Shown here one piece after another: positions 1 through 64,000 of a DNA stretch of 64,000 bases. Made by a program: the position numbers and the translations under genes. Below the pieces are notes generated by a model. That model saw nothing but the letters and a program-made list of their open reading frames with translations. It was not told the DNA's origin and searched no databases. Numbering within the stretch: the first letter of the stretch is position 1; each line of letters begins with the position of its first letter. This DNA comes from Streptomyces sp. NBC_01460 (GTDB lineage Bacteria > Actinomycetota > Actinomycetes > Streptomycetales > Streptomycetaceae): the NCBI RefSeq assembly GCF_036227405.1, contig NZ_CP109473.1, forward strand, positions 6,634,001 to 6,698,000, in the 5' to 3' direction.

Positions 1-714
1 GCCGGAGGTGCGGCGCCAGGGATCCTTGCGCGGGGGAGCCGGCGGGGCCGAGGCGATCGCGTCGAACTCCTCCAGCGCCCACTCCAGCTTGCCCTGCCGG
101 TCCAGCTCCTCCTCCAGGGCGTCGCGCAGGTCCACCAGCAGCTCGACGTCGAGCGCGGCGTAGCGCAGCCAGGGGTCGGGCAGGGGTCGGGTGGACCAGT
201 CGACCGCCGAGTGGCCCTTCTCCAGGGCGTAGCCGAGGACGTTCTCCACTATGGCGCCCAGTCCGACGCGCGGGAATCCCGCCAGCCGTCCGGCGAGCTC
301 CGTGTCGAAGAGCGAGGTCGGGGTCATGCCTATGTCGCGGAGGCAGGGCAGGTCCTGGGTGGCGGCGTGCAGGATCCACTCGGTGCCGGTGAGCGCCTGG
401 CCGAGACCGGAGAGGTCGGGGCAGCCGACCGGGTCGATCAGCGCGCTCCCGGCGCCCTCGCGGCGCAGCTGCACGAGGTAGGCGCGCTGTCCGTAGCGGT
501 AGCCCGAGGCGCGCTCGGCGTCGACGGCGACGGGGCCGGTGCCCGCGGCGAAGGCCGCGACCACCCGGGCCAGCGCGTCGTCGTCCGCCACCACCGGCGG
601 GATGCCCTCGCGCGGTTCGAGCAAGGGGATCGGCGCCGGGGCGACGTCGTCCGGGGGAGCGCCCCCGGTGGTTCGCAGTGAGGTGTCTGCTGCGGTCTCT
701 TGGGCGTCGGTCAC
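1..714 (-). CDS. rnd: Ribonuclease D (partial, 3' end beyond window)
   Basis: DEDD-type 3'-5' exoribonuclease, the RNase D family that trims tRNA and other small RNA 3' ends. The GTG at 714 opens a frame of 238 residues that runs off the left edge. Visible motifs are the exonuclease I motif DAE (about residues 65-67), motif II HAATQDLPCL, and motif III YAALDVE with the Tyr and Asp of the DEDDy subclass. The polypeptide continues into a charged linker (ASAPPAPPRKDPWRR), after which the C-terminal HRDC domain would be expected outside the window. A 32-bp perfect palindrome just upstream separates it from whiI. The family call is secure; the exact start is less so, because I see no strong ribosome binding site. 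Confidence 0.9.
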   Translation of the reverse strand, partial: MTDAQETAADTSLRTTGGAPPDDVAPAPIPLLEPREGIPPVVADDDALARVVAAFAAGTGPVAVDAERASGYRYGQRAYLVQLRREGAGSALIDPVGCPDLSGLGQALTGTEWILHAATQDLPCLRDIGMTPTSLFDTELAGRLAGFPRVGLGAIVENVLGYALEKGHSAVDWSTRPLPDPWLRYAALDVELLVDLRDALEEELDRQGKLEWALEEFDAIASAPPAPPRKDPWRRTSG

Positions 715-741
715 ATGCCAAGGGTATCTGTGTATGTGCGT

Positions 742-773
742 CGCCCGCCGACGGAACGTTCCGTCGGCGGGCG
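742..773. terminator. Perfect palindrome, whiI terminator
   Basis: A 32-bp perfect inverted repeat centred on AACGTT, with arms gcccgccgacggaa and its complement. It lies 58 bp downstream of the whiI stop on the minus strand and 28 bp upstream of the RNase D start, so it most likely ends whiI transcription. There is no U-tract, as is usual in Streptomyces. Confidence 0.65.
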
Positions 774-831
774 GGCATGCACGTAAACCGGCCGGATACG
801 CATCCGCGCAGGTGCCGGCGGGGAGTGGGGG

Positions 832-1494
832 TCAGTGGATGATGCCCGTCCGCAGGGCCACGGCGACCATTCCGGCGCGGTCCCCGGTGCCGAGCTTGCG
901 GGCGATGCGGGCGAGGTGGCTCTTCACGGTGAGTGCGGAGAGGCCCATCGAGACGCCGATGGCCTTGTTGGACTGGCCTTCGGCGACCAGGCGGAGCACC
1001 TCCACCTCACGGCCGGAGAGTTCGCGGTAGCCGCCCGGGTGGCTCGGGGAACCGGGGGGCCGACGGTGCATACGGGCGGCATTGGCGCCGATCGGGGCGA
1101 CGCCGGGACGGGTGGGGTGGCCGATGTTGGTACGGGTGCCGGTGACGACGTAGCCCTTCACGCCGCCCGCGAGGGCGTTGCGCACGGCGCCGATGTCATC
1201 GGCGGCGGAGAGGGCGAGGCCGTTCGGCCAGCCGGCGGCTCGGGTCTCGGACAGCAGGGTCAGCCCGGAACCGTCGGGCAGGTGGACGTCGGCAACGCAG
1301 ATGTCGCGCGGGTTGCCGACGCGGGGGCGGGCCTCCGCGATGGACGACGCCTCGATGACGTCACGAACTCCGAGGGCCCACAGATGGCGGGTGACGGTGG
1401 AACGGACGCGCGGGTCGGCCACGACGACCATGGCCGTCGGCTTGTTCGGGCGGTAGGCGACCAGGCTTGCGGGCTGCTCGAGGAGAACGGACAC
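832..1494 (-). CDS. whiI: WhiI-like atypical response regulator (LuxR/NarL type)
   Basis: A 220-residue transcription factor with an N-terminal receiver-like domain (about residues 14-125) and a C-terminal LuxR helix-turn-helix (about 155-218, motif LSGREVEVLRLVAEGQSNK). The receiver keeps the phospho-acceptor position (VADVHLPDGSG) and the Lys (GVKGY). The acidic pair near the N-terminus is degenerate: VVVADP has one Asp where classical receivers have two. This matches WhiI, which partners BldM to switch on late sporulation genes in Streptomyces and is known to lack parts of the phosphorylation pocket. The neighbouring DUF3000 gene and hemE agree with the whiI locus order as I remember it. 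I chose the GTG at 1494 because a perfect AGGAGG lies 6 nt upstream; an ATG at 1572 would give a 246-residue product with an unconserved extension. Confidence 0.75.
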   Translation of the reverse strand: MSVLLEQPASLVAYRPNKPTAMVVVADPRVRSTVTRHLWALGVRDVIEASSIAEARPRVGNPRDICVADVHLPDGSGLTLLSETRAAGWPNGLALSAADDIGAVRNALAGGVKGYVVTGTRTNIGHPTRPGVAPIGANAARMHRRPPGSPSHPGGYRELSGREVEVLRLVAEGQSNKAIGVSMGLSALTVKSHLARIARKLGTGDRAGMVAVALRTGIIH

Positions 1495-1669
1495 CAGGCC
1501 TCCTGGGGAGTGGAGTGGCGGGACGGGCCGGCTCGGGGATGAAGCCGGGGCGAACCGTGCTTGAAGGGTCATTGACCTCTTCGGCAGCAGGTGCGTCCTC
1601 CTTTAGAGGAAGATCACGATTTAGTGAGTAACAATTCGGGCAAATAGGACGCGCGATCGATTGTACGAA

Positions 1670-1702
1670 AGGAGAGCCGGTCCCTGTGCGACCGGCTCTC
1701 CT
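1670..1702 (-). terminator. Hairpin terminator downstream of DUF3000 gene
   Basis: A 12-bp perfect stem (aggagagccggt at 1670-1681, complement at 1691-1702) with a 9-nt loop. It lies 17 bp past the DUF3000 stop codon, and on the minus strand it is followed by a short TTT run. It should separate that gene from whiI, whose promoter then lies in about 1495-1669. Confidence 0.65.
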
Positions 1703-1718
1703 CAAATGTGACGCAGCG

Positions 1719-2378
1719 TCAGGAAACCTGCGGTCCGCGCCGCTGGGGCAGGGTCACCACCGCGGCGTCGCTCGTGCCGGACGGCGGCAGACCGGCGAGC
1801 TGGCAGAGCAGATCTCCCCAGGCGACCAGGTGCGCGCCCATGTCCGGCACCCCGCCGCGCCCCTCGCGCGGCGTCCACGAGGCCCGGATCTCGATCTGTG
1901 TCGCCGGGCGGCGCTCGGACAGTGCGCCGAAGTAGTGCGACCCGGCGCGCGTCACCGTCCCGCCGGCCTCCCCGTACGAGAGCCCCCGGGCGTCCAGTGC
2001 CCCGGTCAGCCAGGACCAGCACACCTCGGGCAGCAGCGGGTCGGCCGCCATCTCCGGTTCCAGCTCGGCCCGGACGAGCGTCACCAGGCGGAAGGTGCCC
2101 TGCCAGGCGTCGTGGCCGGCCGGGTCGTGCAGGAGGACCAGCCGGCCGTCGGCGAGATCGTCCTCGCCCTCCACGACGGCGGCCTCCACGGCGTACGCGT
2201 GCGGGGCGAGCCGCTTCGGCGGCCGCGTGGACTCGACCTCCAGTTCGGGCCGGAGGCGGGCGGAACGCAGCGCGTCGACCGCCGACCGGAACGCCTGCGG
2301 GACTGTTTCGCCCTCCGCACTCTCCTCGCTGTCAGTGCCATCGGAATGATCGGAAAATTGTCCCTGAGCCGGAGCCAT
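1719..2378 (-). CDS. DUF3000 family protein
   Basis: A 219-residue soluble protein without signal peptide or membrane segment. It matches what I know of the actinobacterial DUF3000 family in length and composition: an acidic N-terminus (about 1-25), then a conserved body containing LVRAELEPEMAADPLLPEVCWSWL and the WTPREGRGGVPDMGAHLVAWGDLLC region near the end. Its biochemical role is unknown. It is divergent from hemE with about 90 bp between the starts, a layout conserved in Streptomyces as far as I recall. The ATG at 2378 is the first start and has a GGGAAGAG-like stretch nearby. Confidence 0.8.
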   Translation of the reverse strand: MAPAQGQFSDHSDGTDSEESAEGETVPQAFRSAVDALRSARLRPELEVESTRPPKRLAPHAYAVEAAVVEGEDDLADGRLVLLHDPAGHDAWQGTFRLVTLVRAELEPEMAADPLLPEVCWSWLTGALDARGLSYGEAGGTVTRAGSHYFGALSERRPATQIEIRASWTPREGRGGVPDMGAHLVAWGDLLCQLAGLPPSGTSDAAVVTLPQRRGPQVS

Positions 2379-2470
2379 GCGGGGAAGAGTAGGCGGAACC
2401 GGAGCCCCGTGCAGGGAGGGACACCCATGCGAGGTCCGGCTCGTTGCCGCTCCGTGCGAAGATTCTGTGC

Positions 2471-3580
2471 GTGAGTGCCAACGACCTTCCCCAAGAGCTC
2501 AGCTCCGTCCGATCAGGGGAGGGCCCGTCCTCGGGCCTGCGGACGAACCCCGCCACCCATGAATCGGCGTTCCTCAAGGCCTGCCGCCGTGAGCCGGTGC
2601 CGCACACCCCGGTCTGGTTCATGCGTCAGGCGGGCCGGTCGCTGCCCGAGTACCTGAAGGTCCGCGAGGGCATCGCGATGCTCGACTCCTGCATGATGCC
2701 GGAGCTGGTCACCGAGATCACGCTGCAGCCCGTACGCCGCCACAAGGTCGACGCCGCGATCTACTTCAGCGACATCGTCGTCCCCCTCAAGGCCATCGGG
2801 ATCGACCTCGACATCAAGCCCGGCGTGGGCCCGGTGATCGCCGAGCCGATCCGCACCCGCGCCGACCTGGCCCGGCTGCGCGACCTCACGCCCGAGGACG
2901 TCATGTACGTCACCGAGGCCATCGGGATGCTCACCGCCGAGCTCGGCGCGACGCCGCTGATCGGATTCGCCGGTGCGCCGTTCACCCTCGCGAGCTACCT
3001 CGTGGAGGGCGGCCCGTCCCGCAACCACGAGCGCACCAAGGCCATGATGTACGGCGAACCGGAGCTCTGGGCCGACCTGCTCGACCGGCTGGCGGAGATC
3101 ACCGGCGCGTTCCTGAAGGTCCAGATCGAGGCGGGCGCCTCGGCGGTCCAGCTCTTCGACTCCTGGGTCGGCGCGCTGGCCCCCGCCGACTACCGCAGCT
3201 CCGTGATGCCGGCCTCCGCGAAGGTCTTCGACGCCGTCGCGTCCTACGGCGTCCCGCGCATCCACTTCGGCGTCGGCACCGGCGAGCTCCTCGGCCTCAT
3301 GGGCGAGGCCGGCGCGGACGTCGTCGGTGTGGACTGGCGCGTGCCGATGGACGAGGGCGCCCGCCGGGTCGGACCCGGCAAGGCGCTCCAGGGAAACCTC
3401 GACCCGGCGGTGCTGTTCGCGCCGACCGAGGCGGTCGAGGCGAAGACCCGCGAGGTGCTCGACGCCGCCGCCGGTCTCGAGGGCCACGTCTTCAACCTCG
3501 GGCACGGCGTCATGCCGACGACCGACCCGGACGCCCTCACCCGCCTCGTCGAGTACGTCCACCAGCAGACGGAGCACTGA
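2471..3580 (+). CDS. hemE: Uroporphyrinogen decarboxylase
   Basis: A 369-residue cytosolic enzyme that decarboxylates the four acetate side chains of uroporphyrinogen III to give coproporphyrinogen III. The signature near the N-terminus is [16 protein letters not shown] (substrate-binding Arg residues in RQAGR), followed by YFSDIVVPL with the essential Asp. The C-terminal [15 protein letters not shown] block is also typical. I prefer the GTG at 2471 (VSANDLPQ) over an upstream ATG at 2444 because homologues begin close to this point; the ribosome site is weak in either case. It feeds the hemG-hemQ pair 2.5 kb downstream, although those are separate transcription units. Confidence 0.95.
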
Positions 3581-3593
3581 CCGCCCCGGTCAG
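3577..3593. terminator. Small hairpin overlapping both convergent stop codons
   Basis: The sequence ctgacc-gcccc-ggtcag forms a 6-bp stem. Its arms contain the TGA of hemE (+) and the TGA of the flavoprotein gene (-), which end 9 bp apart. Too weak to be a convincing terminator alone, but it is the only structure between the convergent genes. Confidence 0.35.
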
Positions 3594-4969
3594 CAGCCCG
3601 CCGCCCGCACCGCCGACACGGCCTTGCGGGCGGCGACCAGGACCGGGTCCCAGACCGGGGAGAACGGCGGGGCGTAGCCGAGGTCGAGGGCCGTCATGGC
3701 CTCCACCGTCATGCCGGCGGTGAGCGCCACCGCCGCGACGTCCACACGCTTCGCCGCCCCGTCCCGGCCGACGATCTGCACACCCAGGAGCCGTCCGGTC
3801 CGGTACTCCGCGAGCATCTTCACCGTCATGGGCTGCGCCCCCGGGTAGTAGCCGGCGCGGCCCGTCGACTCGATGGTCGCCGTGACGTAGCGCAGACCGA
3901 CCGCGCGGGCGTCCTTCTCGCGCAGCCCGGTCCTGGCGATCTCCAGGTCGCAGACCTTGCTCACCGCCGTACCGACCACGCCGGGGAACGTGCCGTAGCC
4001 GCCGCCGACGTTGGACCCGATGATCTGCCCGTGCTTGTTGGCGTGGGTGCCGAGCGCGATGTGCCGGGTGCGGCCGACGACGAGGTCCAGGACCTCGACG
4101 CAGTCGCCGCCCGCCCAGATGTCCTCCTGCCCCACGACCCGCATCGAGAGGTCCGTGAGGAGGCCGCCGTGCGGTCCCAGCGGGAGGCCGGCCTCCCGGG
4201 CCAGGGCGGTCTCCGGCTCCACGCCGATGCCCAGCACGACGACGTCCGCCGGGTAGGTGTCCCGGTCCGTGGAGACGGCGGTGACCCGGCCGTCCGGACC
4301 GGCCTCGATCCCGGTGACCGCGGCGTCGTTGACCGTGGTGATGCCCAGTCCGTCCATCGCGTCGTGGACCAGGCGCCCCATGTCCGGATCGAGCGTCGCC
4401 ATCGGCTGCGCACCCCGGTTGAGCACCGTCACCGCGAAGCCGCGCTTCAGCATCGCCTCGGCCATCTCGACACCGATGTAGCCCGCGCCGACGACGACGG
4501 CCCGGCGCCCCGTGGCCCGGTCAAGCGAGTCCAGGAGCGCCTGTCCGTCGCCCAGGGTCTGCACGCCGTGGACGCCCGGGGCGTCGATCCCGGGCAGATC
4601 GGGACGCACCGGCCGGGCACCCGTCGCGATGACCAGCTTGTCGAAGTCCGTCCAGTACGTCTCACCGCTGTCCCGGTCCAGAGCCCGTACCCGGTGCCCC
4701 GCGACGTCGATCTCCGTCACCTCGGTGCGCGTGCGCAGATCGATGGACCGGGCCCGGTGCTCCTCGGGCGTACGGGCGATGAGGTCGTCGGGCCCCTCGA
4801 CGTCGCCGCTCACCCAGTACGGGATGCCGCACGCGGAGTACGACGTGAACGCCCCGCGCTCGAAGGCGACGATGCTCATCTCGTCGGGTCCCTTGAGCCT
4901 GCGGGCCTGGGACGCGGCGGACATGCCCGCCGCGTCGCCTCCGACGACCACCAGTCGCTCCGCCGCCAT
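3590..4969 (-). CDS. CoA-disulfide reductase-like FAD/NAD(P) oxidoreductase
   Basis: A 459-residue flavoprotein of the pyridine nucleotide-disulfide family. It shows an N-terminal FAD Rossmann motif (VVVGGDAAGMSAA, about 6-18), a second NAD(P) motif (VVVGAGYIGVEMAE, about 155-168), the FAD-binding ATG (VIATGARP) and IWAGGDC, and a C-terminal dimerisation domain. The single active-site Cys in SYSACGIPYW (about residue 45) is the hallmark of CoA-disulfide reductases, NADH oxidases and related persulfide reductases, which use one Cys and no CxxxxC pair. There is no rhodanese domain. The ATG at 4969 has AGGGA 7 nt upstream. It follows the DUF4349 gene by 50 bp on the same strand. The true substrate could be CoA disulfide, CoA persulfide or oxygen. 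Confidence 0.85.
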   Translation of the reverse strand: MAAERLVVVGGDAAGMSAASQARRLKGPDEMSIVAFERGAFTSYSACGIPYWVSGDVEGPDDLIARTPEEHRARSIDLRTRTEVTEIDVAGHRVRALDRDSGETYWTDFDKLVIATGARPVRPDLPGIDAPGVHGVQTLGDGQALLDSLDRATGRRAVVVGAGYIGVEMAEAMLKRGFAVTVLNRGAQPMATLDPDMGRLVHDAMDGLGITTVNDAAVTGIEAGPDGRVTAVSTDRDTYPADVVVLGIGVEPETALAREAGLPLGPHGGLLTDLSMRVVGQEDIWAGGDCVEVLDLVVGRTRHIALGTHANKHGQIIGSNVGGGYGTFPGVVGTAVSKVCDLEIARTGLREKDARAVGLRYVTATIESTGRAGYYPGAQPMTVKMLAEYRTGRLLGVQIVGRDGAAKRVDVAAVALTAGMTVEAMTALDLGYAPPFSPVWDPVLVAARKAVSAVRAAGC

Positions 4970-5019
4970 GCCGGGTCCCTTCGCCGCTCCGTGCCAGGTC
5001 GGGGCCCACGCTACGGCTC

Positions 5020-5991
5020 CTACGGGGCCGGTGGGGCCTCTGCGGGCTCCGTGGCCTTCCCGGGGGCCGTCGTGCGGCGGCGCGGCAGCCGGCCGCGCAG
5101 CAGACGCCACAGCAGCACCAGCACGGCCGCGGCGGCCAGGAAGGGGGCCGTGGCACCGATCGCCACGGTGATCCACCGCAGTACCGTCACGAAGGCGTCC
5201 CAGCCACCGCTCAGGGCGTCGAGGAAGCCGGTGTCCTCGTCCTGGGGGTCGTTCGCCTCCGCCTCCGGTTCGTTGAGTTCGAGTGTGACGGTCGCCAGCG
5301 TGGTGCGGTCCTTCAGCGACTTCTGCTGGGCGAGCAGCGACTCCAGGTCGGCCTGACGGCTGCTGAGTTCGCCCTCCAGGGTCACCACGTCGGTGAGCTT
5401 CTCGGCCTTGTCCATCAGGTCGCGGACCCGGGTGACGCTCGCCCGCTGGGTGGCGATCCGGCTCTCGACGTCGACGACCTGGCCCGTGACATCCTTCGCG
5501 TTCGACGTACGGGACAGCAGTTTCCCGGTCCCCGCGAGGTCGCGCAGCACCTCGGCGTACGCGTCCTGCGGCACCCGCAGGACGAGGTGGGAGACCTCGT
5601 GGGTGTCGTCGACCCGCTCCGTGTTCTCCTCGGCGACGAGCCCGCCCGCGCCCTCCGTGGTGGCGCGGGCGGCTGCCACCGCCTTCGGCACGCTCTTCAC
5701 CTCGATGCCGAGCGTGGCCGTGCGGATGACGTGGACCGCGACCGCGGAGCCCGGCTTCGGCGTCGAGGAGGTCCCGGCACCGGACTTCTCCGCGTCCTTC
5801 GCGCCGGCCCCGACGCCGGCGGGGGCGGCCGCCTTCTGGTCCGCCGCCGAATTCAGCCCCTGGTCGTCGCCGCCGGAAGAGGCGCCGCAGGCACCGGTGG
5901 CAAGAAGTGTGACGAGCAGTCCGGCGGCCGCCAGTGCGCGCGTGCGCCGGCGGGTGGGCGGATGACTGTCCGTGTGGCGTCCGTATGGCAT
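5020..5991 (-). CDS. DUF4349 domain lipoprotein
   Basis: A 323-residue surface lipoprotein of unknown function. It has an Arg-rich N-region, a hydrophobic core and a lipobox LATGAC (Cys about 35), then a low-complexity Ala/Gly linker. The DUF4349 region (about 75-290) contains RTATLGIEVKSVPKAVAAA and the coiled-coil stretch TQRASVTRVRDLMDKAEKL. A C-terminal transmembrane helix (about 270-295) is followed by an Arg-rich tail. The lipid anchor and the membrane helix should hold both ends at the membrane. I start it at the ATG at 5991 because the longer frame from 6141 adds 50 residues before the signal peptide and overlaps the hemG promoter region. It is divergent from hemG. Confidence 0.8.
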   Translation of the reverse strand: MPYGRHTDSHPPTRRRTRALAAAGLLVTLLATGACGASSGGDDQGLNSAADQKAAAPAGVGAGAKDAEKSGAGTSSTPKPGSAVAVHVIRTATLGIEVKSVPKAVAAARATTEGAGGLVAEENTERVDDTHEVSHLVLRVPQDAYAEVLRDLAGTGKLLSRTSNAKDVTGQVVDVESRIATQRASVTRVRDLMDKAEKLTDVVTLEGELSSRQADLESLLAQQKSLKDRTTLATVTLELNEPEAEANDPQDEDTGFLDALSGGWDAFVTVLRWITVAIGATAPFLAAAAVLVLLWRLLRGRLPRRRTTAPGKATEPAEAPPAP

Positions 5992-6084
5992 AACGCGTCC
6001 CCCCAGGGCCGTTGTCGATGGTGCTGGTTCGACGTACGGGACCCTTCGCGGGTTGCCGGGCAGCGGTTTCGAACCGGTCACGTT

Positions 6085-6119
6085 CGGGACTCGGACGGGG
6101 TTCGTCCGGGACTCGGACG
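6085..6119. repeat. 13-bp direct repeat in the DUF4349/hemG divergent promoter region
   Basis: The unit cgggactcggacg occurs at 6085-6097 and again at 6107-6119, 22 bp apart, which is two helical turns. It lies 21-55 bp upstream of the hemG ATG. The phasing suggests a regulator bound as two protomers on one DNA face, but no regulator can be named. Confidence 0.4.
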
Positions 6120-6139
6120 CGGTTTGAGAGAGTGGACCC

Positions 6140-7627
6140 ATGCAGCGTCCTCTTCAGCGCGACACCACACGTACGGGCCACGCCGTCGTCATCGGCGGTG
6201 GCATCGCCGGACTCGCCGCCGCCCGCCGGCTGCTGGACTCGGGCGTCCGGGTCACCGTCCTGGAGGCGACCGGGCGGCTCGGCGGGAAGCTGATGACCGG
6301 CGAGATCGCGGGCACCCAGGTCGACCTCGGCGCGGAGTCGATGCTCGCGCGACGGCCCGAAGCGGTCGAGCTGGCCACCGGGGCCGGGCTCGGCGGCCGG
6401 CTCCGGCCGCCGGCCACCGCCACCGCGTCGGTCTGGACGCGCGACGCCCTGCGTCCCATGCCCAAGGGCCATGTGATGGGCGTGCCCGGAGATCCGTCGG
6501 CGCTCAGCGGGCTCCTCTCGCCCGAGGGCCTGGCCAGGATCGCAGAGGAGCGCGACCTCACCCCGACCGCCGTCGGCGACGACGTCGCGGTCGGCTCGTA
6601 CGTCGCGGACCGGCTCGGCCGCGAGGTCGTCGACCGGCTCGTGGAGCCGCTGCTCGGCGGGGTGTACGCGGGCGACGCCTACCGGATCTCGATGCGTGCG
6701 GCCGTGCCCCAGCTCTTCGAAGCGGTGAAGGAGGGCGGGCCCCTCCTCGACGGGGTGCTCCGGATCCAGGAGAGGGCCGCAGCCCGGCAGCAGAGCGGGC
6801 CGGTCTTCCAGGGCATCGAGGGCGGGATCGGCACCCTGCCGGGCGCCGTCGCCGACGCCGTGCGGGAGGAGGGCGGCGAGATCCTCCTGGAGACGCCGGT
6901 GCTCGGCCTGACCCGGACCACGGACGGCTGGGACGTGCGCACCGACAGCCGGGTGATCGCCGCCGAGGCCGTCGTCCTGGCCACCCCCGCCTGGTCGGCG
7001 TCCACCCTGCTCGCCGCCGAGTGCCCGGCCGCGTCGGTCGAGCTCGCCGCCGTCGAGTACGCCTCGATGGCCCTGGTCACCATGGCCTTCCGGCGCTCCG
7101 ACACCGAGGGGACCGAGGCGCTCCGGGGGCGGTCCGGATTCCTCGTGCCGCCCGTCGACGGGCGCACGATCAAGGCCGCCACCTTCTCCAGCAACAAGTG
7201 GCAGTGGGTCGCCGACGCCGCCCCCGACCTCTTCGTGCTGCGCACCTCCGTCGGCCGCTACGGCGAGGAGGAGCACCTGCACCGTGAGGACTCCGAGCTG
7301 GTCGCCGCCTCCCTGGCGGACCTCGCGTCCGCGACCGGGCTGGCGGCCAGGCCCGTGGACACCGAGGTCACCCGTTGGATCGGCGGACTGCCCCAGTACC
7401 CGGTGGGCCACCTCACCCGGGTCGCCCGGATCCGCGACGAGGTCGCCAAGCTGCCCGGGCTGCGGGTGTGCGGAGCGGTGTACGACGGGGTCGGGATCCC
7501 CGCCTGCGTGGCGAGCGCGCACCGGGCCGCGGACGAGATCGTCCGCGACCTCACGGCCGCGGGCACGGGGGAGATCGACAACACGCCGACCCGGGTTCGG
7601 GGCACCGGGAGCGAGGCGGGACAATAG
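6140..7627 (+). CDS. hemG: Coproporphyrinogen III oxidase (protoporphyrinogen oxidase family)
   Basis: A 495-residue FAD enzyme of the HemY/CgoX family. In actinobacteria this oxidises coproporphyrinogen III to coproporphyrin III. The N-terminal dinucleotide motif [16 protein letters not shown] (about 16-31) and the following [10 protein letters not shown] are typical. The central region includes [21 protein letters not shown], and the C-terminus has [18 protein letters not shown], where the FAD pyrophosphate is bound. It is also named hemY or cgoX. It ends 4 nt before hemQ, so the two are an operon. The ATG at 6140 is reasonable, but there is only a weak GAGAG upstream. Confidence 0.92.
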
Positions 7628-7631
7628 CCGT

Positions 7632-8345
7632 ATGAGTGCGCCAGAAAAGCTTCCGAACGCAGGCAAGAAGGCCAAGGACCTCAACGAGGTCATCCGCTAC
7701 ACCCTGTGGTCCGTCTTCAGGCTGAAGGACGTCCTGCCCGTCGACCGCGCCGGTTACGCCGACGAGGTCCAGGAGCTGTTCGACCAGCTCGCGGCGAAGG
7801 ACATCACGGTCCGCGGCACCTACGACGTGTCCGGTCTGCGGGCCGACGCCGATCTGATGATCTGGTGGCACGCGGAGACCTCCGACGAGCTCCAGGAGGC
7901 GTACAACCTCTTCCGGCGCACGAAGCTGGGCCGCGCACTCGAGCCGGTCTGGTCGAACATGGCGCTGCACCGCCCGGCCGAGTTCAACAAGTCGCACGTG
8001 CCGGCCTTCCTGGCCGACGAGACGCCGCGCGACTACATCAGCGTGTACCCCTTCGTGCGCAGCTACGACTGGTACCTGCTGCCCGACGAGGACCGCCGCC
8101 GCATGCTCGCGGACCACGGCAAGATGGCCCGTGGCTACCCGGACGTGCGCGCCAACACGGTCGCCTCCTTCTCGCTGGGCGACTACGAGTGGCTCCTCGC
8201 CTTCGAGGCCGACGAGCTCTACCGCATCGTCGACCTCATGCGTCACCTGCGGGCGTCCGAGGCGCGGCTGCACGTGCGGGAAGAGGTCCCGTTCTACACG
8301 GGGCGCAGGAAGGCTGTCGCAGACTTGGTGGCCGGACTCGCATAG
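7632..8345 (+). CDS. hemQ: Coproheme decarboxylase (HemQ/ChdC)
   Basis: A 237-residue chlorite-dismutase-fold protein that performs the last step of the coproporphyrin-dependent haem pathway: peroxide-driven decarboxylation of coprohaem III to haem b. The family blocks [29 protein letters not shown] (containing the conserved Tyr), [17 protein letters not shown] and [19 protein letters not shown] are all present, in the usual order and length for actinobacterial ChdC. It is co-transcribed with hemG (4-nt gap), which supports the coproporphyrin route rather than the classical protoporphyrin route in this organism. Confidence 0.94.
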
Positions 8346-8438
8346 CCAGCGTTTCCGGTCATCCCGACCCGGAAGATCAGTTGGCGGGCAACGGCGCGTG
8401 TGACGCCGCCCGTCGTTCCAGCGACACCGGGTCCGGTG

Positions 8439-8547
8439 CCGGGTACACATCGGCCGGCGGCCGGCGAACTGTCGTGGCCCGCGGGGGAGTCAGCCATTCC
8501 TCTCCGCGGACCGCCGCCTCTCGCCGGCTCCGGCCGATGTGTCCCGG
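8439..8547. repeat. Long imperfect inverted repeat, arms about 28 bp
   Basis: The left arm at 8439-8467 (ccgggtacacatcggccgg...) and the right arm at 8521-8547 (...cggccgatgtgtcccgg) are complementary over about 27 positions. There is one inserted base and one short mismatch around the ggcgg/gag positions. The arms enclose 53 bp. This is larger than a usual terminator and could form a long RNA stem just downstream of hemQ. Confidence 0.6.
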
Positions 8548-8566
8548 GCCGAACAACCGCACAGAA

Positions 8567-8610
8567 CACCACGAGGGCCGCCTCCGGCGACGGGGGCGGC
8601 CCTCGTGGTG
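8567..8610. terminator. 16-bp perfect hairpin, bidirectional terminator
   Basis: The stem caccacgagggccgcc (8567-8582) pairs exactly with 8595-8610 across a 12-nt loop. It sits between the convergent hemQ and TIGR04222 genes, 51 bp from the latter's stop. Confidence 0.75.
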
Positions 8611-8660
8611 TGCGACGCCGTGACGGTGCGGCCGGTCGCCGCTGACCGATCGGACCGTGA

Positions 8661-9437
8661 TCAGACCCCGGTCCGGGCCCGGATCGGCAGGGCCGCTCTC
8701 AGGTCCGGGTCCTCCAGGGCTCCCACGCCCCGTACCGCCACCGCCGCCAGGAGATCGCGGTCCGCGCCGCGCACCGGGGCCGGCAGCGAGTCCAGCCAGT
8801 GCTGCCCGCTCGGCGAGGCCCACGGGCTGTACGGGTGGTTCTCCACCCGCGCGATGGCCAGGCAGCCCAGCGTCAGTACGAGCGGCAGACCGAACCAGGC
8901 GGCCACCGGGCCCGCGTAGCCCATGTCCTGACCGGGGACCAGCATCGCGGTGGCCGCCAGGGCCACCACCAGCACCGCCGCGCCCCGGACGCCGCGCACC
9001 GCCGACTCCAGACCCGTCCGGGTCCCGTGCGGCACGGCCAGCCCCGCCGCGACCAGGCGGTCGGCGAGGGAGCGTACGGTGTCGGCCGTCGCCGCGGCGG
9101 CCCGTATCGGTGCTATCCGGGACTGGCCCGCCGGGCCGATCACGCGGATCACGGTGCGCTCGACCTCGTCCCGCCCCTCAGGATCGACGACCGTCGCCCA
9201 GCCCGTGTGGGCGAGCAGCAGCCGACGCCGCAGGTGCATGGAGACCAGCGCGAGATCGGCGACGCGCTGTGGTCCGCCGGCCAGGAACGCCGTCTCGTAC
9301 AGGTTGAGTTCGGGGGAGACGGCCGGCCGGGCGGCGGCGGGCGGCCGCTGTGCCGCACCCGCGGTGACGAGGCACAGCCGGATGCAGGAGACGGCGGCCG
9401 CGCACCACGCGACCAGAAGAAGCAGGACCCAGAGCAT
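8661..9437 (-). CDS. TIGR04222 domain membrane protein without Cys tail
   Basis: A 258-residue integral membrane protein. It has an N-terminal transmembrane helix (about 2-24), then a cytosolic TIGR04222-type domain beginning at NLYETAFLAGGPQRVADLAL (about 45-64), and one or two further helices around 150-200. It shares the (Y/L)xxxFLxGGPxRVxDxAL pattern with the upstream gene, so the two are paralogous. It ends in a plain helical segment (DLLAAVAVRGVGALEDPDLRAALPI) rather than a Gly/Ser/Cys tail. It is the third gene of the leftward MNIO operon, 117 bp after its neighbour. The ATG at 9437 lacks a strong ribosome site, so it may depend on read-through translation or a later start. Confidence 0.75.
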   Translation of the reverse strand: MLWVLLLLVAWCAAAVSCIRLCLVTAGAAQRPPAAARPAVSPELNLYETAFLAGGPQRVADLALVSMHLRRRLLLAHTGWATVVDPEGRDEVERTVIRVIGPAGQSRIAPIRAAAATADTVRSLADRLVAAGLAVPHGTRTGLESAVRGVRGAAVLVVALAATAMLVPGQDMGYAGPVAAWFGLPLVLTLGCLAIARVENHPYSPWASPSGQHWLDSLPAPVRGADRDLLAAVAVRGVGALEDPDLRAALPIRARTGV

Positions 9438-9554
9438 GGCGGAGTTCTATGCGAGAACGGCAGAGGAGCGCTATGCCGTGTTCACGATATGGACGCATCT
9501 CGGTCACACACGGTCATGCGTGGCTGGATTGCGCCCCTCTCAGGCTCCGTACGC

Positions 9555-9707
9555 TCACGAACTGCTGCCGCAGCTCGACCCGCTGCTGCAACTGGAGCCG
9601 CTGCTGCTGCAGCTGGATCCGCTGCTGCAGCTCGACCCCGAACTGCAGGTGGAGCCCGGTCCGGAGTCGCCGCCCCCGCCGGTGGAACCCCCGCAGCCGC
9701 CACCGCC
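9555..9707 (-). repeat. Tandem repeats encoding the Ser/Gly/Cys tail
   Basis: On the plus strand this reads as repeated variants of ctgctgcagct(g/c)ga(t/c)cc with an 18-21 bp period, preceded by Gly-coding runs. On the coding strand it gives the C-SSGSS ladder. Such repeats can expand or contract, so the Cys number probably varies between strains. Confidence 0.6.
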
Positions 9708-10550
9708 GGGACTCGTCCCCGCGCACCACAGCACCGGGATGAAGGCGTTCGCCGTGACCGGCGAGGTCGTCGAGCCCGACGAGGGGCGCAGGAAGGGCTG
9801 GTGCCGGGCGGCATCCGCCAACTGCCCCTGGAGCACGGGATCGGGGAGTGCGCGCAGACCGTGGGCTGCCACCAGATGGGCCGGATCGGCCACATGGGCG
9901 TTGGCCGTCCGGTAGTTGGCGGCGACCTGCCGTCCCGCCCGGGTGATCCGGGACCTGGCGGCCGCCGCTGTGCTGAACCCGACCACGGCCCCGGTGAGGA
10001 TCGCGGGCAGCATCTTCACCACGAAGGGCACCGGGAGGTCCGCGAAGGCGTCGAGCAGGGCGTACTGGACGACGGTCAGGGCGATGCTCACCGGCAGGCC
10101 GATGAGGGACCCGATCCCCAGGACGAGCCCCCACCGACGGCGCCCCCGGCTCTCGTCCGGGGCGATCAGCAGTCCCCGGGAGGCCAGCCCGTCGCCGATC
10201 TCCTGCACCGCGGGATGCCGCATCACCGCAGCCCGCAGGGTGCTCAGGGCCCCGCTGGGGGCCGCGGCCATCTCCTGGAGTACGGCACGCTCCACCGCGT
10301 CATGGGCCTCGGCCCGCTGGAGTGCGACGATGCCGGGTCCGCCGATGGTCAGCCGCCCGTCCGTGTGCATGCGGGTGAGCGCGGTGTCCACGACCCTGGC
10401 CGGACCGCCGCTGAGGAATGCCACTTCGGAGAGGTCGAGCAGGTAGCCGCCGGACCCGCCGCCCTGCCGGCCGGCGTGACGCGTCGCGACGATCAGGAGG
10501 GTGGAGGAGACGGCCACGGCAAGGGTCAGCAGAAGAGCGAGGAGGTTCAT
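9555..10550 (-). CDS. TIGR04222 membrane protein with Cys-repeat tail (putative MNIO substrate)
   Basis: A 331-residue membrane protein. It has an N-terminal transmembrane helix (about 3-22), the TIGR04222 domain from DLSEVAFLSGGPARVVDTAL (about 39-58), and a hydrophobic pair at about 140-200. The tail from about residue 276 is extreme: Gly-rich, then five cysteines at 302, 308, 314, 321 and 327 spaced by SSGSS or SSSGSS, plus earlier Cys at 276 and 286. The ATG at 10550 starts 7 bp after the stop of the MNIO gene, so the two are translationally coupled; the larger frame to 10832 is an antisense artefact. A cysteine ladder beside a DUF692 enzyme resembles the arrangement of MNIO-modified peptides. 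Membrane anchoring would make this an unusual protein-sized substrate. The modification is inferred. Confidence 0.8.
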   Translation of the reverse strand: MNLLALLLTLAVAVSSTLLIVATRHAGRQGGGSGGYLLDLSEVAFLSGGPARVVDTALTRMHTDGRLTIGGPGIVALQRAEAHDAVERAVLQEMAAAPSGALSTLRAAVMRHPAVQEIGDGLASRGLLIAPDESRGRRRWGLVLGIGSLIGLPVSIALTVVQYALLDAFADLPVPFVVKMLPAILTGAVVGFSTAAAARSRITRAGRQVAANYRTANAHVADPAHLVAAHGLRALPDPVLQGQLADAARHQPFLRPSSGSTTSPVTANAFIPVLWCAGTSPGGGGCGGSTGGGGDSGPGSTCSSGSSCSSGSSCSSSGSSCSSGSSCGSSS

Positions 10551-10557
10551 GGCGTGG

Positions 10558-11847
10558 TCACTTTCCGAGGAGGGCGGCACGGGCGGAGCGGACCAGACGG
10601 GTCGCGCGGCGCGGGGGACGGGGGCCGGCGCGGTCCTGCCACCAGAGGGTGAGCCGTCGCCGGGCCGCCTCGTCGTCGGGCCGGCCCTCGACGAGCAGCA
10701 GCTCGGCGAAGGCCAGGGCGTCGCGGCGGTAACCGCCGGACATCGGCCGGTTCCTGGCGTACGCGAGGAACGCCTTCCGGTAGCCGTCGCCGAGGATCTC
10801 GGGCAGCTCCGGTGCGACCTTGGCGACGACATCGGCCCGCTTCGCGGCCAGGGCGCGGCTCTGCACCCCGAGGCGCCGGTGGTCGAAGCCGTCCGGCACC
10901 GGTGTTCCGGCCACCAGCGAGGAGAGCAGGGCGGTCTGCGCCACGGCGGTCCGGTCGCGGGCTCCGGCCGCGGGGGCCGGCTCCGGTCGCCGGACGGTCC
11001 TTCCGCAGGCGGCTCCCCGGGCGGTGGACGCCTCGGCCGGCGTGGAGCGGATCGCGGCCAGTTCGCCGGCCAGCTCCTCGGCCGACGGGAAGTCGTCGTC
11101 GCGCTCCAGCAGCACCCCCGGCGGGTCGACGCGCGAGCGGAGCTCGGCCAGCACGTCCAGGACGGGCTGCGTCACGGGATGCGCGTGCGTGTCGTGCCAG
11201 ACGCCGTCCTTCTCGACGCCGCCCGCCACATGCACGTACGCGATGGCCTCGACCGGCAGTTCGTCGAGCGCGGTCACGGGGTCCTCGCCGCGGTTGACGT
11301 GGTTGGTGTGCAGGTTCGCGACGTCGATCAGCAGCCGCACACCGGTGCGTTCGACCAGCTCCGCGAGGAACTGCCCCTCGGTCAGCTCCTCGCCGGGCCA
11401 GGAGACCAGCGCGGCGATGTTCTCCAGGGCCAGCGGGACGGGCAGCGAGTCCTGCGCGATCCGCACGTTCTCGCACAGGACGCCCAGCGCGTCCCAGGTC
11501 CGGGGCACCGGAAGCAGATGGCCCGCCTCCAGCACCGGGGAGGCGGTGAGCGGCCCCCCGGCGCGTACGAACGCGATGTGCTCCGTCACCAGCGGGGTGC
11601 CCAGGAGTTCGGCCCGCGCCGCCAGCCCGGCGAGGCGGCCGGGATCCGGGCGGTCGGCGCCGCCCAGGCCCAGCGAGACCCCGTGCGGGACGACCGTGAC
11701 CCCGCGCTCCCGGAGCCGTACCAGTGAGTCCGGGAGATGGTCCGTGCAGAGGTTCTCCGCGACCGCCTCGACCCAGTCGACGCCCGGCAGGGCCTCGACG
11801 GCGTCCGCGATCTCCGGCCGCCAGCCGATGCCGATTCCCAGCTTCAT
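10558..11847 (-). CDS. DUF692/MNIO-family iron enzyme with C-terminal partner-like domain
   Basis: A 429-residue cytosolic protein. Residues 1-270 form a DUF692 TIM barrel, the multinuclear non-haem iron oxidase family (MbnB, TglH, bufferin enzymes) that modifies cysteines in ribosomal peptides. Likely metal ligands are all visible: H55 (VPHGVS), H90 (TEH), E142 (LEN), D175, N178 and H180-H183 ([10 protein letters not shown]), H206 (YVHVAGG), D219-H221-H223 (HDTHAH) and E248 (LLERDDD). After a linker, residues about 300-405 ([36 protein letters not shown]) recall the DUF2063-type partner proteins that are usually separate genes. The ATG at 11847 follows GGAGGGGAC. It is the first gene of the operon with the Cys-tail protein. 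Family call secure; chemistry and partner identity inferred. Confidence 0.85.
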
Positions 11848-11913
11848 GATGTCCCCTCCCCGTTCTGTGCAGGGGTCATGGCCCCGCCGGACGCCGGTGA
11901 ATCCGGATGAGGG

Positions 11914-11940
11914 GACGTTCAGAGCTGAATTTGAGGTTCC
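11914..11940 (-). promoter_or_regulatory. Candidate ECF-sigma promoter of the MNIO operon
   Basis: On the minus strand, GGAACC (11940-11935) is followed after 17 nt by CGTC (11917-11914), the shape of many ECF sigma factor promoters. Transcription would begin about 60 nt before the MNIO start codon. Many MNIO operons in other bacteria are under ECF sigma factors, but the match here is by eye only. Confidence 0.35.
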
Positions 11941-12074
11941 CGGAGGTGCGCAAAAAGGCCCGTTATCCGATCGTGATGCTTCAGGTGTCCGGGTCGGAAC
12001 GCCGTCGACCTGCGGAAACGTGGGGCGGGGCGCACGCGTCGACGACTCGGACACACCGGATTAATTCCGGGCTC

Positions 12075-12092
12075 CGTTGACGGAGATCAACG
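12075..12092 (+). promoter_or_regulatory. Inverted repeat overlapping a -35-like TTGACG
   Basis: CGTTGA-N6-TCAACG is a perfect 6-bp-arm inverted repeat that includes TTGACG. A weak -10 (CATGCT) lies 18 nt on. It could be the operator and promoter of the GH43-like gene 350 bp downstream, though the long leader makes this uncertain. Confidence 0.3.
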
Positions 12093-12446
12093 AGCGTTCG
12101 CATGCTGATCGACATGCCGTCCCAGGAGCGCCCCGCCTCACGATTCCGGATGATTTCGGCGAGGGGAACGATCCCGCACCCGAACCGCCGGGCAGGAACC
12201 ACGTGTTCCGCCGCAGGGCACACGGCTCCCGTGCGCCGACCGGGGCGACTCCGCCGGACGGCCCCGGCGCGGACCCGCTAGCCGACGCCCCGACCGACCG
12301 ACTGACCGGGCCCGGTCCAGGGCCCGGCCCGGTGCTCGGCCGCGCCGGCCGACGGTCTTCCCGGCCGGTCGTCCTCGGCCTCGACCGGCCCGTGGGCTCC
12401 GGACCTCGGCCCTCGCGCCCCGGAACGATGAAGGAGAACACCACCG

Positions 12447-13802
12447 ATGAGCAGTTCCGAGAACACGCCGCAGGTCGGCCGCCGGTCCCTGCTGGCCCGT
12501 GCCGCCGGCGTAGGAGCGGTGGCGGCACTGCCCGTGGCCGCCGTCCCGGCGGCGCAGGCCTCGGCCGCCCCGGCGCCCGGCCGGCCCGCTCCGGCCCCGT
12601 CGATGGGGCGCTACCCGGAGAACTGGCCCGACCCCGAGCCCTACGGACTCGCGGACACCCGGCCGGACCTGTGGCCACGGGAGGACAACTCCTTCGTCCT
12701 CCCGCTGGAACTGCGCCCCCGCGACGAGGAGCGGGGCGTGGTGTGGATGCGGGACACCTACGTCAACTGCTTCGTCGTGGACGGGCGTCCGCTCTACGTG
12801 GCCACGGGCACCACCCGGGTGCCGGGGCTCGAAGCGGCCGGCCCGTGGAACGACGGCATCTTCGTCTGGCTGGCCCGCTCACTCCGAGGGCCGTGGAAGC
12901 TGGCCGACACGACCGGGATCCGGCCCGGAGCGGAGAAGGGCAAGGTGTGGTCGCCCGAGTTCACCGACGAGAACCGGCCGGGGAGGACGGTCGTCGCCCC
13001 CTGGCAGGAGTACTGGTACGACGAGCAGTTCGGCAAGCGCGGCCAGGCATGGGCCCCGGAGCTGCACCGCTTCCGCGGGAAGTGGTACATCGTGGCGTGC
13101 ATGGGGGACCACTCCGAGAAGGTCGGCTCGTTCATGCTCGTGAGCGAGGGAGGGGTCGAGGGCCCGTACCGGCTCGTCGAGGGCAACCTGGAGAAGCCCT
13201 TCGGCGAGTCGTTCATAGGGGGCCCGAGCTTCATCAAGCCCGGCGCCTACCACCACATCGACGGCAGCCTCTACAGCGAGGGCGACGACGCCTGGCTCGT
13301 GCTGCACAACAACCTGTACGCGAAGTTCCGCGACGACATGGAGGACATCCTCCCGACGACGGACCTCCCCGCGTTCCGGCAGACCCCGTACACGCCCGAG
13401 CCGTACCTGGAAGGCGCGTACGTCTTCAAGCACGGGGGTAAGTACTTCCTCCTCCACGCGGCCTGGGACCGGACGTCGGTCGACGCCGACGGCACCGCGC
13501 GCCAGGCCTACGCCCCGGCCGGGACCGGCCGTGTGCAGTACCAGTACGACGCGGTGGCCGCCGTGTCGGACACCTTCGAGGGCCCGTACTCCGAGCGCTG
13601 GACCGTCGGGGTCGGCGCCGGCCACAACAACTTCTTCGCGGACGCCCACGGCGATCTGTGGGCGACGTTCTTCCGCAATCCCAACTTCGGCCACTGGTCC
13701 AACCCCTCGCGTCTCGCCGACGCGGCCGTGCCCGGCGTCGTGCGGGTGGAGTGGACCGGCCCGAAGGGCAACCGCCTGTACGTCCGGCGCCGGGACCACT
13801 GA
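12447..13802 (+). CDS. Tat-exported GH43-like five-bladed beta-propeller protein
   Basis: A 451-residue secreted protein with a twin-arginine signal (GRRSLLARAAGVGAVAALPVA, cleaved near AQASA, about 40). The mature part looks like a glycoside hydrolase family 43 propeller. Its repeated blades contain VWMRDTYVNCFVVDGRPLYVA, GPWNDGIFVW, WAPELHRFRGKWYIVACMG, FIGGPSFIKPGAYHHI and GPYSERWTVG-GAGHNNFF. The acidic residues in MRDTY, APEL and GAGHN-type contexts are where GH43 enzymes keep their base, modulator and metal. The exact substrate (arabinan, xylan or galactan) cannot be read off. The ATG has AAGGAG 10 nt upstream. It stands alone between a long leader region and a strong terminator. A sugar-binding or lyase propeller is the main alternative. 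Confidence 0.7.
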   Translation: MSSSENTPQVGRRSLLARAAGVGAVAALPVAAVPAAQASAAPAPGRPAPAPSMGRYPENWPDPEPYGLADTRPDLWPREDNSFVLPLELRPRDEERGVVWMRDTYVNCFVVDGRPLYVATGTTRVPGLEAAGPWNDGIFVWLARSLRGPWKLADTTGIRPGAEKGKVWSPEFTDENRPGRTVVAPWQEYWYDEQFGKRGQAWAPELHRFRGKWYIVACMGDHSEKVGSFMLVSEGGVEGPYRLVEGNLEKPFGESFIGGPSFIKPGAYHHIDGSLYSEGDDAWLVLHNNLYAKFRDDMEDILPTTDLPAFRQTPYTPEPYLEGAYVFKHGGKYFLLHAAWDRTSVDADGTARQAYAPAGTGRVQYQYDAVAAVSDTFEGPYSERWTVGVGAGHNNFFADAHGDLWATFFRNPNFGHWSNPSRLADAAVPGVVRVEWTGPKGNRLYVRRRDH

Positions 13803-13824
13803 GCCTTCCGGGCGGCGCGCGTGC

Positions 13825-13854
13825 CCGGGGACGCCGACGGGGCGGCGTCCCCGG
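13825..13854 (+). terminator. Hairpin terminator after the GH43-like gene
   Basis: A 12-bp perfect stem ccggggacgccg (13825-13836) with 13843-13854 and a 6-nt loop, 22 bp after the stop codon. Confidence 0.75.
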
Positions 13855-13920
13855 CATGGTGCCGGTGGATGCCGCCCCGGAGGGGACGAGGTGCGGGAGC
13901 GGCCCGCGTGCTCATGCCGG

Positions 13921-14712
13921 TTACTTCGGGTCGCGCTTGAACGCGCTGGTCGACCAGGTGTAGCCGAGTGCGGTCAGGGCCACGGTCCAGGCGAGGGCGA
14001 GCCAGCCGTTGTGGCCGATCTCGGTGCCCAGGAGGAGGCCGCGGAGGGTTTCGATGGCGGGGGTGAAGGGCTGGTACTCGGCGATCGGCTGGAACCAGCC
14101 GGGCATGGCGTCGACGGGGGTGAAGGCGCTGGAGATGAGCGGCAGCAGGATCAGGGGCATCGCGCTGTTGCCGGCGGCTTCGGCGTTGGGGCTGGCCATG
14201 CCCATGCCGACGGCGATCCAGGTGAGGGCGAGGGCGAAGAGGGCGAGGAGTCCGAAGGCTGCCAGCCACTCCAGGGCGGTGGCGTCCACGGAGCGGAAGC
14301 CGATGGCCACGCCGACGGCTCCCACGAGGACGACGGCGGCGACGGACTGCAGGACGCTGCCGACGACGTGGCCGATCAGGATGGATCCGCGGTGGATGGC
14401 CATGGTGCGGAAGCGGGCGATGATGCCTTCCGACATGTCGGTGGCGACGGACACCGCGGCGCCGATGACGGTGCTGCCGATGGTCATCAGCAGGATGCCG
14501 GGCAGGATGTAGGCGATGTAGTCGGAGCGGTCCGCGCCGCCGCCGGCGATGCCGGCGCTCATGACGTCGCCGAAGATGTAGACGAAGAGCAGCAGGAGCA
14601 TGACCGGGGTGAGCAGCAGGTTCAGGGTCATGGAGGGGTAGCGGCGGGCGTGCAGGAGGTTGCGGCGCAGCATGGTTCTGGAGTCGCGTACGGCGAGGGT
14701 CAGGGTGCTCAT
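13921..14712 (-). CDS. ABC-2 type exporter permease (DrrB-like)
   Basis: A 263-residue membrane protein with six predicted helices of the ABC-2/DrrB type. These start with SMTLNLLLTPVMLLLLFVYIFG and include a long TDMSEGIIARFRTMAI loop that is a hallmark of daunorubicin-type exporters. Its start overlaps the stop of the ATPase gene by 4 bp (ATGA), so they are translationally coupled. Together they should export a hydrophobic compound or antibiotic; the substrate is unknown. Confidence 0.88.
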   Translation of the reverse strand: MSTLTLAVRDSRTMLRRNLLHARRYPSMTLNLLLTPVMLLLLFVYIFGDVMSAGIAGGGADRSDYIAYILPGILLMTIGSTVIGAAVSVATDMSEGIIARFRTMAIHRGSILIGHVVGSVLQSVAAVVLVGAVGVAIGFRSVDATALEWLAAFGLLALFALALTWIAVGMGMASPNAEAAGNSAMPLILLPLISSAFTPVDAMPGWFQPIAEYQPFTPAIETLRGLLLGTEIGHNGWLALAWTVALTALGYTWSTSAFKRDPK

Positions 14713-15671
14713 CGGGCGTTCTCCTGGGTCTGGTTGTTCTGGGCGGGGACGGTGGCGTCGGTGAGGGCGAAGAAGACGTCGTCGAGGTCGGGGGTGTGGA
14801 CGGTCAGTTCGTCGGCCTCGATGCCGGCGGTGTCCAGGCGGTCGAGGACGGTGCGCAGTTCGCGCTGGCTGCCGTCGCTGGGGATGCGTACGGTGAGGGA
14901 TTCGTCGTCGCCGGTGGCCTCGTTCAGCGTGGTGGTGGCGGAGCGGTAGGCGGCGGGGTCGGTGAAGCGGAGGCGGACGTGTCCGCCGGGGACGAGCCGC
15001 TTGAGCTGGTCGGCACTGCCTTCGGCGGCGATGCGGCCGTCGTGGAGGACGGCGATGTGGTCGGCGAGTTCGTCGGCCTCCTCCAGGTACTGCGTGGTGA
15101 GGAAGACGGTGACCCCGTCGGTGACGAGCTCGCGGATGATGCCCCACATGGTGTGACGGGCGCGGGGGTCGAGCCCGGTGGTGGGCTCGTCGAGGAAGAT
15201 GATCCGGGGGCCGCCCACCAGCGTCATCGCGATGTCCAGTCGCCGCTTCATACCGCCGGAGTAGCTCGCGGCCGGCTTCTTCGCCGCCTCCACCAGATCG
15301 AAGCGCTCCAGGAGCTCCGCGGTCACCCGCCGCCCCTCCGCCTTCGACAGGTGGTGCAGGTCCGCCATGAGGAGCATGTTCTCCTCACCCGTGATCAGCC
15401 CGTCCACCGCCGAGAACTGACCCGTCACACCGATCACACTGCGCACCGCGTGCGGTTCGGCGACCACGTCGTGGCCCCCGACGCGCAGGTCACCGGCGTC
15501 GGCGCCGATGAGGGTGGAGAGGATCTTGACGGCGGTGGTCTTGCCGGCACCGTTCGGGCCGAGCAGGGAGAAGACGGTTCCTTCGGGGACGGCGAGGTCG
15601 ATGCCGGCGAGGACGGTCTTGTCGCCGTAGGACTTCCGCAGCCCGTTCGCCGCGATGGCCAAGCTGGTCAT
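14709..15671 (-). CDS. ABC exporter ATPase (DrrA-like)
   Basis: A 320-residue ATP-binding subunit. Walker A is LLGPNGAGKTTAVKIL (about 40-55), signature SYSGGMKRRLDIA, Walker B IIFLDEPTTGLDPRAR, and a DrrA-like C-terminal domain follows (about 225-310) with an acidic TPDLDDVFFAL motif. The ATG at 15671 is preceded by AAGGAGCAA. It lies 28 bp after the DUF4097 gene, so DUF4097, ATPase and permease form one leftward operon. The divergent MarR-like regulator is its likely controller. Confidence 0.9.
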   Translation of the reverse strand: MTSLAIAANGLRKSYGDKTVLAGIDLAVPEGTVFSLLGPNGAGKTTAVKILSTLIGADAGDLRVGGHDVVAEPHAVRSVIGVTGQFSAVDGLITGEENMLLMADLHHLSKAEGRRVTAELLERFDLVEAAKKPAASYSGGMKRRLDIAMTLVGGPRIIFLDEPTTGLDPRARHTMWGIIRELVTDGVTVFLTTQYLEEADELADHIAVLHDGRIAAEGSADQLKRLVPGGHVRLRFTDPAAYRSATTTLNEATGDDESLTVRIPSDGSQRELRTVLDRLDTAGIEADELTVHTPDLDDVFFALTDATVPAQNNQTQENAR

Positions 15672-15699
15672 GGGGGTTGCTCCTTCTCGGGACTGCGGG

Positions 15700-16362
15700 T
15701 CAGAGGCTGCGGGCGGTGATGTCGCCCTGAGTGGTGGTCGCGTGGATGTCGAGGGCGGTGCTGCCGTCGTTCCTGAGCTCGTTGCTGATCCGGCCGAGGG
15801 TGGTGCCGGCGTCCAGGGCGGCCGAGACGCCGGTGGCGGCGGTGACGGAGATGTCGCCCTTCTGGGTGGTGAGGACGACCCTGCCGCCACCGGCCTCAGC
15901 GATCCGGATGTCACCCCTCGTGGTGCTGATCTCCGCGGGGCCGCCGAGCCGGCCGACCTCGACGTCGCCGTCGGTCGCGGTGAGGCGGACGCTCGCGGCC
16001 TCGTCGATCTTGATCTGGTGGTACGCGCCGTCGAAGGCGACGTCGCCGAGGCGGCCGACGGCCCGGAACTCGGTGCTCGACGCCTTCGCCTCGACGCGGG
16101 AGCCGGCGGGCAGCTGCACCGTCACCTCGACGGATCCGGAGGCGCCGAGGTGCTCGTTCTTCACGGGGACCGAGATCCGCAGGACTCCGTCGGCGTACGC
16201 GGTCGTGGTCTGCTCCGCCGTCTTCACGTCGCGGCTCTTCGAGGCGTTCGTGGGCCGGACCTCGACCACGGTGTCCGCGCGGTCGGCGGCGATGATCTGG
16301 ACGCGTCCGGCGGGGATGTCCAGGATGGCGGCGATCGGGGCGGGGGTCTCGAACTTCTGCAT
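15700..16362 (-). CDS. DUF4097 family beta-helix protein
   Basis: A 220-residue protein of the DUF4097 family, built of regularly repeated beta strands. The pattern G-D-(V/I) recurs in phrases such as ATDGDVEVGRLGGPAEISTTRGDIRIAEAGG and TTQKGDISV. It has no signal peptide, so it is probably cytosolic. Members of the family are often encoded with ABC exporters and their regulators; their role is unclear and may be adhesion- or stress-related scaffolding. It is the first gene of the exporter operon. The ATG at 16362 has AAGGAG upstream. Confidence 0.8.
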   Translation of the reverse strand: MQKFETPAPIAAILDIPAGRVQIIAADRADTVVEVRPTNASKSRDVKTAEQTTTAYADGVLRISVPVKNEHLGASGSVEVTVQLPAGSRVEAKASSTEFRAVGRLGDVAFDGAYHQIKIDEAASVRLTATDGDVEVGRLGGPAEISTTRGDIRIAEAGGGRVVLTTQKGDISVTAATGVSAALDAGTTLGRISNELRNDGSTALDIHATTTQGDITARSL

Positions 16363-16382
16363 CGTGCTCTCCTTGTGACTCG

Positions 16383-16395
16383 TTGTTTCGAACAA
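16383..16395. promoter_or_regulatory. Inverted repeat TTGTT-N3-AACAA upstream of DUF4097 operon
   Basis: A perfect 5-bp-arm repeat (ttgtttcgaacaa), 21 bp upstream of the DUF4097 start. It is one of three CAAC/GTTG-type inverted repeats in the divergent promoter region and a plausible operator. Confidence 0.45.
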
Positions 16396-16425
16396 TGGAA
16401 AAGCTACGTTGCGTTCGATGACCCG

Positions 16426-16441
16426 GCAACAGCGTTGTTGC
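16426..16441. promoter_or_regulatory. Inverted repeat GCAACA-N4-TGTTGC
   Basis: A perfect 6-bp-arm palindrome central to the DUF4097/regulator divergent region. By its symmetry it is the best candidate operator for the adjacent regulator. Confidence 0.45.
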
Positions 16442-16501
16442 GTCAAATCCTTGTTCTGGCAGGTAGTTGCCGTGTTTTCGTTGCGGAGATCCTGAAAGGA
16501 A

Positions 16502-16529
16502 TGCAACGCGCGTGACGTCAAGTGTTGCA
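16502..16529. promoter_or_regulatory. Inverted repeat TGCAAC-N16-GTTGCA
   Basis: Wide-spaced repeat that reuses the CAAC/GTTG half-site seen in the two other palindromes. It lies 57-84 bp upstream of the regulator start and could give autoregulation. Confidence 0.4.
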
Positions 16530-16585
16530 ATGGGTTGAACGTGAACGCTATTCTCGCGGCATCGGACCACACGAAGGAGCGCGCG

Positions 16586-17347
16586 ATGCCGGGAGGCAGG
16601 CTCACCCAGAAGGACCGTCAGCAGATCGCACTGGGGCTGACCGACGATCTGCCCTACGCGGAGATCGCCCGGCGCCTGGAGCGTCCGACCTCGACGATCA
16701 CGCGTGAGGTGATGCGCAACGGCGGCCCCACCGGCTACCGCGCGGACCTGGCCCACCGGGCCACCGAACGCCGGGTCCAGCGGCGCAAGCCCGCCTCGCC
16801 CCGGGAGGCGGAGCCCGCCGCCCTGCCGCACGGGCGCGATCCCGTGGCCCTGGCCGCGTACGAGGAGCAGTTCACGGCCGTCATGATGCAGTCGGGCCTG
16901 TCCAACAAGATGATGGCGCGGGTGATGGTCTGTCTCCTCACCACCGACTCGGGCAGCATGACCGCCGCCGAACTCGTCCAGCGCCTTCAGGTCAGCCCGG
17001 CGTCCGTCTCCAAGGCGATCGCGTTCCTGGAGGGTCAGGCCCTCGTCCGCAGGGAACGCGACGAACGCCGCCGGGAGCGCTACGTCATAGACGAGAACCT
17101 CTGGTACCAGTCGATGATCGCCAGCGTCAGCGCCCTCACCCAGCAGGTCGAGGTATCGCGGCAGGGCGTCGGTGTCCTCGGCCCCGGCACCCCGGCCGCC
17201 GTCCGCCTGGAGAGCGTCGCCCGCTTCCTCGACTTCGTCTCCGAGAGCCTCGCCCGGGCGGCGGAACAGGCCCGCGACATCCTCTACTCGAACGCCGGGC
17301 CGGCCCCGGACGGCGCCGGGCAGCCGCCCCTCGACGACGAACAGTGA
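16586..17347 (+). CDS. MarR/GbsR-like regulator with IS30-type N-terminal helix-turn-helix
   Basis: A 253-residue DNA-binding protein. Residues about 5-45 (LTQKDRQQIALGLTDDLPYAEIARRLERPTSTITREV) are a helix-turn-helix of the kind found at the N-terminus of IS30 transposases. Residues about 90-195 are a winged-helix MarR/GbsR-like domain (SGSMTAAELVQRLQVSPASVSKAIAFLEGQALVRRERD). No transposase catalytic core follows, so this is a regulator, not a mobile element. The ATG at 16586 has GAAGGAG 8 nt upstream; an earlier ATG at 16535 lacks one. It is divergent from the DUF4097-ABC operon, which it probably represses through the palindromes between them. Confidence 0.8.
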   Translation: MPGGRLTQKDRQQIALGLTDDLPYAEIARRLERPTSTITREVMRNGGPTGYRADLAHRATERRVQRRKPASPREAEPAALPHGRDPVALAAYEEQFTAVMMQSGLSNKMMARVMVCLLTTDSGSMTAAELVQRLQVSPASVSKAIAFLEGQALVRRERDERRRERYVIDENLWYQSMIASVSALTQQVEVSRQGVGVLGPGTPAAVRLESVARFLDFVSESLARAAEQARDILYSNAGPAPDGAGQPPLDDEQ

Positions 17348-17378
17348 GAGGCGGCGGCAGGGCTCGGCCCGGAACGCG

Positions 17379-18134
17379 TCAGGGCTGAGGGAGCGGAGCC
17401 ATCGTCGGTGGCACGGGGCGGGACGTGAACGACTGGTCGCCGCTCGGTGTCACCGGCACCGGCACCTGCGGGATGTCGCCTCCGGAGGGCGCGGGCGGCC
17501 CCGAGGGGCTGGCCGTCGAAGCGCCGGCCGCGTCACGCGCCAGACCGTCGAAGTCCACGAAGCCGGTGCGCTCCAGCATGGTGATGTGGTCGAGCACCGT
17601 CTGGTTGGCGTCCGAGGCCAGTTGCCGGATCAGTGAGTTGCGCGTGGTGTGGCGTACCTGCGCGACCAGCGCGAACACCTTGCCGTGTGCGGCGCGCAGA
17701 AGGTTGGCGAACTTCAGCTGGTACTCCTCGCCGCTCGCGGCGGTGAGCTCCCGGAGCCAGCCCTGCTGCTGTTCCGTCGGCTGGTTCGGGAGCTCCACGC
17801 CGAGCTTGGACGCCACGTCGCGGGCCCGCCGGTCCAGGTCGGTGTGGCCGACCACCAGATGGTCGCCGGCGAGCCGCACCCCCTCGCTCGGGGCCCGCTC
17901 GATGGCCTGCTGCCCCGCGGGGAGCTCCCACAGGCCGGCGAGGCGCACCTTGACCAGGAAGTCGCGGTCGGTCGCGGAGAGCGGGCCCCACTGGGTGGCG
18001 ACGCTGGACGCGTTCAGATTGGCCTCGCCGGTGCCGGAGCGGTCGGCGTACGACCACACCGGAAAGGCGAGGGCGCCGAGCGTGGCCACCAGCGCGGCGA
18101 TGATGAGGGCCGTTCCGTTGATGCGTCGCAGCAA
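17379..18134 (-). CDS. DUF4142 domain protein, membrane anchored
   Basis: A 251-residue protein with one N-terminal transmembrane segment (about 8-30, ALIIAALVATLGALAFPVW) and an exported four-helix DUF4142 domain (about 50-200). That domain contains SATDRDFLVKVRLAGLWELPAGQQAIERA and LERTGFVDFDGLARDA. The C-terminal 45 residues are Pro/Ser-rich. The family is ferritin-like in fold, but its function is unknown. I choose the TTG at 18134 because GGAG stands 5 nt upstream; a TTG at 18179 is not supported by a ribosome site. It converges on the MarR-like gene 31 bp away. Confidence 0.75.
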   Translation of the reverse strand: MLRRINGTALIIAALVATLGALAFPVWSYADRSGTGEANLNASSVATQWGPLSATDRDFLVKVRLAGLWELPAGQQAIERAPSEGVRLAGDHLVVGHTDLDRRARDVASKLGVELPNQPTEQQQGWLRELTAASGEEYQLKFANLLRAAHGKVFALVAQVRHTTRNSLIRQLASDANQTVLDHITMLERTGFVDFDGLARDAAGASTASPSGPPAPSGGDIPQVPVPVTPSGDQSFTSRPVPPTMAPLPQP

Positions 18135-18307
18135 GATGTCTCCAGGGCCGGTACGTGACAGCGTCGAATCAACCGCCAACGGAATCGTCGTTCAACCTAC
18201 TTGGCGGTAATGCCGATGCGGCAGTACGGGGAGATACGTATTGCGGCGCAGGGATGTTCACCCCGGGGTGCGTGGTCTTCCGCGCTCACCCCGCCGTCCC
18301 ACGACAC

Positions 18308-18335
18308 CGGTGTTCTCCGTGGCCGGAGAACACCG
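18308..18335 (-). terminator. Hairpin terminator after the PTH2-like gene
   Basis: An 11-bp perfect stem cggtgttctcc (18308-18318) with 18325-18335 and a 6-nt loop. It lies 32 bp beyond the stop of the minus-strand PTH2-like gene. Confidence 0.65.
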
Positions 18336-18366
18336 TGCGGGGCGGGCCCGATGCGGGGCAGCCGGG

Positions 18367-19131
18367 TCAGCGGCGCAGCGCCGGGTGGTCGGCGACCACG
18401 GTGCAGGACCCCGGTGCGACCTCGGTGAATCCGGCGTCCCGCACCACCGGCAGTCCGCTCGCCGCGAGTTCACGCCAGTGGGCGGCGTCCGGGGTGGCGA
18501 CGGAGAGCGGGAAGCCGGCCTCGCGCCACGCCTTGCGCTCCGTGTCCGACAGCTCCCACCAGGCGAGCTGGGCGCCGTGCCCGGCCTGTGCCATCGCCTT
18601 GCCCGCCGACATGCCGACGTCCGGATTCATCCAGAGCACCGGACCGGCGGAATCGGGTGCCGCCGGGGCCTCGGGGTCGTCCAGATCCGTGCCTGACACC
18701 TGGAGCTTGGCCAGCTCCTTGGGCCAGCCGTCCAGGGGCACCGGCGGGAACACCCGCACCTCGGCGTGCGCGCCCGTGACCGTGATCCCGGGCAGCGTGG
18801 ACGCCTTGCGCCACTCCGCGCCGCGCGCCCGGCGCACCACCTTGCGGATGCGGGCGTCCTGCCAGTCACGCATCGCCCGCGCCCATTCGCCCTCGGTCCC
18901 GCACTCCTCCTCGCCCAGCGAGCGGGGGTCGGAGAGGATCGTGAGCACCGCGCGGGCGGCGGTCACCAGGGCGTCCGTGCGCGCCGGGGGGTCCGTCTTC
19001 TCGAGGTGCACCACCAGCGGGAGGACGAACTGCGGGGCTTCGTCACGGACCGTCGGCTCCGTGCGGAACGGGCTGTCGGCGGGGGCCTCCGGCGCTGCGG
19101 GAAGGGGCTCAGGAATGCTGTCGCTGCTCAC
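18367..19131 (-). CDS. PTH2-type peptidyl-tRNA hydrolase-like protein
   Basis: A 254-residue cytosolic protein. The C-terminal part (about 165-245) resembles the PTH2 fold: NPDVGMSAGKAMAQAGHGAQLAWW matches the K-x-x-AQ-x-xH active-site region, and a later SGLPVVRDAGFTEVAPGSCT matches the T-x-x-D-A-G-x-T-x-x family pattern in degenerate form. The first 160 residues are an extra helical region with no domain I recognise. The main bacterial Pth is of the unrelated PTH1 type, so this would be a second or non-canonical hydrolase. The GTG at 19131 is the best-placed start, without a strong ribosome site. Divergent from the AIM24 gene. Confidence 0.65.
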   Translation of the reverse strand: MSSDSIPEPLPAAPEAPADSPFRTEPTVRDEAPQFVLPLVVHLEKTDPPARTDALVTAARAVLTILSDPRSLGEEECGTEGEWARAMRDWQDARIRKVVRRARGAEWRKASTLPGITVTGAHAEVRVFPPVPLDGWPKELAKLQVSGTDLDDPEAPAAPDSAGPVLWMNPDVGMSAGKAMAQAGHGAQLAWWELSDTERKAWREAGFPLSVATPDAAHWRELAASGLPVVRDAGFTEVAPGSCTVVADHPALRR

Positions 19132-19205
19132 GCACCCCAGTCTGCCAGGCCCCTCCGACAACCCGTTCTTGGCGGAACGAAGGGCTCCGGGTGAGGATGC
19201 ACGGC

Positions 19206-19883
19206 ATGAAGAGCGACCTCTTTTCCAGTGAGCACATGGCGCAGCCGGCCACGGCCCCCGGCATGACCCTGCAGAACACCAAATCCATCAAGTACGCCGT
19301 CAACGGTGAGATGCACGCGCGCCAGGGATCGATGATCGCCTTCCGCGGCAGCCTCCAGTTCGAGCGCAAGGGCCAAGGCATCGGCGGCATGCTCAAGCGC
19401 GCGGTGACCGGCGAGGGGCTGGCCCTGATGGCGGTCACGGGCCAGGGCGAGGCGTGGTTCGCCCACGAGGCGGCCAACTGTTTCATCGTGGAGATGGAGC
19501 AGGGCGACGTCCTGACCGTCAACGGCCGCAACGTGCTCTGTTTCGACGCGAGCCTCTCGTACGAGATAAAGACCGTGAAGGGCGCCGGGATGACCGGCGG
19601 CGGCCTCTTCAACAGCGTCTTCAGCGGATACGGGAAGCTGGGTCTGATCTGCGACGGCACCCCCATAGTGATCCCCGTCACCGCGCAGCAGCCGGTGTAC
19701 GTCGACACGGACGCCGTCGTCGGCTGGAGCGCCCAGCTCTCCACCTCCCTGCACCGCTCGCAGAGCTTCGGTTCGATGGTGCGCGGCGGCTCCGGCGAGG
19801 CGGTCCAGCTGATGCTCCAGGGCGAGGGCTTCGTGATCGTCCGCCCCAGTGAGCTCAAGCCGGAGAAGCCGTCGGCCCATTGA
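19206..19883 (+). CDS. AIM24 family protein
   Basis: A 225-residue protein of the AIM24/TRAP-like beta-barrel family. The recognisable pattern runs from MTLQNTKSIKYAVNGEMHARQGSMIAF through GEGLALMAVTGQGEAWFAHEAANCFIVEM to GFVIVRPSEL at the end. There is no signal peptide. Bacterial members are of unknown function; the mitochondrial relative helps cristae organisation. Its stop codon overlaps the start of the following ABC gene, so a functional link is likely. I start at the ATG at 19206 (GAGGA upstream), with 19191 or 19197 as alternatives. Confidence 0.8.
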   Translation: MKSDLFSSEHMAQPATAPGMTLQNTKSIKYAVNGEMHARQGSMIAFRGSLQFERKGQGIGGMLKRAVTGEGLALMAVTGQGEAWFAHEAANCFIVEMEQGDVLTVNGRNVLCFDASLSYEIKTVKGAGMTGGGLFNSVFSGYGKLGLICDGTPIVIPVTAQQPVYVDTDAVVGWSAQLSTSLHRSQSFGSMVRGGSGEAVQLMLQGEGFVIVRPSELKPEKPSAH

Positions 19884-21556
19884 TCCTCCGAGGAGTCGGC
19901 CGACGGTACGGCCTGCGCGGTCCCTGGGTGCTGCGCGGGCTCGACCTCGACCTGCCCACGCACACCCTGGTCAGGATCGAGGGCGCCAACGGCGTGGGCA
20001 AGTCGACCCTGCTGCGGATGCTCGCCGGCATCGACGCGCCGACCGAGGGGCACGTCACGGGGCGCCCGCGCACGGCGTACGTCCCCGAGCGCTTCCCCGT
20101 GGCGCTGCCGTTCACCGCCGTCGGCTACCTCGTGCACATGGGCCGGGTCCACGGACTTCCGGCCGCCGAGGCCGCGGACCGGGCCCAGGAATGGCTGGCG
20201 CGGTTCGGGGCCGCCGGGTACGCCCGTACGCCCCTCGCGGAGCTCTCCAAGGGAACCAGCCAGAAGGTCGCCGTCGCCCAGGCGCTCCTCGCCGAGCCCG
20301 GCCTCCTCGTCCTGGACGAGGCGTGGACCGGACTGGACACCGCCGCCCGCGACGCACTGGACCGGGCCGTCGCCGAGCGGGTGGCGGACGGTGCCACGGT
20401 GGTGTTCGTCGACCACGACCCGCGCCGGCTCGCCGGGTCACCCTCCCGCACCCACCGTCTGGAGGGTCGCACCCTGCACGCCGTGGCCCCCGCCGCCGAT
20501 CACGGCCCCCGCGTCCGGATCGAGGCCACGGGCCCGGCGTCCGCCGCCCTCCCGCCAGGACTGCCGGGCACGCCCACGGTGGAGAGGAACACGCCGGACC
20601 CGGCCGCCGTCCGCCTCACGACCACCGCGGCGCACTCGGACGCGCTGCTCCACGCGCTCGTCACCGCCCGGCCGCCGTGGCACGTCACCGGCCTCTCGCA
20701 GCTCCCGGCGCCGGTCCCCGTGCCGTGCTCCCGGCACGACGGTACGGCCGTCGGCGTGGAGCCCCGCCCGACCCCCACGACCGGGCCGGCGGAAGCCGCC
20801 ACCCCCGAGGCCACTCCGGGGGCCGACCCCGAGGCCGCCGTCGTCGCCCCACGCCCGGCGCGACCGTCCGGCCCGCAGCCGCGCGCGACGGCCGCCCTGA
20901 CGCGCTACCGGACCGCACTGCTGGCACGCTCCCAGCGCTGGCTCGCGCCCCTCCTGCTGTACGCGGCCGTCCTCGGCGTCGGTGTCCGGGCCGGCCAGCC
21001 CCTGCTCGACTCGCTCGGTTACGCCGCCGCGGCGGTGGTCCCCCTGGCCGCCTGGCTCGTGCGGCTCTGCGTCACCCAGGAACCGCCCGCCGCCCGGAAC
21101 GTCGTCGCCGCCGCCGTCGGGCCGTCGAGCGGCCACCGCGCCTCCCTGCTCGCCGGCCTGGGGTGCGCACTCGCCCTGGGAGGCGCGGGGACCGGGATCG
21201 TCCTGCTGATCAGTGAACCGGTCAGCACCGACCGCACCGCCGCCGTACCTCTCCTGCCCGCCGCCCTCGCCGGCCTGCTCGCCACTCTGTGCTGCGCCCT
21301 GACGGGAGCGGCGGCCGGGGCGCTCTGCGCGCGGCCGGTCCTGCACCGCCACGGCTGGTCGCTCGCCGCGACCGTGGCCGGCGCGCTGCTCGTCCTCGTG
21401 ACCGACGGCTCACCCGCGAAGGCCGCGGTGACGGACCTGGTGTCCGGATCGCTGACCGGCAGGGTGAGGATCCCGCTCCTGCCCCTGGCCGGAGCGGCCG
21501 TCGTCGCCGTCGCGGTGGGTGTCCTCACGTCCCGGCTCGCCGCCCTTCGGGAGTGA
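19880..21556 (+). CDS. ABC transporter ATPase fused to a six-helix membrane domain
   Basis: A 558-residue protein that joins an N-terminal ABC ATPase (about 1-205) to a membrane part (about 345-555). Walker A is EGANGVGKSTLL, signature ELSKGTSQKVAVAQALL (a variant of LSGGQ), Walker B LLVLDEAWTGLD, and the H-loop is FVDHD. A linker of about 140 residues, Pro/Ala/Thr-rich, connects them. Six hydrophobic stretches follow, ending VAVAVGVLTSRLAAL. The TTG start at 19880 overlaps the AIM24 stop. The order, ATPase first and permease last, is unusual. Likely an exporter that homodimerises; substrate unknown. Confidence 0.8.
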   Translation: MILRGVGRRYGLRGPWVLRGLDLDLPTHTLVRIEGANGVGKSTLLRMLAGIDAPTEGHVTGRPRTAYVPERFPVALPFTAVGYLVHMGRVHGLPAAEAADRAQEWLARFGAAGYARTPLAELSKGTSQKVAVAQALLAEPGLLVLDEAWTGLDTAARDALDRAVAERVADGATVVFVDHDPRRLAGSPSRTHRLEGRTLHAVAPAADHGPRVRIEATGPASAALPPGLPGTPTVERNTPDPAAVRLTTTAAHSDALLHALVTARPPWHVTGLSQLPAPVPVPCSRHDGTAVGVEPRPTPTTGPAEAATPEATPGADPEAAVVAPRPARPSGPQPRATAALTRYRTALLARSQRWLAPLLLYAAVLGVGVRAGQPLLDSLGYAAAAVVPLAAWLVRLCVTQEPPAARNVVAAAVGPSSGHRASLLAGLGCALALGGAGTGIVLLISEPVSTDRTAAVPLLPAALAGLLATLCCALTGAAAGALCARPVLHRHGWSLAATVAGALLVLVTDGSPAKAAVTDLVSGSLTGRVRIPLLPLAGAAVVAVAVGVLTSRLAALRE

Positions 21557-21570
21557 GTACGCTCGTGGGC

Positions 21571-21750
21571 ATGGACGATGCGTACTGCGAGACGCCCGCG
21601 CCGGCCCCCGTACCCGTGGACGCGGGCCCGCCGTACGCGGAGTGCGTGCTGTGCCGGAAGCCGACCGAGTACCCGGAGTCGACGAAGGGCAGCACCCTCT
21701 GCCCGGTCTGCGCCTGGCAGGAGGCGGGGCGCAACGCCTGCTCCGGCTGA
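21571..21750 (+). CDS. Small zinc-ribbon-like protein (59 aa)
   Basis: A 59-residue protein with two Cys pairs, ECVLCRKP and LCPVCAWQ, 19 residues apart. This is a plausible four-Cys zinc ribbon, with two extra cysteines (YCE near the start and NACSG at the end). The N-terminus is acidic and Pro-rich. It begins 14 bp after the fused ABC gene and may be co-transcribed. The function is unknown; size and composition fit a metal-binding adaptor. Confidence 0.6.
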   Translation: MDDAYCETPAPAPVPVDAGPPYAECVLCRKPTEYPESTKGSTLCPVCAWQEAGRNACSG

Positions 21751-21771
21751 CGCCCCCGGGTGGCGGCCCGC

Positions 21772-22650
21772 TCAGCCGTGCATCAGCTCCGAGACCTTGA
21801 CGAAGCGGTAGCCGCGCTCGCGCAGCTCCGGGACGATCCGGCGAACGGCGTCGTCGGTGACGGGCGCCGCGCTGCGGGTGCAGTGCATGACCACCAGGGA
21901 ACCCGGCTTCACCCCGTCCAGCACCTGCTCGGCCACCGCGTCCGCGTCCGTGGCGAAGGCGTCGCCGCTGACCACGTCCCACTGGACCGCGGTCACCCCG
22001 GCCGGGGCCAGCGCCTTCAGCGCCGCGTCGTCGTAGCAGCCCCCGGGGAAGCGGAAGTACGGCACGACATGGCGCGCCCCCGTCCCCCGGATCGCGGTGA
22101 AGGCCCGCTCCACATCGCCCCGCATCTCCGCCGCCGCGACGGTCGGCAGCCCGTAGCAGGGGGAGGAGAACGCGTAGTGGCTGAACGAGTGGTTGGCGAT
22201 CTCGAACAGCGGGTCGTTTCCGATCGCGCGGGCCTGGACCGGGTACTCCTGCGCCCACCTGCCGGTCATGAAGACCGTCGACGGGACCTTCAGCCGGCGG
22301 AGCGACGTGATCAGGGCGGGGTTGTCGAAGTGCTCGCCGGCGGCGGCGCGCGGCCCCTGATCCGCCGTCATGTCCGCGTCGAAGGTGAGGGCCACGACCT
22401 TGTCGGCGCCGCCTGCCGCGGAGCCGTGCGCCCGTCGTGCGAAGACCGGTGTGAGACCGCCGGGTCCCCGGGCGGGCACGGGCGGCTCGCTCTCCGGGAC
22501 CGGTGAGGAGGAAGCACCGCCCTGCACCGGTTCCCTGGAGGCCGTCGGAAGCGCGGCGGTCCTGGCGCGGGTGTCCTCGGAGCCACCGCAGCCGGCGAGC
22601 ACCCCACTCAAAACAGTCAGCACGATCATCGTACGAACGGATTTGATCAC
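21772..22650 (-). CDS. Polysaccharide deacetylase lipoprotein (CE4 / NodB)
   Basis: A 292-residue lipoprotein that should act outside the membrane on peptidoglycan or a surface glycan. The signal peptide ends in the lipobox VLAGC (about 17-21). The NodB domain (about 85-285) has motif 1 TFDAD (catalytic Asp plus metal Asp), motif 2 NHSFSH (H-S-x-x-H zinc ligands), motif 3 RFPGG, and the final VVMHCT. All catalytic positions look intact. The ATG at 22650 sits close to the first plausible signal peptide Met. Confidence 0.88.
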   Translation of the reverse strand: MIKSVRTMIVLTVLSGVLAGCGGSEDTRARTAALPTASREPVQGGASSSPVPESEPPVPARGPGGLTPVFARRAHGSAAGGADKVVALTFDADMTADQGPRAAAGEHFDNPALITSLRRLKVPSTVFMTGRWAQEYPVQARAIGNDPLFEIANHSFSHYAFSSPCYGLPTVAAAEMRGDVERAFTAIRGTGARHVVPYFRFPGGCYDDAALKALAPAGVTAVQWDVVSGDAFATDADAVAEQVLDGVKPGSLVVMHCTRSAAPVTDDAVRRIVPELRERGYRFVKVSELMHG

Positions 22651-22688
22651 TGGGGGACGTTAGCTGATGGTCCCCCGGGCGTGGGTGC

Positions 22689-22719
22689 GGCGCTCCGGCC
22701 GTCCGGTGGCCGGAGCGCC
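22689..22719 (-). terminator. Hairpin terminator after phoX-like gene
   Basis: A 12-bp perfect stem ggcgctccggcc (22689-22700) with 22708-22719 and a 7-nt loop, 27 bp past the minus-strand PhoX stop and 39 bp upstream of the deacetylase start. Confidence 0.7.
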
Positions 22720-22745
22720 TGATCACCCGTCTGCCCGCGTCGCGG

Positions 22746-24122
22746 TCAGCGCCAGGGGCCCGTCACCGCGAAGGTCGTCCCCGGCGTGTAGCAGTTCACG
22801 TACATCGTGCCGCCGTCCGGTGAGAACGTGACGCCCGCGAACTCGCCCCACTCCGGCTCCTCGGCGGTCCCGATGTTCTGCCGCCCCCGCGCCATCGCGT
22901 AGACCTCGCCGCGCCGCGTCACCCCGAGGACGTGCTGCGCGCCGCCCCCGTCCTCACAGACCATCAGCCCGCCCCCGGTGGCGAGACAGATGTTGTCCGG
23001 CGACTCGCCCGGCAGCTGGATGTCGGTGTCCGGGCCGAAGACGACCACCAGCGTGAGCCGGCGCCGCTTCGGCTCGTACCGCCACACCTGGCCGAAGTGG
23101 TCGGCGGCCGACCCCTCCGCGCTGTGCGCGAAGCTGGAGACGAAGTACACCGACGACCCGCCCCAGTAACATCCCTCCAGCTTCTGGGCGTGCGTGATGC
23201 CCTTCGGCCCGAAGTCCTGCAGCCTGATCGGCTCCGCGGCGGCCTGCGGATCCGGTACGGGGACCCACTCGATCCGGTCGAAGGCCGCGCCGGTCTCCTG
23301 GACGGCCGAGAGGTCGGGAACGCCGGGCACCCGCATGGCCTCGAGCGCCCCGCCGGCCCGCAGCGAACCCGTCCCGCCGAGCGGCTTCTCGGGGAGGAAG
23401 CGGTAGAAGAGCCCGAACGGCCTCTCGAACGCGTCCTCCGTCTCGTAGACGATCCCGTTCCCCGGATCGACGGCGACGGCCTCGTGCTGGAAGCGTCCCA
23501 TCGCGGTCAGCGGGACCGCGCCGGTGCGGCGCGGATCGGCGCCGTCCACCTCGAAGATGAAGCCGTGGTCCTTCGTGTAGCCGTTGGTGCCGGCCTTGTC
23601 CTCGGTCTCCTCGCAGGTCAGCCAGGTGTTCCAAGGGGTCCGGCCCCCTGCGCAGTTGACGGCCGTACCCGCGATGGCGACGCGCTCGCCGCGTACGTCA
23701 CCGCGCCCGTCGAGCTCGAGGGACGTGCAGCCGCCCTTGCCCATGGGGTCGTAGGTGAGTCCCTCGACCGTGGGCACACCGAACTTTCCGGTGACGCGGT
23801 TCTCGTGGTTGCGTACGAGATGGACCCGGCCGTGGCGGCCGGCGAAGGCGGCCATGCCGTCGTGGTTGCTGGGCACCCGGCCCTCACCGGAGCGGAGCGG
23901 GTCGCCCTCCCGGGAGAGCACCCGGTAGCGGAAACCTTTCGGCAGGTCGAGCAGGCCGTCCGGGTCCGGCAGGAGGGGGCCGTAGCCGCTGTGGCCCCGG
24001 GCCTCGGCGGTGCCGGCGAAGAGTTCGGTGAAGGCCCCGGTGAAGGCGACCGAGGCGGCGGTCGCGGCGCTGCCGGCCAGGACCTGTCGTCGTGTTGCGA
24101 GTCGTCGAGGTGCGGATGACAT
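22746..24122 (-). CDS. PhoX-type (DUF839) alkaline phosphatase-like protein
   Basis: A 458-residue Tat-exported protein. The signal is RRQVLAGSAATAASVAF with a cleavage region near AGTAEARG (about 45). It belongs to the DUF839/PhoX beta-propeller family of calcium- and iron-dependent phosphatases. Typical stretches are VRNHENRVTGKFG, GKGGCTSLEL, TPWNTWLTCEET, FQHEAVAVDPGNGIVYETED and SPDNICLATGGGLMVCEDG, containing the Cys, Glu and Asp metal ligands. The ATG at 24122 has GGGAG upstream. No PhoP box is obvious in the short promoter. Some family members lack phosphatase activity, so the enzyme function is likely but unproven. Confidence 0.8.
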   Translation of the reverse strand: MSSAPRRLATRRQVLAGSAATAASVAFTGAFTELFAGTAEARGHSGYGPLLPDPDGLLDLPKGFRYRVLSREGDPLRSGEGRVPSNHDGMAAFAGRHGRVHLVRNHENRVTGKFGVPTVEGLTYDPMGKGGCTSLELDGRGDVRGERVAIAGTAVNCAGGRTPWNTWLTCEETEDKAGTNGYTKDHGFIFEVDGADPRRTGAVPLTAMGRFQHEAVAVDPGNGIVYETEDAFERPFGLFYRFLPEKPLGGTGSLRAGGALEAMRVPGVPDLSAVQETGAAFDRIEWVPVPDPQAAAEPIRLQDFGPKGITHAQKLEGCYWGGSSVYFVSSFAHSAEGSAADHFGQVWRYEPKRRRLTLVVVFGPDTDIQLPGESPDNICLATGGGLMVCEDGGGAQHVLGVTRRGEVYAMARGRQNIGTAEEPEWGEFAGVTFSPDGGTMYVNCYTPGTTFAVTGPWR

Positions 24123-24218
24123 GAGGCAACTCCCTGTTGGCGGACAGGTGAAGTGACCTGCATGTGTGTACCACGCGTCGTCGCGCGCGGGAACCATGCG
24201 CACCAGGGTGCTCCCTGT

Positions 24219-24247
24219 GTCCCCGGGGCGCGGGAGGCCCCGGGGAC
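24219..24247 (-). terminator. Hairpin terminator after the OsmC/Ohr gene
   Basis: An 11-bp perfect stem gtccccggggc (24219-24229) with 24237-24247 and a 7-nt loop, 9 bp past the minus-strand stop codon. Confidence 0.75.
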
Positions 24248-24256
24248 GGTGGGGAA

Positions 24257-24682
24257 TCAGGCCAGCGAGGCGCTGAGCGTGATGGTGGTGCCCGTCAGCG
24301 CCTGGCTGACCGGGCAGTTCGCCTTGGCGTCCTCGGCGGCCTTCACGAAGCCCGCCTCGTCCAGGCCCGGAACGACACCCTCCACCGTGAGGTGGATACC
24401 GGTGATGCCGGTGCCGGGCTGGAAGGTGACCTCGGCCTGGGTGTTCAGCTGGGTGGGCGGGGTGCCCGCCGTGGCCAGCCCGTTGGAGAGCGCCATCGAG
24501 AAGCAGCTGGAGTGCGCGGCCGCGATGAGCTCCTCCGGGCTGGTCTTCCCGTTCGCCTTCTCCGCGCGGGACGGCCAGGAGACCGGGAACTCCCCGACGC
24601 CGGAGGAGTCGAAGGTGACGACACCCTTGCCCTCGAGCAGGTTGCCTTCCCAGACCGTGTGCGCCTGACGCGTGGTAGCCAT
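24257..24682 (-). CDS. OsmC/Ohr family peroxiredoxin-like protein
   Basis: A 141-residue cytosolic thiol peroxidase of the OsmC/Ohr family, which reduces organic hydroperoxides. Both active-site cysteines are present: AHSSCFSMAL (peroxidatic, about 58) and KANCPVSQAL (resolving, about 123), with the catalytic Glu in SPEELIAAAH. The ATG at 24682 has GGGATC upstream; a longer start at 24757 would add 25 unconserved residues. It stands alone with its own terminator. Confidence 0.88.
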   Translation of the reverse strand: MATTRQAHTVWEGNLLEGKGVVTFDSSGVGEFPVSWPSRAEKANGKTSPEELIAAAHSSCFSMALSNGLATAGTPPTQLNTQAEVTFQPGTGITGIHLTVEGVVPGLDEAGFVKAAEDAKANCPVSQALTGTTITLSASLA

Positions 24683-24766
24683 GCTGGATCCCTTCAAAAC
24701 GGTGTGCGCGGTCATCGGGACGTACGCGGCGCCCTGAGGCACCCGCACGTCCTTCAACCCCCGAAC

Positions 24767-25861
24767 CTACTGCGCCACCAGTCCCTTTGCGTCACGCGCC
24801 AGCGCCGTCAGCCGAGAGATGGCCCGGAAGTACTTCTTCCGGTACCCGCCGTTCAGCATCTCTTCGCTGAACAGCCGGTCGAAGGGGAGGCCGGAGGCGA
24901 GCACCGGCACCTCACGGTCGTAGAGCCGGTCCGCGAGCACCACCAGGCGCAGCGCGGTCGACTGGTCGGGCACCGGCCGCACGTCGGTGAGGCAGACTGC
25001 CGCGATCCCGTCCGTCAGCGCGCCGTACCGGCTCGGGTGGACCCGGGCGAGATGGTCGAGCAGGGACGGGAAGTCGTCGAGGGAGGCACCCGGGGTCGCG
25101 TACGCGGCCTTGGTCACCTGGTCGTCGGAGTACGGCGGGGGCGCCTCGGGCAGTCCCCGGTGGCGGTAGTCCTCGCCGTCGATCCGCAGCGGCCGGAAGT
25201 GCGAGGACAGCCCCTGGATCTCACGGAGGAAGTCGGCCGCGGCGAACCGGCCCTCCCCGAGCTTGCCGGGCAGCGTGTTCGACGTGGCGGCCAGCGCGAC
25301 GCCCGCCTCGACGAGCCGGCTGAGCAGCGACGACACCAGGACGGTGTCGCCCGGGTCGTCCAGTTCGAACTCGTCGATGCAGAGCAGCCGGTGCCCGCTC
25401 AGGGTCTGCACGGTCTGCTGGAAGCCCAGGGCGCCGACCAGGTTCGTCAGTTCGACGAAGGTGCCGAAGGCCTTGAGCGAGCTGTCGGCCGGGGTGGCGT
25501 GCCAGAGGGAGGCCAGGAGGTGGGTCTTGCCGACGCCGTACCCGCCGTCGAGATAGACACCGCGCGGGCCGGCGGGCGCGGCCGGCTGCTTCCTCCCGAA
25601 CCACTTGCGCTTGCCGGATCCCGTCGCGTGCGCCCCGCCGAGCCCCTCGGCGAACGAGCTGAGGACCGCGACCGCCTCGGTCTGGCTCGGCTGGTCCGGA
25701 TCGGGTACGTACGTATCGAAGCGCACCGAGTCGAAGCGCGGCGGCGGCACCATCTCCGCGACCAGCCGGTCGGCGGGAACGCGCGGCTCTAGGGCGCACA
25801 GGGACAGCGGGGACGGTTCGGCTATGGGGCTCTGCCCAGGCGCAGCTGTGGAGGACGACAC
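24767..25861 (-). CDS. zapE: ZapE/AFG1-like ATPase
   Basis: A 364-residue P-loop ATPase of the ZapE/AFG1 family, linked to cell division in proteobacteria and to mitochondrial protein quality control. Walker A is GGYGVGKTHLLASLW (about 106-120), Walker B LLCIDEFELDDPGDT, and sensor I ATSNTLP. An insert of about 15 residues before Walker A (GSGKRKWFGRKQP) is a loop common in actinobacterial members. Start at the ATG at 25861; it overlaps no other gene and is divergent from the RibD-like gene. Function in Streptomyces is inferred from the family. Confidence 0.85.
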   Translation of the reverse strand: MSSSTAAPGQSPIAEPSPLSLCALEPRVPADRLVAEMVPPPRFDSVRFDTYVPDPDQPSQTEAVAVLSSFAEGLGGAHATGSGKRKWFGRKQPAAPAGPRGVYLDGGYGVGKTHLLASLWHATPADSSLKAFGTFVELTNLVGALGFQQTVQTLSGHRLLCIDEFELDDPGDTVLVSSLLSRLVEAGVALAATSNTLPGKLGEGRFAAADFLREIQGLSSHFRPLRIDGEDYRHRGLPEAPPPYSDDQVTKAAYATPGASLDDFPSLLDHLARVHPSRYGALTDGIAAVCLTDVRPVPDQSTALRLVVLADRLYDREVPVLASGLPFDRLFSEEMLNGGYRKKYFRAISRLTALARDAKGLVAQ

Positions 25862-25920
25862 AACTCTCCACCTTAAGGCCTCTCCCGGAAGGCCCTCGGC
25901 GCCGTGCCAGACTGCGGACC

Positions 25921-26703
25921 ATGCGACGCCTGCTCCCTGTGACGGACCCGACAGCCACGACCGGGTCCACGGACGCCACCGGCCGCGAGTGGACGCTCGC
26001 CGAACTGGCCGACGCCTACGCCTACCCCGCGGGCGAGGAGCGCCCCCTGCTCCGCGCCAACATGGTCTCCACCCTGGACGGCGCGGCGCAGCACGACGGC
26101 CGCTCCCAGGGCATCTCGTGCGCCGCCGACATGCGGATCTTCGGCACCCTGCGCGGCCTGGCCGACGTGATCGTCGTCGGCGCCGAGACGGTGCGTCTGG
26201 AGGGCTACCGCCCCCCGCGGGTCCGCGAGGCCTTCGCCGGCCGACGCGCGGCGGCCGGGCAGGGCCCCGCAGCGGCCGTCGCGGTCGTCAGCGCGAGTCT
26301 GGATCTGGACTTCTCGCTCCCGCTCTTCACCTCGCCGCCGGTCCCGACCGTCGTGGTCACCGGAGCCGCGGCCCCCTCGGACCGGGTCCACGCGGCCCGG
26401 GACGCGGGGGCCGAGGTGCTGTTCGCCGGGGACGGTGCCGCGGTCGACCCGGCGCGCGCCGTGGAGACGCTGGGCCGGCAGGGCTTCCGCCGGCTCCTCA
26501 CCGAGGGCGGGCCGCGTCTCCTCGGCCAGTTCGTCGCGGCCGGGGTGCTGGACGAGCTCTGCCTGACCCTGTCCCCGCTGCTCGTCGCCGGGGACGCCCA
26601 GCGCATCGCGGGCGGGCCGGGACTCACCGTGCCGGAACGATTCTCCCTCGTCTCGCTGCTGGAGGAGGACGGATTCCTCTTCAGCCGGTACGGGAAGATC
26701 TGA
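25921..26703 (+). CDS. RibD C-terminal domain (pyrimidine reductase-like) protein
   Basis: A 260-residue DHFR-like reductase of the RibD C-terminal family. NADPH-binding and substrate blocks are visible: LLRANMVSTLDGAAQHDGRSQGIS near the N-terminus, ADVIVVGAETVRLEGY in the middle, and LLTEGGPRLLGQFVAAGVLDELCLTLSP toward the end. It lacks the deaminase domain of full RibD. Actinobacteria carry several such stand-alone copies, not all in riboflavin synthesis, so the exact substrate is open. The ATG at 25921 is the only sensible start. Confidence 0.8.
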   Translation: MRRLLPVTDPTATTGSTDATGREWTLAELADAYAYPAGEERPLLRANMVSTLDGAAQHDGRSQGISCAADMRIFGTLRGLADVIVVGAETVRLEGYRPPRVREAFAGRRAAAGQGPAAAVAVVSASLDLDFSLPLFTSPPVPTVVVTGAAAPSDRVHAARDAGAEVLFAGDGAAVDPARAVETLGRQGFRRLLTEGGPRLLGQFVAAGVLDELCLTLSPLLVAGDAQRIAGGPGLTVPERFSLVSLLEEDGFLFSRYGKI

Positions 26704-26760
26704 CACTTAGCGGAATTACTCGTTCCGGTTGGCTCCCGGTGGGCAGACTAGGTCCTGCTA

Positions 26761-26778
26761 CCCCGTGCAATTGCGGGG
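26761..26778 (+). promoter_or_regulatory. Leader hairpin before the USP-like gene
   Basis: ccccgtgcaattgcgggg folds with arms cccc/gggg around an internal gcaattgc palindrome and one bulge. It lies 65 bp upstream of the next start codon. It could be the 5' end structure of the transcript or a weak terminator after the reductase gene. Confidence 0.3.
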
Positions 26779-26842
26779 AAGGATGGTTTCAGCAACAGCG
26801 GCCGTCCCGCGGCCGACGAGATGAAGCGGAAGGGCGCCTGTC

Positions 26843-27313
26843 GTGTTCACAAGCGTTTTGATGATCGAGAAGCCCCTTACTCCCGAGGACGTGGAATTCG
26901 TCACCACCCTCCACGGCGAGGAGCAGATCTCGTTCGTCGTACTGATGCAGCCCCGCAGCGACCAGGCCGACGTCCTGCTGCGCGCGATCGACGACGTGGC
27001 GATCGGCGAGCTCAGAGAGGCCGTCCGTGAAGGTGACCGGCCCGAGGGCAAGGAGGCCAGGGAGCCCGCCGAGATGGCCCTGGAGTACTCGCTCAGGGAG
27101 CTGCGCGAGGCGGGTGCGGAGGCCGTCGGGCAGGTGGTCGAGGACCATCCCCTGGACAAGCTGAAGACCGTGGTCGAGGACTCCGGGGCCGACGAGGTCA
27201 TCGTGCTGACGGCGCCGCACTACGTCGAGGAGTTCTTCCACCGCGACTGGGCCTCCCGGGCCCGTCACAAGGTCGGCGTACCGGTGCTCAAGCTCTTCGC
27301 GCACAGCGAATAG
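26843..27313 (+). CDS. Small USP-like alpha/beta protein
   Basis: A 156-residue cytosolic protein with no catalytic motif I recognise. The arrangement of strand-helix units (FTSVLMIEK, EQISFVVLMQP, ADEVIVLTAPHYVEEFFHRDWASRARHKVGVPVLKLF) suggests a universal stress protein or flavodoxin-like Rossmann fold without a clear ATP-binding G-x2-G-x9-GS motif. Close relatives are often labelled indole-3-glycerol phosphate synthase, which I do not believe, because the TIM barrel and its catalytic residues are missing. GTG start at 26843 with GGAAGGG upstream. It is 45 bp before murC and could be in one operon with it. Confidence 0.6.
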   Translation: MFTSVLMIEKPLTPEDVEFVTTLHGEEQISFVVLMQPRSDQADVLLRAIDDVAIGELREAVREGDRPEGKEAREPAEMALEYSLRELREAGAEAVGQVVEDHPLDKLKTVVEDSGADEVIVLTAPHYVEEFFHRDWASRARHKVGVPVLKLFAHSE

Positions 27314-27358
27314 GCTGGGGCGGACCCAGCACCACGTCGCACCTCGGGAGAGACACGT

Positions 27359-28753
27359 ATGGCACCCGGTATTCCTGCCGCCCTGGAACGGCCGCACTTC
27401 ATCGGCATCGGCGGCGCCGGAATGTCGGGCATCGCGAAGATCCTCGCCCAGCGCGGCGCGAAGGTGGCGGGCAGCGACGCCAAGGAGTCCGCCACCGCCG
27501 ACGCCCTGCGCGGGCTGGGAGCGACCGTCCACATCGGGCACGCCGCCGGCCACCTGGCCGACGACGCGACCTCGGTGGTCGTCTCCAGCGCCATCCGCGC
27601 CGACAACCCCGAGCTGGTCCGCGCCGCCGAGCTCGGCATCCCGGTCGTGCACCGCTCCGACGCCCTGGCCTCCCTGATGGAGGGCCTCCGCGCCATCGCC
27701 GTCGCGGGCACGCACGGCAAGACCACCACCACGTCGATGCTCGCCGTCGCCCTGTCCGAGCTGGCCCTCGACCCCTCGTACGCCATCGGCGGCGACCTGG
27801 AGGGCCCCGGCACCAACGCCACGCACGGCGGTGGCGACATCTTCGTCGCCGAGGCGGACGAGAGCGACCGGAGCTTCCAGAAGTACGTCCCCGAGGTCGC
27901 GATCGTCCTCAACGTGGAGCTCGACCACCACGCGAACTACGCGTCGATGGACGAGATCTACGAGTCCTTCGAGACCTTCGTCGGCAAGGTCGTCCCCGGC
28001 GGCACCCTGGTCGTCGCCGCCGACCAGCCCGGCGCGGTCGAGCTGACCCGCCGGGTCCGCGGCCTCCCCTCCCTCAACGTCGTCACGTACGGCGAGTCCG
28101 AGGGCGCGGACGTCCGGGTCCACAAGGTCACTCCGCGCGGCCTGACCAGCGAGGTCACGGTCGTGCTGAACGGCAAGTACCTCACCTTCACGGTCTCCGT
28201 GCCCGGCCGCCACTACGCGCACAACGCGGTGGCCGCCCTGGCCGCCGGTGTCGCCCTCGGCATCCCCGCGCACAACCTGGCCTCCGCCCTCGGGAAGTAC
28301 ACCGGGGTCAAGCGCCGCCTCCAGCTCAAGGGCGAGGCGGCCGGCGTCCAGGTCATCGACTCCTACGCGCACCACCCCACGGAGATGACCGCCGACCTGG
28401 AGGCCATGCGCGGCGCGGCGACCGGCTCCCGCCTCCTGGTGGTCTTCCAGCCCCACCTCTTCTCCCGCACCCAGGAGCTCGGCACGGAGATGGGCCAGGC
28501 CCTCGCCCTCGCCGACGCCTCCCTGGTCCTGGACATCTACCCGGCCCGCGAGGACCCGGTCCCCGGCGTCACCAGCGAGCTGATCATCGACGCCGCGAAG
28601 GCCGCGGGCGCCGAGGTCACGGCCGTCCACGACAAGGCCGCGGTCCCCGCCGCCGTCGCGGGAATGGCGAAGCCGGGCGATCTGGTTCTCACCATGGGAG
28701 CGGGCGATGTCACCGACCTCGGCCCGCAGATCCTGGACCACCTGTCGAGCTGA
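27359..28753 (+). CDS. murC: UDP-N-acetylmuramate--L-alanine ligase
   Basis: A 464-residue cytosolic Mur ligase that adds L-Ala to UDP-MurNAc. The N-terminal UDP-binding motif is IGIGGAGMSGIAKIL (about 15-29), and the ATP loop is AVAGTHGKTTTTSML (about 116-130). The central domain has EADESDRSF and VLNVELDHHANY, and the C-terminal domain has the SYAHHPTEM block. All are intact and the length is standard. It lies outside the main division-cell-wall cluster. RBS GGGAGAG is 8 nt before the ATG. The overlapping downstream msrB suggests co-transcription. Confidence 0.95.
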   Translation: MAPGIPAALERPHFIGIGGAGMSGIAKILAQRGAKVAGSDAKESATADALRGLGATVHIGHAAGHLADDATSVVVSSAIRADNPELVRAAELGIPVVHRSDALASLMEGLRAIAVAGTHGKTTTTSMLAVALSELALDPSYAIGGDLEGPGTNATHGGGDIFVAEADESDRSFQKYVPEVAIVLNVELDHHANYASMDEIYESFETFVGKVVPGGTLVVAADQPGAVELTRRVRGLPSLNVVTYGESEGADVRVHKVTPRGLTSEVTVVLNGKYLTFTVSVPGRHYAHNAVAALAAGVALGIPAHNLASALGKYTGVKRRLQLKGEAAGVQVIDSYAHHPTEMTADLEAMRGAATGSRLLVVFQPHLFSRTQELGTEMGQALALADASLVLDIYPAREDPVPGVTSELIIDAAKAAGAEVTAVHDKAAVPAAVAGMAKPGDLVLTMGAGDVTDLGPQILDHLSS

Positions 28754-28763
28754 GGGAGCCACC

Positions 28764-29171
28764 GTGTCCTACGACGTCGAGAAGCCGGACGAGCAGTGGC
28801 GGGCGGAGCTGTCCCCCGCCGAGTACGCGGTGCTGCGCAAGGCCGGCACCGAGCCCGCATTCGTGGGCGAATACACCGATACCAAGACCGCGGGCCTCTA
28901 CTCCTGCCGTGCCTGTGGGGCGGAGCTGTTCCGCTCCGACACCAAATTCGAGTCGCACTGCGGCTGGCCGTCCTTCTACGACCCGAAGGACACCGACGCG
29001 GTCGAGCTGATCCAGGACAACAGCATGGGCATGACCCGCACCGAGGTGCGCTGCGCCCGCTGCGGTTCGCACCTGGGCCACGTCTTCGAGGGCGAGGGCT
29101 ATCAGACGCCCACGGACCAGCGGTACTGCATCAACTCGATCTCGCTGACCCTGGCGCCGGACGAGAGCTGA
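28764..29171 (+). CDS. msrB: Peptide-methionine (R)-S-oxide reductase
   Basis: A 135-residue enzyme that repairs R-methionine sulfoxide in proteins. The zinc-binding CxxC pairs are YSCRACG and RCARCGSH, and the catalytic Cys is in QRYCINSISL near the C-terminus. The substrate-binding HCGWPSF motif is intact. The GTG at 28764 has GGGAG 8 nt upstream and begins 11 bp after murC, so it is probably in the same operon. A longer frame from 28707 is a shadow within murC. Confidence 0.93.
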   Translation: MSYDVEKPDEQWRAELSPAEYAVLRKAGTEPAFVGEYTDTKTAGLYSCRACGAELFRSDTKFESHCGWPSFYDPKDTDAVELIQDNSMGMTRTEVRCARCGSHLGHVFEGEGYQTPTDQRYCINSISLTLAPDES

Positions 29172-29212
29172 GCCGGCGTGGTCCCGTAGCCCGGGACCGG
29201 CCGTACGACGCA

Positions 29213-29253
29213 CGGAACGCCCGCCGGGAGACATCCTCCCGGCGGGCGTTCCG
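29213..29253. terminator. 18-bp perfect hairpin after msrB
   Basis: The stem cggaacgcccgccgggag (29213-29230) pairs exactly with 29236-29253 across a 5-nt loop, 42 bp after the msrB stop. One of the strongest structures in the window; works for transcription from either side. Confidence 0.85.
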
Positions 29254-29269
29254 TCGTTCCCATGCTGCT

Positions 29270-29295
29270 GGTGTCCCCGGCCGGCCGGGGACACC
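29270..29295 (-). terminator. 26-bp perfect palindrome after the MMPL gene
   Basis: A perfect palindrome of 26 bp (ggtgtccccggcc and its complement), 6 bp beyond the minus-strand MMPL stop. Together with the adjacent 18-bp hairpin it insulates the two convergent genes. Confidence 0.7.
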
Positions 29296-29301
29296 GAGCG
29301 C

Positions 29302-31473
29302 TCACGCCTTCACGAGCTCCTCCGGCTGCCGCTGCACGGGGATCTCCCGGTTCAGCCGCTCGCCCTCGATGTCGAGGTCGGGCAGGACCCGGTCGACCGG
29401 GCCGGGCAGCCACCAGGCGGCACGTCCCAGCAGGTGCATGACCGCGGGCACGAGGGCCATGCGGACGACGAAGGCGTCGACGAGCACGCCGACCGCCAGG
29501 GCGAACCCGATGGACTTGATGATGGGATCGGGCATGAAGACGAATCCGCCGAAGACGGCAGTCATGATCACCGCCGCGGCCGTCACCACGCGTCCGTTGT
29601 GGCCGACCCCGCTGACGACGGACTCGCGGGCGTCGGCGCCGTGCACGAAGTCCTCCCGCATCCGCGAGACGAGGAAGACCTCGTAGTCCATGGCCAGCCC
29701 GAAGAGGATCCCGATCAGCAGGATGGGCAGGAAGCTGACCAGCGGTCCGGGTGTGTCGAGGCCGACCAGGCCGGCCAGGTGGCCCTCCTGGAAGATGGCG
29801 ACGGTGATGCCGAACGTGGCGCCGATCGTCAGCAGGAAGCCCAGCGCGGCCTTGAGGGGCACCAGGACCGACCGGAAGACGAGCATCAGCAGCAGGACGG
29901 ACAGCCCGACCACCAGCAGGAGGTAGACCGGCAGCGCGCCGGCGAGCTTCTCGGACACGTCGATGCCCACCGCGGTGGCACCCGTCAGCGAGACGGAGGC
30001 GCCCGTGACGCTCTCCACGCGGTCACGGATCCCGTTGACGGTGTCCTCGGTCGCGGCGTCCGTGGGGCCGGTCTCGGGGATCACGGCCAGCAGGGCCGTG
30101 GTGCCCTTCTCGTTCGTCTGCGGCGGGGCGACGGCCAGTACCCCGGGGGTCTTCGTGATCAGGGCGGCCGTCTCCTTGACCGCCGCGCCGGTCGCCTGCG
30201 GGGTGCCGGCGGACACGACGGCGACGAGCCGGCCGTTGAAGCCCTCGCCGAAGCCTTCGGTGGTGAGGTCGTAGGCCTCGCGGTTGGGTGATCCGACCGC
30301 TTCGGTGCTCGCGTCGGGCAGGGCCAGACGCATGTCCTGCACCGGCAGGGCGAGGGCGCCGAGGCCGACCACTCCGAGGAGGAGGACGGGGACGCGCAGC
30401 CGCGCCACGATCCGGCCCCAGCGGAAGCCGAAGCCGGACTCGGCCTCGACGGGGGCGGAGGCGGCAGCCGGTTCCCGTGTCCGCTGCTTCCGGGGCAGGA
30501 CGCGGGCGCCCGCGAAGCCGAGGACGGCGGGCAGCAGGGTGAGGGACACGAGGACCGCGAGGGCGACCGTGGCGGCAGCCGCCAGACCCATGACCGTCAG
30601 GAAGGGCACCCCGGCGACGGCGAGCCCCGCCAGCGCGATGACGACGGTGGCGCCCGCGAAGACGACGGCCGAACCGGCGGTCCCGACCGCGCGGCCGGCC
30701 GCTTCCTCACCGTCCATGCCGTCCGTCAGGTAGTGACGGTAGCGGGAGGTGATGAACAGGGAGTAGTCGATGCCGACGGCCAGGCCCAGCATGAGCGCCA
30801 GGATGGGCGCGGTGCTGGTCAGCTCCACGACGCTGCTGAGGGCGAACAGCCCGGCCATGCCCGCCGCGACGCCGACCAGCGCGTTCAGCAGGGTCATGCC
30901 CGCCGCGACCAGCGAGCCGAAGGTGAGGACCAGGACGAGGGCGGCGACCGCCACACCGATGACCTCGGTCGAACCGATCTCCGGGACGCCCCGCATGATC
31001 TCGCCGCCGTGTTCGACGCGCAGATCCGGGACGGACGCGCCGGCCTCCGAGAACGCCTCACGCTGTGCGTCGGTGATGCCGTCGACGCCCGACGTGAACT
31101 GCACCTGGACCAGGGCGTAGCGGCCGTCCGGCGAGACGGCCTTCGACGCGAACGGGTCGACCGCTGCGAGTACGCCGGGGACCTTCGCGGCCTCCTGGGT
31201 CACGGGAGCCACGGCAACTGGGGTGAGTTTCCCGCCCTCGGGCGCGGCCACGACGATGGTCCCGGTCGCACCGCCCGCCTGCGGGAACTCCCGGGAGAGC
31301 GAGTCCAGGGCCTTCTGGGACTCGGTGCCGGGGATGGAGAACTTGCTTGTGGTGGGACCGCTGAAGGCCGCCGCACCCCCTCCGAGCAGTGCGAGCAGCA
31401 GGAGCCAGAGGGCGACGACTCGCCCTCGGCGGCGGAAGGACAACCGGCCGAGCCGGTAGAGCAGGATTGCCAT
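29302..31473 (-). CDS. MMPL/RND family transporter
   Basis: A 723-residue membrane protein with the duplicated layout of MMPL transporters: TM1 (about 20-38), a large extracellular loop, TM2-6, then a second loop and TM8-12. Characteristic membrane motifs GLAVGIDYSLFITSRYRHYL and GILFGLAMDYEVFLVSRMREDF carry the buried Asp-Tyr pairs that couple proton flow. The C-terminus lacks a long cytosolic extension. It likely exports a lipid or drug. It lies 97 bp downstream of a TetR gene on the same strand, which probably represses both. Start ATG at 31473. Confidence 0.9.
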   Translation of the reverse strand: MAILLYRLGRLSFRRRGRVVALWLLLLALLGGGAAAFSGPTTSKFSIPGTESQKALDSLSREFPQAGGATGTIVVAAPEGGKLTPVAVAPVTQEAAKVPGVLAAVDPFASKAVSPDGRYALVQVQFTSGVDGITDAQREAFSEAGASVPDLRVEHGGEIMRGVPEIGSTEVIGVAVAALVLVLTFGSLVAAGMTLLNALVGVAAGMAGLFALSSVVELTSTAPILALMLGLAVGIDYSLFITSRYRHYLTDGMDGEEAAGRAVGTAGSAVVFAGATVVIALAGLAVAGVPFLTVMGLAAAATVALAVLVSLTLLPAVLGFAGARVLPRKQRTREPAAASAPVEAESGFGFRWGRIVARLRVPVLLLGVVGLGALALPVQDMRLALPDASTEAVGSPNREAYDLTTEGFGEGFNGRLVAVVSAGTPQATGAAVKETAALITKTPGVLAVAPPQTNEKGTTALLAVIPETGPTDAATEDTVNGIRDRVESVTGASVSLTGATAVGIDVSEKLAGALPVYLLLVVGLSVLLLMLVFRSVLVPLKAALGFLLTIGATFGITVAIFQEGHLAGLVGLDTPGPLVSFLPILLIGILFGLAMDYEVFLVSRMREDFVHGADARESVVSGVGHNGRVVTAAAVIMTAVFGGFVFMPDPIIKSIGFALAVGVLVDAFVVRMALVPAVMHLLGRAAWWLPGPVDRVLPDLDIEGERLNREIPVQRQPEELVKA

Positions 31474-31569
31474 GCGAAGGAGGCGTCTTTCTCTTCGTAC
31501 TGGACTTCTGTCAGCGGGATTCAGCAGATTCAGCAGGAGTCGGCGGGACCCGTCGGGAGCCGGCGTCCG

Positions 31570-32118
31570 TCAGCGGGTGGGGCGGTCGAGGGCTCGCAGC
31601 GCGCCCCGGACCAGTTCGGCACGCATCGTGTCCGGGTCGACGTCCACGTCGGCGGCGACCGTGACGGCCACGCCGCCGATCACCATCTGGGCCATGACGC
31701 GGGCACGCGGATCCCGGGAGCGGCCGGCCAGCGCGTCCGCGAGCTCGTCGACCGCCCGGGGGATGACGGCCAGGACCGGATGGCCGAGCATGTCGGGCAG
31801 TTCGGCAAAGATGATCTTGATTTCCAGATGGAAGCGCATCGCCAGGCCGACGAAGACCGTCACGGCCGACTCGGCGGCCTGGTCGCCCTGCAGCGCCCCC
31901 AGCTCCTCCCGCATGGCGGAAAGGCTCTCGGCCGGCGGGGTCAGCAGTTCGGTGAGGATCGCGTCCTTGCCGGCGAAGTGGTACAGCAGGGACGCCTTGG
32001 AGCAGCGCGCCTCCACCGCGATGTCGTGCAGCGAGGTCCCCTTGGAGCCGTGCTCGGCGAAGAGGCGCAGTGCGGCATCGAGGATCTGACGGCGCATCGC
32101 GGAGGGCGGACGTGGCAT
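31570..32118 (-). CDS. TetR family repressor
   Basis: A 182-residue repressor. The N-terminal helix-turn-helix spans about 8-52 (ILDAALRLFAEHGSKGTSLHDIAVEARCSKASLLYHFAGKD), followed by an all-helical ligand domain. I start it at the ATG at 32118; a longer frame to 32589 runs through its own operators and is not real. It precedes the MMPL exporter and has two perfect tandem operators immediately upstream, so it almost certainly controls itself and the exporter. Confidence 0.9.
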   Translation of the reverse strand: MPRPPSAMRRQILDAALRLFAEHGSKGTSLHDIAVEARCSKASLLYHFAGKDAILTELLTPPAESLSAMREELGALQGDQAAESAVTVFVGLAMRFHLEIKIIFAELPDMLGHPVLAVIPRAVDELADALAGRSRDPRARVMAQMVIGGVAVTVAADVDVDPDTMRAELVRGALRALDRPTR

Positions 32119-32131
32119 GGGGCCACCGTAG

Positions 32132-32147
32132 CTGACCGATCGGTCAG
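32132..32147. promoter_or_regulatory. TetR operator 1, perfect 16-bp palindrome
   Basis: ctgaccgatcggtcag, a perfect palindrome of the TGACCGATCGGTCA type that many TetR regulators bind. It starts 14 bp upstream of the TetR ATG. Confidence 0.75.
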
Positions 32148-32149
32148 CC

Positions 32150-32165
32150 CTGACCGATCGGTCAG
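32150..32165. promoter_or_regulatory. TetR operator 2, identical 16-bp palindrome
   Basis: An exact copy of operator 1, with centres 18 bp apart and only 2 bp between them. Two adjacent identical palindromes suggest two dimers bound side by side over the promoter. Confidence 0.75.
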
Positions 32166-32245
32166 GCCGTCTCCTGTGACGCGGGACACGTCCACGTGCG
32201 GGCGGGCGGACGGTTCGGCGTGTGTGCGGGTGGGCGAGAACGGGA

Positions 32246-32276
32246 GATGGCCCCCCAGGGCTGCTGGAGGGCCATC
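32246..32276 (-). terminator. Hairpin terminator after the first amidohydrolase gene
   Basis: A 13-bp stem with one mismatch (gatggccccccag at 32246-32258 with ctggagggccatc at 32264-32276) and a 5-nt loop, 58 bp beyond the minus-strand stop. Confidence 0.6.
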
Positions 32277-32333
32277 CGTGAACTCGTGTCGTGGGCCTGG
32301 TGATCCGCGGCCGGTGTCGCCACCGGCCGGGCG

Positions 32334-33680
32334 TCACCTTCCCGTCGGCCCGCCCCGGCCGAGGTACTCCCCGTCCCGCGCGACGACCGCACCGCCGTGC
32401 ACCACGATGTCCCGCTGGGGCATGTCCACGACGACCTGAGGCAGGCACTCGCCCTTCACCAGGACGAAGTCGGCCGGGGCGCCGGGCGCGAGGTCCGCGT
32501 GGTCGAGGCCCATGACGTCCGCGCCCCCGTGGGCGGCGACGCGATAACACTCCGTCAGTTCGTCGTCGAGCCGCACGTCCGTGACCCACCCGAGCAGGTG
32601 CGCCCGGTGCAGCATGTCGGCGTTGCCGAAGGGGCTCCAGGAGTCGCGTACGCCGTCGGAGCCGAGCCCCACCCGCACTCCGTGCTCGCGCAGCCGGGCG
32701 ATCGGCAGTACCAGCGAGTCGGACGGCGCCACCGTGGTGAGCGCGATGTCCAGGTCGCCCAGATCGGCGGCGACGGGCCCGAGTTCGCCGTTCGTCAGGC
32801 CGGTCAGGCAGAAGACGTGGCTGACGGTGACCTTGCCGGTCAGGGACAGGGCGCGTGTGCGGTCGATGATGCCGCGCATCGCTTCGAGCCCCTTCGCCCC
32901 GCGGTCGTGCAGGTGGATGTCCAGGCCGATGCCATGGCGGTCCGCGATGCCGAAGACGGCGTCGAGCTGTTCCTCGGGGGCCTGGTCGAAGCCGCCGGGG
33001 TCGATCCCGCCGATCATGTCGACGTCCCCGCTGCGCGCCGCCTCCTCCAGGAGCTCCACCGTGCCCGGGGTACGGATCACGCCGTGCTGCGGGAACGCCA
33101 CGATCTGGACGTCCAGGGCGTGGCGCAGCCGACGGCGGGCATCCGCGAGGCCCTCCACCCCGGCCAGGCCGTAGGCCGGGGCCACGTCGGCGTGGGCGCG
33201 CATCGCCCGTGTCCCGCGGGAGACGGCATGGGTCATCAGGCCGTACGCGCGCTCACCGACGGGACGGCGCTGACTGTGGAACAGCTCCACGTCCTGCTCC
33301 ACGTAGTCGGCGATCCCGCTCGCCGGGCGACGCGACACCCAGGATCCGCCCCAGGTCGTCTTGTCGGGGTGGATGTGCGCGTCCACGAGGGACGGCAGGG
33401 CGATGCGTCCGCCGCCGTCGACGACCTTCGCGCCCCGGGGCGCCGGGCCGCGCGACACACGGCCGTCGACCACCACGAGGTCGGTGGGGTCCTGGCCGAG
33501 CGGACGTACGTCGCGGAAGACGACGGTCCCGGTGGAGGCCCCCGGGGCGCCCGAGGTGGCGGCGCCGGCCGGGGCGGCGGCGGCCGAGGTCGTCGTGGCC
33601 GCGGTGCCGGCCAGCGCGGCGGCACCGGCGAGCACCGTGCGGCGGGAGAAGGTACCGGAGGCGGATGAGGGCGGCTGCAT
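32334..33680 (-). CDS. Tat-exported amidohydrolase (cytosine deaminase-like)
   Basis: A 448-residue protein with a Tat signal (SRRTVLAGAAALAGTAAT, cleaved about residue 38). The amidohydrolase metal site shows VDAHIHPDKTTW (H-x-H, about 95-106), the EE/H region FPQHG and IHLHD, then VSHVFCL and a final Asp in GLGSDGVRD. These fit the cytosine deaminase-like subgroup (HxH, H, H, D). Export through Tat fits a pre-loaded metal cofactor. The ATG at 33680 has AGGAG 7 nt upstream. It is downstream of a second amidohydrolase and a GntR regulator and should be part of that regulon. Substrate unknown; a cyclic amide or nucleobase is likely. Confidence 0.8.
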   Translation of the reverse strand: MQPPSSASGTFSRRTVLAGAAALAGTAATTTSAAAAPAGAATSGAPGASTGTVVFRDVRPLGQDPTDLVVVDGRVSRGPAPRGAKVVDGGGRIALPSLVDAHIHPDKTTWGGSWVSRRPASGIADYVEQDVELFHSQRRPVGERAYGLMTHAVSRGTRAMRAHADVAPAYGLAGVEGLADARRRLRHALDVQIVAFPQHGVIRTPGTVELLEEAARSGDVDMIGGIDPGGFDQAPEEQLDAVFGIADRHGIGLDIHLHDRGAKGLEAMRGIIDRTRALSLTGKVTVSHVFCLTGLTNGELGPVAADLGDLDIALTTVAPSDSLVLPIARLREHGVRVGLGSDGVRDSWSPFGNADMLHRAHLLGWVTDVRLDDELTECYRVAAHGGADVMGLDHADLAPGAPADFVLVKGECLPQVVVDMPQRDIVVHGGAVVARDGEYLGRGGPTGR

Positions 33681-33759
33681 GGGCACTCCTGCTTCGGGGC
33701 GGGCGTGGCGAAGGGGCGGGTGGGGCGAGGCCGGGGACCGGCCGGTCGCGGTGGAGGGG

Positions 33760-33784
33760 CACCGGCCGAAGACCCCGGCCGGTG
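33760..33784 (-). terminator. Weak hairpin between the two amidohydrolase genes
   Basis: An 8-bp stem (caccggcc at 33760-33767 with 33777-33784), 18 bp after the upstream stop codon. It may act as an attenuator rather than a full terminator. Confidence 0.4.
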
Positions 33785-33801
33785 GGGCACCTGCCGGAGG
33801 G

Positions 33802-35103
33802 TCAGAGCGCCAGGCCGGCCCGGACGACCCGTACCGGCCGCTTGAGGAGCGTGACGTCGGCGAGCGGATCGCCGTCCAGGAGGATCGCGTCACCGGCGAA
33901 ACCGCGCGCCAGGCGGCCCGCCGTGCGCTCCAGTCCGAGCAGCCGAGCCGCGCCGGTCGTGGCCGTGCGGATCGCGTCCAGCGCGGACAGCCCGGCCGCG
34001 CGCATCAGCTCCACCTCCCGGCCGATCGGGCGGACCGTGCCACCGGACGAGTCGGTGCCGGCGGCCAGCGGGACGCCGAGCTCGTGCGCGGCCAGCACGG
34101 CCCGCTTCAGCACGGGGAGATAGGTGCGCCCCCGCTCCGCGAGGACCGGGTCGGCGGAGTCGGCCAGGCCCGCGATGGCGGTGAGGGTGGGCGTGAAGTA
34201 CGTGCCCCTGCGGCGCATCTCGCCCAGGGTCCGTTCGCCGACGAACACGCCGTGCTCCAGGGAGCGGATGCCGGCGGTGACCGCGTCGTGGCAGCCGCGC
34301 TCGCTGTAGCTGTGGCAGAGGACGCCCTTGCCGCGACGCCGTGCCGCGCCGACGATCTCCGAGAGCTGCTCGTACGAGTACACCTGCGTGAGCGGATCCT
34401 GCTCGGGCAGCCCGGCGCGCTCGTTGACCCGCGTCTTGATGACGTCCGCACCGCGGGCGACGTTGACCTCCACCACGCGGCGCAGGGCCTCGGCGGAACG
34501 GACGCCGTCCTCGAGGCGGGCGAGCGGCGTGAGATCGGGATCTGCGAGCACCGTCTCCCCGAGGTCCGGGGTGACGAAGATGCCGGCGGCGGTCAGCCGG
34601 GGAGCGAGGCCGGGGCTGTGCCGGGCGAGCTCGCGGACGGCGATGTCCTGGTAGAAGGAGGTCGATCCGCTGCGCGCGCTGGTCGCGCCCTGGCGCACGG
34701 CGTCGCGGGCCTCGGCGGCGGTGCTCAGGTGGATGTGCGCGTCGATCAGGCCGGGCAGGACCCAGCGGCCGTGCGCGTCGAGGGTGTCGGCGCCCCGGGG
34801 GACGGTGACGCTGCCGCGCGGACCGGCCGCGCGCACGGTCCCGTCCTCGATGACGACGACGGCGTTCTCGGTGACGTCGCCGGTGGCAGGGTCGAGCAGG
34901 GTGCCGCCCTCGATCACCAGCGTGCCGCCGCGCGCCGGGCCGCCGGAGGCGCTCCGCCCGGCGGCCGACGCCGCGTCACGGTTGGTGGGGGCGGCCGTCG
35001 CGGGGGCGGCCGCGGCCATGGTCCCGGCGAGGGCGGCCGCACCGGCGAGGACGCCGCGGCGGGTCAGCCTGCCGGAGGGCGGGGGGATGGCTTCGACGCA
35101 CAT
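33802..35103 (-). CDS. Tat-exported metal-dependent amidohydrolase
   Basis: A 433-residue protein with a Tat signal (TRRGVLAGAAALAGTMAAAAP, about 14-34). The amidohydrolase fold is shown by LPGLIDAHIHLSTAA (HxH, about 118-132), a Lys in DVIKTRVNE (possible carboxylated Lys), CHSYS and SLEHGVF (further His), and the final Asp in AAGTDSSGGTV. This set fits imidazolonepropionase- or prolidase-like subgroups. The N-terminal and C-terminal beta sandwich (LVIEGGTLLDPATG, GFAGDAILLDGDPL) is typical. Start ATG at 35103 with GGAG upstream. It is the first gene after the GntR regulator, with two GntR-type sites in its 198-bp promoter. Confidence 0.82.
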   Translation of the reverse strand: MCVEAIPPPSGRLTRRGVLAGAAALAGTMAAAAPATAAPTNRDAASAAGRSASGGPARGGTLVIEGGTLLDPATGDVTENAVVVIEDGTVRAAGPRGSVTVPRGADTLDAHGRWVLPGLIDAHIHLSTAAEARDAVRQGATSARSGSTSFYQDIAVRELARHSPGLAPRLTAAGIFVTPDLGETVLADPDLTPLARLEDGVRSAEALRRVVEVNVARGADVIKTRVNERAGLPEQDPLTQVYSYEQLSEIVGAARRRGKGVLCHSYSERGCHDAVTAGIRSLEHGVFVGERTLGEMRRRGTYFTPTLTAIAGLADSADPVLAERGRTYLPVLKRAVLAAHELGVPLAAGTDSSGGTVRPIGREVELMRAAGLSALDAIRTATTGAARLLGLERTAGRLARGFAGDAILLDGDPLADVTLLKRPVRVVRAGLAL

Positions 35104-35141
35104 GAGGGCTCCTTGGGGGAGAGGGCCGAGGGCTTCCCAGT

Positions 35142-35152
35142 TTGTATACCAA
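35142..35152. promoter_or_regulatory. GntR/FadR-type operator, TTGTATACCAA
   Basis: An inverted repeat ttgtataccaa of the FadR-subfamily type (TnGTnnnACnA), 39 bp upstream of the amidohydrolase start, where it would block promoter access. Confidence 0.65.
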
Positions 35153-35247
35153 GGGGGCGGCGGCGGGCAAGGGTCATGTCTGCGAACGGGGGAAATGGGC
35201 AGGTGGAGACCAATGTGGCTCTCGGGGGAGGATGCGCTCTTCGGTCT

Positions 35248-35258
35248 TTGGTATACAA
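35248..35258. promoter_or_regulatory. GntR/FadR-type operator, TTGGTATACAA
   Basis: The reverse complement of the site at 35142, 106 bp away and 43 bp beyond the stop of the GntR gene. The two exact mirror copies suggest looping or cooperative binding. Confidence 0.6.
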
Positions 35259-35301
35259 GAGCGCCTGGTGTGCGGGAGCACTGTCGGCGCGCGCGGGCCG
35301 G

Positions 35302-36024
35302 TCAGCCGTCCCCGAACAGCGAGCGCAGGGCGACGGCCCGGCTGTCACGCACGTGCAGCAGCGTGCTGGCCGCAGCGGCCTCCCCGTCGCCCGCGGAGAT
35401 GTGCCGGTACATCTCCGCGTGCTGCGCCCGCATGTGCGCCGGCTCCTCGCGCAGGCCGAACAGCAGCTGGAGCTGCCAGCTCAGCTGTTCCATGGTGCGG
35501 GCGAGCAGCGGGTTGCCGGCCAGGGCCACGACACCCTCGTGGAAGGCCGTGTGGGCGGCCACCTCGCGTGGCCCCTCGTCCGACGCCGCGGCCGACTCGG
35601 CCTGCCGGAGGGTGGCTTCCAGGGCGGTCAGTTCCCCGGTGCCGCCCGCTGCCACGGCCCGCGCCGCGAGCCGCGACGCCTGGACGGCCAGGGGCTCCCA
35701 GACCTCGTACAGGTGGTCGACGTCGGCGTACTCGAGGCGGCGCACACGGACACCGCTGTGGGGGAGCAGTTCGAGGAGCCCTTCGGTGACCAGCGCCCGC
35801 AGCGCCTCGCGCACCGGCACCCGGGACATGCTCAGCTCCTCGGCGACCTCCCGCTCGACGAGCCGGGCGCCCTGCGCGTAGCGCCGGTCGACGATGCGCT
35901 GCAGGACGGCTTCACGGGCCCGCGCGCTCAGCGAGGCGGCGCCGGCCACCGCAGGTGTGCGCGAACCGCCCTCGCGGGCCGCCGATCCGGTCCCGCTGCC
36001 GTCCGCCACCTTGTCCGCCTTCAT
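35302..36024 (-). CDS. GntR family regulator, FCD (FadR) subfamily
   Basis: A 240-residue regulator. The winged helix spans about 33-95 (LSARAREAVLQRIVDRRYAQGARLVEREVAEELSMSRVPVREALRALVTEGLLELL), and a C-terminal FCD helical bundle spans about 105-230 with metal- or ligand-binding His residues (AAHTAFHEGVVALAGN, QHAEMYRHI). The ATG at 36024 is preferred over longer starts without a ribosome site. It lies directly upstream of the amidohydrolase operon and two matching operators, so it is its likely carboxylate-responsive repressor. Confidence 0.88.
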   Translation of the reverse strand: MKADKVADGSGTGSAAREGGSRTPAVAGAASLSARAREAVLQRIVDRRYAQGARLVEREVAEELSMSRVPVREALRALVTEGLLELLPHSGVRVRRLEYADVDHLYEVWEPLAVQASRLAARAVAAGGTGELTALEATLRQAESAAASDEGPREVAAHTAFHEGVVALAGNPLLARTMEQLSWQLQLLFGLREEPAHMRAQHAEMYRHISAGDGEAAAASTLLHVRDSRAVALRSLFGDG

Positions 36025-36065
36025 TCGTCCCTCACCCGGCATGCCCCGGGCGAAGAATAGAACAG

Positions 36066-36542
36066 TCAGTCCTCGTCGGACCCGGACTCCGCGGTCGCCT
36101 CGGCCCTCAGCAGGGGATGGGCCACCCCGGGGAACACCCGGGCCCGCACGACCTCCTCCGCCGAGCCGCCCTGCACCACGGTCTCGGCCACACCCCACGG
36201 CCGCCCGGCCAGGCGGACGGTCAGCGTGTACGAGGAGGAACAGCCCATGCACTCGTAGCGGTCGGCCCAGACCTCCACGTCCGTGACGCTGCCCGGGTAG
36301 CGCTTCACGTGCAGGTGCCGGGCATGGCAGTGATCGCACTTCTCGCCCGGCTCGCACGTGCCGCCGCACGGACACGGCACGTCCAGCGACTCCGCGGGAC
36401 GCCACCGCTGGACGAGCAGGGCGTCACGGGTCGCGCCCATGTCCTTCATCGCCTTCAGGTTCCGCGCGGCGACGTTGTACGACTCGCCGGTCGCGGCCAT
36501 CCGGTCCCGGATCACGTCCTTGCGTCCGCGGTTCGTCGTCAT
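36066..36542 (-). CDS. Zinc-ribbon-like protein of unknown function
   Basis: A 158-residue protein. The N-terminal region (about 1-50) resembles a helical DNA-binding segment (GRKDVIRDRMAATGESYNVAARNLKAMKD). Then come the Cys clusters CPCGGTCEPGEKCDHC and ECMGCSSSY, enough for one or two zinc sites. The rest is beta-rich, followed by an acidic tail. The ATG at 36542 has GGAGGAG 7 nt upstream, one of the best sites in the window. Between GAP1 and the GntR gene on the same strand. I do not recognise the family; a role as a small zinc regulator is only a guess. Confidence 0.65.
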   Translation of the reverse strand: MTTNRGRKDVIRDRMAATGESYNVAARNLKAMKDMGATRDALLVQRWRPAESLDVPCPCGGTCEPGEKCDHCHARHLHVKRYPGSVTDVEVWADRYECMGCSSSYTLTVRLAGRPWGVAETVVQGGSAEEVVRARVFPGVAHPLLRAEATAESGSDED

Positions 36543-36637
36543 GCCGTCTCCTCCTGGGGTGTCACGCAGCCCACCAGGAGGCACACGAGATCAGAACGTC
36601 CCACGGTACCTGCCGCGCGGCGCCCCCAGCGACCTCG

Positions 36638-39052
36638 TCATCCCCTGCGCACCCGCCCCACGATGCGTCGGCCGAGGCGTCCGATGGAGCGGGACGGCCG
36701 GTTCCAGGCCCGGAACGCCTCCACCGTGCGCGGGCTTCCCTCGCGCTCCACCGCACCCTCCACCGCGGCCAGCGCCTCGGACGAGAGGCCGCGCACCGCG
36801 GGGCGCAGCACCTCCTCCAGCAGGGCGGTCCGGGTCCCGGTCCAGGCGGTGCCCGCGTGCGGGTGGGCGTTCCACACGGTGAAGCAGTCCGCCACGTACG
36901 CGGGATCCTCCCGCAGCAGGGCCACCACCGCGTCGCGGCGGGCGGCCCTGCCGTACGCCGCGATCAGGTCCTCGTCGCCGCTGTGCACGAAGGCGTACAG
37001 CTCCGCCTCCGGACGGTCCGGGGAGAGCAGCCGTTCGGCGAGGGCGCCGTAGGCGTGCTCCAGGGCCAGGGGCTCCACCGGTTCGGCCCGGGACCGCAGC
37101 GTCCGGGCGTGGTCCGCCCAGCCGGGCTCCGCCGTCCCCGCGCGCATGTCCCGCGCGAAGTCCAGCAGCATCAGGCACGCCCGTACGCGGGCCCCGATCT
37201 CCTGCGGGAAGCCGCGCAGCAGGTCGTGGGCGAGCTCCGGGGCGTCCTCGTCGTCCTGGGGGGCGGCGAGCGCGGCGTCGACCAGGGTCTGCCAGGTGCC
37301 CGCCGTGCGGTGGGCGTCCGACGTGGTCTCGCCCAGCAGCGAGCGGGCCTCGGCCGCCGTCGGGGTCTCCTCGCCCCACACCAGGCCGGCCGCGGTCCTC
37401 AGCACCAGCGGCTCCGCGAACGGGGACATGCCCGCCGCACGCAGCACCGTGTGCAGCACCCCCACCCGGTCCCCGCCCCGCGCCTTCGCGCCGGGCGCCT
37501 CGGCGCACATCCGCAGATGCGGCAGGGCCTGCGTCCCGGTGAAGGGCAGGGCCACGCGGGTCAGCAGCCGCTCCGTGTCCCCGGGGTGGTCCGGGGCCAG
37601 CCGGTCCAGCTCACCCAGCAGCGCCGTACGGACGTCGAACTGCTCGTCCATCAGGTCCAGCAGGGCGCGGCACGCACCCGCCCCGGGGTCGTCGAGCAGT
37701 GCGCGGGCCAGCCGGCCCACGACGTCCGGAAGCAGCTCCGCGCAGTCGATGCCGAGCAGCCGCACGATCCGCAGCAGCTGCACGGTCCGTGCGACGCCCC
37801 GGGGCACCCCGGCGGCGAGCTCGGCCAGCAGCTCGTCACCCAGCTCCTCGACCAGCGCGGCGAGCGCGCGTTCCCCGGCAGGCTCCTCGAACGCCGAGCG
37901 CGCCGGCGGCTCCAGGGCCACGTCGCCGCCCCGCACCGCCTGGGTCACCAGCAGTGCGGCCAGCGGCGCGGTGACGGCGGCGGGGCTGCGGCCGTCGAGC
38001 GCCGTCAACAGCCGGAGGGCCGCCGCGCACTCCGCGGCCGTACGGTCGTCCGCGGGCGCGGTCAGCGCGTCGGTCAGCTGCCGGATGCCCTTCTCGTCCA
38101 GCGCGTACGGCCGCTCGGCCGCCCAACTGGCCGCGGCGGCACGCTCGTCGGACCCGAGCGCGATGCCCGCGCCCAGCGCCGTGACGGCGAGCGGACCGGC
38201 GGCGAAGGGCTCGCCCGGCAGCTCCGCCGCCTCCCGGAAGAGCTCGGGGGCCCGGCTGCGCCAGATTCGGGCGGCGGTCCCGGCCCAGGCGTCGTCCACC
38301 ACCCCGGAGGGACGGGGGCCCGAGGCGGCGTGCACACGGAAGCGGGGGTCACGGGCGTCGGGCGCGTCCTCGGGCAGCACCCCGACGACCTGGTGCGCGG
38401 TGCGTCCCGGATGCCTCGTGTACGTGACGAAGGTCAGCCGCTCGGCGTGCTCACGGGGCAGGACGGCGGTCGCCAGCGCGACCCACCGGGCCACGTCCGC
38501 GCTCTGCCGCTCCACGAGCACGACCGGCGGCGCGGACGGGTCCTCGCTCACCCGGCGCAGGTCGCTCAGCACGGCGGCGAGCCACGGACTGCGGGACACC
38601 GCGAAGTCGCCGAGGCTCTCCCGGGTGAGCCCCTGAGCCGGAGCCTGCGCGGTGGACATCGAGGTCAGGGGGTCGGGCAGCACCCGGTCCGGCGTCGCGG
38701 AGAGCCATCCCGCCGCTCCCCACGCGGCGACCGGGAGCACCCGGCCGGGTATCGGCGTACCGGGCGGCAGGTGCACGGCGTGGGCGTGGAACCCGCCCGC
38801 GCCCGCGGCCACCGTACGGCTGAGCAGATGGCTGCCGTCGGAGAGCAGGACGAAACCGAACGCCACGGGCAGCGCGCGGACCCGGGCGTCGGTGAGCCGC
38901 TCGGGGGTGCCCTCCGGAGCCTCGTACGCCAGGAGCGGTGCGGCCTCCGCGCGCACCGGCCCGGGTATCGCGGGGTCGACGGAGGTGAACCGGCCGGCCG
39001 GCTCCCCGTCCCCGGACGTGACGGAGGTGTAGTGCAACTGCGGGAGGCTCAT
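36638..39052 (-). CDS. GTPase-associated protein 1-like protein
   Basis: An 804-residue, mostly helical soluble protein with no signal peptide. The N-terminus (LPQLHYTSVTSGDGEPAGRFTSVDP, about 4-28) and the following AFGFVLLSDGSHLLSRTVA block match GTPase-associated protein 1, a component of NTPase-centred biological conflict (defence) systems. In those systems it lies beside a GTPase, a vWA protein and a MoxR ATPase; none of these is here. The remaining 600 residues form repeated helical units rich in Leu and Ala, without recognisable active sites. Alone in its orientation, with the zinc-ribbon gene 95 bp downstream. The family call rests on the N-terminus; the role is inferred. Confidence 0.6.
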   Translation of the reverse strand: MSLPQLHYTSVTSGDGEPAGRFTSVDPAIPGPVRAEAAPLLAYEAPEGTPERLTDARVRALPVAFGFVLLSDGSHLLSRTVAAGAGGFHAHAVHLPPGTPIPGRVLPVAAWGAAGWLSATPDRVLPDPLTSMSTAQAPAQGLTRESLGDFAVSRSPWLAAVLSDLRRVSEDPSAPPVVLVERQSADVARWVALATAVLPREHAERLTFVTYTRHPGRTAHQVVGVLPEDAPDARDPRFRVHAASGPRPSGVVDDAWAGTAARIWRSRAPELFREAAELPGEPFAAGPLAVTALGAGIALGSDERAAAASWAAERPYALDEKGIRQLTDALTAPADDRTAAECAAALRLLTALDGRSPAAVTAPLAALLVTQAVRGGDVALEPPARSAFEEPAGERALAALVEELGDELLAELAAGVPRGVARTVQLLRIVRLLGIDCAELLPDVVGRLARALLDDPGAGACRALLDLMDEQFDVRTALLGELDRLAPDHPGDTERLLTRVALPFTGTQALPHLRMCAEAPGAKARGGDRVGVLHTVLRAAGMSPFAEPLVLRTAAGLVWGEETPTAAEARSLLGETTSDAHRTAGTWQTLVDAALAAPQDDEDAPELAHDLLRGFPQEIGARVRACLMLLDFARDMRAGTAEPGWADHARTLRSRAEPVEPLALEHAYGALAERLLSPDRPEAELYAFVHSGDEDLIAAYGRAARRDAVVALLREDPAYVADCFTVWNAHPHAGTAWTGTRTALLEEVLRPAVRGLSSEALAAVEGAVEREGSPRTVEAFRAWNRPSRSIGRLGRRIVGRVRRG

Positions 39053-39247
39053 GCGTAGGCCCTCATCGTCCCTGCCACGTGCGTCCCCGTCACGCGCACC
39101 GGCCGCCGCTCGCCGCCCTGTCGGTGCGGCCCGGCCGGCGGAGCGACGACCCCGGCGGGGAGCTTTCCGCAGTCGTGCGGGCGACGTTATCAAGCCCTGA
39201 CGGCCCGTTGGACCCCATGCCGCACGAGGCAGCTCTAGGTTGGCCGT

Positions 39248-40084
39248 ATGACCGAGGTGATGCTTTCCGCGGGAGTGGTGGAGTACGAGGACACGGGCGG
39301 CGACGGGCCCGTCGTGGTCCTGCTGCACGGGGTGGCGATGAACGGTTCGCTCTGGCGCCATGTCGTCGCGGATCTGCGCTCCGACTTCAGGTGTGTCGTG
39401 CCCACGCTGCCCCTGGGCGGCCACCGCAGGCCGATGAGGCCGGACGCCGATCTGACCGTTCTCGGGGTCGCCCATCTGGTGGCGGAGTTCCTCGACGAGC
39501 TGGAACTCCGGGACGTCACGCTGGTGATGAACGACTGGGGCGGGGCACAGGCACTCGTCGCGGACGGCCGGGACGGGCGGATCGGACGGCTGGTGATCAC
39601 GTCCTGCGAGGCATTCGACAACTTCCCGCCCGGCCTGCCGGGCGGGAACCTCCTCGCCCTCGCGAAAATGCCCGGCGGTCTGCGGTTCGCCTTCTCCCTG
39701 CTGAAGCTGAAGCCGATGCGACGGCTGCCGGTCACCTGGGGGTGGATGAGCAAGCGGCCGGTCCCGCACGAGGTGATGGACGAGTGGTTCCGGCCCCTGT
39801 GGACCTCGGCCGCCATCCGGCGGGACCTCCGGGCGTACGTGCTCGGGGTGCCGCCCCGGGACGAACTCCTGAGGTGGGCCGACGCGCTGCGCACCTTCGA
39901 CCGGCCGGCGCTCGTCGTCTGGGCCTCCGAGGACAAGGTCATGCCGCCCGACCACGGCCGGAGGCTGGCGGACCTGCTGCCCCAGGGCGAACTGGTCACG
40001 GTCGCCGACAGCTTCACCCTCATCCCCGAGGACCAGCCGCGGCGGCTGAGCGAGGCCGTCAGGGAGTTCGTCCCCCTGCCGTGA
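39248..40084 (+). CDS. Alpha/beta hydrolase with Asp nucleophile, lacking the usual His
   Basis: A 278-residue protein of the haloalkane dehalogenase/epoxide hydrolase-like branch. The oxyanion HG motif is LLHGVAMNGSLW (about 25-36), the nucleophile elbow is NDWGG (Asp 96) and a possible acid is in WASEDKVMP. The position where the catalytic His is expected reads DSFTLIPEDQP (about 254-264), so Ser replaces His. Closely similar actinobacterial proteins share this change as far as I recall, which argues for a distinct family with a different reaction rather than a mutation. ATG at 39248. Divergent from the GAP1 gene. Confidence 0.75.
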   Translation: MTEVMLSAGVVEYEDTGGDGPVVVLLHGVAMNGSLWRHVVADLRSDFRCVVPTLPLGGHRRPMRPDADLTVLGVAHLVAEFLDELELRDVTLVMNDWGGAQALVADGRDGRIGRLVITSCEAFDNFPPGLPGGNLLALAKMPGGLRFAFSLLKLKPMRRLPVTWGWMSKRPVPHEVMDEWFRPLWTSAAIRRDLRAYVLGVPPRDELLRWADALRTFDRPALVVWASEDKVMPPDHGRRLADLLPQGELVTVADSFTLIPEDQPRRLSEAVREFVPLP

Positions 40085-40147
40085 CGGAGTCCGGCCGGAG
40101 GCGGGGCGCTCGCAGGCGCTCCCGCACCCGGCCGGTCGGGGCCGCCC

Positions 40148-41740
40148 TCAGCCCTCCGCGCCCACCGGTCCGGTGCGGCGGCGCATACCGAACGCGGACA
40201 GCAGCGCGCCGGCCACGCACAGGGCCGCGGTGACGACCAGGGCGCTGTGCATGCCGTTCATGAACGCGTTGCCGCTGCCCTCGATCACGGCGGCCCTGAG
40301 CTGCGCCGGCATGTCCGCCGACACGGGCGCGACCCCCATGGACACCGCGTCCGCGGCCTCCCCGAAGCCGGCGGCCGCCTCTGCGGGGACCCCGGCGGAG
40401 GTCAGTTCGCCGGTGAGGGTGGAGCCCACCGTGCCGCTGATCAGGGAGACCAGCACGGATGTGCCGAGCGCACCGCCGATCTGCAGCGAGGTGGCCTGCA
40501 GACCGCCCGCGACGCCGCCGTCCTTCCGTGGCGCGTTGCCGACGATGGAATCGGAGGACGCGGCCATCACCATGCCGACGCCGAGGCCGATGGCGAGGAA
40601 CGGCGGCCACATCGCGGCGTAGGAGGACCCTGCCTCCCAGGTCAGCATCCACAGGGCGGCCGCGGCCTGGAGAGCCATGCCGACCGGCATGGTGAGCCGC
40701 GGACCGAAACGCTGGGTCAGCGCCGCGCCGAGCGGCGCCGCCACCACCGTGGCGAGGCTGAACGGCAGGGTGCGGACTCCGGCCTCCACCGGGGAGAAGC
40801 CGCGCACGTTCTGCAGGTACAGCATCACGAAGAAGATGACCCCGAGCATCACGAAGAAGTTGATCGCGGTGACGAGCGTGCCGATGGCCAGCGAACGGTT
40901 ACGGAAGAGGCGCATCGGCAGCAACGGGTGCGCGCGGCGGGACTCGTACCGGCAGAAGCCGGCCAGCACGACCAGTCCCGCGGCGATCGATCCCAGCGTC
41001 CCGCCCGAACTCCAGCCCCAGGTCTCCCCCTTGACCACGCCGAAGATCAGGGCGACCAGACCGACGGCGAGGAGGACCACGCCGGCCACGTCGAAGCGGT
41101 GGTGACCGGTGGAGTCCTTGCTCTTCGGGAGGACGAACAGGCTGAAGAGCAGCGCGGCGGCGCCGATGGGCGCGTTGATGTAGAAGACCGACTCCCAGTT
41201 GACGTGCTCGATGAGCAGGCCGCCGACGATCGGGCCGAGAGCGGTGGAGCAGGACGCCACCATGGCCCAGAGGCCCACGGCCATACCGAACTTCCGGGGA
41301 GGGAAGACCGCGCGCAGGAGGCCGAGGGTGTTGGGGATCAGCAGGGCGCCGAAGAGGCCCTGGACGGCACGGAAGGTGATGACGCCCTCGATGGAACCGG
41401 AGAGGGCGATCGCGACCGATGCCAGGGTGAAGCCGACGGTGCCCACCATGTACACCGTGTGCCGCCCGAAGCGGTCACCGAGCTTGCCGCCGAGGATCAG
41501 CAGGGCGGCCATGGCGATCAGGTAGGCGTTGGTGACCCACTGCAGGTCGGCGGTGGACGCGTCGAGGTCGCGGCCTATCTCGGGGTTGGCGATCGCGACG
41601 ACGGAGGCGTCGAGGTTGACCATGAACAGACCGATGGCCACGGCGATCAGGGTCAGCCAGGGATTGGCCCGCCTGCCCCTGGGCGCGGCGGGTGGGCCGG
41701 TTTCGGGCAGGGAGGTGGTGTCCATGGTGGTGGAGGACAT
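40148..41740 (-). CDS. MFS efflux transporter, DHA2 (EmrB/QacA) family
   Basis: A 530-residue exporter with 14 predicted helices. TM1 carries the DHA2 motif FMVNLDASVVAIANPEIGRDL with the membrane Asp. Motif A is GGKLGDRFGRHTVY (about 83-96) and motif C lies in LGPIVGGLLIEHVNW. It should expel cationic or hydrophobic drugs driven by protons. It is preceded on the same strand by a MarR regulator (162 bp away), the usual EmrR-EmrB type arrangement. Start ATG at 41740 inside a short GAGGAC region. Confidence 0.9.
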   Translation of the reverse strand: MSSTTMDTTSLPETGPPAAPRGRRANPWLTLIAVAIGLFMVNLDASVVAIANPEIGRDLDASTADLQWVTNAYLIAMAALLILGGKLGDRFGRHTVYMVGTVGFTLASVAIALSGSIEGVITFRAVQGLFGALLIPNTLGLLRAVFPPRKFGMAVGLWAMVASCSTALGPIVGGLLIEHVNWESVFYINAPIGAAALLFSLFVLPKSKDSTGHHRFDVAGVVLLAVGLVALIFGVVKGETWGWSSGGTLGSIAAGLVVLAGFCRYESRRAHPLLPMRLFRNRSLAIGTLVTAINFFVMLGVIFFVMLYLQNVRGFSPVEAGVRTLPFSLATVVAAPLGAALTQRFGPRLTMPVGMALQAAAALWMLTWEAGSSYAAMWPPFLAIGLGVGMVMAASSDSIVGNAPRKDGGVAGGLQATSLQIGGALGTSVLVSLISGTVGSTLTGELTSAGVPAEAAAGFGEAADAVSMGVAPVSADMPAQLRAAVIEGSGNAFMNGMHSALVVTAALCVAGALLSAFGMRRRTGPVGAEG

Positions 41741-41824
41741 GCGGAAGCCTTGTCTGTGGAACGTCGGCGAAGTCGGAACGTCGGAATGACGGAATGACGG
41801 GAGGGCCACGGGGCAGCACCCACC

Positions 41825-41875
41825 CCCGGCCTTGCTCAGGGCCCGGCCGCGCTCAGGGCCCGGCCGTGCTCGGGG
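41825..41875. repeat. Three tandem 17-bp repeats between MarR and MFS genes
   Basis: Units 41825-41841, 41842-41858 and 41859-41875, consensus cccggcc(g/t)(c/t)gctcaggg. They lie 27 bp after the MarR stop and 85 bp upstream of the MFS start. They could be variable between strains or form an attenuator. Confidence 0.7.
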
Positions 41876-41902
41876 CGCGGTCGGGGCAGGTGCGGAGCGG
41901 AG

Positions 41903-42376
41903 TCAGCCGGCGGGGGAGTGGAGGTGCCGGTTCAGTGACGCGAGTGCGCCCAGGGCGGCACCGAGAGCGTCGAGCTCTCCCTCGGTGAGGGTGTGCAGCA
42001 CACGGGCCAGGTGGGCTTCCTTGAGCGTCCGCGCCTCGGCGAGCCGCTCACGGGCCGTGGCCGTCGGGTGGAGATGGGCGATCCGCTTGTCGGCCGCGTC
42101 CTGCCGGCGCTCCAGGAGCCCCTGGTCGGTGAGCTGGGAGACCAGCGCGCTGACGTTGTTCGGCTTCATCAGCAGGGCTTCGGCCGTCTCCCGGACGGTG
42201 ATCCCTTCGCGCTCCTCGACGAGGAGGAGCAGCGCCAACTGGCCGTCCGGAAGCCGGGGATGCGGGAACCCGTGCGCGACCTGCCGCTCCAGGCCCCGGT
42301 GCAGCGCAGGCAGGGACGCCACGAGCGCGGAGGCTACGTGGTCGACGTCCTGGTGGGGCGCGGAGGGGCCGGGCAT
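41903..42376 (-). CDS. MarR family regulator of the DHA2 exporter
   Basis: A 157-residue winged-helix regulator. The DNA-binding part (about 45-105) contains REGITVRETAEALLMKPNNVSALVSQLTDQGLLERRQDAADKR. Start at the ATG at 42376. It is upstream of and in the same direction as the MFS exporter and should repress it, being released by the transported drug. A TATGT-N2-ACATA palindrome is 29 bp upstream. Confidence 0.88.
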   Translation of the reverse strand: MPGPSAPHQDVDHVASALVASLPALHRGLERQVAHGFPHPRLPDGQLALLLLVEEREGITVRETAEALLMKPNNVSALVSQLTDQGLLERRQDAADKRIAHLHPTATARERLAEARTLKEAHLARVLHTLTEGELDALGAALGALASLNRHLHSPAG

Positions 42377-42404
42377 GGAGCCAGCATAGGTACGGAGCAA
42401 TAGC

Positions 42405-42416
42405 TATGTCAACATA
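42405..42416. promoter_or_regulatory. TATGT-CA-ACATA palindrome, MarR operator candidate
   Basis: A 12-bp palindrome in an AT-rich patch between two divergent MarR genes, the only such patch in the region, 29 bp from one start and 103 bp from the other. Confidence 0.55.
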
Positions 42417-42518
42417 CTTAAATGTCGCGTCATGCCCGCGGGCCCCAGTGGTATATGTGCCGTGGAGAGCCCCGAGCCGAAGCGCCAGTGCGCCACGAAG
42501 GCGGTCGAGAGAAGAACC

Positions 42519-42971
42519 ATGGACAAGCCGACGCACCTGATCGAGTTCGAGACGATGCTGCTCGGACGGCACCTCCAGCTGGGCGCGCCCCGGTCGAGAC
42601 GGGGCAGCTCCCTCGACCGCAGCGCCTACACCCTGCTCAGCCGGATCCGCATGGAGGGCCCGATGTCCATCGGGCAGCTCAGCGACGCCTTCGGGCTCGA
42701 CGCCTCCACCCTGAACCGGCAGACCGCCGCCATGCTGCGGGGCGGCCTCGTCGACCGCATCCCCGACCCCGACGGAGGCATCGCCCGCAAGTTCCGCATC
42801 ACCGCCGTGGGCGAGCGCGCTCTCGACGCGGAACGGGCCGAGAACATCAGCGGCCTGGAGCGGGTCATGGCCGACTGGTCGCCCGACGAGGTCAGCGTCC
42901 TCGCCGCCTGCCTCAAGCGCCTCAACAGCGACATCGAGAGCCTCGACGGACGTCCCTGGCCCCGGCCCTGA
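42519..42971 (+). CDS. MarR family regulator
   Basis: A 150-residue regulator with a winged helix at about 30-95 (LSRIRMEGPMSIGQLSDAFGLDASTLNRQTAAMLRGGLVDRIPD). It is only distantly like its divergent neighbour. The ATG at 42519 has GAGAGAAG upstream; the frame from 42432 adds 29 residues without support. Its target is unclear, because downstream lie tdh and kbl; regulation of itself or the divergent exporter is equally likely. Confidence 0.82.
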   Translation: MDKPTHLIEFETMLLGRHLQLGAPRSRRGSSLDRSAYTLLSRIRMEGPMSIGQLSDAFGLDASTLNRQTAAMLRGGLVDRIPDPDGGIARKFRITAVGERALDAERAENISGLERVMADWSPDEVSVLAACLKRLNSDIESLDGRPWPRP

Positions 42972-43272
42972 CACCGGGCGTGCGGCGTCCGGGCCGGTCT
43001 CCCGGACCGCGCCTCCGGACGGGCCGGGCCGGCGCCCCGGAGCGGACCCCCGGCCGGGCCTGAAGAGGATCTACGGGAGCGCTTAAGAAATCCTCGATGG
43101 ACCTGAGCGCCGTGGTGCGGGACATTTCTCAGTGACGGCGCAGAGCGCGGAGCCGGGGCGGCCGGCCCTGTCCCGTCCGCCGTACATCCCCCGCAACCCC
43201 GGGCCGCAGGCCGTCTTCGGCATGCCCTCGGCCCGGGGCATCCACACGCACCAGGTACAGGGAGCCGCAGCT
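42972..43272. other. 301-bp region upstream of tdh
   Basis: Contains a 7-bp hairpin (42987-42993 with 43001-43007) that may end the MarR transcript. It also has an AGAAAT...ATTTCT pair near 43084-43129 that could be part of the tdh leader. An in-frame extension of tdh from 43132 exists but is unlike the family. No other gene seen. Confidence 0.45.
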
Positions 43273-44301
43273 GTGAAGGCACTCGTGAAGCACAAGGCCG
43301 AGCCGGGACTCCGGCTGATGGACGTGCCGGAACCGGAGACCGGTCCCGGCGACGTGCTGATCAAGGTGCTGCGTACGGGGATCTGCGGCACCGACCTGCA
43401 CATCCGCGACTACGACGGATGGGCGCAGCAGGCCGTGCGCACGCCCCTCATCGTGGGCCACGAGTTCGTCGGTGAGGTCGCCGGGATCGGCGCGGACGTC
43501 GTCGACATCAAGATCGGTGACCTGGTGAGCGGCGAGGGCCACCTGGTCTGCGGGAAGTGCCGCAACTGTCTCGCCGGGCGCCGGCACCTGTGCCGCTCCA
43601 CGCTCGGGCTCGGGGTCGGCCGGGACGGAGCGTTCGCGGAGTACCTGGCCCTGCCCGCCTCCAACGTCTGGGTGCACCGGGACAAGGTCGACCTCGACAT
43701 CGCCGCGATCTTCGACCCGTTCGGCAACGCCGTGCACACCGCGCTCTCGTTCCCGCTGGTCGGCGAGGACGTGCTGATCACCGGCGCGGGCCCCATCGGC
43801 ATCATGGCCGCCGCCGTCGCACGCCACGCGGGAGCCCGCAACGTCGTCATCACCGACGTCAGCGAGGCCCGGCTCGAACTGGCCAGGAAGGTCGGGGTGA
43901 ACCTCGCCCTGAACGTCGGCGAGCAGAGCGTCGCCGACGGTCAGAGCCTCCTCGGGCTGCGCGAGGGCTTCGACATCGGCCTGGAGATGTCCGGCCGCCC
44001 CGAGGCCATGCGCGACATGATCGCGAACATGACGCACGGCGGGCGGATCGCGATGCTGGGCCTGCCCTCCGCGGAATTCCCGGTGGACTGGTCCCGGGTC
44101 GTCACCTCGATGCTCACCATCAAGGGCATCTACGGCCGCGAGATGTACGAGACCTGGTACGCCATGTCCGTGCTCCTGGAGGGCGGGCTCGATCTCGCCC
44201 CGGTGATCACCGGCAGGTACGGCTACCGCGACTTCGAAGCCGCGTTCGACGACGCCGCGAGCGGACTCGGTGGCAAGGTACTGCTGGACTGGGCCGCCTG
44301 A
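43273..44301 (+). CDS. tdh: L-threonine 3-dehydrogenase
   Basis: A 342-residue zinc alcohol dehydrogenase-type enzyme that oxidises threonine to 2-amino-3-ketobutyrate with NAD. The catalytic zinc site is in [10 protein letters not shown] (Cys) and GHEFVGEV (His, Glu), the structural zinc in [15 protein letters not shown], and the NAD fold in [15 protein letters not shown]. The GTG at 43273 has GGGAG 8 nt upstream. It is followed 44 bp later by kbl, the standard threonine-to-glycine pathway operon. Confidence 0.93.
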
Positions 44302-44345
44302 AGCTCCTCGTACGCACCTCCGTATCCACCTGGGAGACCTCCTTC

Positions 44346-45539
44346 ATGTTCGATTCCGTACGCGACGACCTGCGCACCACCCTCGACGAGATCCGCGACG
44401 CCGGGCTCCAGAAGCCCGAGCGCGTCATCGGGACCCCGCAGTCCGCGACCGTCGCCGTCACGGCCGGCGGCCGCGCGGGCGAGGTGCTCAACTTCTGCGC
44501 CAACAACTACCTGGGTCTCGCCGACCACCCCGAGGTCGTCGCCGCGGCCCACGAGGCACTGGACCGCTGGGGGTACGGGCTCGCGTCCGTCCGCTTCATC
44601 TGCGGCACCCAGGAGGTCCACAAGGAGCTGGAGCAGCGGCTCTCCTCCTTCCTCGGCCAGGAGGACACGATCCTCTACTCCTCCTGCTTCGACGCCAACG
44701 GCGGAGTCTTCGAGACCCTCCTCGGCCCGGAGGACGCGGTGATCTCCGACGCCCTCAACCACGCCTCCATCATCGACGGCATCCGCCTCTCCAAGGCGAA
44801 GCGCTACCGCTACGCCAACCGCGACATGGCGGACCTGGAGCAGCAGCTCAAGGAGGCCTCCGGGGCCCGCCGCAGGCTCGTCGTGACCGACGGGGTCTTC
44901 TCCATGGACGGCTACCTCGCCCCCCTGGCCGAGATCTGCGACCTCGCCGACCGCTACGGCGCCATGGTCATGGTCGACGACTCGCACGCCGTCGGCTTCG
45001 TCGGCCCCGGCGGCCGGGGCACCCCCGAGCTGCACGGCGTCATGGACCGCGTCGACATCATCACCGGCACGCTCGGCAAGGCCCTGGGCGGCGCGTCCGG
45101 CGGTTACGTCGCCGCGCGCGCCGAGATCGTCGCGCTGCTGCGCCAGCGTTCGCGCCCGTACCTCTTCTCCAACTCGCTCGCCCCGGTCATCGCCGCCGCC
45201 TCCCTCAAGGTCATCGACCTGCTGGAGTCCGCGGGCGAGCTGCGCGAGCGGCTCAACGCCAACACCGCGCTCTTCCGCTCCCGGATGACCGAGGAAGGCT
45301 TCGACATCCTGCCCGGCGACCACGCCATCGCCCCCGTGATGATCGGGGACGCGGCGAAGGCAGGCCGGATGGCGGAGCTGCTCCTCGAGCGCGGTGTGTA
45401 CGTGATCGGGTTCTCGTACCCCGTCGTCCCGCAGGGGGCCGCGCGTATCCGCGTGCAGCTCTCGGCGGCCCACTCCACCGACGACGTCAACCGGGCCGTG
45501 GACGCGTTCGTCGACGCGCGGTCCGCGCTGGAGGCGTAG
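44346..45539 (+). CDS. kbl: 2-amino-3-ketobutyrate CoA ligase (glycine C-acetyltransferase)
   Basis: A 397-residue PLP enzyme that splits 2-amino-3-ketobutyrate with CoA into glycine and acetyl-CoA. Landmarks are [13 protein letters not shown] near the N-terminus, [13 protein letters not shown], the PLP-contact [11 protein letters not shown] and the Schiff-base Lys in [14 protein letters not shown]. Length and order are typical of the alpha-oxoamine synthase family. ATG at 44346 with GGGAG upstream. Operon partner of tdh. Confidence 0.94.
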
Positions 45540-45569
45540 GGACACCCCGCGACCTGGGACAATGAGCAC

Positions 45570-46475
45570 ATGATCGATGCCCGGCGGCTGCGGATCCTCC
45601 GTGCGGTGGCGGACCACCGTACGGTGACCGCCGCGGCCGCCGCGCTGTACCTGACCCCCTCAGCCGTCTCCCAGCAGCTCGCCGCCCTGGAGCAGGAGAC
45701 CGGTCACCGGCTGGTGGAGCGCGGGGCGCGGGGTGCCCGGCTGACCGCCGCGGGGGAGATCCTGCTGACCCACGCCAACGCCGTCCTCGCCCAGCTGGAA
45801 CGGGCCGAGGCGGAGCTCGCGGAGTACGGCGCGGGCGTCGCGGGGACGGTCACCGTCGCCGCCTTCGCCACGGGCATCGGGCTCGTCCTCGCCCCGGCCA
45901 TCGCCGAACTGACCCGTACCGCACCCGGGATCCGGGTGCGGGTGCAGGACGCCGAGGGCGACGCGAGCGTGCCGATGGTGCTGGACCGGCAGGTCGACGT
46001 GGCGGTCGCCGTCGAATACCGGGGAGCGCCCGGGGTCGACGACCGCAGGCTGACCCGGGTGCCGCTGTACTCCGAGCCCTTCGACGCGGTGCTGCCGGTC
46101 GGCCACCGCCTCGGCGGACAGGACCACGTGTCCGTGGCCGATCTGGCCGAGGAGGTGTGGATCGGCCCGTACCCCGGCAATCCGTGTCATGACGTGGTGG
46201 TCCTGGCCTGCGAGTACGCCGGCTTCGCACCCCGGCTCGAGCACTCGTCGGACGACTTCCACGCGGTGGTCGCGCTGGCCGGGGCGGGCGCGGGAGTGGC
46301 GCTGGTGCCCCGCTCGGCGCTCCGCGGCACGGAGCTCGGCCGGGTCGTCGTGCGGCCCGTCGAGGGCGTCGCCCCGACCCGGCGCGTGTTCGCCGCGGTA
46401 CGGCAGGGAGCGGAGGGACACCCGTTGATCAAGCCGGTCCTGGACGCGCTGGTCACGGCGGCCGGACCGGTGTGA
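45570..46475 (+). CDS. LysR family transcriptional regulator
   Basis: A 301-residue regulator. The N-terminal winged helix is RLRILRAVADHRTVTAAAAALYLTPSAVSQQLAALEQETGHRLVERG (about 6-52), then a periplasmic-binding-like effector domain. It starts 31 bp after kbl on the same strand. It could be co-transcribed with and regulate the threonine operon, or act elsewhere; LysR proteins usually control a divergent gene, and none is divergent here. Confidence 0.88.
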   Translation: MIDARRLRILRAVADHRTVTAAAAALYLTPSAVSQQLAALEQETGHRLVERGARGARLTAAGEILLTHANAVLAQLERAEAELAEYGAGVAGTVTVAAFATGIGLVLAPAIAELTRTAPGIRVRVQDAEGDASVPMVLDRQVDVAVAVEYRGAPGVDDRRLTRVPLYSEPFDAVLPVGHRLGGQDHVSVADLAEEVWIGPYPGNPCHDVVVLACEYAGFAPRLEHSSDDFHAVVALAGAGAGVALVPRSALRGTELGRVVVRPVEGVAPTRRVFAAVRQGAEGHPLIKPVLDALVTAAGPV

Positions 46476-46520
46476 CGCGCGTGCGCCGCACGCCCGGCCG
46501 CCGGGCGGGCGGGGCGGAGC

Positions 46521-46907
46521 TCAGGCGGGCTGCAGCAGGTCCCACCGGTTCCCGTGGAGGTCCTCGAACACCGCGACGGAGCCGTAGACCTCGTGCCGCG
46601 GCTCCTCCAGGAAACGCACCCCGGCGGCCAGCATCCGGGCGTGGTCGCCTGCGAAGTCCTCCGTGTGCAGGAAGAAGCCGACCCGGCCGCCCGTCTGCGC
46701 GCCGATGCTCGCCCGCTGCGCCTCGTCCTTGGCGCGGGCCAGCAGCAGGCCGGTGCCCGAGGTGCCGCGCGGCCGCACGACCACCCAGCGGGAGCCGTCG
46801 CCCCGGTCCGTGTCCTCCACCAGCTCGAAGCCGAGGGCGCCGGTGTAGAAGGAGAGGGCCTCGTCGTAGTCGCTGACGACCAGCGTGACCAGAGCGATGT
46901 GGGACAT
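46521..46907 (-). CDS. VOC superfamily (glyoxalase-like) protein
   Basis: A 128-residue protein with paired beta-alpha-beta-beta-beta modules. The N-terminal VTLVVSDYDEALSFYTGALGFELVED and the C-terminal VFEDLHGNRWDLLQP are typical. Potential metal ligands are a His near the start and a Glu near the end (FEDLHGN). The reaction could be isomerisation or antibiotic binding; nothing fixes it. ATG at 46907. Confidence 0.82.
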   Translation of the reverse strand: MSHIALVTLVVSDYDEALSFYTGALGFELVEDTDRGDGSRWVVVRPRGTSGTGLLLARAKDEAQRASIGAQTGGRVGFFLHTEDFAGDHARMLAAGVRFLEEPRHEVYGSVAVFEDLHGNRWDLLQPA

Positions 46908-46989
46908 GGGGATCCTCGTCGTCGGGAGCGATGGATGGAGTTATACGTAACACTAACGTGGACCCGTGCGGACGGGGAGAATGCCGGCC

Positions 46990-47616
46990 ATGGACACGAG
47001 CGACCTCGCCGCGCTGACGGCACGCGCCCGCCGCCTGGCCCAGGGCGGCCACCGCCGCGTCCTCGGCATCGCGGGCGCTCCCGGCGCGGGCAAGTCCACG
47101 CTGGCCGCCCGCATCGTCGAGGCGCTCGAAGGCCTCGCCGTCCTCGTCCCGATGGACGGCTTCCACCTGGCGGGGGCGGAGCTCGAACGCCTCGGGCGGG
47201 CGGACCGCAAGGGTGCGCCCGACACCTTCGACGCCGCCGGATACGCGGCGCTGCTCCGGCGGCTGCGCCGTCCCGAGGGGCCGCACCCCGTCTACGCGCC
47301 CGCTTTCGACCGGGCGCTGGAGGAGCCGGTCGCCGGGTCCGTGTGCGTCCCCGCGGACACCCCGCTCGTCGTGACCGAGGGCAACTACCTGCTGCTGGAC
47401 GAGGGGGCCTGGGCGCCGGTGCGCGGGCTGCTGGACGAGGCGTGGTTCCTGGACGCCGACCCGGAGCTGCGGGTGAGCAGGCTCGTGGACCGGCACGTGC
47501 GGTTCGGCAAGCCCCGCCCGTACGCCGAGCGTTGGGTCGCCGGCTCCGACGAGCGCAACGCGCGGCTCGTCGAGAGGCACAGGGGCCGGGCCGACCTCGT
47601 CGTACGGCTCCGCTGA
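46990..47616 (+). CDS. Nucleoside/uridine kinase-like P-loop kinase
   Basis: A 208-residue kinase with Walker A GIAGAPGAGKSTLA (about 28-41), a substrate loop MDGFHLAGAEL, and the acidic WFLDADPELRVSRLVDRHVRFGK region. It resembles the uridine kinase/pantothenate kinase-like family, often annotated nucleoside or fructose kinase. I choose the ATG at 46990; GTG at 46966 and ATG at 46981 are possible, with GGGGAG placed ambiguously. Confidence 0.78.
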   Translation: MDTSDLAALTARARRLAQGGHRRVLGIAGAPGAGKSTLAARIVEALEGLAVLVPMDGFHLAGAELERLGRADRKGAPDTFDAAGYAALLRRLRRPEGPHPVYAPAFDRALEEPVAGSVCVPADTPLVVTEGNYLLLDEGAWAPVRGLLDEAWFLDADPELRVSRLVDRHVRFGKPRPYAERWVAGSDERNARLVERHRGRADLVVRLR

Positions 47617-47708
47617 GGCGGGCCCGCGTGTTGCCCTGAATCCCGCTCGCGTCCACCCCTGCCGACGGGCAGGATGCAGAGTGCCGCGTCGCCCGCCAGG
47701 AGGTCCCC

Positions 47709-48839
47709 ATGCCCAGCACCGACCAGCCCGTGCCCTTCACCGCCGAGGACTACCGGGCCCGGATGATCCGCGCGGCCGAGGCCGCCGACGAGGCCGGCCT
47801 GGCAGGCGTCCTCGTCGCACCGGGGCCCGACATGGTCCATCTCACCGGCTACCGGCCGACCGCGGACACCGAGCGCCTCACCCTGCTCGTCCTCAGGGCG
47901 GGCCAGGACCCCGTCCTCGTCGTCCCGGCCCTGGAGGCGGCGGACGCGGAACGTGCGGCGGGCGCCCCCGCCCTGACCCTCCGGGACTGGACCGACGCCG
48001 CGAACCCGTACGGCCTGACCGCCGGACTGCTGGACGCGAAGGGGCGCTTCGGGATCAGCGACAACGCCTGGGCGCTGCACCTCCTGGCACTCCACGCGCT
48101 CCTCCCCGACACCTCCTACGCCTCGCTCACCGAGGCCCTGCCGATGCTGCGCGCGGTCAAGGACGCGGCCGAGCTGGAGCGCCTCGCCGCCGCGGGGGCC
48201 GCGGCCGACGCGGTCTACGGGCAGATCCTGAAGGTCCGCTTCTCCGGCCGCCGGGAGAGCGACGTGGCCGCGGACCTGGCCGCCCTCCTCCTGGAACACG
48301 GGCACTCCCAGGTCGACTTCACCGTCGTGGGGTCCGGTCCGAACGGCGCCAACCCGCACCACGAGGCCGGCGAGCGCACCATCGAGGGCGGCGACATGGT
48401 CGTCCTCGACTTCGGCGGGCTGATGCACGGCTACGGCTCCGACACCTCCCGCACGGTGCACGTCGGGGAGCCCACCGCCGAGGAACAGCGGGTCCACGAC
48501 GTCGTACGGGAGGCCCAGGAGGCGGGCTGCCGGGCGGTGCGGCCCGGAGCGGCCTGCCAGGACATCGACCGGGCCGCCCGCGCCGTCATCACCGAGTTCG
48601 GCTACGGCGAACGCTTCATCCACCGCACGGGCCACGGCATCGGCGTCACCACCCATGAACCGCCCTACATGATCGAGGGCGAGGAGCTGCCGCTGGTGCC
48701 GGGCATGTGCTTCTCCGTGGAGCCGGGCATCTACCTCCCGGGCCGCTTCGGCGTCCGCATCGAGGACATCGTGACGGTCACGGAGAGCGGGGGCAGGCGG
48801 CTGAACACCACCGCCCGCGAACTGGCCGTCGTCGAGTAG
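47709..48839 (+). CDS. M24 family metallopeptidase (Xaa-Pro aminopeptidase-like)
   Basis: A 376-residue cytosolic peptidase with the creatinase/aminopeptidase fold. The five metal ligands are visible: MVVLDFGG (Asp), GSDTSRT (Asp), HRTGHGIGV (His), FSVEPGIY (Glu) and VRIEDIVTV (Glu). Preference for X-Pro peptides is inferred from the family. ATG at 47709 with AGGAGG 6 nt upstream. Separate unit, converging on treZ. Confidence 0.9.
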   Translation: MPSTDQPVPFTAEDYRARMIRAAEAADEAGLAGVLVAPGPDMVHLTGYRPTADTERLTLLVLRAGQDPVLVVPALEAADAERAAGAPALTLRDWTDAANPYGLTAGLLDAKGRFGISDNAWALHLLALHALLPDTSYASLTEALPMLRAVKDAAELERLAAAGAAADAVYGQILKVRFSGRRESDVAADLAALLLEHGHSQVDFTVVGSGPNGANPHHEAGERTIEGGDMVVLDFGGLMHGYGSDTSRTVHVGEPTAEEQRVHDVVREAQEAGCRAVRPGAACQDIDRAARAVITEFGYGERFIHRTGHGIGVTTHEPPYMIEGEELPLVPGMCFSVEPGIYLPGRFGVRIEDIVTVTESGGRRLNTTARELAVVE

Positions 48840-48936
48840 GGCCCCCTGCCGCGGGGTTCGGGGCCCGCCCGGACCCCGGCCCCTCCCGTCGACGGCATCG
48901 AGGGCTGCCTCGCGCGAACGGAGCTGGACCGTCCGG

Positions 48937-50697
48937 TCAGTCGTCGGCCAGCACCACGCACGACTCCGGCGGCAGGTGCAGCCCGCCGTCGGCTCCCGGG
49001 GCCTCGGCGGGTTCCCAGGCGGCCAGCACCCGTCCCCCGCCCCTCCGGTGGCGGCCCGCGCCCAGCGGGACGGCCGCGGGCTTCCCGGAGAGGTTGACCA
49101 CGATCCGCAGGTCGCCCCTGCGGTAGGCGATCCACCGCGCCTCCTCGTCGTACGCCGTCCTGACCGACGCCAGGTCCGGATCGGAGAGGTCCGGCAGGGT
49201 ACGGCGCAGGGCGATCAGCTCGCGGTACCAGGCGTGCAGCCGGGCGTGCGGCTCCCGCTCCGGTTCGCTCCAGTCGAGGCAGGAACGGGCCCGGGTGGCC
49301 GGGTCCTGCGGATCGGGGATGTCCTCCTCCGCCCAGCCGTGCGCCCCGAACTCCCGCCGCCTGCCCTCGCGCACGGCCCGGGCCAGCTCCGGGTCGGTGT
49401 GGTCGGTGAAGAACTGCCACGGTGTGCGGGCGCCCCACTCCTCGCCCATGAAGAGCATCGGCGTGAAGGGTCCCGTGAGCACGAGCGCCGCCGCACACGC
49501 CTGGAGCCCGGGGGAGAGCCCGGCGGCGAGCCGGTCACCGAGGGCGCGGTTGCCGATCTGGTCGTGCGTCTGGGCGTAGCCGACGAAGCGGTGGGAGGGC
49601 GTACGGGTCGCGTCGACGGGGCGGCCGTGCACGTGGCCGCGGAAGCTGGAGTACGTGCCGTTGTGGAAGAACGCCCTGGTCACGGTCTTGGCGAGAGCGC
49701 TCAGCGGTGCCGTCGCGAAGTCGGCGTAGTAGCCCTGCGACTCGCCGGTGAGCGCGGTGTGCAGGGCGTGGTGGAAGTCGTCGTTCCACTGGGCGTGGAG
49801 CCCGATGCCGCCCTCCGTGCGCGGGGTCGTCGTACGGGGATCGCAGAGGTCGGACTCGGCGACGAGCGTGAGTGGCCGGCCTAGCTCCGAGGCCAGGGCG
49901 TCGACCGCCGTGGAGAGCTCCTCCAGGAAGGTGAGCGCCCGGCCGTCGGCCAGCGCGTGGACGGCGTCCAGGCGCAGGCCGTCCAGACGGTAGTCCCGGA
50001 GCCAGGCGAGCGCGCTGCCCAGCAGATACGCGCGCACCTCGTCCGATCCGGGGGCGTCGAGGTTCACCGCCGAGCCCCAGGGCGTGTGGTGCGTGTCCGT
50101 GAAGTACGGGCCGAACGCCGGGAGGTAGTTGCCCGAGGGGCCCAGATGGTTGTGGACCACGTCCAGGAGGACCGCGAGACCCAGCCCGTGCGCCGTGTCG
50201 ACGAAACGCTTCAGCCCCTCCGGGCCGCCGTACGGCTCGTGCACCGCCCAGAGCGACACCCCCTCGTAGCCCCACCCGTGCGTGCCCGGGAACGGACAGA
50301 CGGGCATCAGCTCGACATGGGTGATGCCGAGGTCCGCCAGGTGGCCGAGGCGCTCGGCCGCGGCGTCGAAGGTGCCCGCCTCCGTGAACGTGCCGACGTG
50401 CAGCTCGTACAGGACGGCACCGGGCAGCCCGCGCCCGGCCCAGGTGGTGCGCCAGGCGTACGCCTCGTGGTCCACGACCGCGCTCTCGCCGTCGGGCCCG
50501 TCCGGCTGGCGGCGGGAACGCGGGTCGGGCAGGACGGGGCCGTCGTCGAGCGAGAAGCCGTAACGGTCGCCGTCCGCCGCCTCGGTCTCCGCCGTCCACC
50601 AGCCGGCTCGTCCCGGGGAGTGCTCCATCGGACGGCGCCCGCCCGCCGTGCACAGCACGGCCGACCCGGCTTCGGGGGCCCACACCTCGAACTGCAT
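48937..50697 (-). CDS. treZ: Malto-oligosyltrehalose trehalohydrolase
   Basis: A 586-residue GH13 enzyme that releases trehalose from the maltooligosyl-trehalose made by TreY. An N-terminal CBM48-like part (about 1-90) precedes the barrel. Nucleophile DGLRLDAVHAL and acid ESDL positions are intact, and the HDQIGNR motif is typical of TreZ. I prefer the ATG at 50697 because GAGGAG is 6 nt upstream; an ATG at 50715 is possible. treY and glgX lie 7-12 kb to the right on the same strand, but are separate from treZ. Confidence 0.92.
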   Translation of the reverse strand: MQFEVWAPEAGSAVLCTAGGRRPMEHSPGRAGWWTAETEAADGDRYGFSLDDGPVLPDPRSRRQPDGPDGESAVVDHEAYAWRTTWAGRGLPGAVLYELHVGTFTEAGTFDAAAERLGHLADLGITHVELMPVCPFPGTHGWGYEGVSLWAVHEPYGGPEGLKRFVDTAHGLGLAVLLDVVHNHLGPSGNYLPAFGPYFTDTHHTPWGSAVNLDAPGSDEVRAYLLGSALAWLRDYRLDGLRLDAVHALADGRALTFLEELSTAVDALASELGRPLTLVAESDLCDPRTTTPRTEGGIGLHAQWNDDFHHALHTALTGESQGYYADFATAPLSALAKTVTRAFFHNGTYSSFRGHVHGRPVDATRTPSHRFVGYAQTHDQIGNRALGDRLAAGLSPGLQACAAALVLTGPFTPMLFMGEEWGARTPWQFFTDHTDPELARAVREGRRREFGAHGWAEEDIPDPQDPATRARSCLDWSEPEREPHARLHAWYRELIALRRTLPDLSDPDLASVRTAYDEEARWIAYRRGDLRIVVNLSGKPAAVPLGAGRHRRGGGRVLAAWEPAEAPGADGGLHLPPESCVVLADD

Positions 50698-50829
50698 CCA
50701 GCACTCCTCGTCCATGAACCTGATGCCTCGCCGGAGGCCTCATGATCGGCGGAATTCGCACGCACGGTCCCGGGACACTGGAGCAAGCCCGCAACTGGCG
50801 ATTAGGGTCTGGTCCTGATCATTGCCCTG

Positions 50830-50859
50830 CCGGGTTCTGCTCATTCGCAGGGAACCCGG
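50830..50859 (+). promoter_or_regulatory. Leader hairpin before the GH1 gene
   Basis: ccgggttctgc pairs with gcagggaacccgg around a 6-nt loop and a 2-nt bulge, ending 41 bp before the ATG. It could influence translation or be an attenuator. Confidence 0.35.
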
Positions 50860-50900
50860 GCAGTCATACAAGGTCCCTCTTACGGCTGCTGGAGGCCGAG

Positions 50901-52295
50901 ATGACCGTGCCGCCCTTCCCACCCGGCTTCCTCTGGGGAGCCTCCGCCTCCGCTTTCCAGACCGAAGGCGCGTTCGACACGGACGGCAAAGGACCGTCCG
51001 GCTGGGACGCCTTCGCCGCACAGCCCGGCAGGATCAAGGACGGTACCGACACCACGCGTGGCACCGGCTTCCACGAGCACTATCGCGAGGACGTCGCCCT
51101 GCTCGCCGGGCTCGGCGCGGACGCCTTCCGCTTCTCCATCAGCTGGCCCCGGGTCGTACCCGGCGGCAGCGGCTCGCTCAACCCCGCCGGGCTGGACTTC
51201 TACGACCGGCTCGTCGACGAACTCTGCGCCCACGGGATCACCCCCGCCCCCACGCTCTACCACTGGGACACCCCGCTCCCGCTGGACGAGGCCGGGGGCT
51301 GGCTCAACCGGGACACCGCCTACCGCTTCGCCGAGTACGCGGGGATCGTCGCCGAGCGCCTCGCCGACCGTGTCCCCATGTGGATCACCATCAACGAACC
51401 GGCCGAGGTGACGATGCTCGGTTACGCGCTGGGCGAGCACGCCCCGGGCCGCACCCTTCTCTTCGACGCGCTGCCGGCCGCCCACCACCAGCTCCTCGCC
51501 CACGGGCTGGCCGTACGGGCGCTGCGCGCGGCCGGCGCGGACAACATCGGCATCGCCCTCTCCCACACCCCCGTCTGGACGGCGGGGGAGTCCGACGAGG
51601 ACCGCATGGGCGCGGAGATCTACGACACCCTGACCAACTGGCTGTTCGCGGATCCCGTCCTCACCGGCCGCTATCCCGACGAGGGGTTCGCCGCGCTGAT
51701 GCCGGGGCCGGTCGAGGAGGACCTCAAGGTCATCTCCGCCCCCCTCGACTGGTACGGCGTCAACTACTACAACCCGACCCTCGTCGGCGCGCCCCGGCCC
51801 GACGCGCTCGACTCCTTCTCCGGGTACTCCATGCCCGCCGGGCTCCCGTTCGGGATCCGGGAGATCGAGGGGTACGACACCACCGACTTCGGCTGGCCCG
51901 TCGTCCCCCAGGGACTGGCCGAGACGCTCGGTCAACTGCGCGACCGCTTCGGTGACCGCCTGCCGCCCGTCTACATCACGGAGAACGGCTGCGCGGTCGA
52001 CGAGCCCGTCGCCGACGGCCGCCGCATCGCCTTCCTGGAGGGGCATCTGGAGGCGCTGCGCACGGCCATCGACGCGGGCGTCGACGTACGGGGCTACTTC
52101 ACCTGGTCGCTGACCGACAACGTCGAATGGACCGAGGGCGCCAGCAAGCGGTTCGGCCTCGTCCACATCGACTACGAGACCCTGCGGCGCACCCCCAAGG
52201 AGTCGTACGCCTGGTACCGCGACGTCATCCGCGCGCAGCGCACCGGCGGTACGCAGGGACCGGCGCTCACCTCAGGTGAACGCGCTCCTGGATGA
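50901..52295 (+). CDS. Family 1 glycoside hydrolase (beta-glucosidase)
   Basis: A 464-residue cytosolic GH1 enzyme. N-terminal PPFPPGFLWGASASAFQTEGAF is typical. The acid/base Glu is in WITINEPAEV (about 160) and the nucleophile Glu in VYITENGCAV (about 357); SLTDNVEW follows. It would hydrolyse cellobiose or another beta-glucoside. The ATG at 50901 follows GGAGG by 6 nt. Divergent from treZ; its 3' end overlaps the convergent GNAT gene by 29 bp. No sugar transporter or LacI regulator lies beside it. Confidence 0.93.
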   Translation: MTVPPFPPGFLWGASASAFQTEGAFDTDGKGPSGWDAFAAQPGRIKDGTDTTRGTGFHEHYREDVALLAGLGADAFRFSISWPRVVPGGSGSLNPAGLDFYDRLVDELCAHGITPAPTLYHWDTPLPLDEAGGWLNRDTAYRFAEYAGIVAERLADRVPMWITINEPAEVTMLGYALGEHAPGRTLLFDALPAAHHQLLAHGLAVRALRAAGADNIGIALSHTPVWTAGESDEDRMGAEIYDTLTNWLFADPVLTGRYPDEGFAALMPGPVEEDLKVISAPLDWYGVNYYNPTLVGAPRPDALDSFSGYSMPAGLPFGIREIEGYDTTDFGWPVVPQGLAETLGQLRDRFGDRLPPVYITENGCAVDEPVADGRRIAFLEGHLEALRTAIDAGVDVRGYFTWSLTDNVEWTEGASKRFGLVHIDYETLRRTPKESYAWYRDVIRAQRTGGTQGPALTSGERAPG

Positions 52296-53178
52296 CGCGG
52301 TGCCCGGCCCGGGCGAACGCGGCCGCCATCGGCACGTTGCCCACGTCCGTCGAGCCCGCGACGGACGTGGCGCCCTCCCCGGCGAGGAAGAGGGTGCTCT
52401 CGACCAGCAGGTCGTAGCCGTAGCCGTGGCCGCGCGCCTCGGGGACGACCCCGATGAAGCCGATGCAGGGGCCGCCCGGGTTGCGCGCGGGCACATGGAT
52501 GCCCGCGAGCGCTCCGTCCGGCGTGTGGGCGAGCTGCCACCAGGAACGGGGGGAGGGGCACCAGTGGAAGAAGTCCAGCTCCTCCTGGGCGGCCCGCTCC
52601 AGGCCGCCCGGTCCCTCGACGGCACGCAGGGCGTGGGCGTCCAGCGTCCTGGAGTGGACCCGGCGCAGCACGTCCAGGATCACTGCGTCGTCGGGCTCCT
52701 CACGGAAGACCAGCCGGCCGGGCCGCTCCGGCAGACCGTCCGCGGGCGTCCACTCGTAGCGGTAGCGCTCGACCAGCGGCTTCATGCCGGCGGCCTCGGC
52801 CGCCGCGATCCGCGCCCCGGCGGCGGCCCGCACCGCGGGCAGGTCCCGCCAGCCCGGCGGCACGATCAGCTCGTACTCGACGGACCAGGGGGCGGTGCGC
52901 AGCAGTTCGGCGCCCGCCGCGCCCTCGCCCTCGGCGACGTCGAACCAGTTCAGGATCACGGGCTCGGTGTCCTCGGGCCCGCCCCACCAGGCGGCTCTGG
53001 CGACGACGACGCCGTCGCGCAGGGCGACCCGGGTCCACTCGGGGCGGTACTCACCGCCGTCGGCGACGGTGGCCCAGCGGTGGCCGAACGCGGCACGGCC
53101 GACGAGGCCGGGGTCCCGCAGTGAAGCAAAGAGATGTGCGTCGCCCTGGGTGAGCGAACGGATGACCGGAACGGTCAT
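52267..53178 (-). CDS. GNAT family acetyltransferase-like protein
   Basis: A 303-residue protein with a C-terminal GNAT domain (about 195-300): GIHVPARNPGGPCIGFIGVVPEARGHGYGYDLL is the acetyl-CoA binding beta4-P-loop region (R/Q-x-x-G-x-G/A), then STDVGNVPMAAAFARAGHRV. The N-terminal half is a degenerate second GNAT-like copy. It is paralogous to the gene at 53413-54372 over its whole length. Overlaps GH1 tail to tail by 29 bp. Acceptor unknown. Confidence 0.82.
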   Translation of the reverse strand: MTVPVIRSLTQGDAHLFASLRDPGLVGRAAFGHRWATVADGGEYRPEWTRVALRDGVVVARAAWWGGPEDTEPVILNWFDVAEGEGAAGAELLRTAPWSVEYELIVPPGWRDLPAVRAAAGARIAAAEAAGMKPLVERYRYEWTPADGLPERPGRLVFREEPDDAVILDVLRRVHSRTLDAHALRAVEGPGGLERAAQEELDFFHWCPSPRSWWQLAHTPDGALAGIHVPARNPGGPCIGFIGVVPEARGHGYGYDLLVESTLFLAGEGATSVAGSTDVGNVPMAAAFARAGHRVIQERVHLR

Positions 53179-53357
53179 GGAAGGGTCCTCCGGGACTCGG
53201 TGACGGGAGAAGCCGCGCTCCCCGGTCAGACCGGGTCCGACACCACCCCGAGGACGGGACGGGAGCGCGGGTACGACGTGGTACGTGGAGCGGTGCTGCG
53301 GGTGCGCACGTGTCTCGCCTCCTTCCGTGCCCGGGGCCCGGGTCCGTCCGTGACGGT

Positions 53358-53394
53358 CCGGGGCCTGTTCCGTCCGTGACGGTACGGGCCCCGG
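53358..53394 (-). terminator. Nested hairpin between the two GNAT genes
   Basis: Outer arms ccggggcc (53358-53365) and ggccccgg (53387-53394) with an inner ccgtc/gacgg stem. A second copy of the inner stem lies at 53344-53356. It is 19 bp beyond the stop of the minus-strand GNAT gene. Confidence 0.55.
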
Positions 53395-53412
53395 CTCACG
53401 AGGTCCACCGGT

Positions 53413-54372
53413 TTACGGCTGGTCCCACGTCATGTTGAACGCCCGCTCGAAGTTCACGTATCCGAGCCGTTCGAAGGACTTCGCCATCGGCACGTTGCCG
53501 AGGTCGGTGGCCGCCCTGATCCGGTCCACGCCCTGGGCCGCGAGGACCCGGGTGCCCTCGGCGAGGATGTCGTCGATGTAGCCGTGGCCGCGGTGGGCGG
53601 GCAGCACCCCGATGTACGCGAGCACCGGGTGGTAGCTGTTGCGGGCCGGGACCACGAAGCCGACCGGTTCACCGCCCGGCAGCTCCGCGATCCGCCACCA
53701 CTCCCGCGGCGTGCCGAAGTGCGCGAACTCCTCGTCGTAGTGCTTCTCCGCCGCCTCGCGGGCACTCAGTCCGGAGGCCAGGTCCTGCTGCCCGTGGGCA
53801 TCCAGCGTGCCCTCCATCACCGGGGTCATCAGGGCGACGAGGTCCTCACGGCCGGACACCGGGCGGAAGGTGAGCCGGCCGGTGTCCTCCGGAACGGGCG
53901 TTCCCCCGCGCCACTCCAGCCGCAGCCGCTCGACGAGCATGCGGGCGCCGGTGGCCTCCATGACCCGTATCCGGGCCTCCACCCCGTCGCGTACCGCCGG
54001 GTCCTCCCGCCAGTCCGGCGGCACGAAGCGGCCGTACTCCGGCCGGGCCGACCCGGCGGGAAGGACCGCCGCCTCCGCCTTCTCCAGCAACTGCCGCCCG
54101 ATCTCGCCCCGCTCCGGGTCCGGGAGGGTGTCGTCCAGGTCGAAGAAGTCCAGTGCCTGGGGAGCGGCACCCTCCTGCCCCGTCCACCAGGCGATCCGGG
54201 CCAGGACGCGGTCGCCGCGCAGCGCCACCCACATCCACTCGGGGCGGCGACGGCCGGTGGCGAGGTCATCGGCCAGCTCATGGTCCAGGACGTAGGAAAG
54301 GCCGCAGAACAGACCGAGTTCGTCGGCGCCCGCGAGCGGACGGATGGTCAGTTCCGATGGTGCAAGGGTCAC
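53413..54372 (-). CDS. GNAT family acetyltransferase-like protein, paralogue
   Basis: A 319-residue GNAT protein sharing the same plan as its left neighbour: VVPARNSYHPVLAYIGVLPAHRGHGYIDDIL is the acetyl-CoA loop and AATDLGNVPMAKSFERLGYV the end. The pair is likely an old tandem duplication, now quite diverged. Separate transcription is suggested by the hairpin between them. Acceptor unknown. Confidence 0.82.
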   Translation of the reverse strand: MTLAPSELTIRPLAGADELGLFCGLSYVLDHELADDLATGRRRPEWMWVALRGDRVLARIAWWTGQEGAAPQALDFFDLDDTLPDPERGEIGRQLLEKAEAAVLPAGSARPEYGRFVPPDWREDPAVRDGVEARIRVMEATGARMLVERLRLEWRGGTPVPEDTGRLTFRPVSGREDLVALMTPVMEGTLDAHGQQDLASGLSAREAAEKHYDEEFAHFGTPREWWRIAELPGGEPVGFVVPARNSYHPVLAYIGVLPAHRGHGYIDDILAEGTRVLAAQGVDRIRAATDLGNVPMAKSFERLGYVNFERAFNMTWDQP

Positions 54373-54535
54373 GAAGGCTCCTCGAGGTCGCGCCGGTCCG
54401 GTGGACGGCGTCGCGCGACCCTAACAACCCGGGTGCCGCCGCGGTGCCGTGTTCTCCCGCTGCCGCGCAGGTCGGAGCGACCGGAAACGGGCATCGTCTG
54501 GACACCCCGGGCGTCCCGGCCCGACAATCGGTCCT

Positions 54536-55102
54536 GTGACGTCCTCCTTCGAGCACCACACGTATCCCGCGCGGCTCTCGGACGCCGAGCGCGACCGTGT
54601 TCTCGGTGTGCTCAGAGACGGCGCCGCACAGGGGAAGCTCTCCCACGACACGTTCCTGCGCCGCATGGAAATCGCCCTGACCGCCCGGCGTTCCGAGGAG
54701 CTGAAGGCGCTCACCTCGGACCTCGATTCCGGTGGGCGCTGGTCCCGCAACCTCTTCCGCGCGGTGGGAGGGGTCTCCGCCTTCCCCGCCCGGGTGCGCA
54801 GGGCGTGGCAGTCCGAGCGGCTGCCCAGACTCCTGCTCCCCATGCCGGGTCCGCACCCGCTGCGCATCGGCCGCGACCCGGGCAACGGGCTCCGGCTGAG
54901 CCACGAGACGGTGTCACGGCTGCACGCCGAGCTGACCGCGCACGGCAGCCGGTGGGTGCTGCGCGACCTGGGCTCGACGAACGGCACCTGTGTCAACGGC
55001 CAGCGGGTCGTCGGCTCGGTCGTGGTGCGCGAGGGCGACCAGGTGAGCTTCGGCCGGATGACCTTCCGGCTCACCGCGTCGCTGCCGGCGCCCCCGGCCT
55101 GA
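54536..55102 (+). CDS. DUF1707-FHA domain protein
   Basis: A 188-residue cytosolic protein. The N-terminal DUF1707 region (about 8-65) has LSDAERDRVLGVLRDGAAQGKLSHDTFLRRMEIALTARR. The C-terminal FHA domain (about 95-180) has LRIGRDPGNGLRL, VSRLHAEL and LRDLGSTNGTCVNG, the phosphothreonine-binding Arg, Ser, His and Asn. It should read Ser/Thr kinase signals. GTG start at 54536; the frame from 54449 adds 29 residues with unlike composition. Divergent from the GNAT gene. Confidence 0.88.
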   Translation: MTSSFEHHTYPARLSDAERDRVLGVLRDGAAQGKLSHDTFLRRMEIALTARRSEELKALTSDLDSGGRWSRNLFRAVGGVSAFPARVRRAWQSERLPRLLLPMPGPHPLRIGRDPGNGLRLSHETVSRLHAELTAHGSRWVLRDLGSTNGTCVNGQRVVGSVVVREGDQVSFGRMTFRLTASLPAPPA

Positions 55103-55158
55103 GAGCCGCGTCCGCCCGGACGGACGGTCCGTCGGGTCCAGCACGTCCCTCCGCCGGA

Positions 55159-55199
55159 GTCCGTGGGGTCCCGTTCCGGAGGACCGGGACCCCACGGAC
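55159..55199. terminator. 15-bp perfect hairpin between FHA and GH30 genes
   Basis: gtccgtggggtcccg (55159-55173) pairs exactly with 55185-55199 over an 11-nt loop, between the convergent FHA (+) and GH30 (-) genes. Confidence 0.8.
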
Positions 55200-55220
55200 C
55201 GGGGCACAGCGTCAGCGGGT

Positions 55221-55244
55221 CATCCGGTCATCCGGTCATCCGGT
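55221..55244. repeat. Three tandem catccggt octamers across the GH30 stop codon
   Basis: An 8-bp unit in three exact copies; the GH30 TGA lies within them (55236-55238). Change in copy number would move the stop codon and alter the last residues. Confidence 0.6.
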
Positions 55245-57128
55245 CAGGGTGAACGCCTGCGCGGGCGAGCCGTCGCACGGTTGCTGCGCGAGCCGGGCGC
55301 CGTCGGCCGTCGAGGAGCCGTCCACGGTCAGGCACTTGCCGCTGTGCAGGGCGGAGAAGCGGTACTGTCCGCCGGTGCCGGCGGACTCCGCCTTCCACCG
55401 CTGGTTGCTTCCGCCCTCGTAGGACCAGAGGTGGACCTTGACGCCGTTTCCGGTGGCCCCCGCGCCGCCGTCGACGTCCCACGCCTTGGAGTTGTGCCGG
55501 TTGACGACCTGGTAGGTGCCGTCGCCGGCGGGACGGAACTGCCAGCTCTGGTTGGCGCCGGTGCCACAGGCCCACTGCTGGAGCGCGGTGCCGTCGGCGG
55601 TACCCCAGGCGGCGGCGTCCAGGCAGGAGCCGCTGTGGCTGTTCCTCACCCGGTACCAGGCGCTCGGGTCGATCGATCCCGCGGGCGGTTCGGTGGTGCC
55701 GGTGCCGTCCCACACGAAGGTGGCGACGGCGCCGGCGGGGAGGGTGTAGGCGAGGGACCTGCCGTTGTCCGTCAGCGAGAGCCGCTGGGCGCCCGCGGAG
55801 GTGTTGACCACGTAGGCGGCGCGGCTGCCGTCGGGGTTCTGGAAGGCGACGTTCTGCACCCCTCCGCCGCCCTGGCTGGTGGAGCCGATGCGGGTGGCCC
55901 CCGCCTTGATGAACTTGGTGACGTGGCCCAGGACGTAGTACTCGGCGTTACGGCTGACCGTGCCGTCGGCGATCTCGACGATTCCGTTGCAGCGGGTGCC
56001 GCAGCCGCCCTGGTGGGGCCCGCCGTTCCGGTCGAGGGCGAGGTTCCAGTCGATGACGGTCTCCCCGCCGTTGCGCATGTTCTGCACGACGAGGTTCTCC
56101 GCGTGCCACCGCAGGGTGTCCGCGAAGGTCGTGGCCGGGTCGGTGCTGTCGGTTCCCGAGCACTCGGTGAAGAAGACGCGCTTGCCCGCGCCGACGACCT
56201 GCTGCTGGGCCGAGGGTGCCCCGCCGTAGCAGTGGAAGGCGGCGCCGATCACCCGGTTGATACCGCGGGTCCCGTCGAAGACCTCGATCGGATAGTCGGG
56301 GTGGTCCCAGTTGTGGTCGTAGGCCAGCAGGTTGGTGGGGAGGCCCGCGGCGGTGAGGGTGCGGTCGAGGACCTTGAAGAACTCCGCCTGGCTACCGGAC
56401 GTCATGGTCATCGACGGGTAACCGGCCGCGAACTCCGGTTCGTTCTGGACGGTGAGATCGGTCAGGCCGATGCCCTCCTGCCCGTAGGCCCGGATGGCCT
56501 TGACCAGGTAGTCCGCGTAGGCCTGGTAGCTCTCGGTCTTCAGGCTGCCGCCGATGAGCGAGTTGTTGGTCTTCATCCAGGCGGGCGGGGACCAGGGCGA
56601 GCCCATGAAGCGGATGGCGGGGTTGATGCCGGTGGCCTGCTTGAGGACGGGGAGGATCTCGCTCCTGTCGCGGTCGATGGAGAAGGCGCCCCTCGTGTCC
56701 TCGTAGCTGTGGAAGCCGCCGGCGGCGTTGAAGTCGGAGTCGCCCAGTGGCTGGCGCAGGTAGTTGAGGCCGATGCCGTCGGCAGTGGAGAACAGCGACC
56801 TCATCAGCGCGTCGCGCTTGTCCTGGGGGAGGCCCTGGATCAGGTGGGCGGAGGCGCCGGTCACCGAGGCCCCGGCGCCGGTGAATCTCTGGCCCTTGCT
56901 GGCGCCGTCGATGCGTATGTCCACGGCCTGGGGCGTGGCGGTGAACGGGATGCTGCCGTCGGCGGCCAGCTTCTTGCCGCCGTCCGGCGTGGTGATCCAC
57001 ACCTGCGCCGTGGGGTCGGCGGCCTGGGCGGCGCCCGAGCCGGAGAGGCCGAGACCGGCCAGGGCCAGGGCCAGGGCGGCGCCCACGGCTCCGGTTCGCC
57101 GACGGCGGGCGGGACTGAGTGGTGACAT
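55236..57128 (-). CDS. Secreted family 30 glycoside hydrolase with ricin-type carbohydrate-binding module
   Basis: A 630-residue secreted enzyme. A signal peptide (about 1-36, ending GAAQA) is followed by the GH30 barrel and beta-sandwich (about 60-480). The acid/base Glu is in TVQNEPEF and the nucleophile Glu in FFTECSGTD. From about 500 there is a ricin B-type CBM13 with QxW repeats (GTALQQWACGTGANQSWQF, NQRWKA). GH30 enzymes include glucosylceramidases, beta-1,6-glucanases and xylanases; fungal cell wall beta-1,6-glucan is a plausible target. ATG at 57128 with AAGGAG 9 nt upstream. Divergent from a TetR regulator. Confidence 0.88.
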   Translation of the reverse strand: MSPLSPARRRRTGAVGAALALALAGLGLSGSGAAQAADPTAQVWITTPDGGKKLAADGSIPFTATPQAVDIRIDGASKGQRFTGAGASVTGASAHLIQGLPQDKRDALMRSLFSTADGIGLNYLRQPLGDSDFNAAGGFHSYEDTRGAFSIDRDRSEILPVLKQATGINPAIRFMGSPWSPPAWMKTNNSLIGGSLKTESYQAYADYLVKAIRAYGQEGIGLTDLTVQNEPEFAAGYPSMTMTSGSQAEFFKVLDRTLTAAGLPTNLLAYDHNWDHPDYPIEVFDGTRGINRVIGAAFHCYGGAPSAQQQVVGAGKRVFFTECSGTDSTDPATTFADTLRWHAENLVVQNMRNGGETVIDWNLALDRNGGPHQGGCGTRCNGIVEIADGTVSRNAEYYVLGHVTKFIKAGATRIGSTSQGGGGVQNVAFQNPDGSRAAYVVNTSAGAQRLSLTDNGRSLAYTLPAGAVATFVWDGTGTTEPPAGSIDPSAWYRVRNSHSGSCLDAAAWGTADGTALQQWACGTGANQSWQFRPAGDGTYQVVNRHNSKAWDVDGGAGATGNGVKVHLWSYEGGSNQRWKAESAGTGGQYRFSALHSGKCLTVDGSSTADGARLAQQPCDGSPAQAFTLTG

Positions 57129-57271
57129 GGTGCGGCTCCTTGGGTTCGTACCGGTGCGGGGTGCGCGCGGGGCCGGCGGCCCTCGGTCCCACTTCGGGCA
57201 GGTGCCGACGCCGGTGAACAAATGCCTCTGTACAAGCAGGAGTTGAGATGCCGTCGCATATGAAAGCACAC

Positions 57272-57282
57272 CCACTGAGTGG
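57272..57282. promoter_or_regulatory. CCACT-G-AGTGG palindrome in the GH30/TetR divergent region
   Basis: A perfect palindrome in an AT-richer patch (57260-57305) that also carries further AGTG half-sites (ttagtaagtg). It lies between the divergent GH30 and TetR starts and is the best operator candidate. Confidence 0.4.
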
Positions 57283-57365
57283 TTAGTAAGTGATACAGGT
57301 CACATGTCGACCGTCGTGCCGAGGAGGCCGGTGCCCGCGAGGGGGAGCGGGATTAGGCTGCGCGG

Positions 57366-58025
57366 GTGAGTAACCCTTCAGCGCGCACGCCCGCCCACAA
57401 GACCCGGCCCCGCACCCCGCGCAGCGCGGAGGCCAAGCAGCGACAGCAGCGCATCCTGCACATCGCGATGGACACCTTCGGTGCCCGCGGTTACAACAAC
57501 GCCTCGCTCGCCGAGATCGCGGAGCAGGCCGGCCTCACCCAGGCGGGCGTCCTGCACTACTTCCGCTCCAAGGCGCTCCTGCTCACCAGCGTCCTGGAAC
57601 TGCGGGACCAGACGGACATCGAGCAGCTGGGCGCCGACCGCCCCCAGGGCCTCGAATTCCTGCGCCACCTGGTGGACACCGCGCTCCGCAACGCCGAGCG
57701 GGAGGGCATCGTGCGGCTGTACGCCGTGCTGTCGGCCGAGTCCGTCACCGACAGCCACCCCGCCCAGACCTACTTCCGCGACCGGTACAGCGGGCTGCGC
57801 GCCTTCGTCGCCGACGCGCTGCGCGAGGCCTGCGACCTGCCGGACGACCGCGCCGGCGAGGCCGAGACCGCGGCCAACGCCGTCATCGCGGTCATGGACG
57901 GCCTCCAGGTGCAGTGGCTGCTGTCACCCGAGGCCGTGGACATGGCGGCCTCGACCGACCTCGTGGTCAGCTCGCTGCTGACCACCCTCGCTCCCCACCG
58001 GTTCGGTCCCGCCGGGGAGCGCTGA
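57366..58025 (+). CDS. TetR family regulator
   Basis: A 219-residue repressor with a helix-turn-helix at about 28-72 (ILHIAMDTFGARGYNNASLAEIAEQAGLTQAGVLHYFRSK) and a helical ligand domain of the TetR_C_6-like type. It is divergent from the GH30 gene, which it probably controls in response to a sugar or glucan fragment. The GTG at 57366 is preferred; no strong ribosome site. It converges on treY, 26 bp away. Confidence 0.87.
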   Translation: MSNPSARTPAHKTRPRTPRSAEAKQRQQRILHIAMDTFGARGYNNASLAEIAEQAGLTQAGVLHYFRSKALLLTSVLELRDQTDIEQLGADRPQGLEFLRHLVDTALRNAEREGIVRLYAVLSAESVTDSHPAQTYFRDRYSGLRAFVADALREACDLPDDRAGEAETAANAVIAVMDGLQVQWLLSPEAVDMAASTDLVVSSLLTTLAPHRFGPAGER

Positions 58026-58051
58026 GTCGCAGTCGTCACCCCGTGCGCCTC

Positions 58052-60451
58052 TCACACGCGACCGGGAACAGCCCCCGCCCTCGTGAGGAGCGCCACCGGC
58101 CGATCGGCGAAGAGCCCCGCCACACTGACGACGGCCCCCGTGAACTCCCGTCCTGGCGAGAGGAGATCGGTCCACGGGCCGTCGTCGGGCAGTACGAGCT
58201 CCGTGTCGCGCCAGCCGCCCTCCTCGTCCAGGCGCAGGGCCAGCCTGGTCACCGCCGTGACCACCTCACCGGACCGGCAGAACGCCAGGCAGTGCGCGGC
58301 CGCGGGGCCCCGCGCCGCCAGCGGGACGTAGGTGCCCGACTCGTCGAAGAGCCCAGGGCGCTCCCGGCGCAGGCGCAACGCGGCCGTCGTCAGCGCCGCC
58401 TTCTCGTCGTCGCCCCCGCGCGGCCTGCTGAACGGACGCCGGTTGTCGGGGTCGACCAGAGCGATGTACTCCCGCTCCGTGCCCTGATACAGATCGGGCA
58501 CGCCGGGCATGGTCAGGTGCACCAGCGCGGCACCCAGCACATTGGCCCGGACGAAGGGGGCGAGCGTGTCCGCGAACCTGGTCATCATCGTCCGTGCCTC
58601 GCCCGCGTCGCTGCCCGGACCGGCCGCCACGAAGTCGGTCACCGCCCTCTCGTACGCCGGATCCGGCTCCGTCCAGCTGGTGTGCAGGCCCGCCTCGCGC
58701 ACGGCCTTCAGCAGCGCGGGCTCCAGCCTCCCCGCCATCTCACCGGCGGGCAGCCCCGCGCAGCCGTACGCCGACTGCCAGGCCTGCCAGGCCAGCTGCG
58801 GATCCGGGGCAGGGGCGGACGTCGCCCTGGCCAGCTGCGCCACCAGCGAGGACCACCGCTCGGGACACTCCGACAGGACCGCGATCCGGGCCCGTACGTC
58901 GCCGCTGCGCTTGGTGTCGTGGGTGGTCAGCACCGTGCCGGTGGCCGGCCAGTCCCGCGCGATGCGCGCGCAGAAGGCGTGGAACTCCTCCGGGCTCACC
59001 GCCGGCTGTCCCGGGTCGCCGCCCACCTCGGTCGCGGAGATCAGCGGCACGTACCGGTAGAACGCCGTGTCCTCGACCGACTTGGCGTGCAGCGCGGAGG
59101 CCGTCTGCGCGAACCGTGCGCAGAACGCCGCGTGCTCCGGCCCGTCCCCGAGACGGCCCAGCGCCAGATCCCGCACCACGTCGACGGCCGCCGCCTCCTG
59201 GGAGACGGAGAACACCGCCTTGGCGTCCCGCACCGCCTCCGCCGGAAGCGTCGACTCGGCGATCTCCGTGAGCGGGCCGCCCGCCGTCACGTACGGCCGG
59301 TAGACGGGGACCCGCACCAGCAGCTCGCGCACCGCCGTGCGCAGCGCCCACGGCGCGTGGTCGGCAAGGGCAGGATCACCCGCGCACGCCTCGACGGCGA
59401 GGCGGGTCAGCCACTCGGTCTCGGCCGCCAGCTCATGGGTGACGACGCGGTACGCGGCCCGGCGGACCGTCGCGGTCCAGTAGCCGCCGCGGTCCCCCGG
59501 AGGGCCGGCGAAGTCCCGGTAGCGGCCCAGCAGGTCCGCCGCGCCGATCGGATCGGTGAACAGGCCGTCGATCCGGTGCAGGGCGTCGTACCCGGTCGTC
59601 CCCGCGACCGCCCAGCCGGCCGGCAGGGCCTCGGAGCCGGTGAGGATCTTCTCCACCACGGTCCACCGCCCGTCCGTGGCCTCACCGAGCTGCCCGAGAT
59701 ACGCGGCGGGGTCCGCCAGCCCGTCCGGGTGGTCGATCCGCAGCCCGTCGAGGACCCCGTCGCGGACCAGTTCGAGGATCTTGCCGTGCGTTGCCGCGAA
59801 GACCTCGGGGTGCTCCACCCGGACGCCGATCAGATCGGAGATGGTGAAGAACCGCCGGTAGTTCAGCTCGGTCCTGGCCAGCCGCCACCAGGCGAGCCGG
59901 TAGTGCTGCGCCGACAGCAGCTCCGGAAGCGGGAGGCCCGCCGTGCCCTCCCGCAACGGGAACTCCAGGTCGCCGTAGCGGAGTACGGGAGTGCCGTCGT
60001 CCCGGGTGCCCGTCCCGAAGCTGCCGCTCTCCTCGCCGGCGCGCCCCGCGAGCACCGGCAGCAGCACCTTCCCGCCGCCCGCGGCCCAGTCGATGTCGAA
60101 CCAGCGGGCGTACGGTGACTCCGGGCCCTCGCGCAGCACCTCCCAGAGCGGCAGGTTGTGCCGGGGCGCGGCGGCCATGTGGTTCGGCACGATGTCCAGG
60201 ACCAGCCCCAGGCCGTGGGCGCGTGCCGTCCGGGCCAGCTCCCGCAGTCCCTCCTCGCCCCCGAACTCGGCCCGCACCGTGGTGTGGTCGACGACGTCGT
60301 AGCCGTGTCCCGAACCGGGCACGGCCTCCAGTACGGGGGACAGATGCAGATGGGAGACGCCGAGCTCGGCGAGATACGGCACGGCGTCCGCGGCGGCGGC
60401 GAACGGGAAGTCCGGTTGGAGCTGCAGCCGGTACGTGGCGGTGGGCGTCAT
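58052..60451 (-). CDS. treY: Maltooligosyl trehalose synthase
   Basis: A 799-residue GH13 enzyme that turns the reducing end of maltodextrin into a trehalose unit. The N-terminus TATYRLQLQPDFPF is diagnostic. Region I is VLDIVPNHMA, region II GLRIDHPDGL (nucleophile Asp) and region III VVEKILTG (acid Glu). HDTKRSGDVRARI follows, as in other TreY proteins. It follows glgX by 97 bp on the same strand, so glgX-treY is probably an operon that channels glycogen to trehalose. Confidence 0.94.
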   Translation of the reverse strand: MTPTATYRLQLQPDFPFAAAADAVPYLAELGVSHLHLSPVLEAVPGSGHGYDVVDHTTVRAEFGGEEGLRELARTARAHGLGLVLDIVPNHMAAAPRHNLPLWEVLREGPESPYARWFDIDWAAGGGKVLLPVLAGRAGEESGSFGTGTRDDGTPVLRYGDLEFPLREGTAGLPLPELLSAQHYRLAWWRLARTELNYRRFFTISDLIGVRVEHPEVFAATHGKILELVRDGVLDGLRIDHPDGLADPAAYLGQLGEATDGRWTVVEKILTGSEALPAGWAVAGTTGYDALHRIDGLFTDPIGAADLLGRYRDFAGPPGDRGGYWTATVRRAAYRVVTHELAAETEWLTRLAVEACAGDPALADHAPWALRTAVRELLVRVPVYRPYVTAGGPLTEIAESTLPAEAVRDAKAVFSVSQEAAAVDVVRDLALGRLGDGPEHAAFCARFAQTASALHAKSVEDTAFYRYVPLISATEVGGDPGQPAVSPEEFHAFCARIARDWPATGTVLTTHDTKRSGDVRARIAVLSECPERWSSLVAQLARATSAPAPDPQLAWQAWQSAYGCAGLPAGEMAGRLEPALLKAVREAGLHTSWTEPDPAYERAVTDFVAAGPGSDAGEARTMMTRFADTLAPFVRANVLGAALVHLTMPGVPDLYQGTEREYIALVDPDNRRPFSRPRGGDDEKAALTTAALRLRRERPGLFDESGTYVPLAARGPAAAHCLAFCRSGEVVTAVTRLALRLDEEGGWRDTELVLPDDGPWTDLLSPGREFTGAVVSVAGLFADRPVALLTRAGAVPGRV

Positions 60452-60548
60452 GGATTCGTACGTACCCAGCCGGGCCCGTCTCTCCCACCTTCTCCGCCGC
60501 CGGGCACCGACCGGCCGCCGCGCGGCCGGTGCCCGTCACCCCATCGGC

Positions 60549-62702
60549 CTACGCCGGACGCTTGAGCACCGTCAGGCTGCGCCCTACCAGCGTCACCCGC
60601 TCACCCGCCGACACCTTCGGCCCCGCGCCGGGCGGTACCCCGTCCGGGATCGCCGTGTCCACGACGACCTGCCACTGCTTGCCGTGGTTCATCGGGACGG
60701 CGAATTCCAGGGACTCCGCGCCCGCGTTGAACATGAGCAGGAAGGAGTCGTCGGCGATCCGCTCACCGCGCGGGCCCGGTTCGGAGATCGCGTGGCCGTT
60801 CAGGAAGACCGTCATGGCCTTGGCGTGGGCGGCCTGCCAGTCCCGCTGGGTCATCTCCTCGCCCCGGGGGGTGAACCACGCGATGTCGGACAGCTCGTCG
60901 TGCGTGCCCTCCACCGGGCGGCCGTGGAAGAAGCGCCGGCGCCGGAAGACCGGGTGGTCGCGGCGGAGCCAGACCATCGACCGGGTGAACTCCAGCAGGC
61001 TCGTGTCCGTGCCGCCCCCGTCCTCCTCGCCGTCCTCGGTGCGGGCGGCGGCCGGATCGGGCCAGTGGACCCAGGAGAGCTCGTTGTCCTGGCAGTAGCC
61101 GTTGTTGTTGCCCCGCTGGGTACGGGCGAACTCGTCGCCGTGGCTCAGCATGGGCACGCCCTGGGAGAGCATCAGCGTGGCGATGAAGTTGCGCATCTGA
61201 CGGCTGCGCAGCTCCAGGATCTCCTTGTCCTCGGTCTCCCCCTCGGCCCCGCAGTTCCACGAGCGGTTGTGGCTCTCGCCGTCCCGGTTGCCCTCGCCGT
61301 TGGCGTCGTTGCGCTTGTCGTTGTACGAGACCAGGTCGTGCAGCGTGAAACCGTCGTGGCAGGTGGTGAAGTTGATCGAGGCGAGCGGGCGCCGGCCGTC
61401 GTCCTGGTAGAGGTCCGAGGAGCCCGTGAGGCGCCCGGCGAACTCCGCCAGGGTGCGGGGCTCACCCCGCCACAGGTCCCGCACCGTGTCCCGGTACTTG
61501 CCGTTCCACTCGGTCCACAGCGGGGGGAAGTTCCCCACCTGGTAGCCGCCCTCGCCCACGTCCCACGGTTCGGCGATCAGCTTCACCTGGCTGACCACAG
61601 GGTCCTGCTGCACCAGGTCGAAGAAGGAGGACAGCCGGTCGACCTCGTGGAACTGGCGGGCCAGCGTCGCCGCCAGGTCGAAGCGGAATCCGTCCACGTG
61701 CATCTCGGTCACCCAGTACCGCAGCGAGTCCATGATCAGCTGCAGGACGTGCGGGGACCGCATCAGCAGCGAGTTCCCCGTGCCCGTCGTGTCCATGTAG
61801 TACTTCTGGTCGTCGGCCAGGCGGTAGTACGAGGCGTTGTCGAGGCCCCGGAAGGAGAGCGTCGGGCCGAGGTGGTTGCCCTCCGCCGTGTGGTTGTAGA
61901 CCACGTCGAGGATCACCTCGATGCCCGCCTGGTGCAGCGCCTTCACCGCCTGCTTGAACTCCAGCACCTGCTCGCCGCGGTCGCCCCAGGAGGCGTAGGC
62001 GTTGTGCGGGGCGAAGAAGCCGATGGTGTTGTAACCCCAGTAGTTGGCCAGACCGGCGTCCGCGAGACGGTGGTCCTGGACGAACTGATGCACCGGCATG
62101 AGCTCGATGGCGGTGACGCCCAGCTCCGTCAGATGGGCGATGATCTCGGGATGCGCGAGCCCCGCGTAGGTGCCGCGCAGTTCCTCGGGCAGGCCCGGGT
62201 GAAGCATCGTCAGGCCCTTCACGTGGGCCTCGTAGATCACGGTGCGGTGGTAGTCGGTCCGCGGGCGGCGGTCGTCACCCCAGTCGAAGTACGGGTTGAC
62301 CACGACCGAGCTCATGGTGTGCGGGGCCGAGTCGAGGTCGTTGCGCTCGTCCGGCTTGCCGAACGGGTAGCCGTACACCGCCTCGCCCCACTGGATCCGC
62401 CCGGAGATCGCACGTGCGTACGGGTCGAGGAGCAGTTTCGCCGAATTGCAGCGCTGTCCGTGCTGCGGCTCGTAGGGCCCGTGCACCCGGAAGCCGTACC
62501 TCTGACCCGGCATCACCCCGGGCAGATAGGCATGACGGACGAAGGCGTCGGTCTCGCGGAGTTCCACCGCCGTTTCTGAACCGTCGTCGTGCAGCAGGCA
62601 CAACTCGATTCGGTCGGCGGCCTCCGAGAAGACCGCGAAGTTGGTTCCGGCGCCGTCGTAGGTGGCGCCGAGCGGATACGCGTGTCCCGGCCAGACCTGC
62701 AT
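60549..62702 (-). CDS. glgX: Glycogen debranching enzyme (isoamylase type)
   Basis: A 717-residue GH13 enzyme that hydrolyses alpha-1,6 branches of limit dextrins. N-terminal CBM48 (about 1-150) with GATYDGAGTNFAVFSEAADRIELCL, then the barrel: region I DVVYNHTAEGN, region II FRFDLAATL (nucleophile), region III LIAEPWDVG (acid) and region IV FTTCHDGF. Its product maltodextrins are the TreY substrate. ATG at 62702; a CGTAC-N3-GTACG repeat is 71 bp upstream. Confidence 0.94.
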   Translation of the reverse strand: MQVWPGHAYPLGATYDGAGTNFAVFSEAADRIELCLLHDDGSETAVELRETDAFVRHAYLPGVMPGQRYGFRVHGPYEPQHGQRCNSAKLLLDPYARAISGRIQWGEAVYGYPFGKPDERNDLDSAPHTMSSVVVNPYFDWGDDRRPRTDYHRTVIYEAHVKGLTMLHPGLPEELRGTYAGLAHPEIIAHLTELGVTAIELMPVHQFVQDHRLADAGLANYWGYNTIGFFAPHNAYASWGDRGEQVLEFKQAVKALHQAGIEVILDVVYNHTAEGNHLGPTLSFRGLDNASYYRLADDQKYYMDTTGTGNSLLMRSPHVLQLIMDSLRYWVTEMHVDGFRFDLAATLARQFHEVDRLSSFFDLVQQDPVVSQVKLIAEPWDVGEGGYQVGNFPPLWTEWNGKYRDTVRDLWRGEPRTLAEFAGRLTGSSDLYQDDGRRPLASINFTTCHDGFTLHDLVSYNDKRNDANGEGNRDGESHNRSWNCGAEGETEDKEILELRSRQMRNFIATLMLSQGVPMLSHGDEFARTQRGNNNGYCQDNELSWVHWPDPAAARTEDGEEDGGGTDTSLLEFTRSMVWLRRDHPVFRRRRFFHGRPVEGTHDELSDIAWFTPRGEEMTQRDWQAAHAKAMTVFLNGHAISEPGPRGERIADDSFLLMFNAGAESLEFAVPMNHGKQWQVVVDTAIPDGVPPGAGPKVSAGERVTLVGRSLTVLKRPA

Positions 62703-63082
62703 AGATAGGACTCTTCCACTTCTGATCCGGGTGCTGGGTGTTTTCGACCCGATACTCCCCGAAAGACGGTCCCGTACCTAGTACGTCGGCCGGTGCGGCC
62801 GGGTCCCGTCGCCCCGGTCCCGTCGGGCCGGTCAACCTGGGACACCTCGGTGTCGCCCGGACAGGTGTCACGGGCCTCCCGACAGCTCCTCCGTCCGGTA
62901 TGCGGCGTGCGAGGGGGTGCGCAATCGCTATGAACCATCTCACTCCACCCGATCTCCCCGCAAGGAACGGGCCTGCGAGATAGGGGAGTTGAGTAAGGAG
63001 CCTGTGCATCCGGCTGCACCGGCTCCCGCTGCCGGAGTACCCTTCCTTGATCGTTGGTGGGGGAGTGGAAGGCGGTACACGG
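62703..63082. other. 380-bp divergent region between glgX and the HEPN gene
   Basis: Carries the glgX promoter region with a CGTAC-CTA-GTACG repeat, and a leader for the right-hand gene. The stretch 62940-63080 is less GC-rich and probably regulatory. No gene seen in it. Confidence 0.5.
62773..62785. promoter_or_regulatory. CGTAC-N3-GTACG inverted repeat upstream of glgX
   Basis: A perfect 5-bp-arm repeat, 71 bp upstream of the glgX start; candidate operator for the glgX-treY unit. Confidence 0.35.
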
Positions 63083-64000
63083 GTGAGCTCGGGAGGATTC
63101 GAGCTGCCCCCAGGTGACGCAGGTCACGAGGGGGAATCGACAGATGCCCCGCCAGGTGCTGTCTCCCTCGCCCAGCCCATGGAGATCGGTGCTGAGCTGG
63201 ACTGGGGAGCGGACGCCTGGAACGAGGTGCGCACACGGGCCCAGCGGGCGGGGCGTGCGTACATCTGGCTGAATCTCGTGGAACAACGGCTGCGCGCCGT
63301 GGTCTCCGCCGTGATCCGGCCGATCTACGAGCCGGTGCACGGCGAGGACTGGGTCGTGGCCGCCGCGGGGCCCGCCGGCCAGGAGTGGGTGCAGCGCGCC
63401 GTCGCGGTCCGGGAGGTCTCGCGCCGCAAGGGCTACCTGCTCGACCCGGCCGACGACAACGTCCTGAGCTTCCTGACGCTGCCGCAACTGCGTGAGCTGA
63501 TGGTCCAGCACTGGCCCTGCTTCGAGCCGTACTTCGACGACCGCCGCGAGGTGGAGCTCGCGCTGGACGAGCTGGAGGTGGCGCGCAACGTCGTCTCCCG
63601 CAACCGCGCGCTCAACGAGGCGGTCCTGGCGCAGGCCGAGCGGGCCTCCGCCCGCCTGCTGGAGATCCTCGGCAGCGGTGCGGCGGTCCCGTCCGCCGAC
63701 CGGCTGCCCGTGGACGCGGTGGAGGAGCTGGTCGGCGACCGCTACGCCGACGTCGTCTCCGTCCACCCGGACCGGGTGCGGCTGCAGCGCCAGCTGCCCG
63801 CCGAGGACCTGTTCGGCGGCGCGCGCCGGCTGGACGCGATCGGCATAGGGCTCAACCTCCTGACGCAGAACTTCTCGGGGCGCCGTCTGGTCCGCCTCGC
63901 CGAGTCGGGGTGCCGGGTTCGGCTGCTGTTCATCAACCCCGCGAGCAGCGCGGTGAAGCGCCGCGAGCGTGAACTGGGCCTCAAGAAGGGCGAACTGAGC
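63083..64000 (+). CDS. SAV2148-type HEPN domain protein (partial)
   Basis: A protein whose first 306 residues are visible before the right edge. It matches what I remember of the SAV2148 family of Streptomyces: SSGGFELPPGDAGHEG at the N-terminus, RAYIWLNLVEQRLRAVVSAVI (about 60-80), SRRKGYLLDPADDNVLSFLTLPQLRELM, then FGGARRLDAIGIGLNLLTQNFSG and CRVRLLFINP. HEPN proteins are often RNases or toxin-related, but the RxxxxH motif would have to be checked in the full sequence. The GTG at 63083 starts 380 bp from glgX. The C-terminus lies outside the window. Confidence 0.78.
   Translation, partial: MSSGGFELPPGDAGHEGESTDAPPGAVSLAQPMEIGAELDWGADAWNEVRTRAQRAGRAYIWLNLVEQRLRAVVSAVIRPIYEPVHGEDWVVAAAGPAGQEWVQRAVAVREVSRRKGYLLDPADDNVLSFLTLPQLRELMVQHWPCFEPYFDDRREVELALDELEVARNVVSRNRALNEAVLAQAERASARLLEILGSGAAVPSADRLPVDAVEELVGDRYADVVSVHPDRVRLQRQLPAEDLFGGARRLDAIGIGLNLLTQNFSGRRLVRLAESGCRVRLLFINPASSAVKRRERELGLKKGELS

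Follow-up and report, generated by a model that had tools for sequence, protein, structure and literature searches.

In Streptomyces sp. NBC_01460, the gene for an MNIO (DUF692/PF05114) that has the conserved iron ligands and carries a partner-like domain is paired and coupled with the gene for a TIGR04222 membrane protein, here called TigA; the cysteines of the TigA tail are retained among its relatives, and TigA shows the charge bias of a protein with a cytoplasmic tail. The association between TIGR04222 proteins and MNIOs is real and conserved, and has mostly been described already. What looks new, relative to the published TIGR04222-MNIO clusters, is the fusion of the partner-like domain to the MNIO, together with the predicted cytoplasmic location of the TigA tail. 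The mechanism is putative, and we consider it plausible: at about even chances, the fused MNIO modifies the Cys ladder of TigA co-synthetically, and the ladder serves as a metal-binding array tethered at the inner face of the membrane.

The window (the whole stretch of DNA analyzed) comprises 64,000 nucleotides. On its minus strand, the gene order is MNIO (10558..11847; 429 aa), then TigA (9555..10550; 331 aa), then a second TIGR04222 protein of 258 aa without a Cys tail, TigB (8661..9437). The first-pass annotation of this DNA had reported the 7-bp gap between the MNIO gene and its partner gene, which we place at bases 10551–10557, and had correctly recognized that partner as a 331-residue TIGR04222 membrane protein; it missed both TigB and the C-terminal extension of the MNIO. 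The TIGR04222 model (NCBIfam, cut-off 43) scores TigA at 148.8 bits (E 1.8e-43) and TigB at 157.1 bits (E 5.3e-46). No Pfam family matched TigA or TigB at E 0.1, so neither has the bufferin domain (DUF2282). The 8.8-Mb genome has one MNIO gene and two TIGR04222 genes over the cut-offs, all at this locus.

The first-pass annotation knew of no described system of this kind. However, Antoine et al. (2025; PMC12452194, July 2025) describe the association and put forward the Cys tails of TIGR04222 proteins as putative substrates of MNIOs, so the central idea was already in print as a hypothesis. In their survey, TIGR04222 proteins make up 40% of more than 1,000 Cys proteins that lack a signal peptide and whose genes precede MNIO genes; those associated with MNIOs are mostly from Actinomycetota and have Ser/Gly-rich C-termini with Cys. 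The MNIO-first order seen here is also known, since a TIGR04222 gene follows the MNIO gene in >10% of cases. PME-type 2 partners are predicted in at least 10% of the TIGR04222-MNIO clusters, and many clusters are apparently without a partner, so whether and how their TIGR04222 proteins are modified was left open (PMC12452194). The published clusters thus resemble ours in having a Ser/Gly/Cys-tailed TIGR04222 protein beside an MNIO in Actinomycetota, and differ in that, as far as the sections cited here describe them, the tail is placed in the periplasm and a partner gene often appears to be lacking, whereas the loci studied here have a fused or adjacent partner-like domain and a cytoplasmic charge pattern. 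Our literature search found no paper testing TIGR04222 tails as MNIO substrates.

The catalytic TIM-barrel domain of the MNIO (11044..11838, minus strand; genome coordinates 6645044–6645838) matches PF05114 at 256.1 bits, against a cut-off of 25 (E 4.4e-76). The enzyme scores 172.5 bits with the BufB equivalog model NF050167, below the cut-off of 310, and is distant from the MbnB model (E 2.5e-9). The iron ligands of TglH are His71, His107, Glu151, Asp184, Asn187, His216, Asp229, His231, and Glu258 (PMC10880893). Residues E142, D175, N178, H206, D219, H221, and E248 of the MNIO align well with the seven from Glu151 to Glu258, and H55 and H90 are matched to TglH by a very weak segment (1.5 bits), which is supported by the alignment of the same two histidines in 3bww. 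All nine positions are invariant across an alignment of 13 sequences, and the intact metal ligands noted in the first pass are borne out. A second, clearly different MNIO type (>357 bits) occurs in three of 101 Streptomyces genomes (G226, G280, and G288).

The C-terminal extension of the MNIO holds an all-helical domain (10627..10962, minus strand; residues 296–407, with limits taken from helices 7–118 of a slice starting at residue 290) that is DUF2063/MbnC-like and is listed as PF26136 in the precomputed Pfam column, a family that we take to be named after SCO6045. Its alignment suggests, with moderate support, a resemblance to the DUF2063 partners, scoring 33 compared with at most 19 in shuffles, at an HHalign probability of 34%–53%. 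A weaker likeness, from the structure model, is to MbnC, which heads the VIA fold matches for the domain and is the best solved fold by one aligner. The Pfam families of the MNIO itself do not include PF09836 (DUF2063, the PME-type 1 signature), which has no match in G000 and exceeds its cut-off in one of 296 phylum genomes. The Foldseek list for the domain includes MbnC and contains neither the NGO1945/TglI chains nor 3dee; searching solved structures with the domain sequence turned up no relative (one chance row at E 2.2), and three separately encoded partner ORFs matched no Pfam family.

The partner-like domain is fused to the MNIO in 21 of 43 class MNIO loci and lies in a separate frame in 16 of the 43, the counterpart of the fused domain beside unfused MNIOs being a separate gene. 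In the class sample, 21 loci have a ladder gene next to that of the MNIO, and the domain is found at all 21, fused or in the next frame, with a weak and truncated match at L010. We infer that the fused domain acts as the partner, making it a probable built-in helper. In the sections of PMC12452194 drawn on here, we found no description of an MNIO-partner fusion. The domain bears on the point left open there, namely TIGR04222 modification where no partner gene is seen, and its presence at all 21 loci makes a one-enzyme test possible. At one locus (L058; G038:C1:5645744), a ladder-tailed TIGR04222 frame continues into a stretch resembling the partner domain, as if the locus were degraded; the same genome carries an MNIO with a partner elsewhere (L044).

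TigA has Cys residues at positions 276, 286, 302, 308, 314, 321, and 327. The last five form the ladder (C302–C327; 9570..9647, minus strand), and lie amid Ser and Gly. The first-pass annotation had all five spaced by SSGSS, which holds for three of the four spacers, the third being SSSGSS; the two further Cys it reported nearby are C276 and C286, part of a W275-C276 ... C286 motif (9693..9728, minus strand) that is conserved in relatives. At an assumed Cys background of 0.8%, the binomial probability of seven or more Cys in 56 residues is 3e-7. Our definition of a ladder tail was a 40-residue stretch composed 60% of G, S, or C and holding at least three Cys. Among relatives, the tail is conserved across 112 distinct ladder proteins, with a median of eight Cys. 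The view that it is functionless low-complexity drift draws on its variable length and Cys number (3–11) and on its loss in some relatives, yet Cys accounts for 11% of the final 60 residues in a set of 117 proteins (including five duplicates), most of these Cys have S or G as neighbors, and ladders and MNIO occur together; we regard drift as highly improbable.

We also listed 31 Streptomyces loci in which the ladder is missing or short and sought another ladder-like ORF; pattern matches were found in four, none of them a Ser/Gly ladder. A shorter TIGR04222 subfamily with a single tail Cys occurs at loci without MNIO (G073:C8, G101:C12:327663, G123:C27, and G133:C1:4159414).

The first-pass annotation proposed that the Cys tail is the MNIO substrate, and suggested a survey of the co-occurrence of DUF692 and Cys-tailed TIGR04222 genes. 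TIGR04222 exceeds the cut-off in 49 of 197 class genomes; 25 of these have a ladder tail, and MNIO is present in 24 of them, compared with 10 of the 24 ladderless genomes. When Streptomyces is set aside, MNIO is present in 19/20 ladder genomes and in 2/16 genomes with ladderless TIGR04222 (Fisher 4e-7, not corrected for relatedness). The family searches scored at most 13 or 25 candidates per genome. Where the two genes are linked, the ladder gene comes before the MNIO gene at the 17 loci outside Streptomyces and after it at the four Streptomyces loci; ladder and MNIO are unlinked in some genomes (G100, G111). The substrate proposal fits this linkage, the tight translational coupling of the genes, which in 34 of 49 named Streptomyces loci with a placeable start takes the form of a 4-nt overlap (−4 nt) of the ladder gene with the MNIO stop, and the fused or adjacent partner-like domain. 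Within Streptomyces, however, the proposed linkage holds only in part. MNIO occurs in 96 of 101 genomes, and roughly one-third of its loci are ladderless: the 56 loci of the genus sample comprise 37 with a ladder gene, 16 with ladderless TIGR04222 only, and three with neither, and the 67 named loci comprise 47, 16, and four, respectively, leaving 19/56 and 20/67 MNIO genes with no ladder gene beside them. The genus sample consists of 60 of the listed MNIO matches, taken in score order after the four top-scoring (another MNIO type), G039, and G253 had been set aside; four short loci were then dropped to give 56. The named loci are the 80 top-ranking among 562 relatives, every one from Streptomyces, with 67 counted after exclusion of those with <5.5 kb after the MNIO gene; the samples overlap, as six of the 80 named MNIOs are identical to one in the other sample sets.

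An MNIO tree built on 139 rows, of which 134 are distinct, requires at least 12 changes of ladder state and rejects the grouping of all ladderless rows in one clade. MNIO has thus been kept repeatedly without a neighboring ladder gene in Streptomyces, and so the ladder is not its sole conserved role there. This retention lends weight to a different explanation, in which the Streptomyces MNIO would mainly modify TigB or an unlinked protein, and the TigA ladder would be a co-transcribed, unmodified thiol array for metal or redox binding. TigB itself has a C18-x3-C22 motif at the end of TM1, read from the sequence (9372..9386, minus strand); among distinct proteins, 78 of 93 without a tail and none of 112 with a ladder have CxxxC in their N-terminal 45 residues, and 44 of the 67 named MNIO genes have a no-tail TIGR04222 gene beside them. 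TigB may share a pathway with MNIO and TigA. Nevertheless, of the 47 named loci with a ladder gene (out of 67), 19 lack a TigB-type gene; ladder and MNIO co-occur outside Streptomyces; and the TigB Cys residues are located within or at a membrane helix, a setting that differs from that of the peptides on which known MNIOs act. On balance, we think it somewhat unlikely that TigB or an unlinked protein is the main substrate.

The plus-strand neighbors that converge on the operon are hemQ (chlorite-dismutase family; 7632..8345) and a protoporphyrinogen/coproporphyrinogen oxidase-like gene (PF01593; 6140..7627), which we name hemY from its position before hemQ and the annotation of SCO6041. Convergent hemQ lies within about 6 kb of MNIO in 65 of the 67 named Streptomyces loci, and a hemY-like gene in 64; a link of the operon to haem or iron supply is conceivable. 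Judging from gene order and from the naming of PF26136, SCO6045 is presumably the orthologue of the MNIO. In S. coelicolor, SCO6041 and SCO6042 are annotated as protoporphyrinogen oxidase and chlorite dismutase, respectively (PMC5069765), and SCO6045 is up 3-fold with H2O2 in the wild type; the list of H2O2-induced genes on which it appears includes many cysteine-assimilation genes, and all induced genes are deregulated in the hbpS-senS-senR mutant (PMC4991794). In several Streptomyces loci (e.g., L014:4977-6545 and L017:6620-8266), the TIGR04222 genes are followed by a gene for a TAP-like alpha/beta hydrolase (PF08386); none was found in the window, where a remnant of one downstream of TigB, suspected by eye, was not confirmed by tblastn. 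At another locus, a DUF4142 gene lies ahead of MNIO (L012:3452-4156).

The structure model of TigA has a helix (2–28), a mixed domain (40–128), a helical hairpin (131–199), and helices (204–249), followed by disorder. Positively charged stretches of membrane proteins tend to face the cytoplasm (the positive-inside rule). We mapped the model segments onto relatives and compared Arg plus Lys per residue on distinct sequences. In all 109 ladder proteins compared (20/20 non-Streptomyces and 89/89 Streptomyces, with three dropped), the stretches following TM1, preceding TM2, and following TM3 hold Arg and Lys at a higher density than those preceding TM1 and linking TM2 to TM3, and TigA-like proteins have no K or R ahead of the N-terminal helix. 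By the positive-inside rule, this density would put the N-terminus of TigA outside, and its domain and tail inside. Just 71 of 91 no-tail proteins (two dropped) have the same pattern, and we are less sure of a cytoplasmic side for TigB; moving from raw counts to density on distinct sequences took the no-tail figure from 93/94 to 71/91, whilst the ladder figure stayed at 109/109.

The predicted cytoplasmic tail contradicts the periplasmic location given for TIGR04222 Cys tails in the cited sections of PMC12452194, both being predictions; the same source counts TIGR04222 proteins among precursors without a signal peptide. An outside tail, as stated there from predicted topology, together with the fact that bufferins are exported, would fit a scheme in which the TigA tail is modified in the cytoplasm and then placed outside, making TigA a copper trap of the bufferin type, anchored in the membrane and exposed on its outer face. 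We consider an outer-face trap improbable. If the tail is cytoplasmic, these MNIO products would be used inside the cell while belonging to a full-size protein, and the search for their function would have to shift accordingly.

As for the wider relationships of TigA, its soluble part aligns with GOLPH3/Vps74 in a fold match tied with TolQ/ExbB. Profile comparison gave a weak direct link between TIGR04222 and GPP34 (GOLPH3-like), at an HHalign P of 0.014 and a probability of 3%, and the fold match is a lead. TIGR04222 against DUF2207_C gave an HHalign P of 5.7e-4 (probability 30%), and DUF2207_C appeared weakly in a Pfam scan (6/57 members, best E 0.05). The TIGR04222 model and DUF2207_C match overlapping places at G020:C224 (E 1.9e-8), G027:C78, and G042:C188, a likeness to DUF2207 membrane proteins which suggests that the two membrane families are related.

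In the mechanism that we favor, the MNIO would carry its own peptide-binding partner domain, and the fused enzyme would oxidize Cys residues of the disordered Ser/Gly ladder in the cytoplasm, during synthesis of TigA from the coupled gene. With three TM helices, the N-terminus out and the C-terminus in, TigA would keep the modified ladder tethered at the inner membrane face. The likeliest product would be a Cys-derived heterocycle like those of bufferins and HvfA, and the modified ladder would be a metal-binding array, most plausibly for copper, a metal suggested by the chemistry of relatives alone. We infer the role of the ladder as substrate as well as this chemistry, metal, and function. 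More broadly, and with more hesitation, actinomycete MNIOs with a built-in partner might modify a membrane protein, not an exported peptide, the oxidized Cys ladder staying cytoplasmic as a tethered intracellular metallophore or redox sensor, in Streptomyces beside the last steps of haem synthesis; we view this as possible, albeit short of an even chance.

The known systems share parts of this arrangement. Bufferins and HvfABC/oxazolin combine an MNIO and a DUF2063-type partner with a Cys-rich substrate in the same operon, but their substrates are Sec-signalled and exported, their partner is a separate DUF2063-RRE protein, and their DUF2282 domain is absent from TigA and TigB. MbnABC (methanobactin) likewise has an MNIO and a helical partner, MbnC, although that partner is separate, the substrate is a small peptide, and the MNIO sequence is distant. 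MovX is an MNIO with an extra C-terminal domain that possibly replaces the partner; that domain is described as a winged helix/RRE, in contrast to the DUF2063-like helical domain of our MNIO. Finally, in an actinobacterial MAG, a Cys-rich ORF on the plus strand (L250:28-552) lies directly before an MNIO and a DUF2063 gene and looks like another MNIO substrate candidate.
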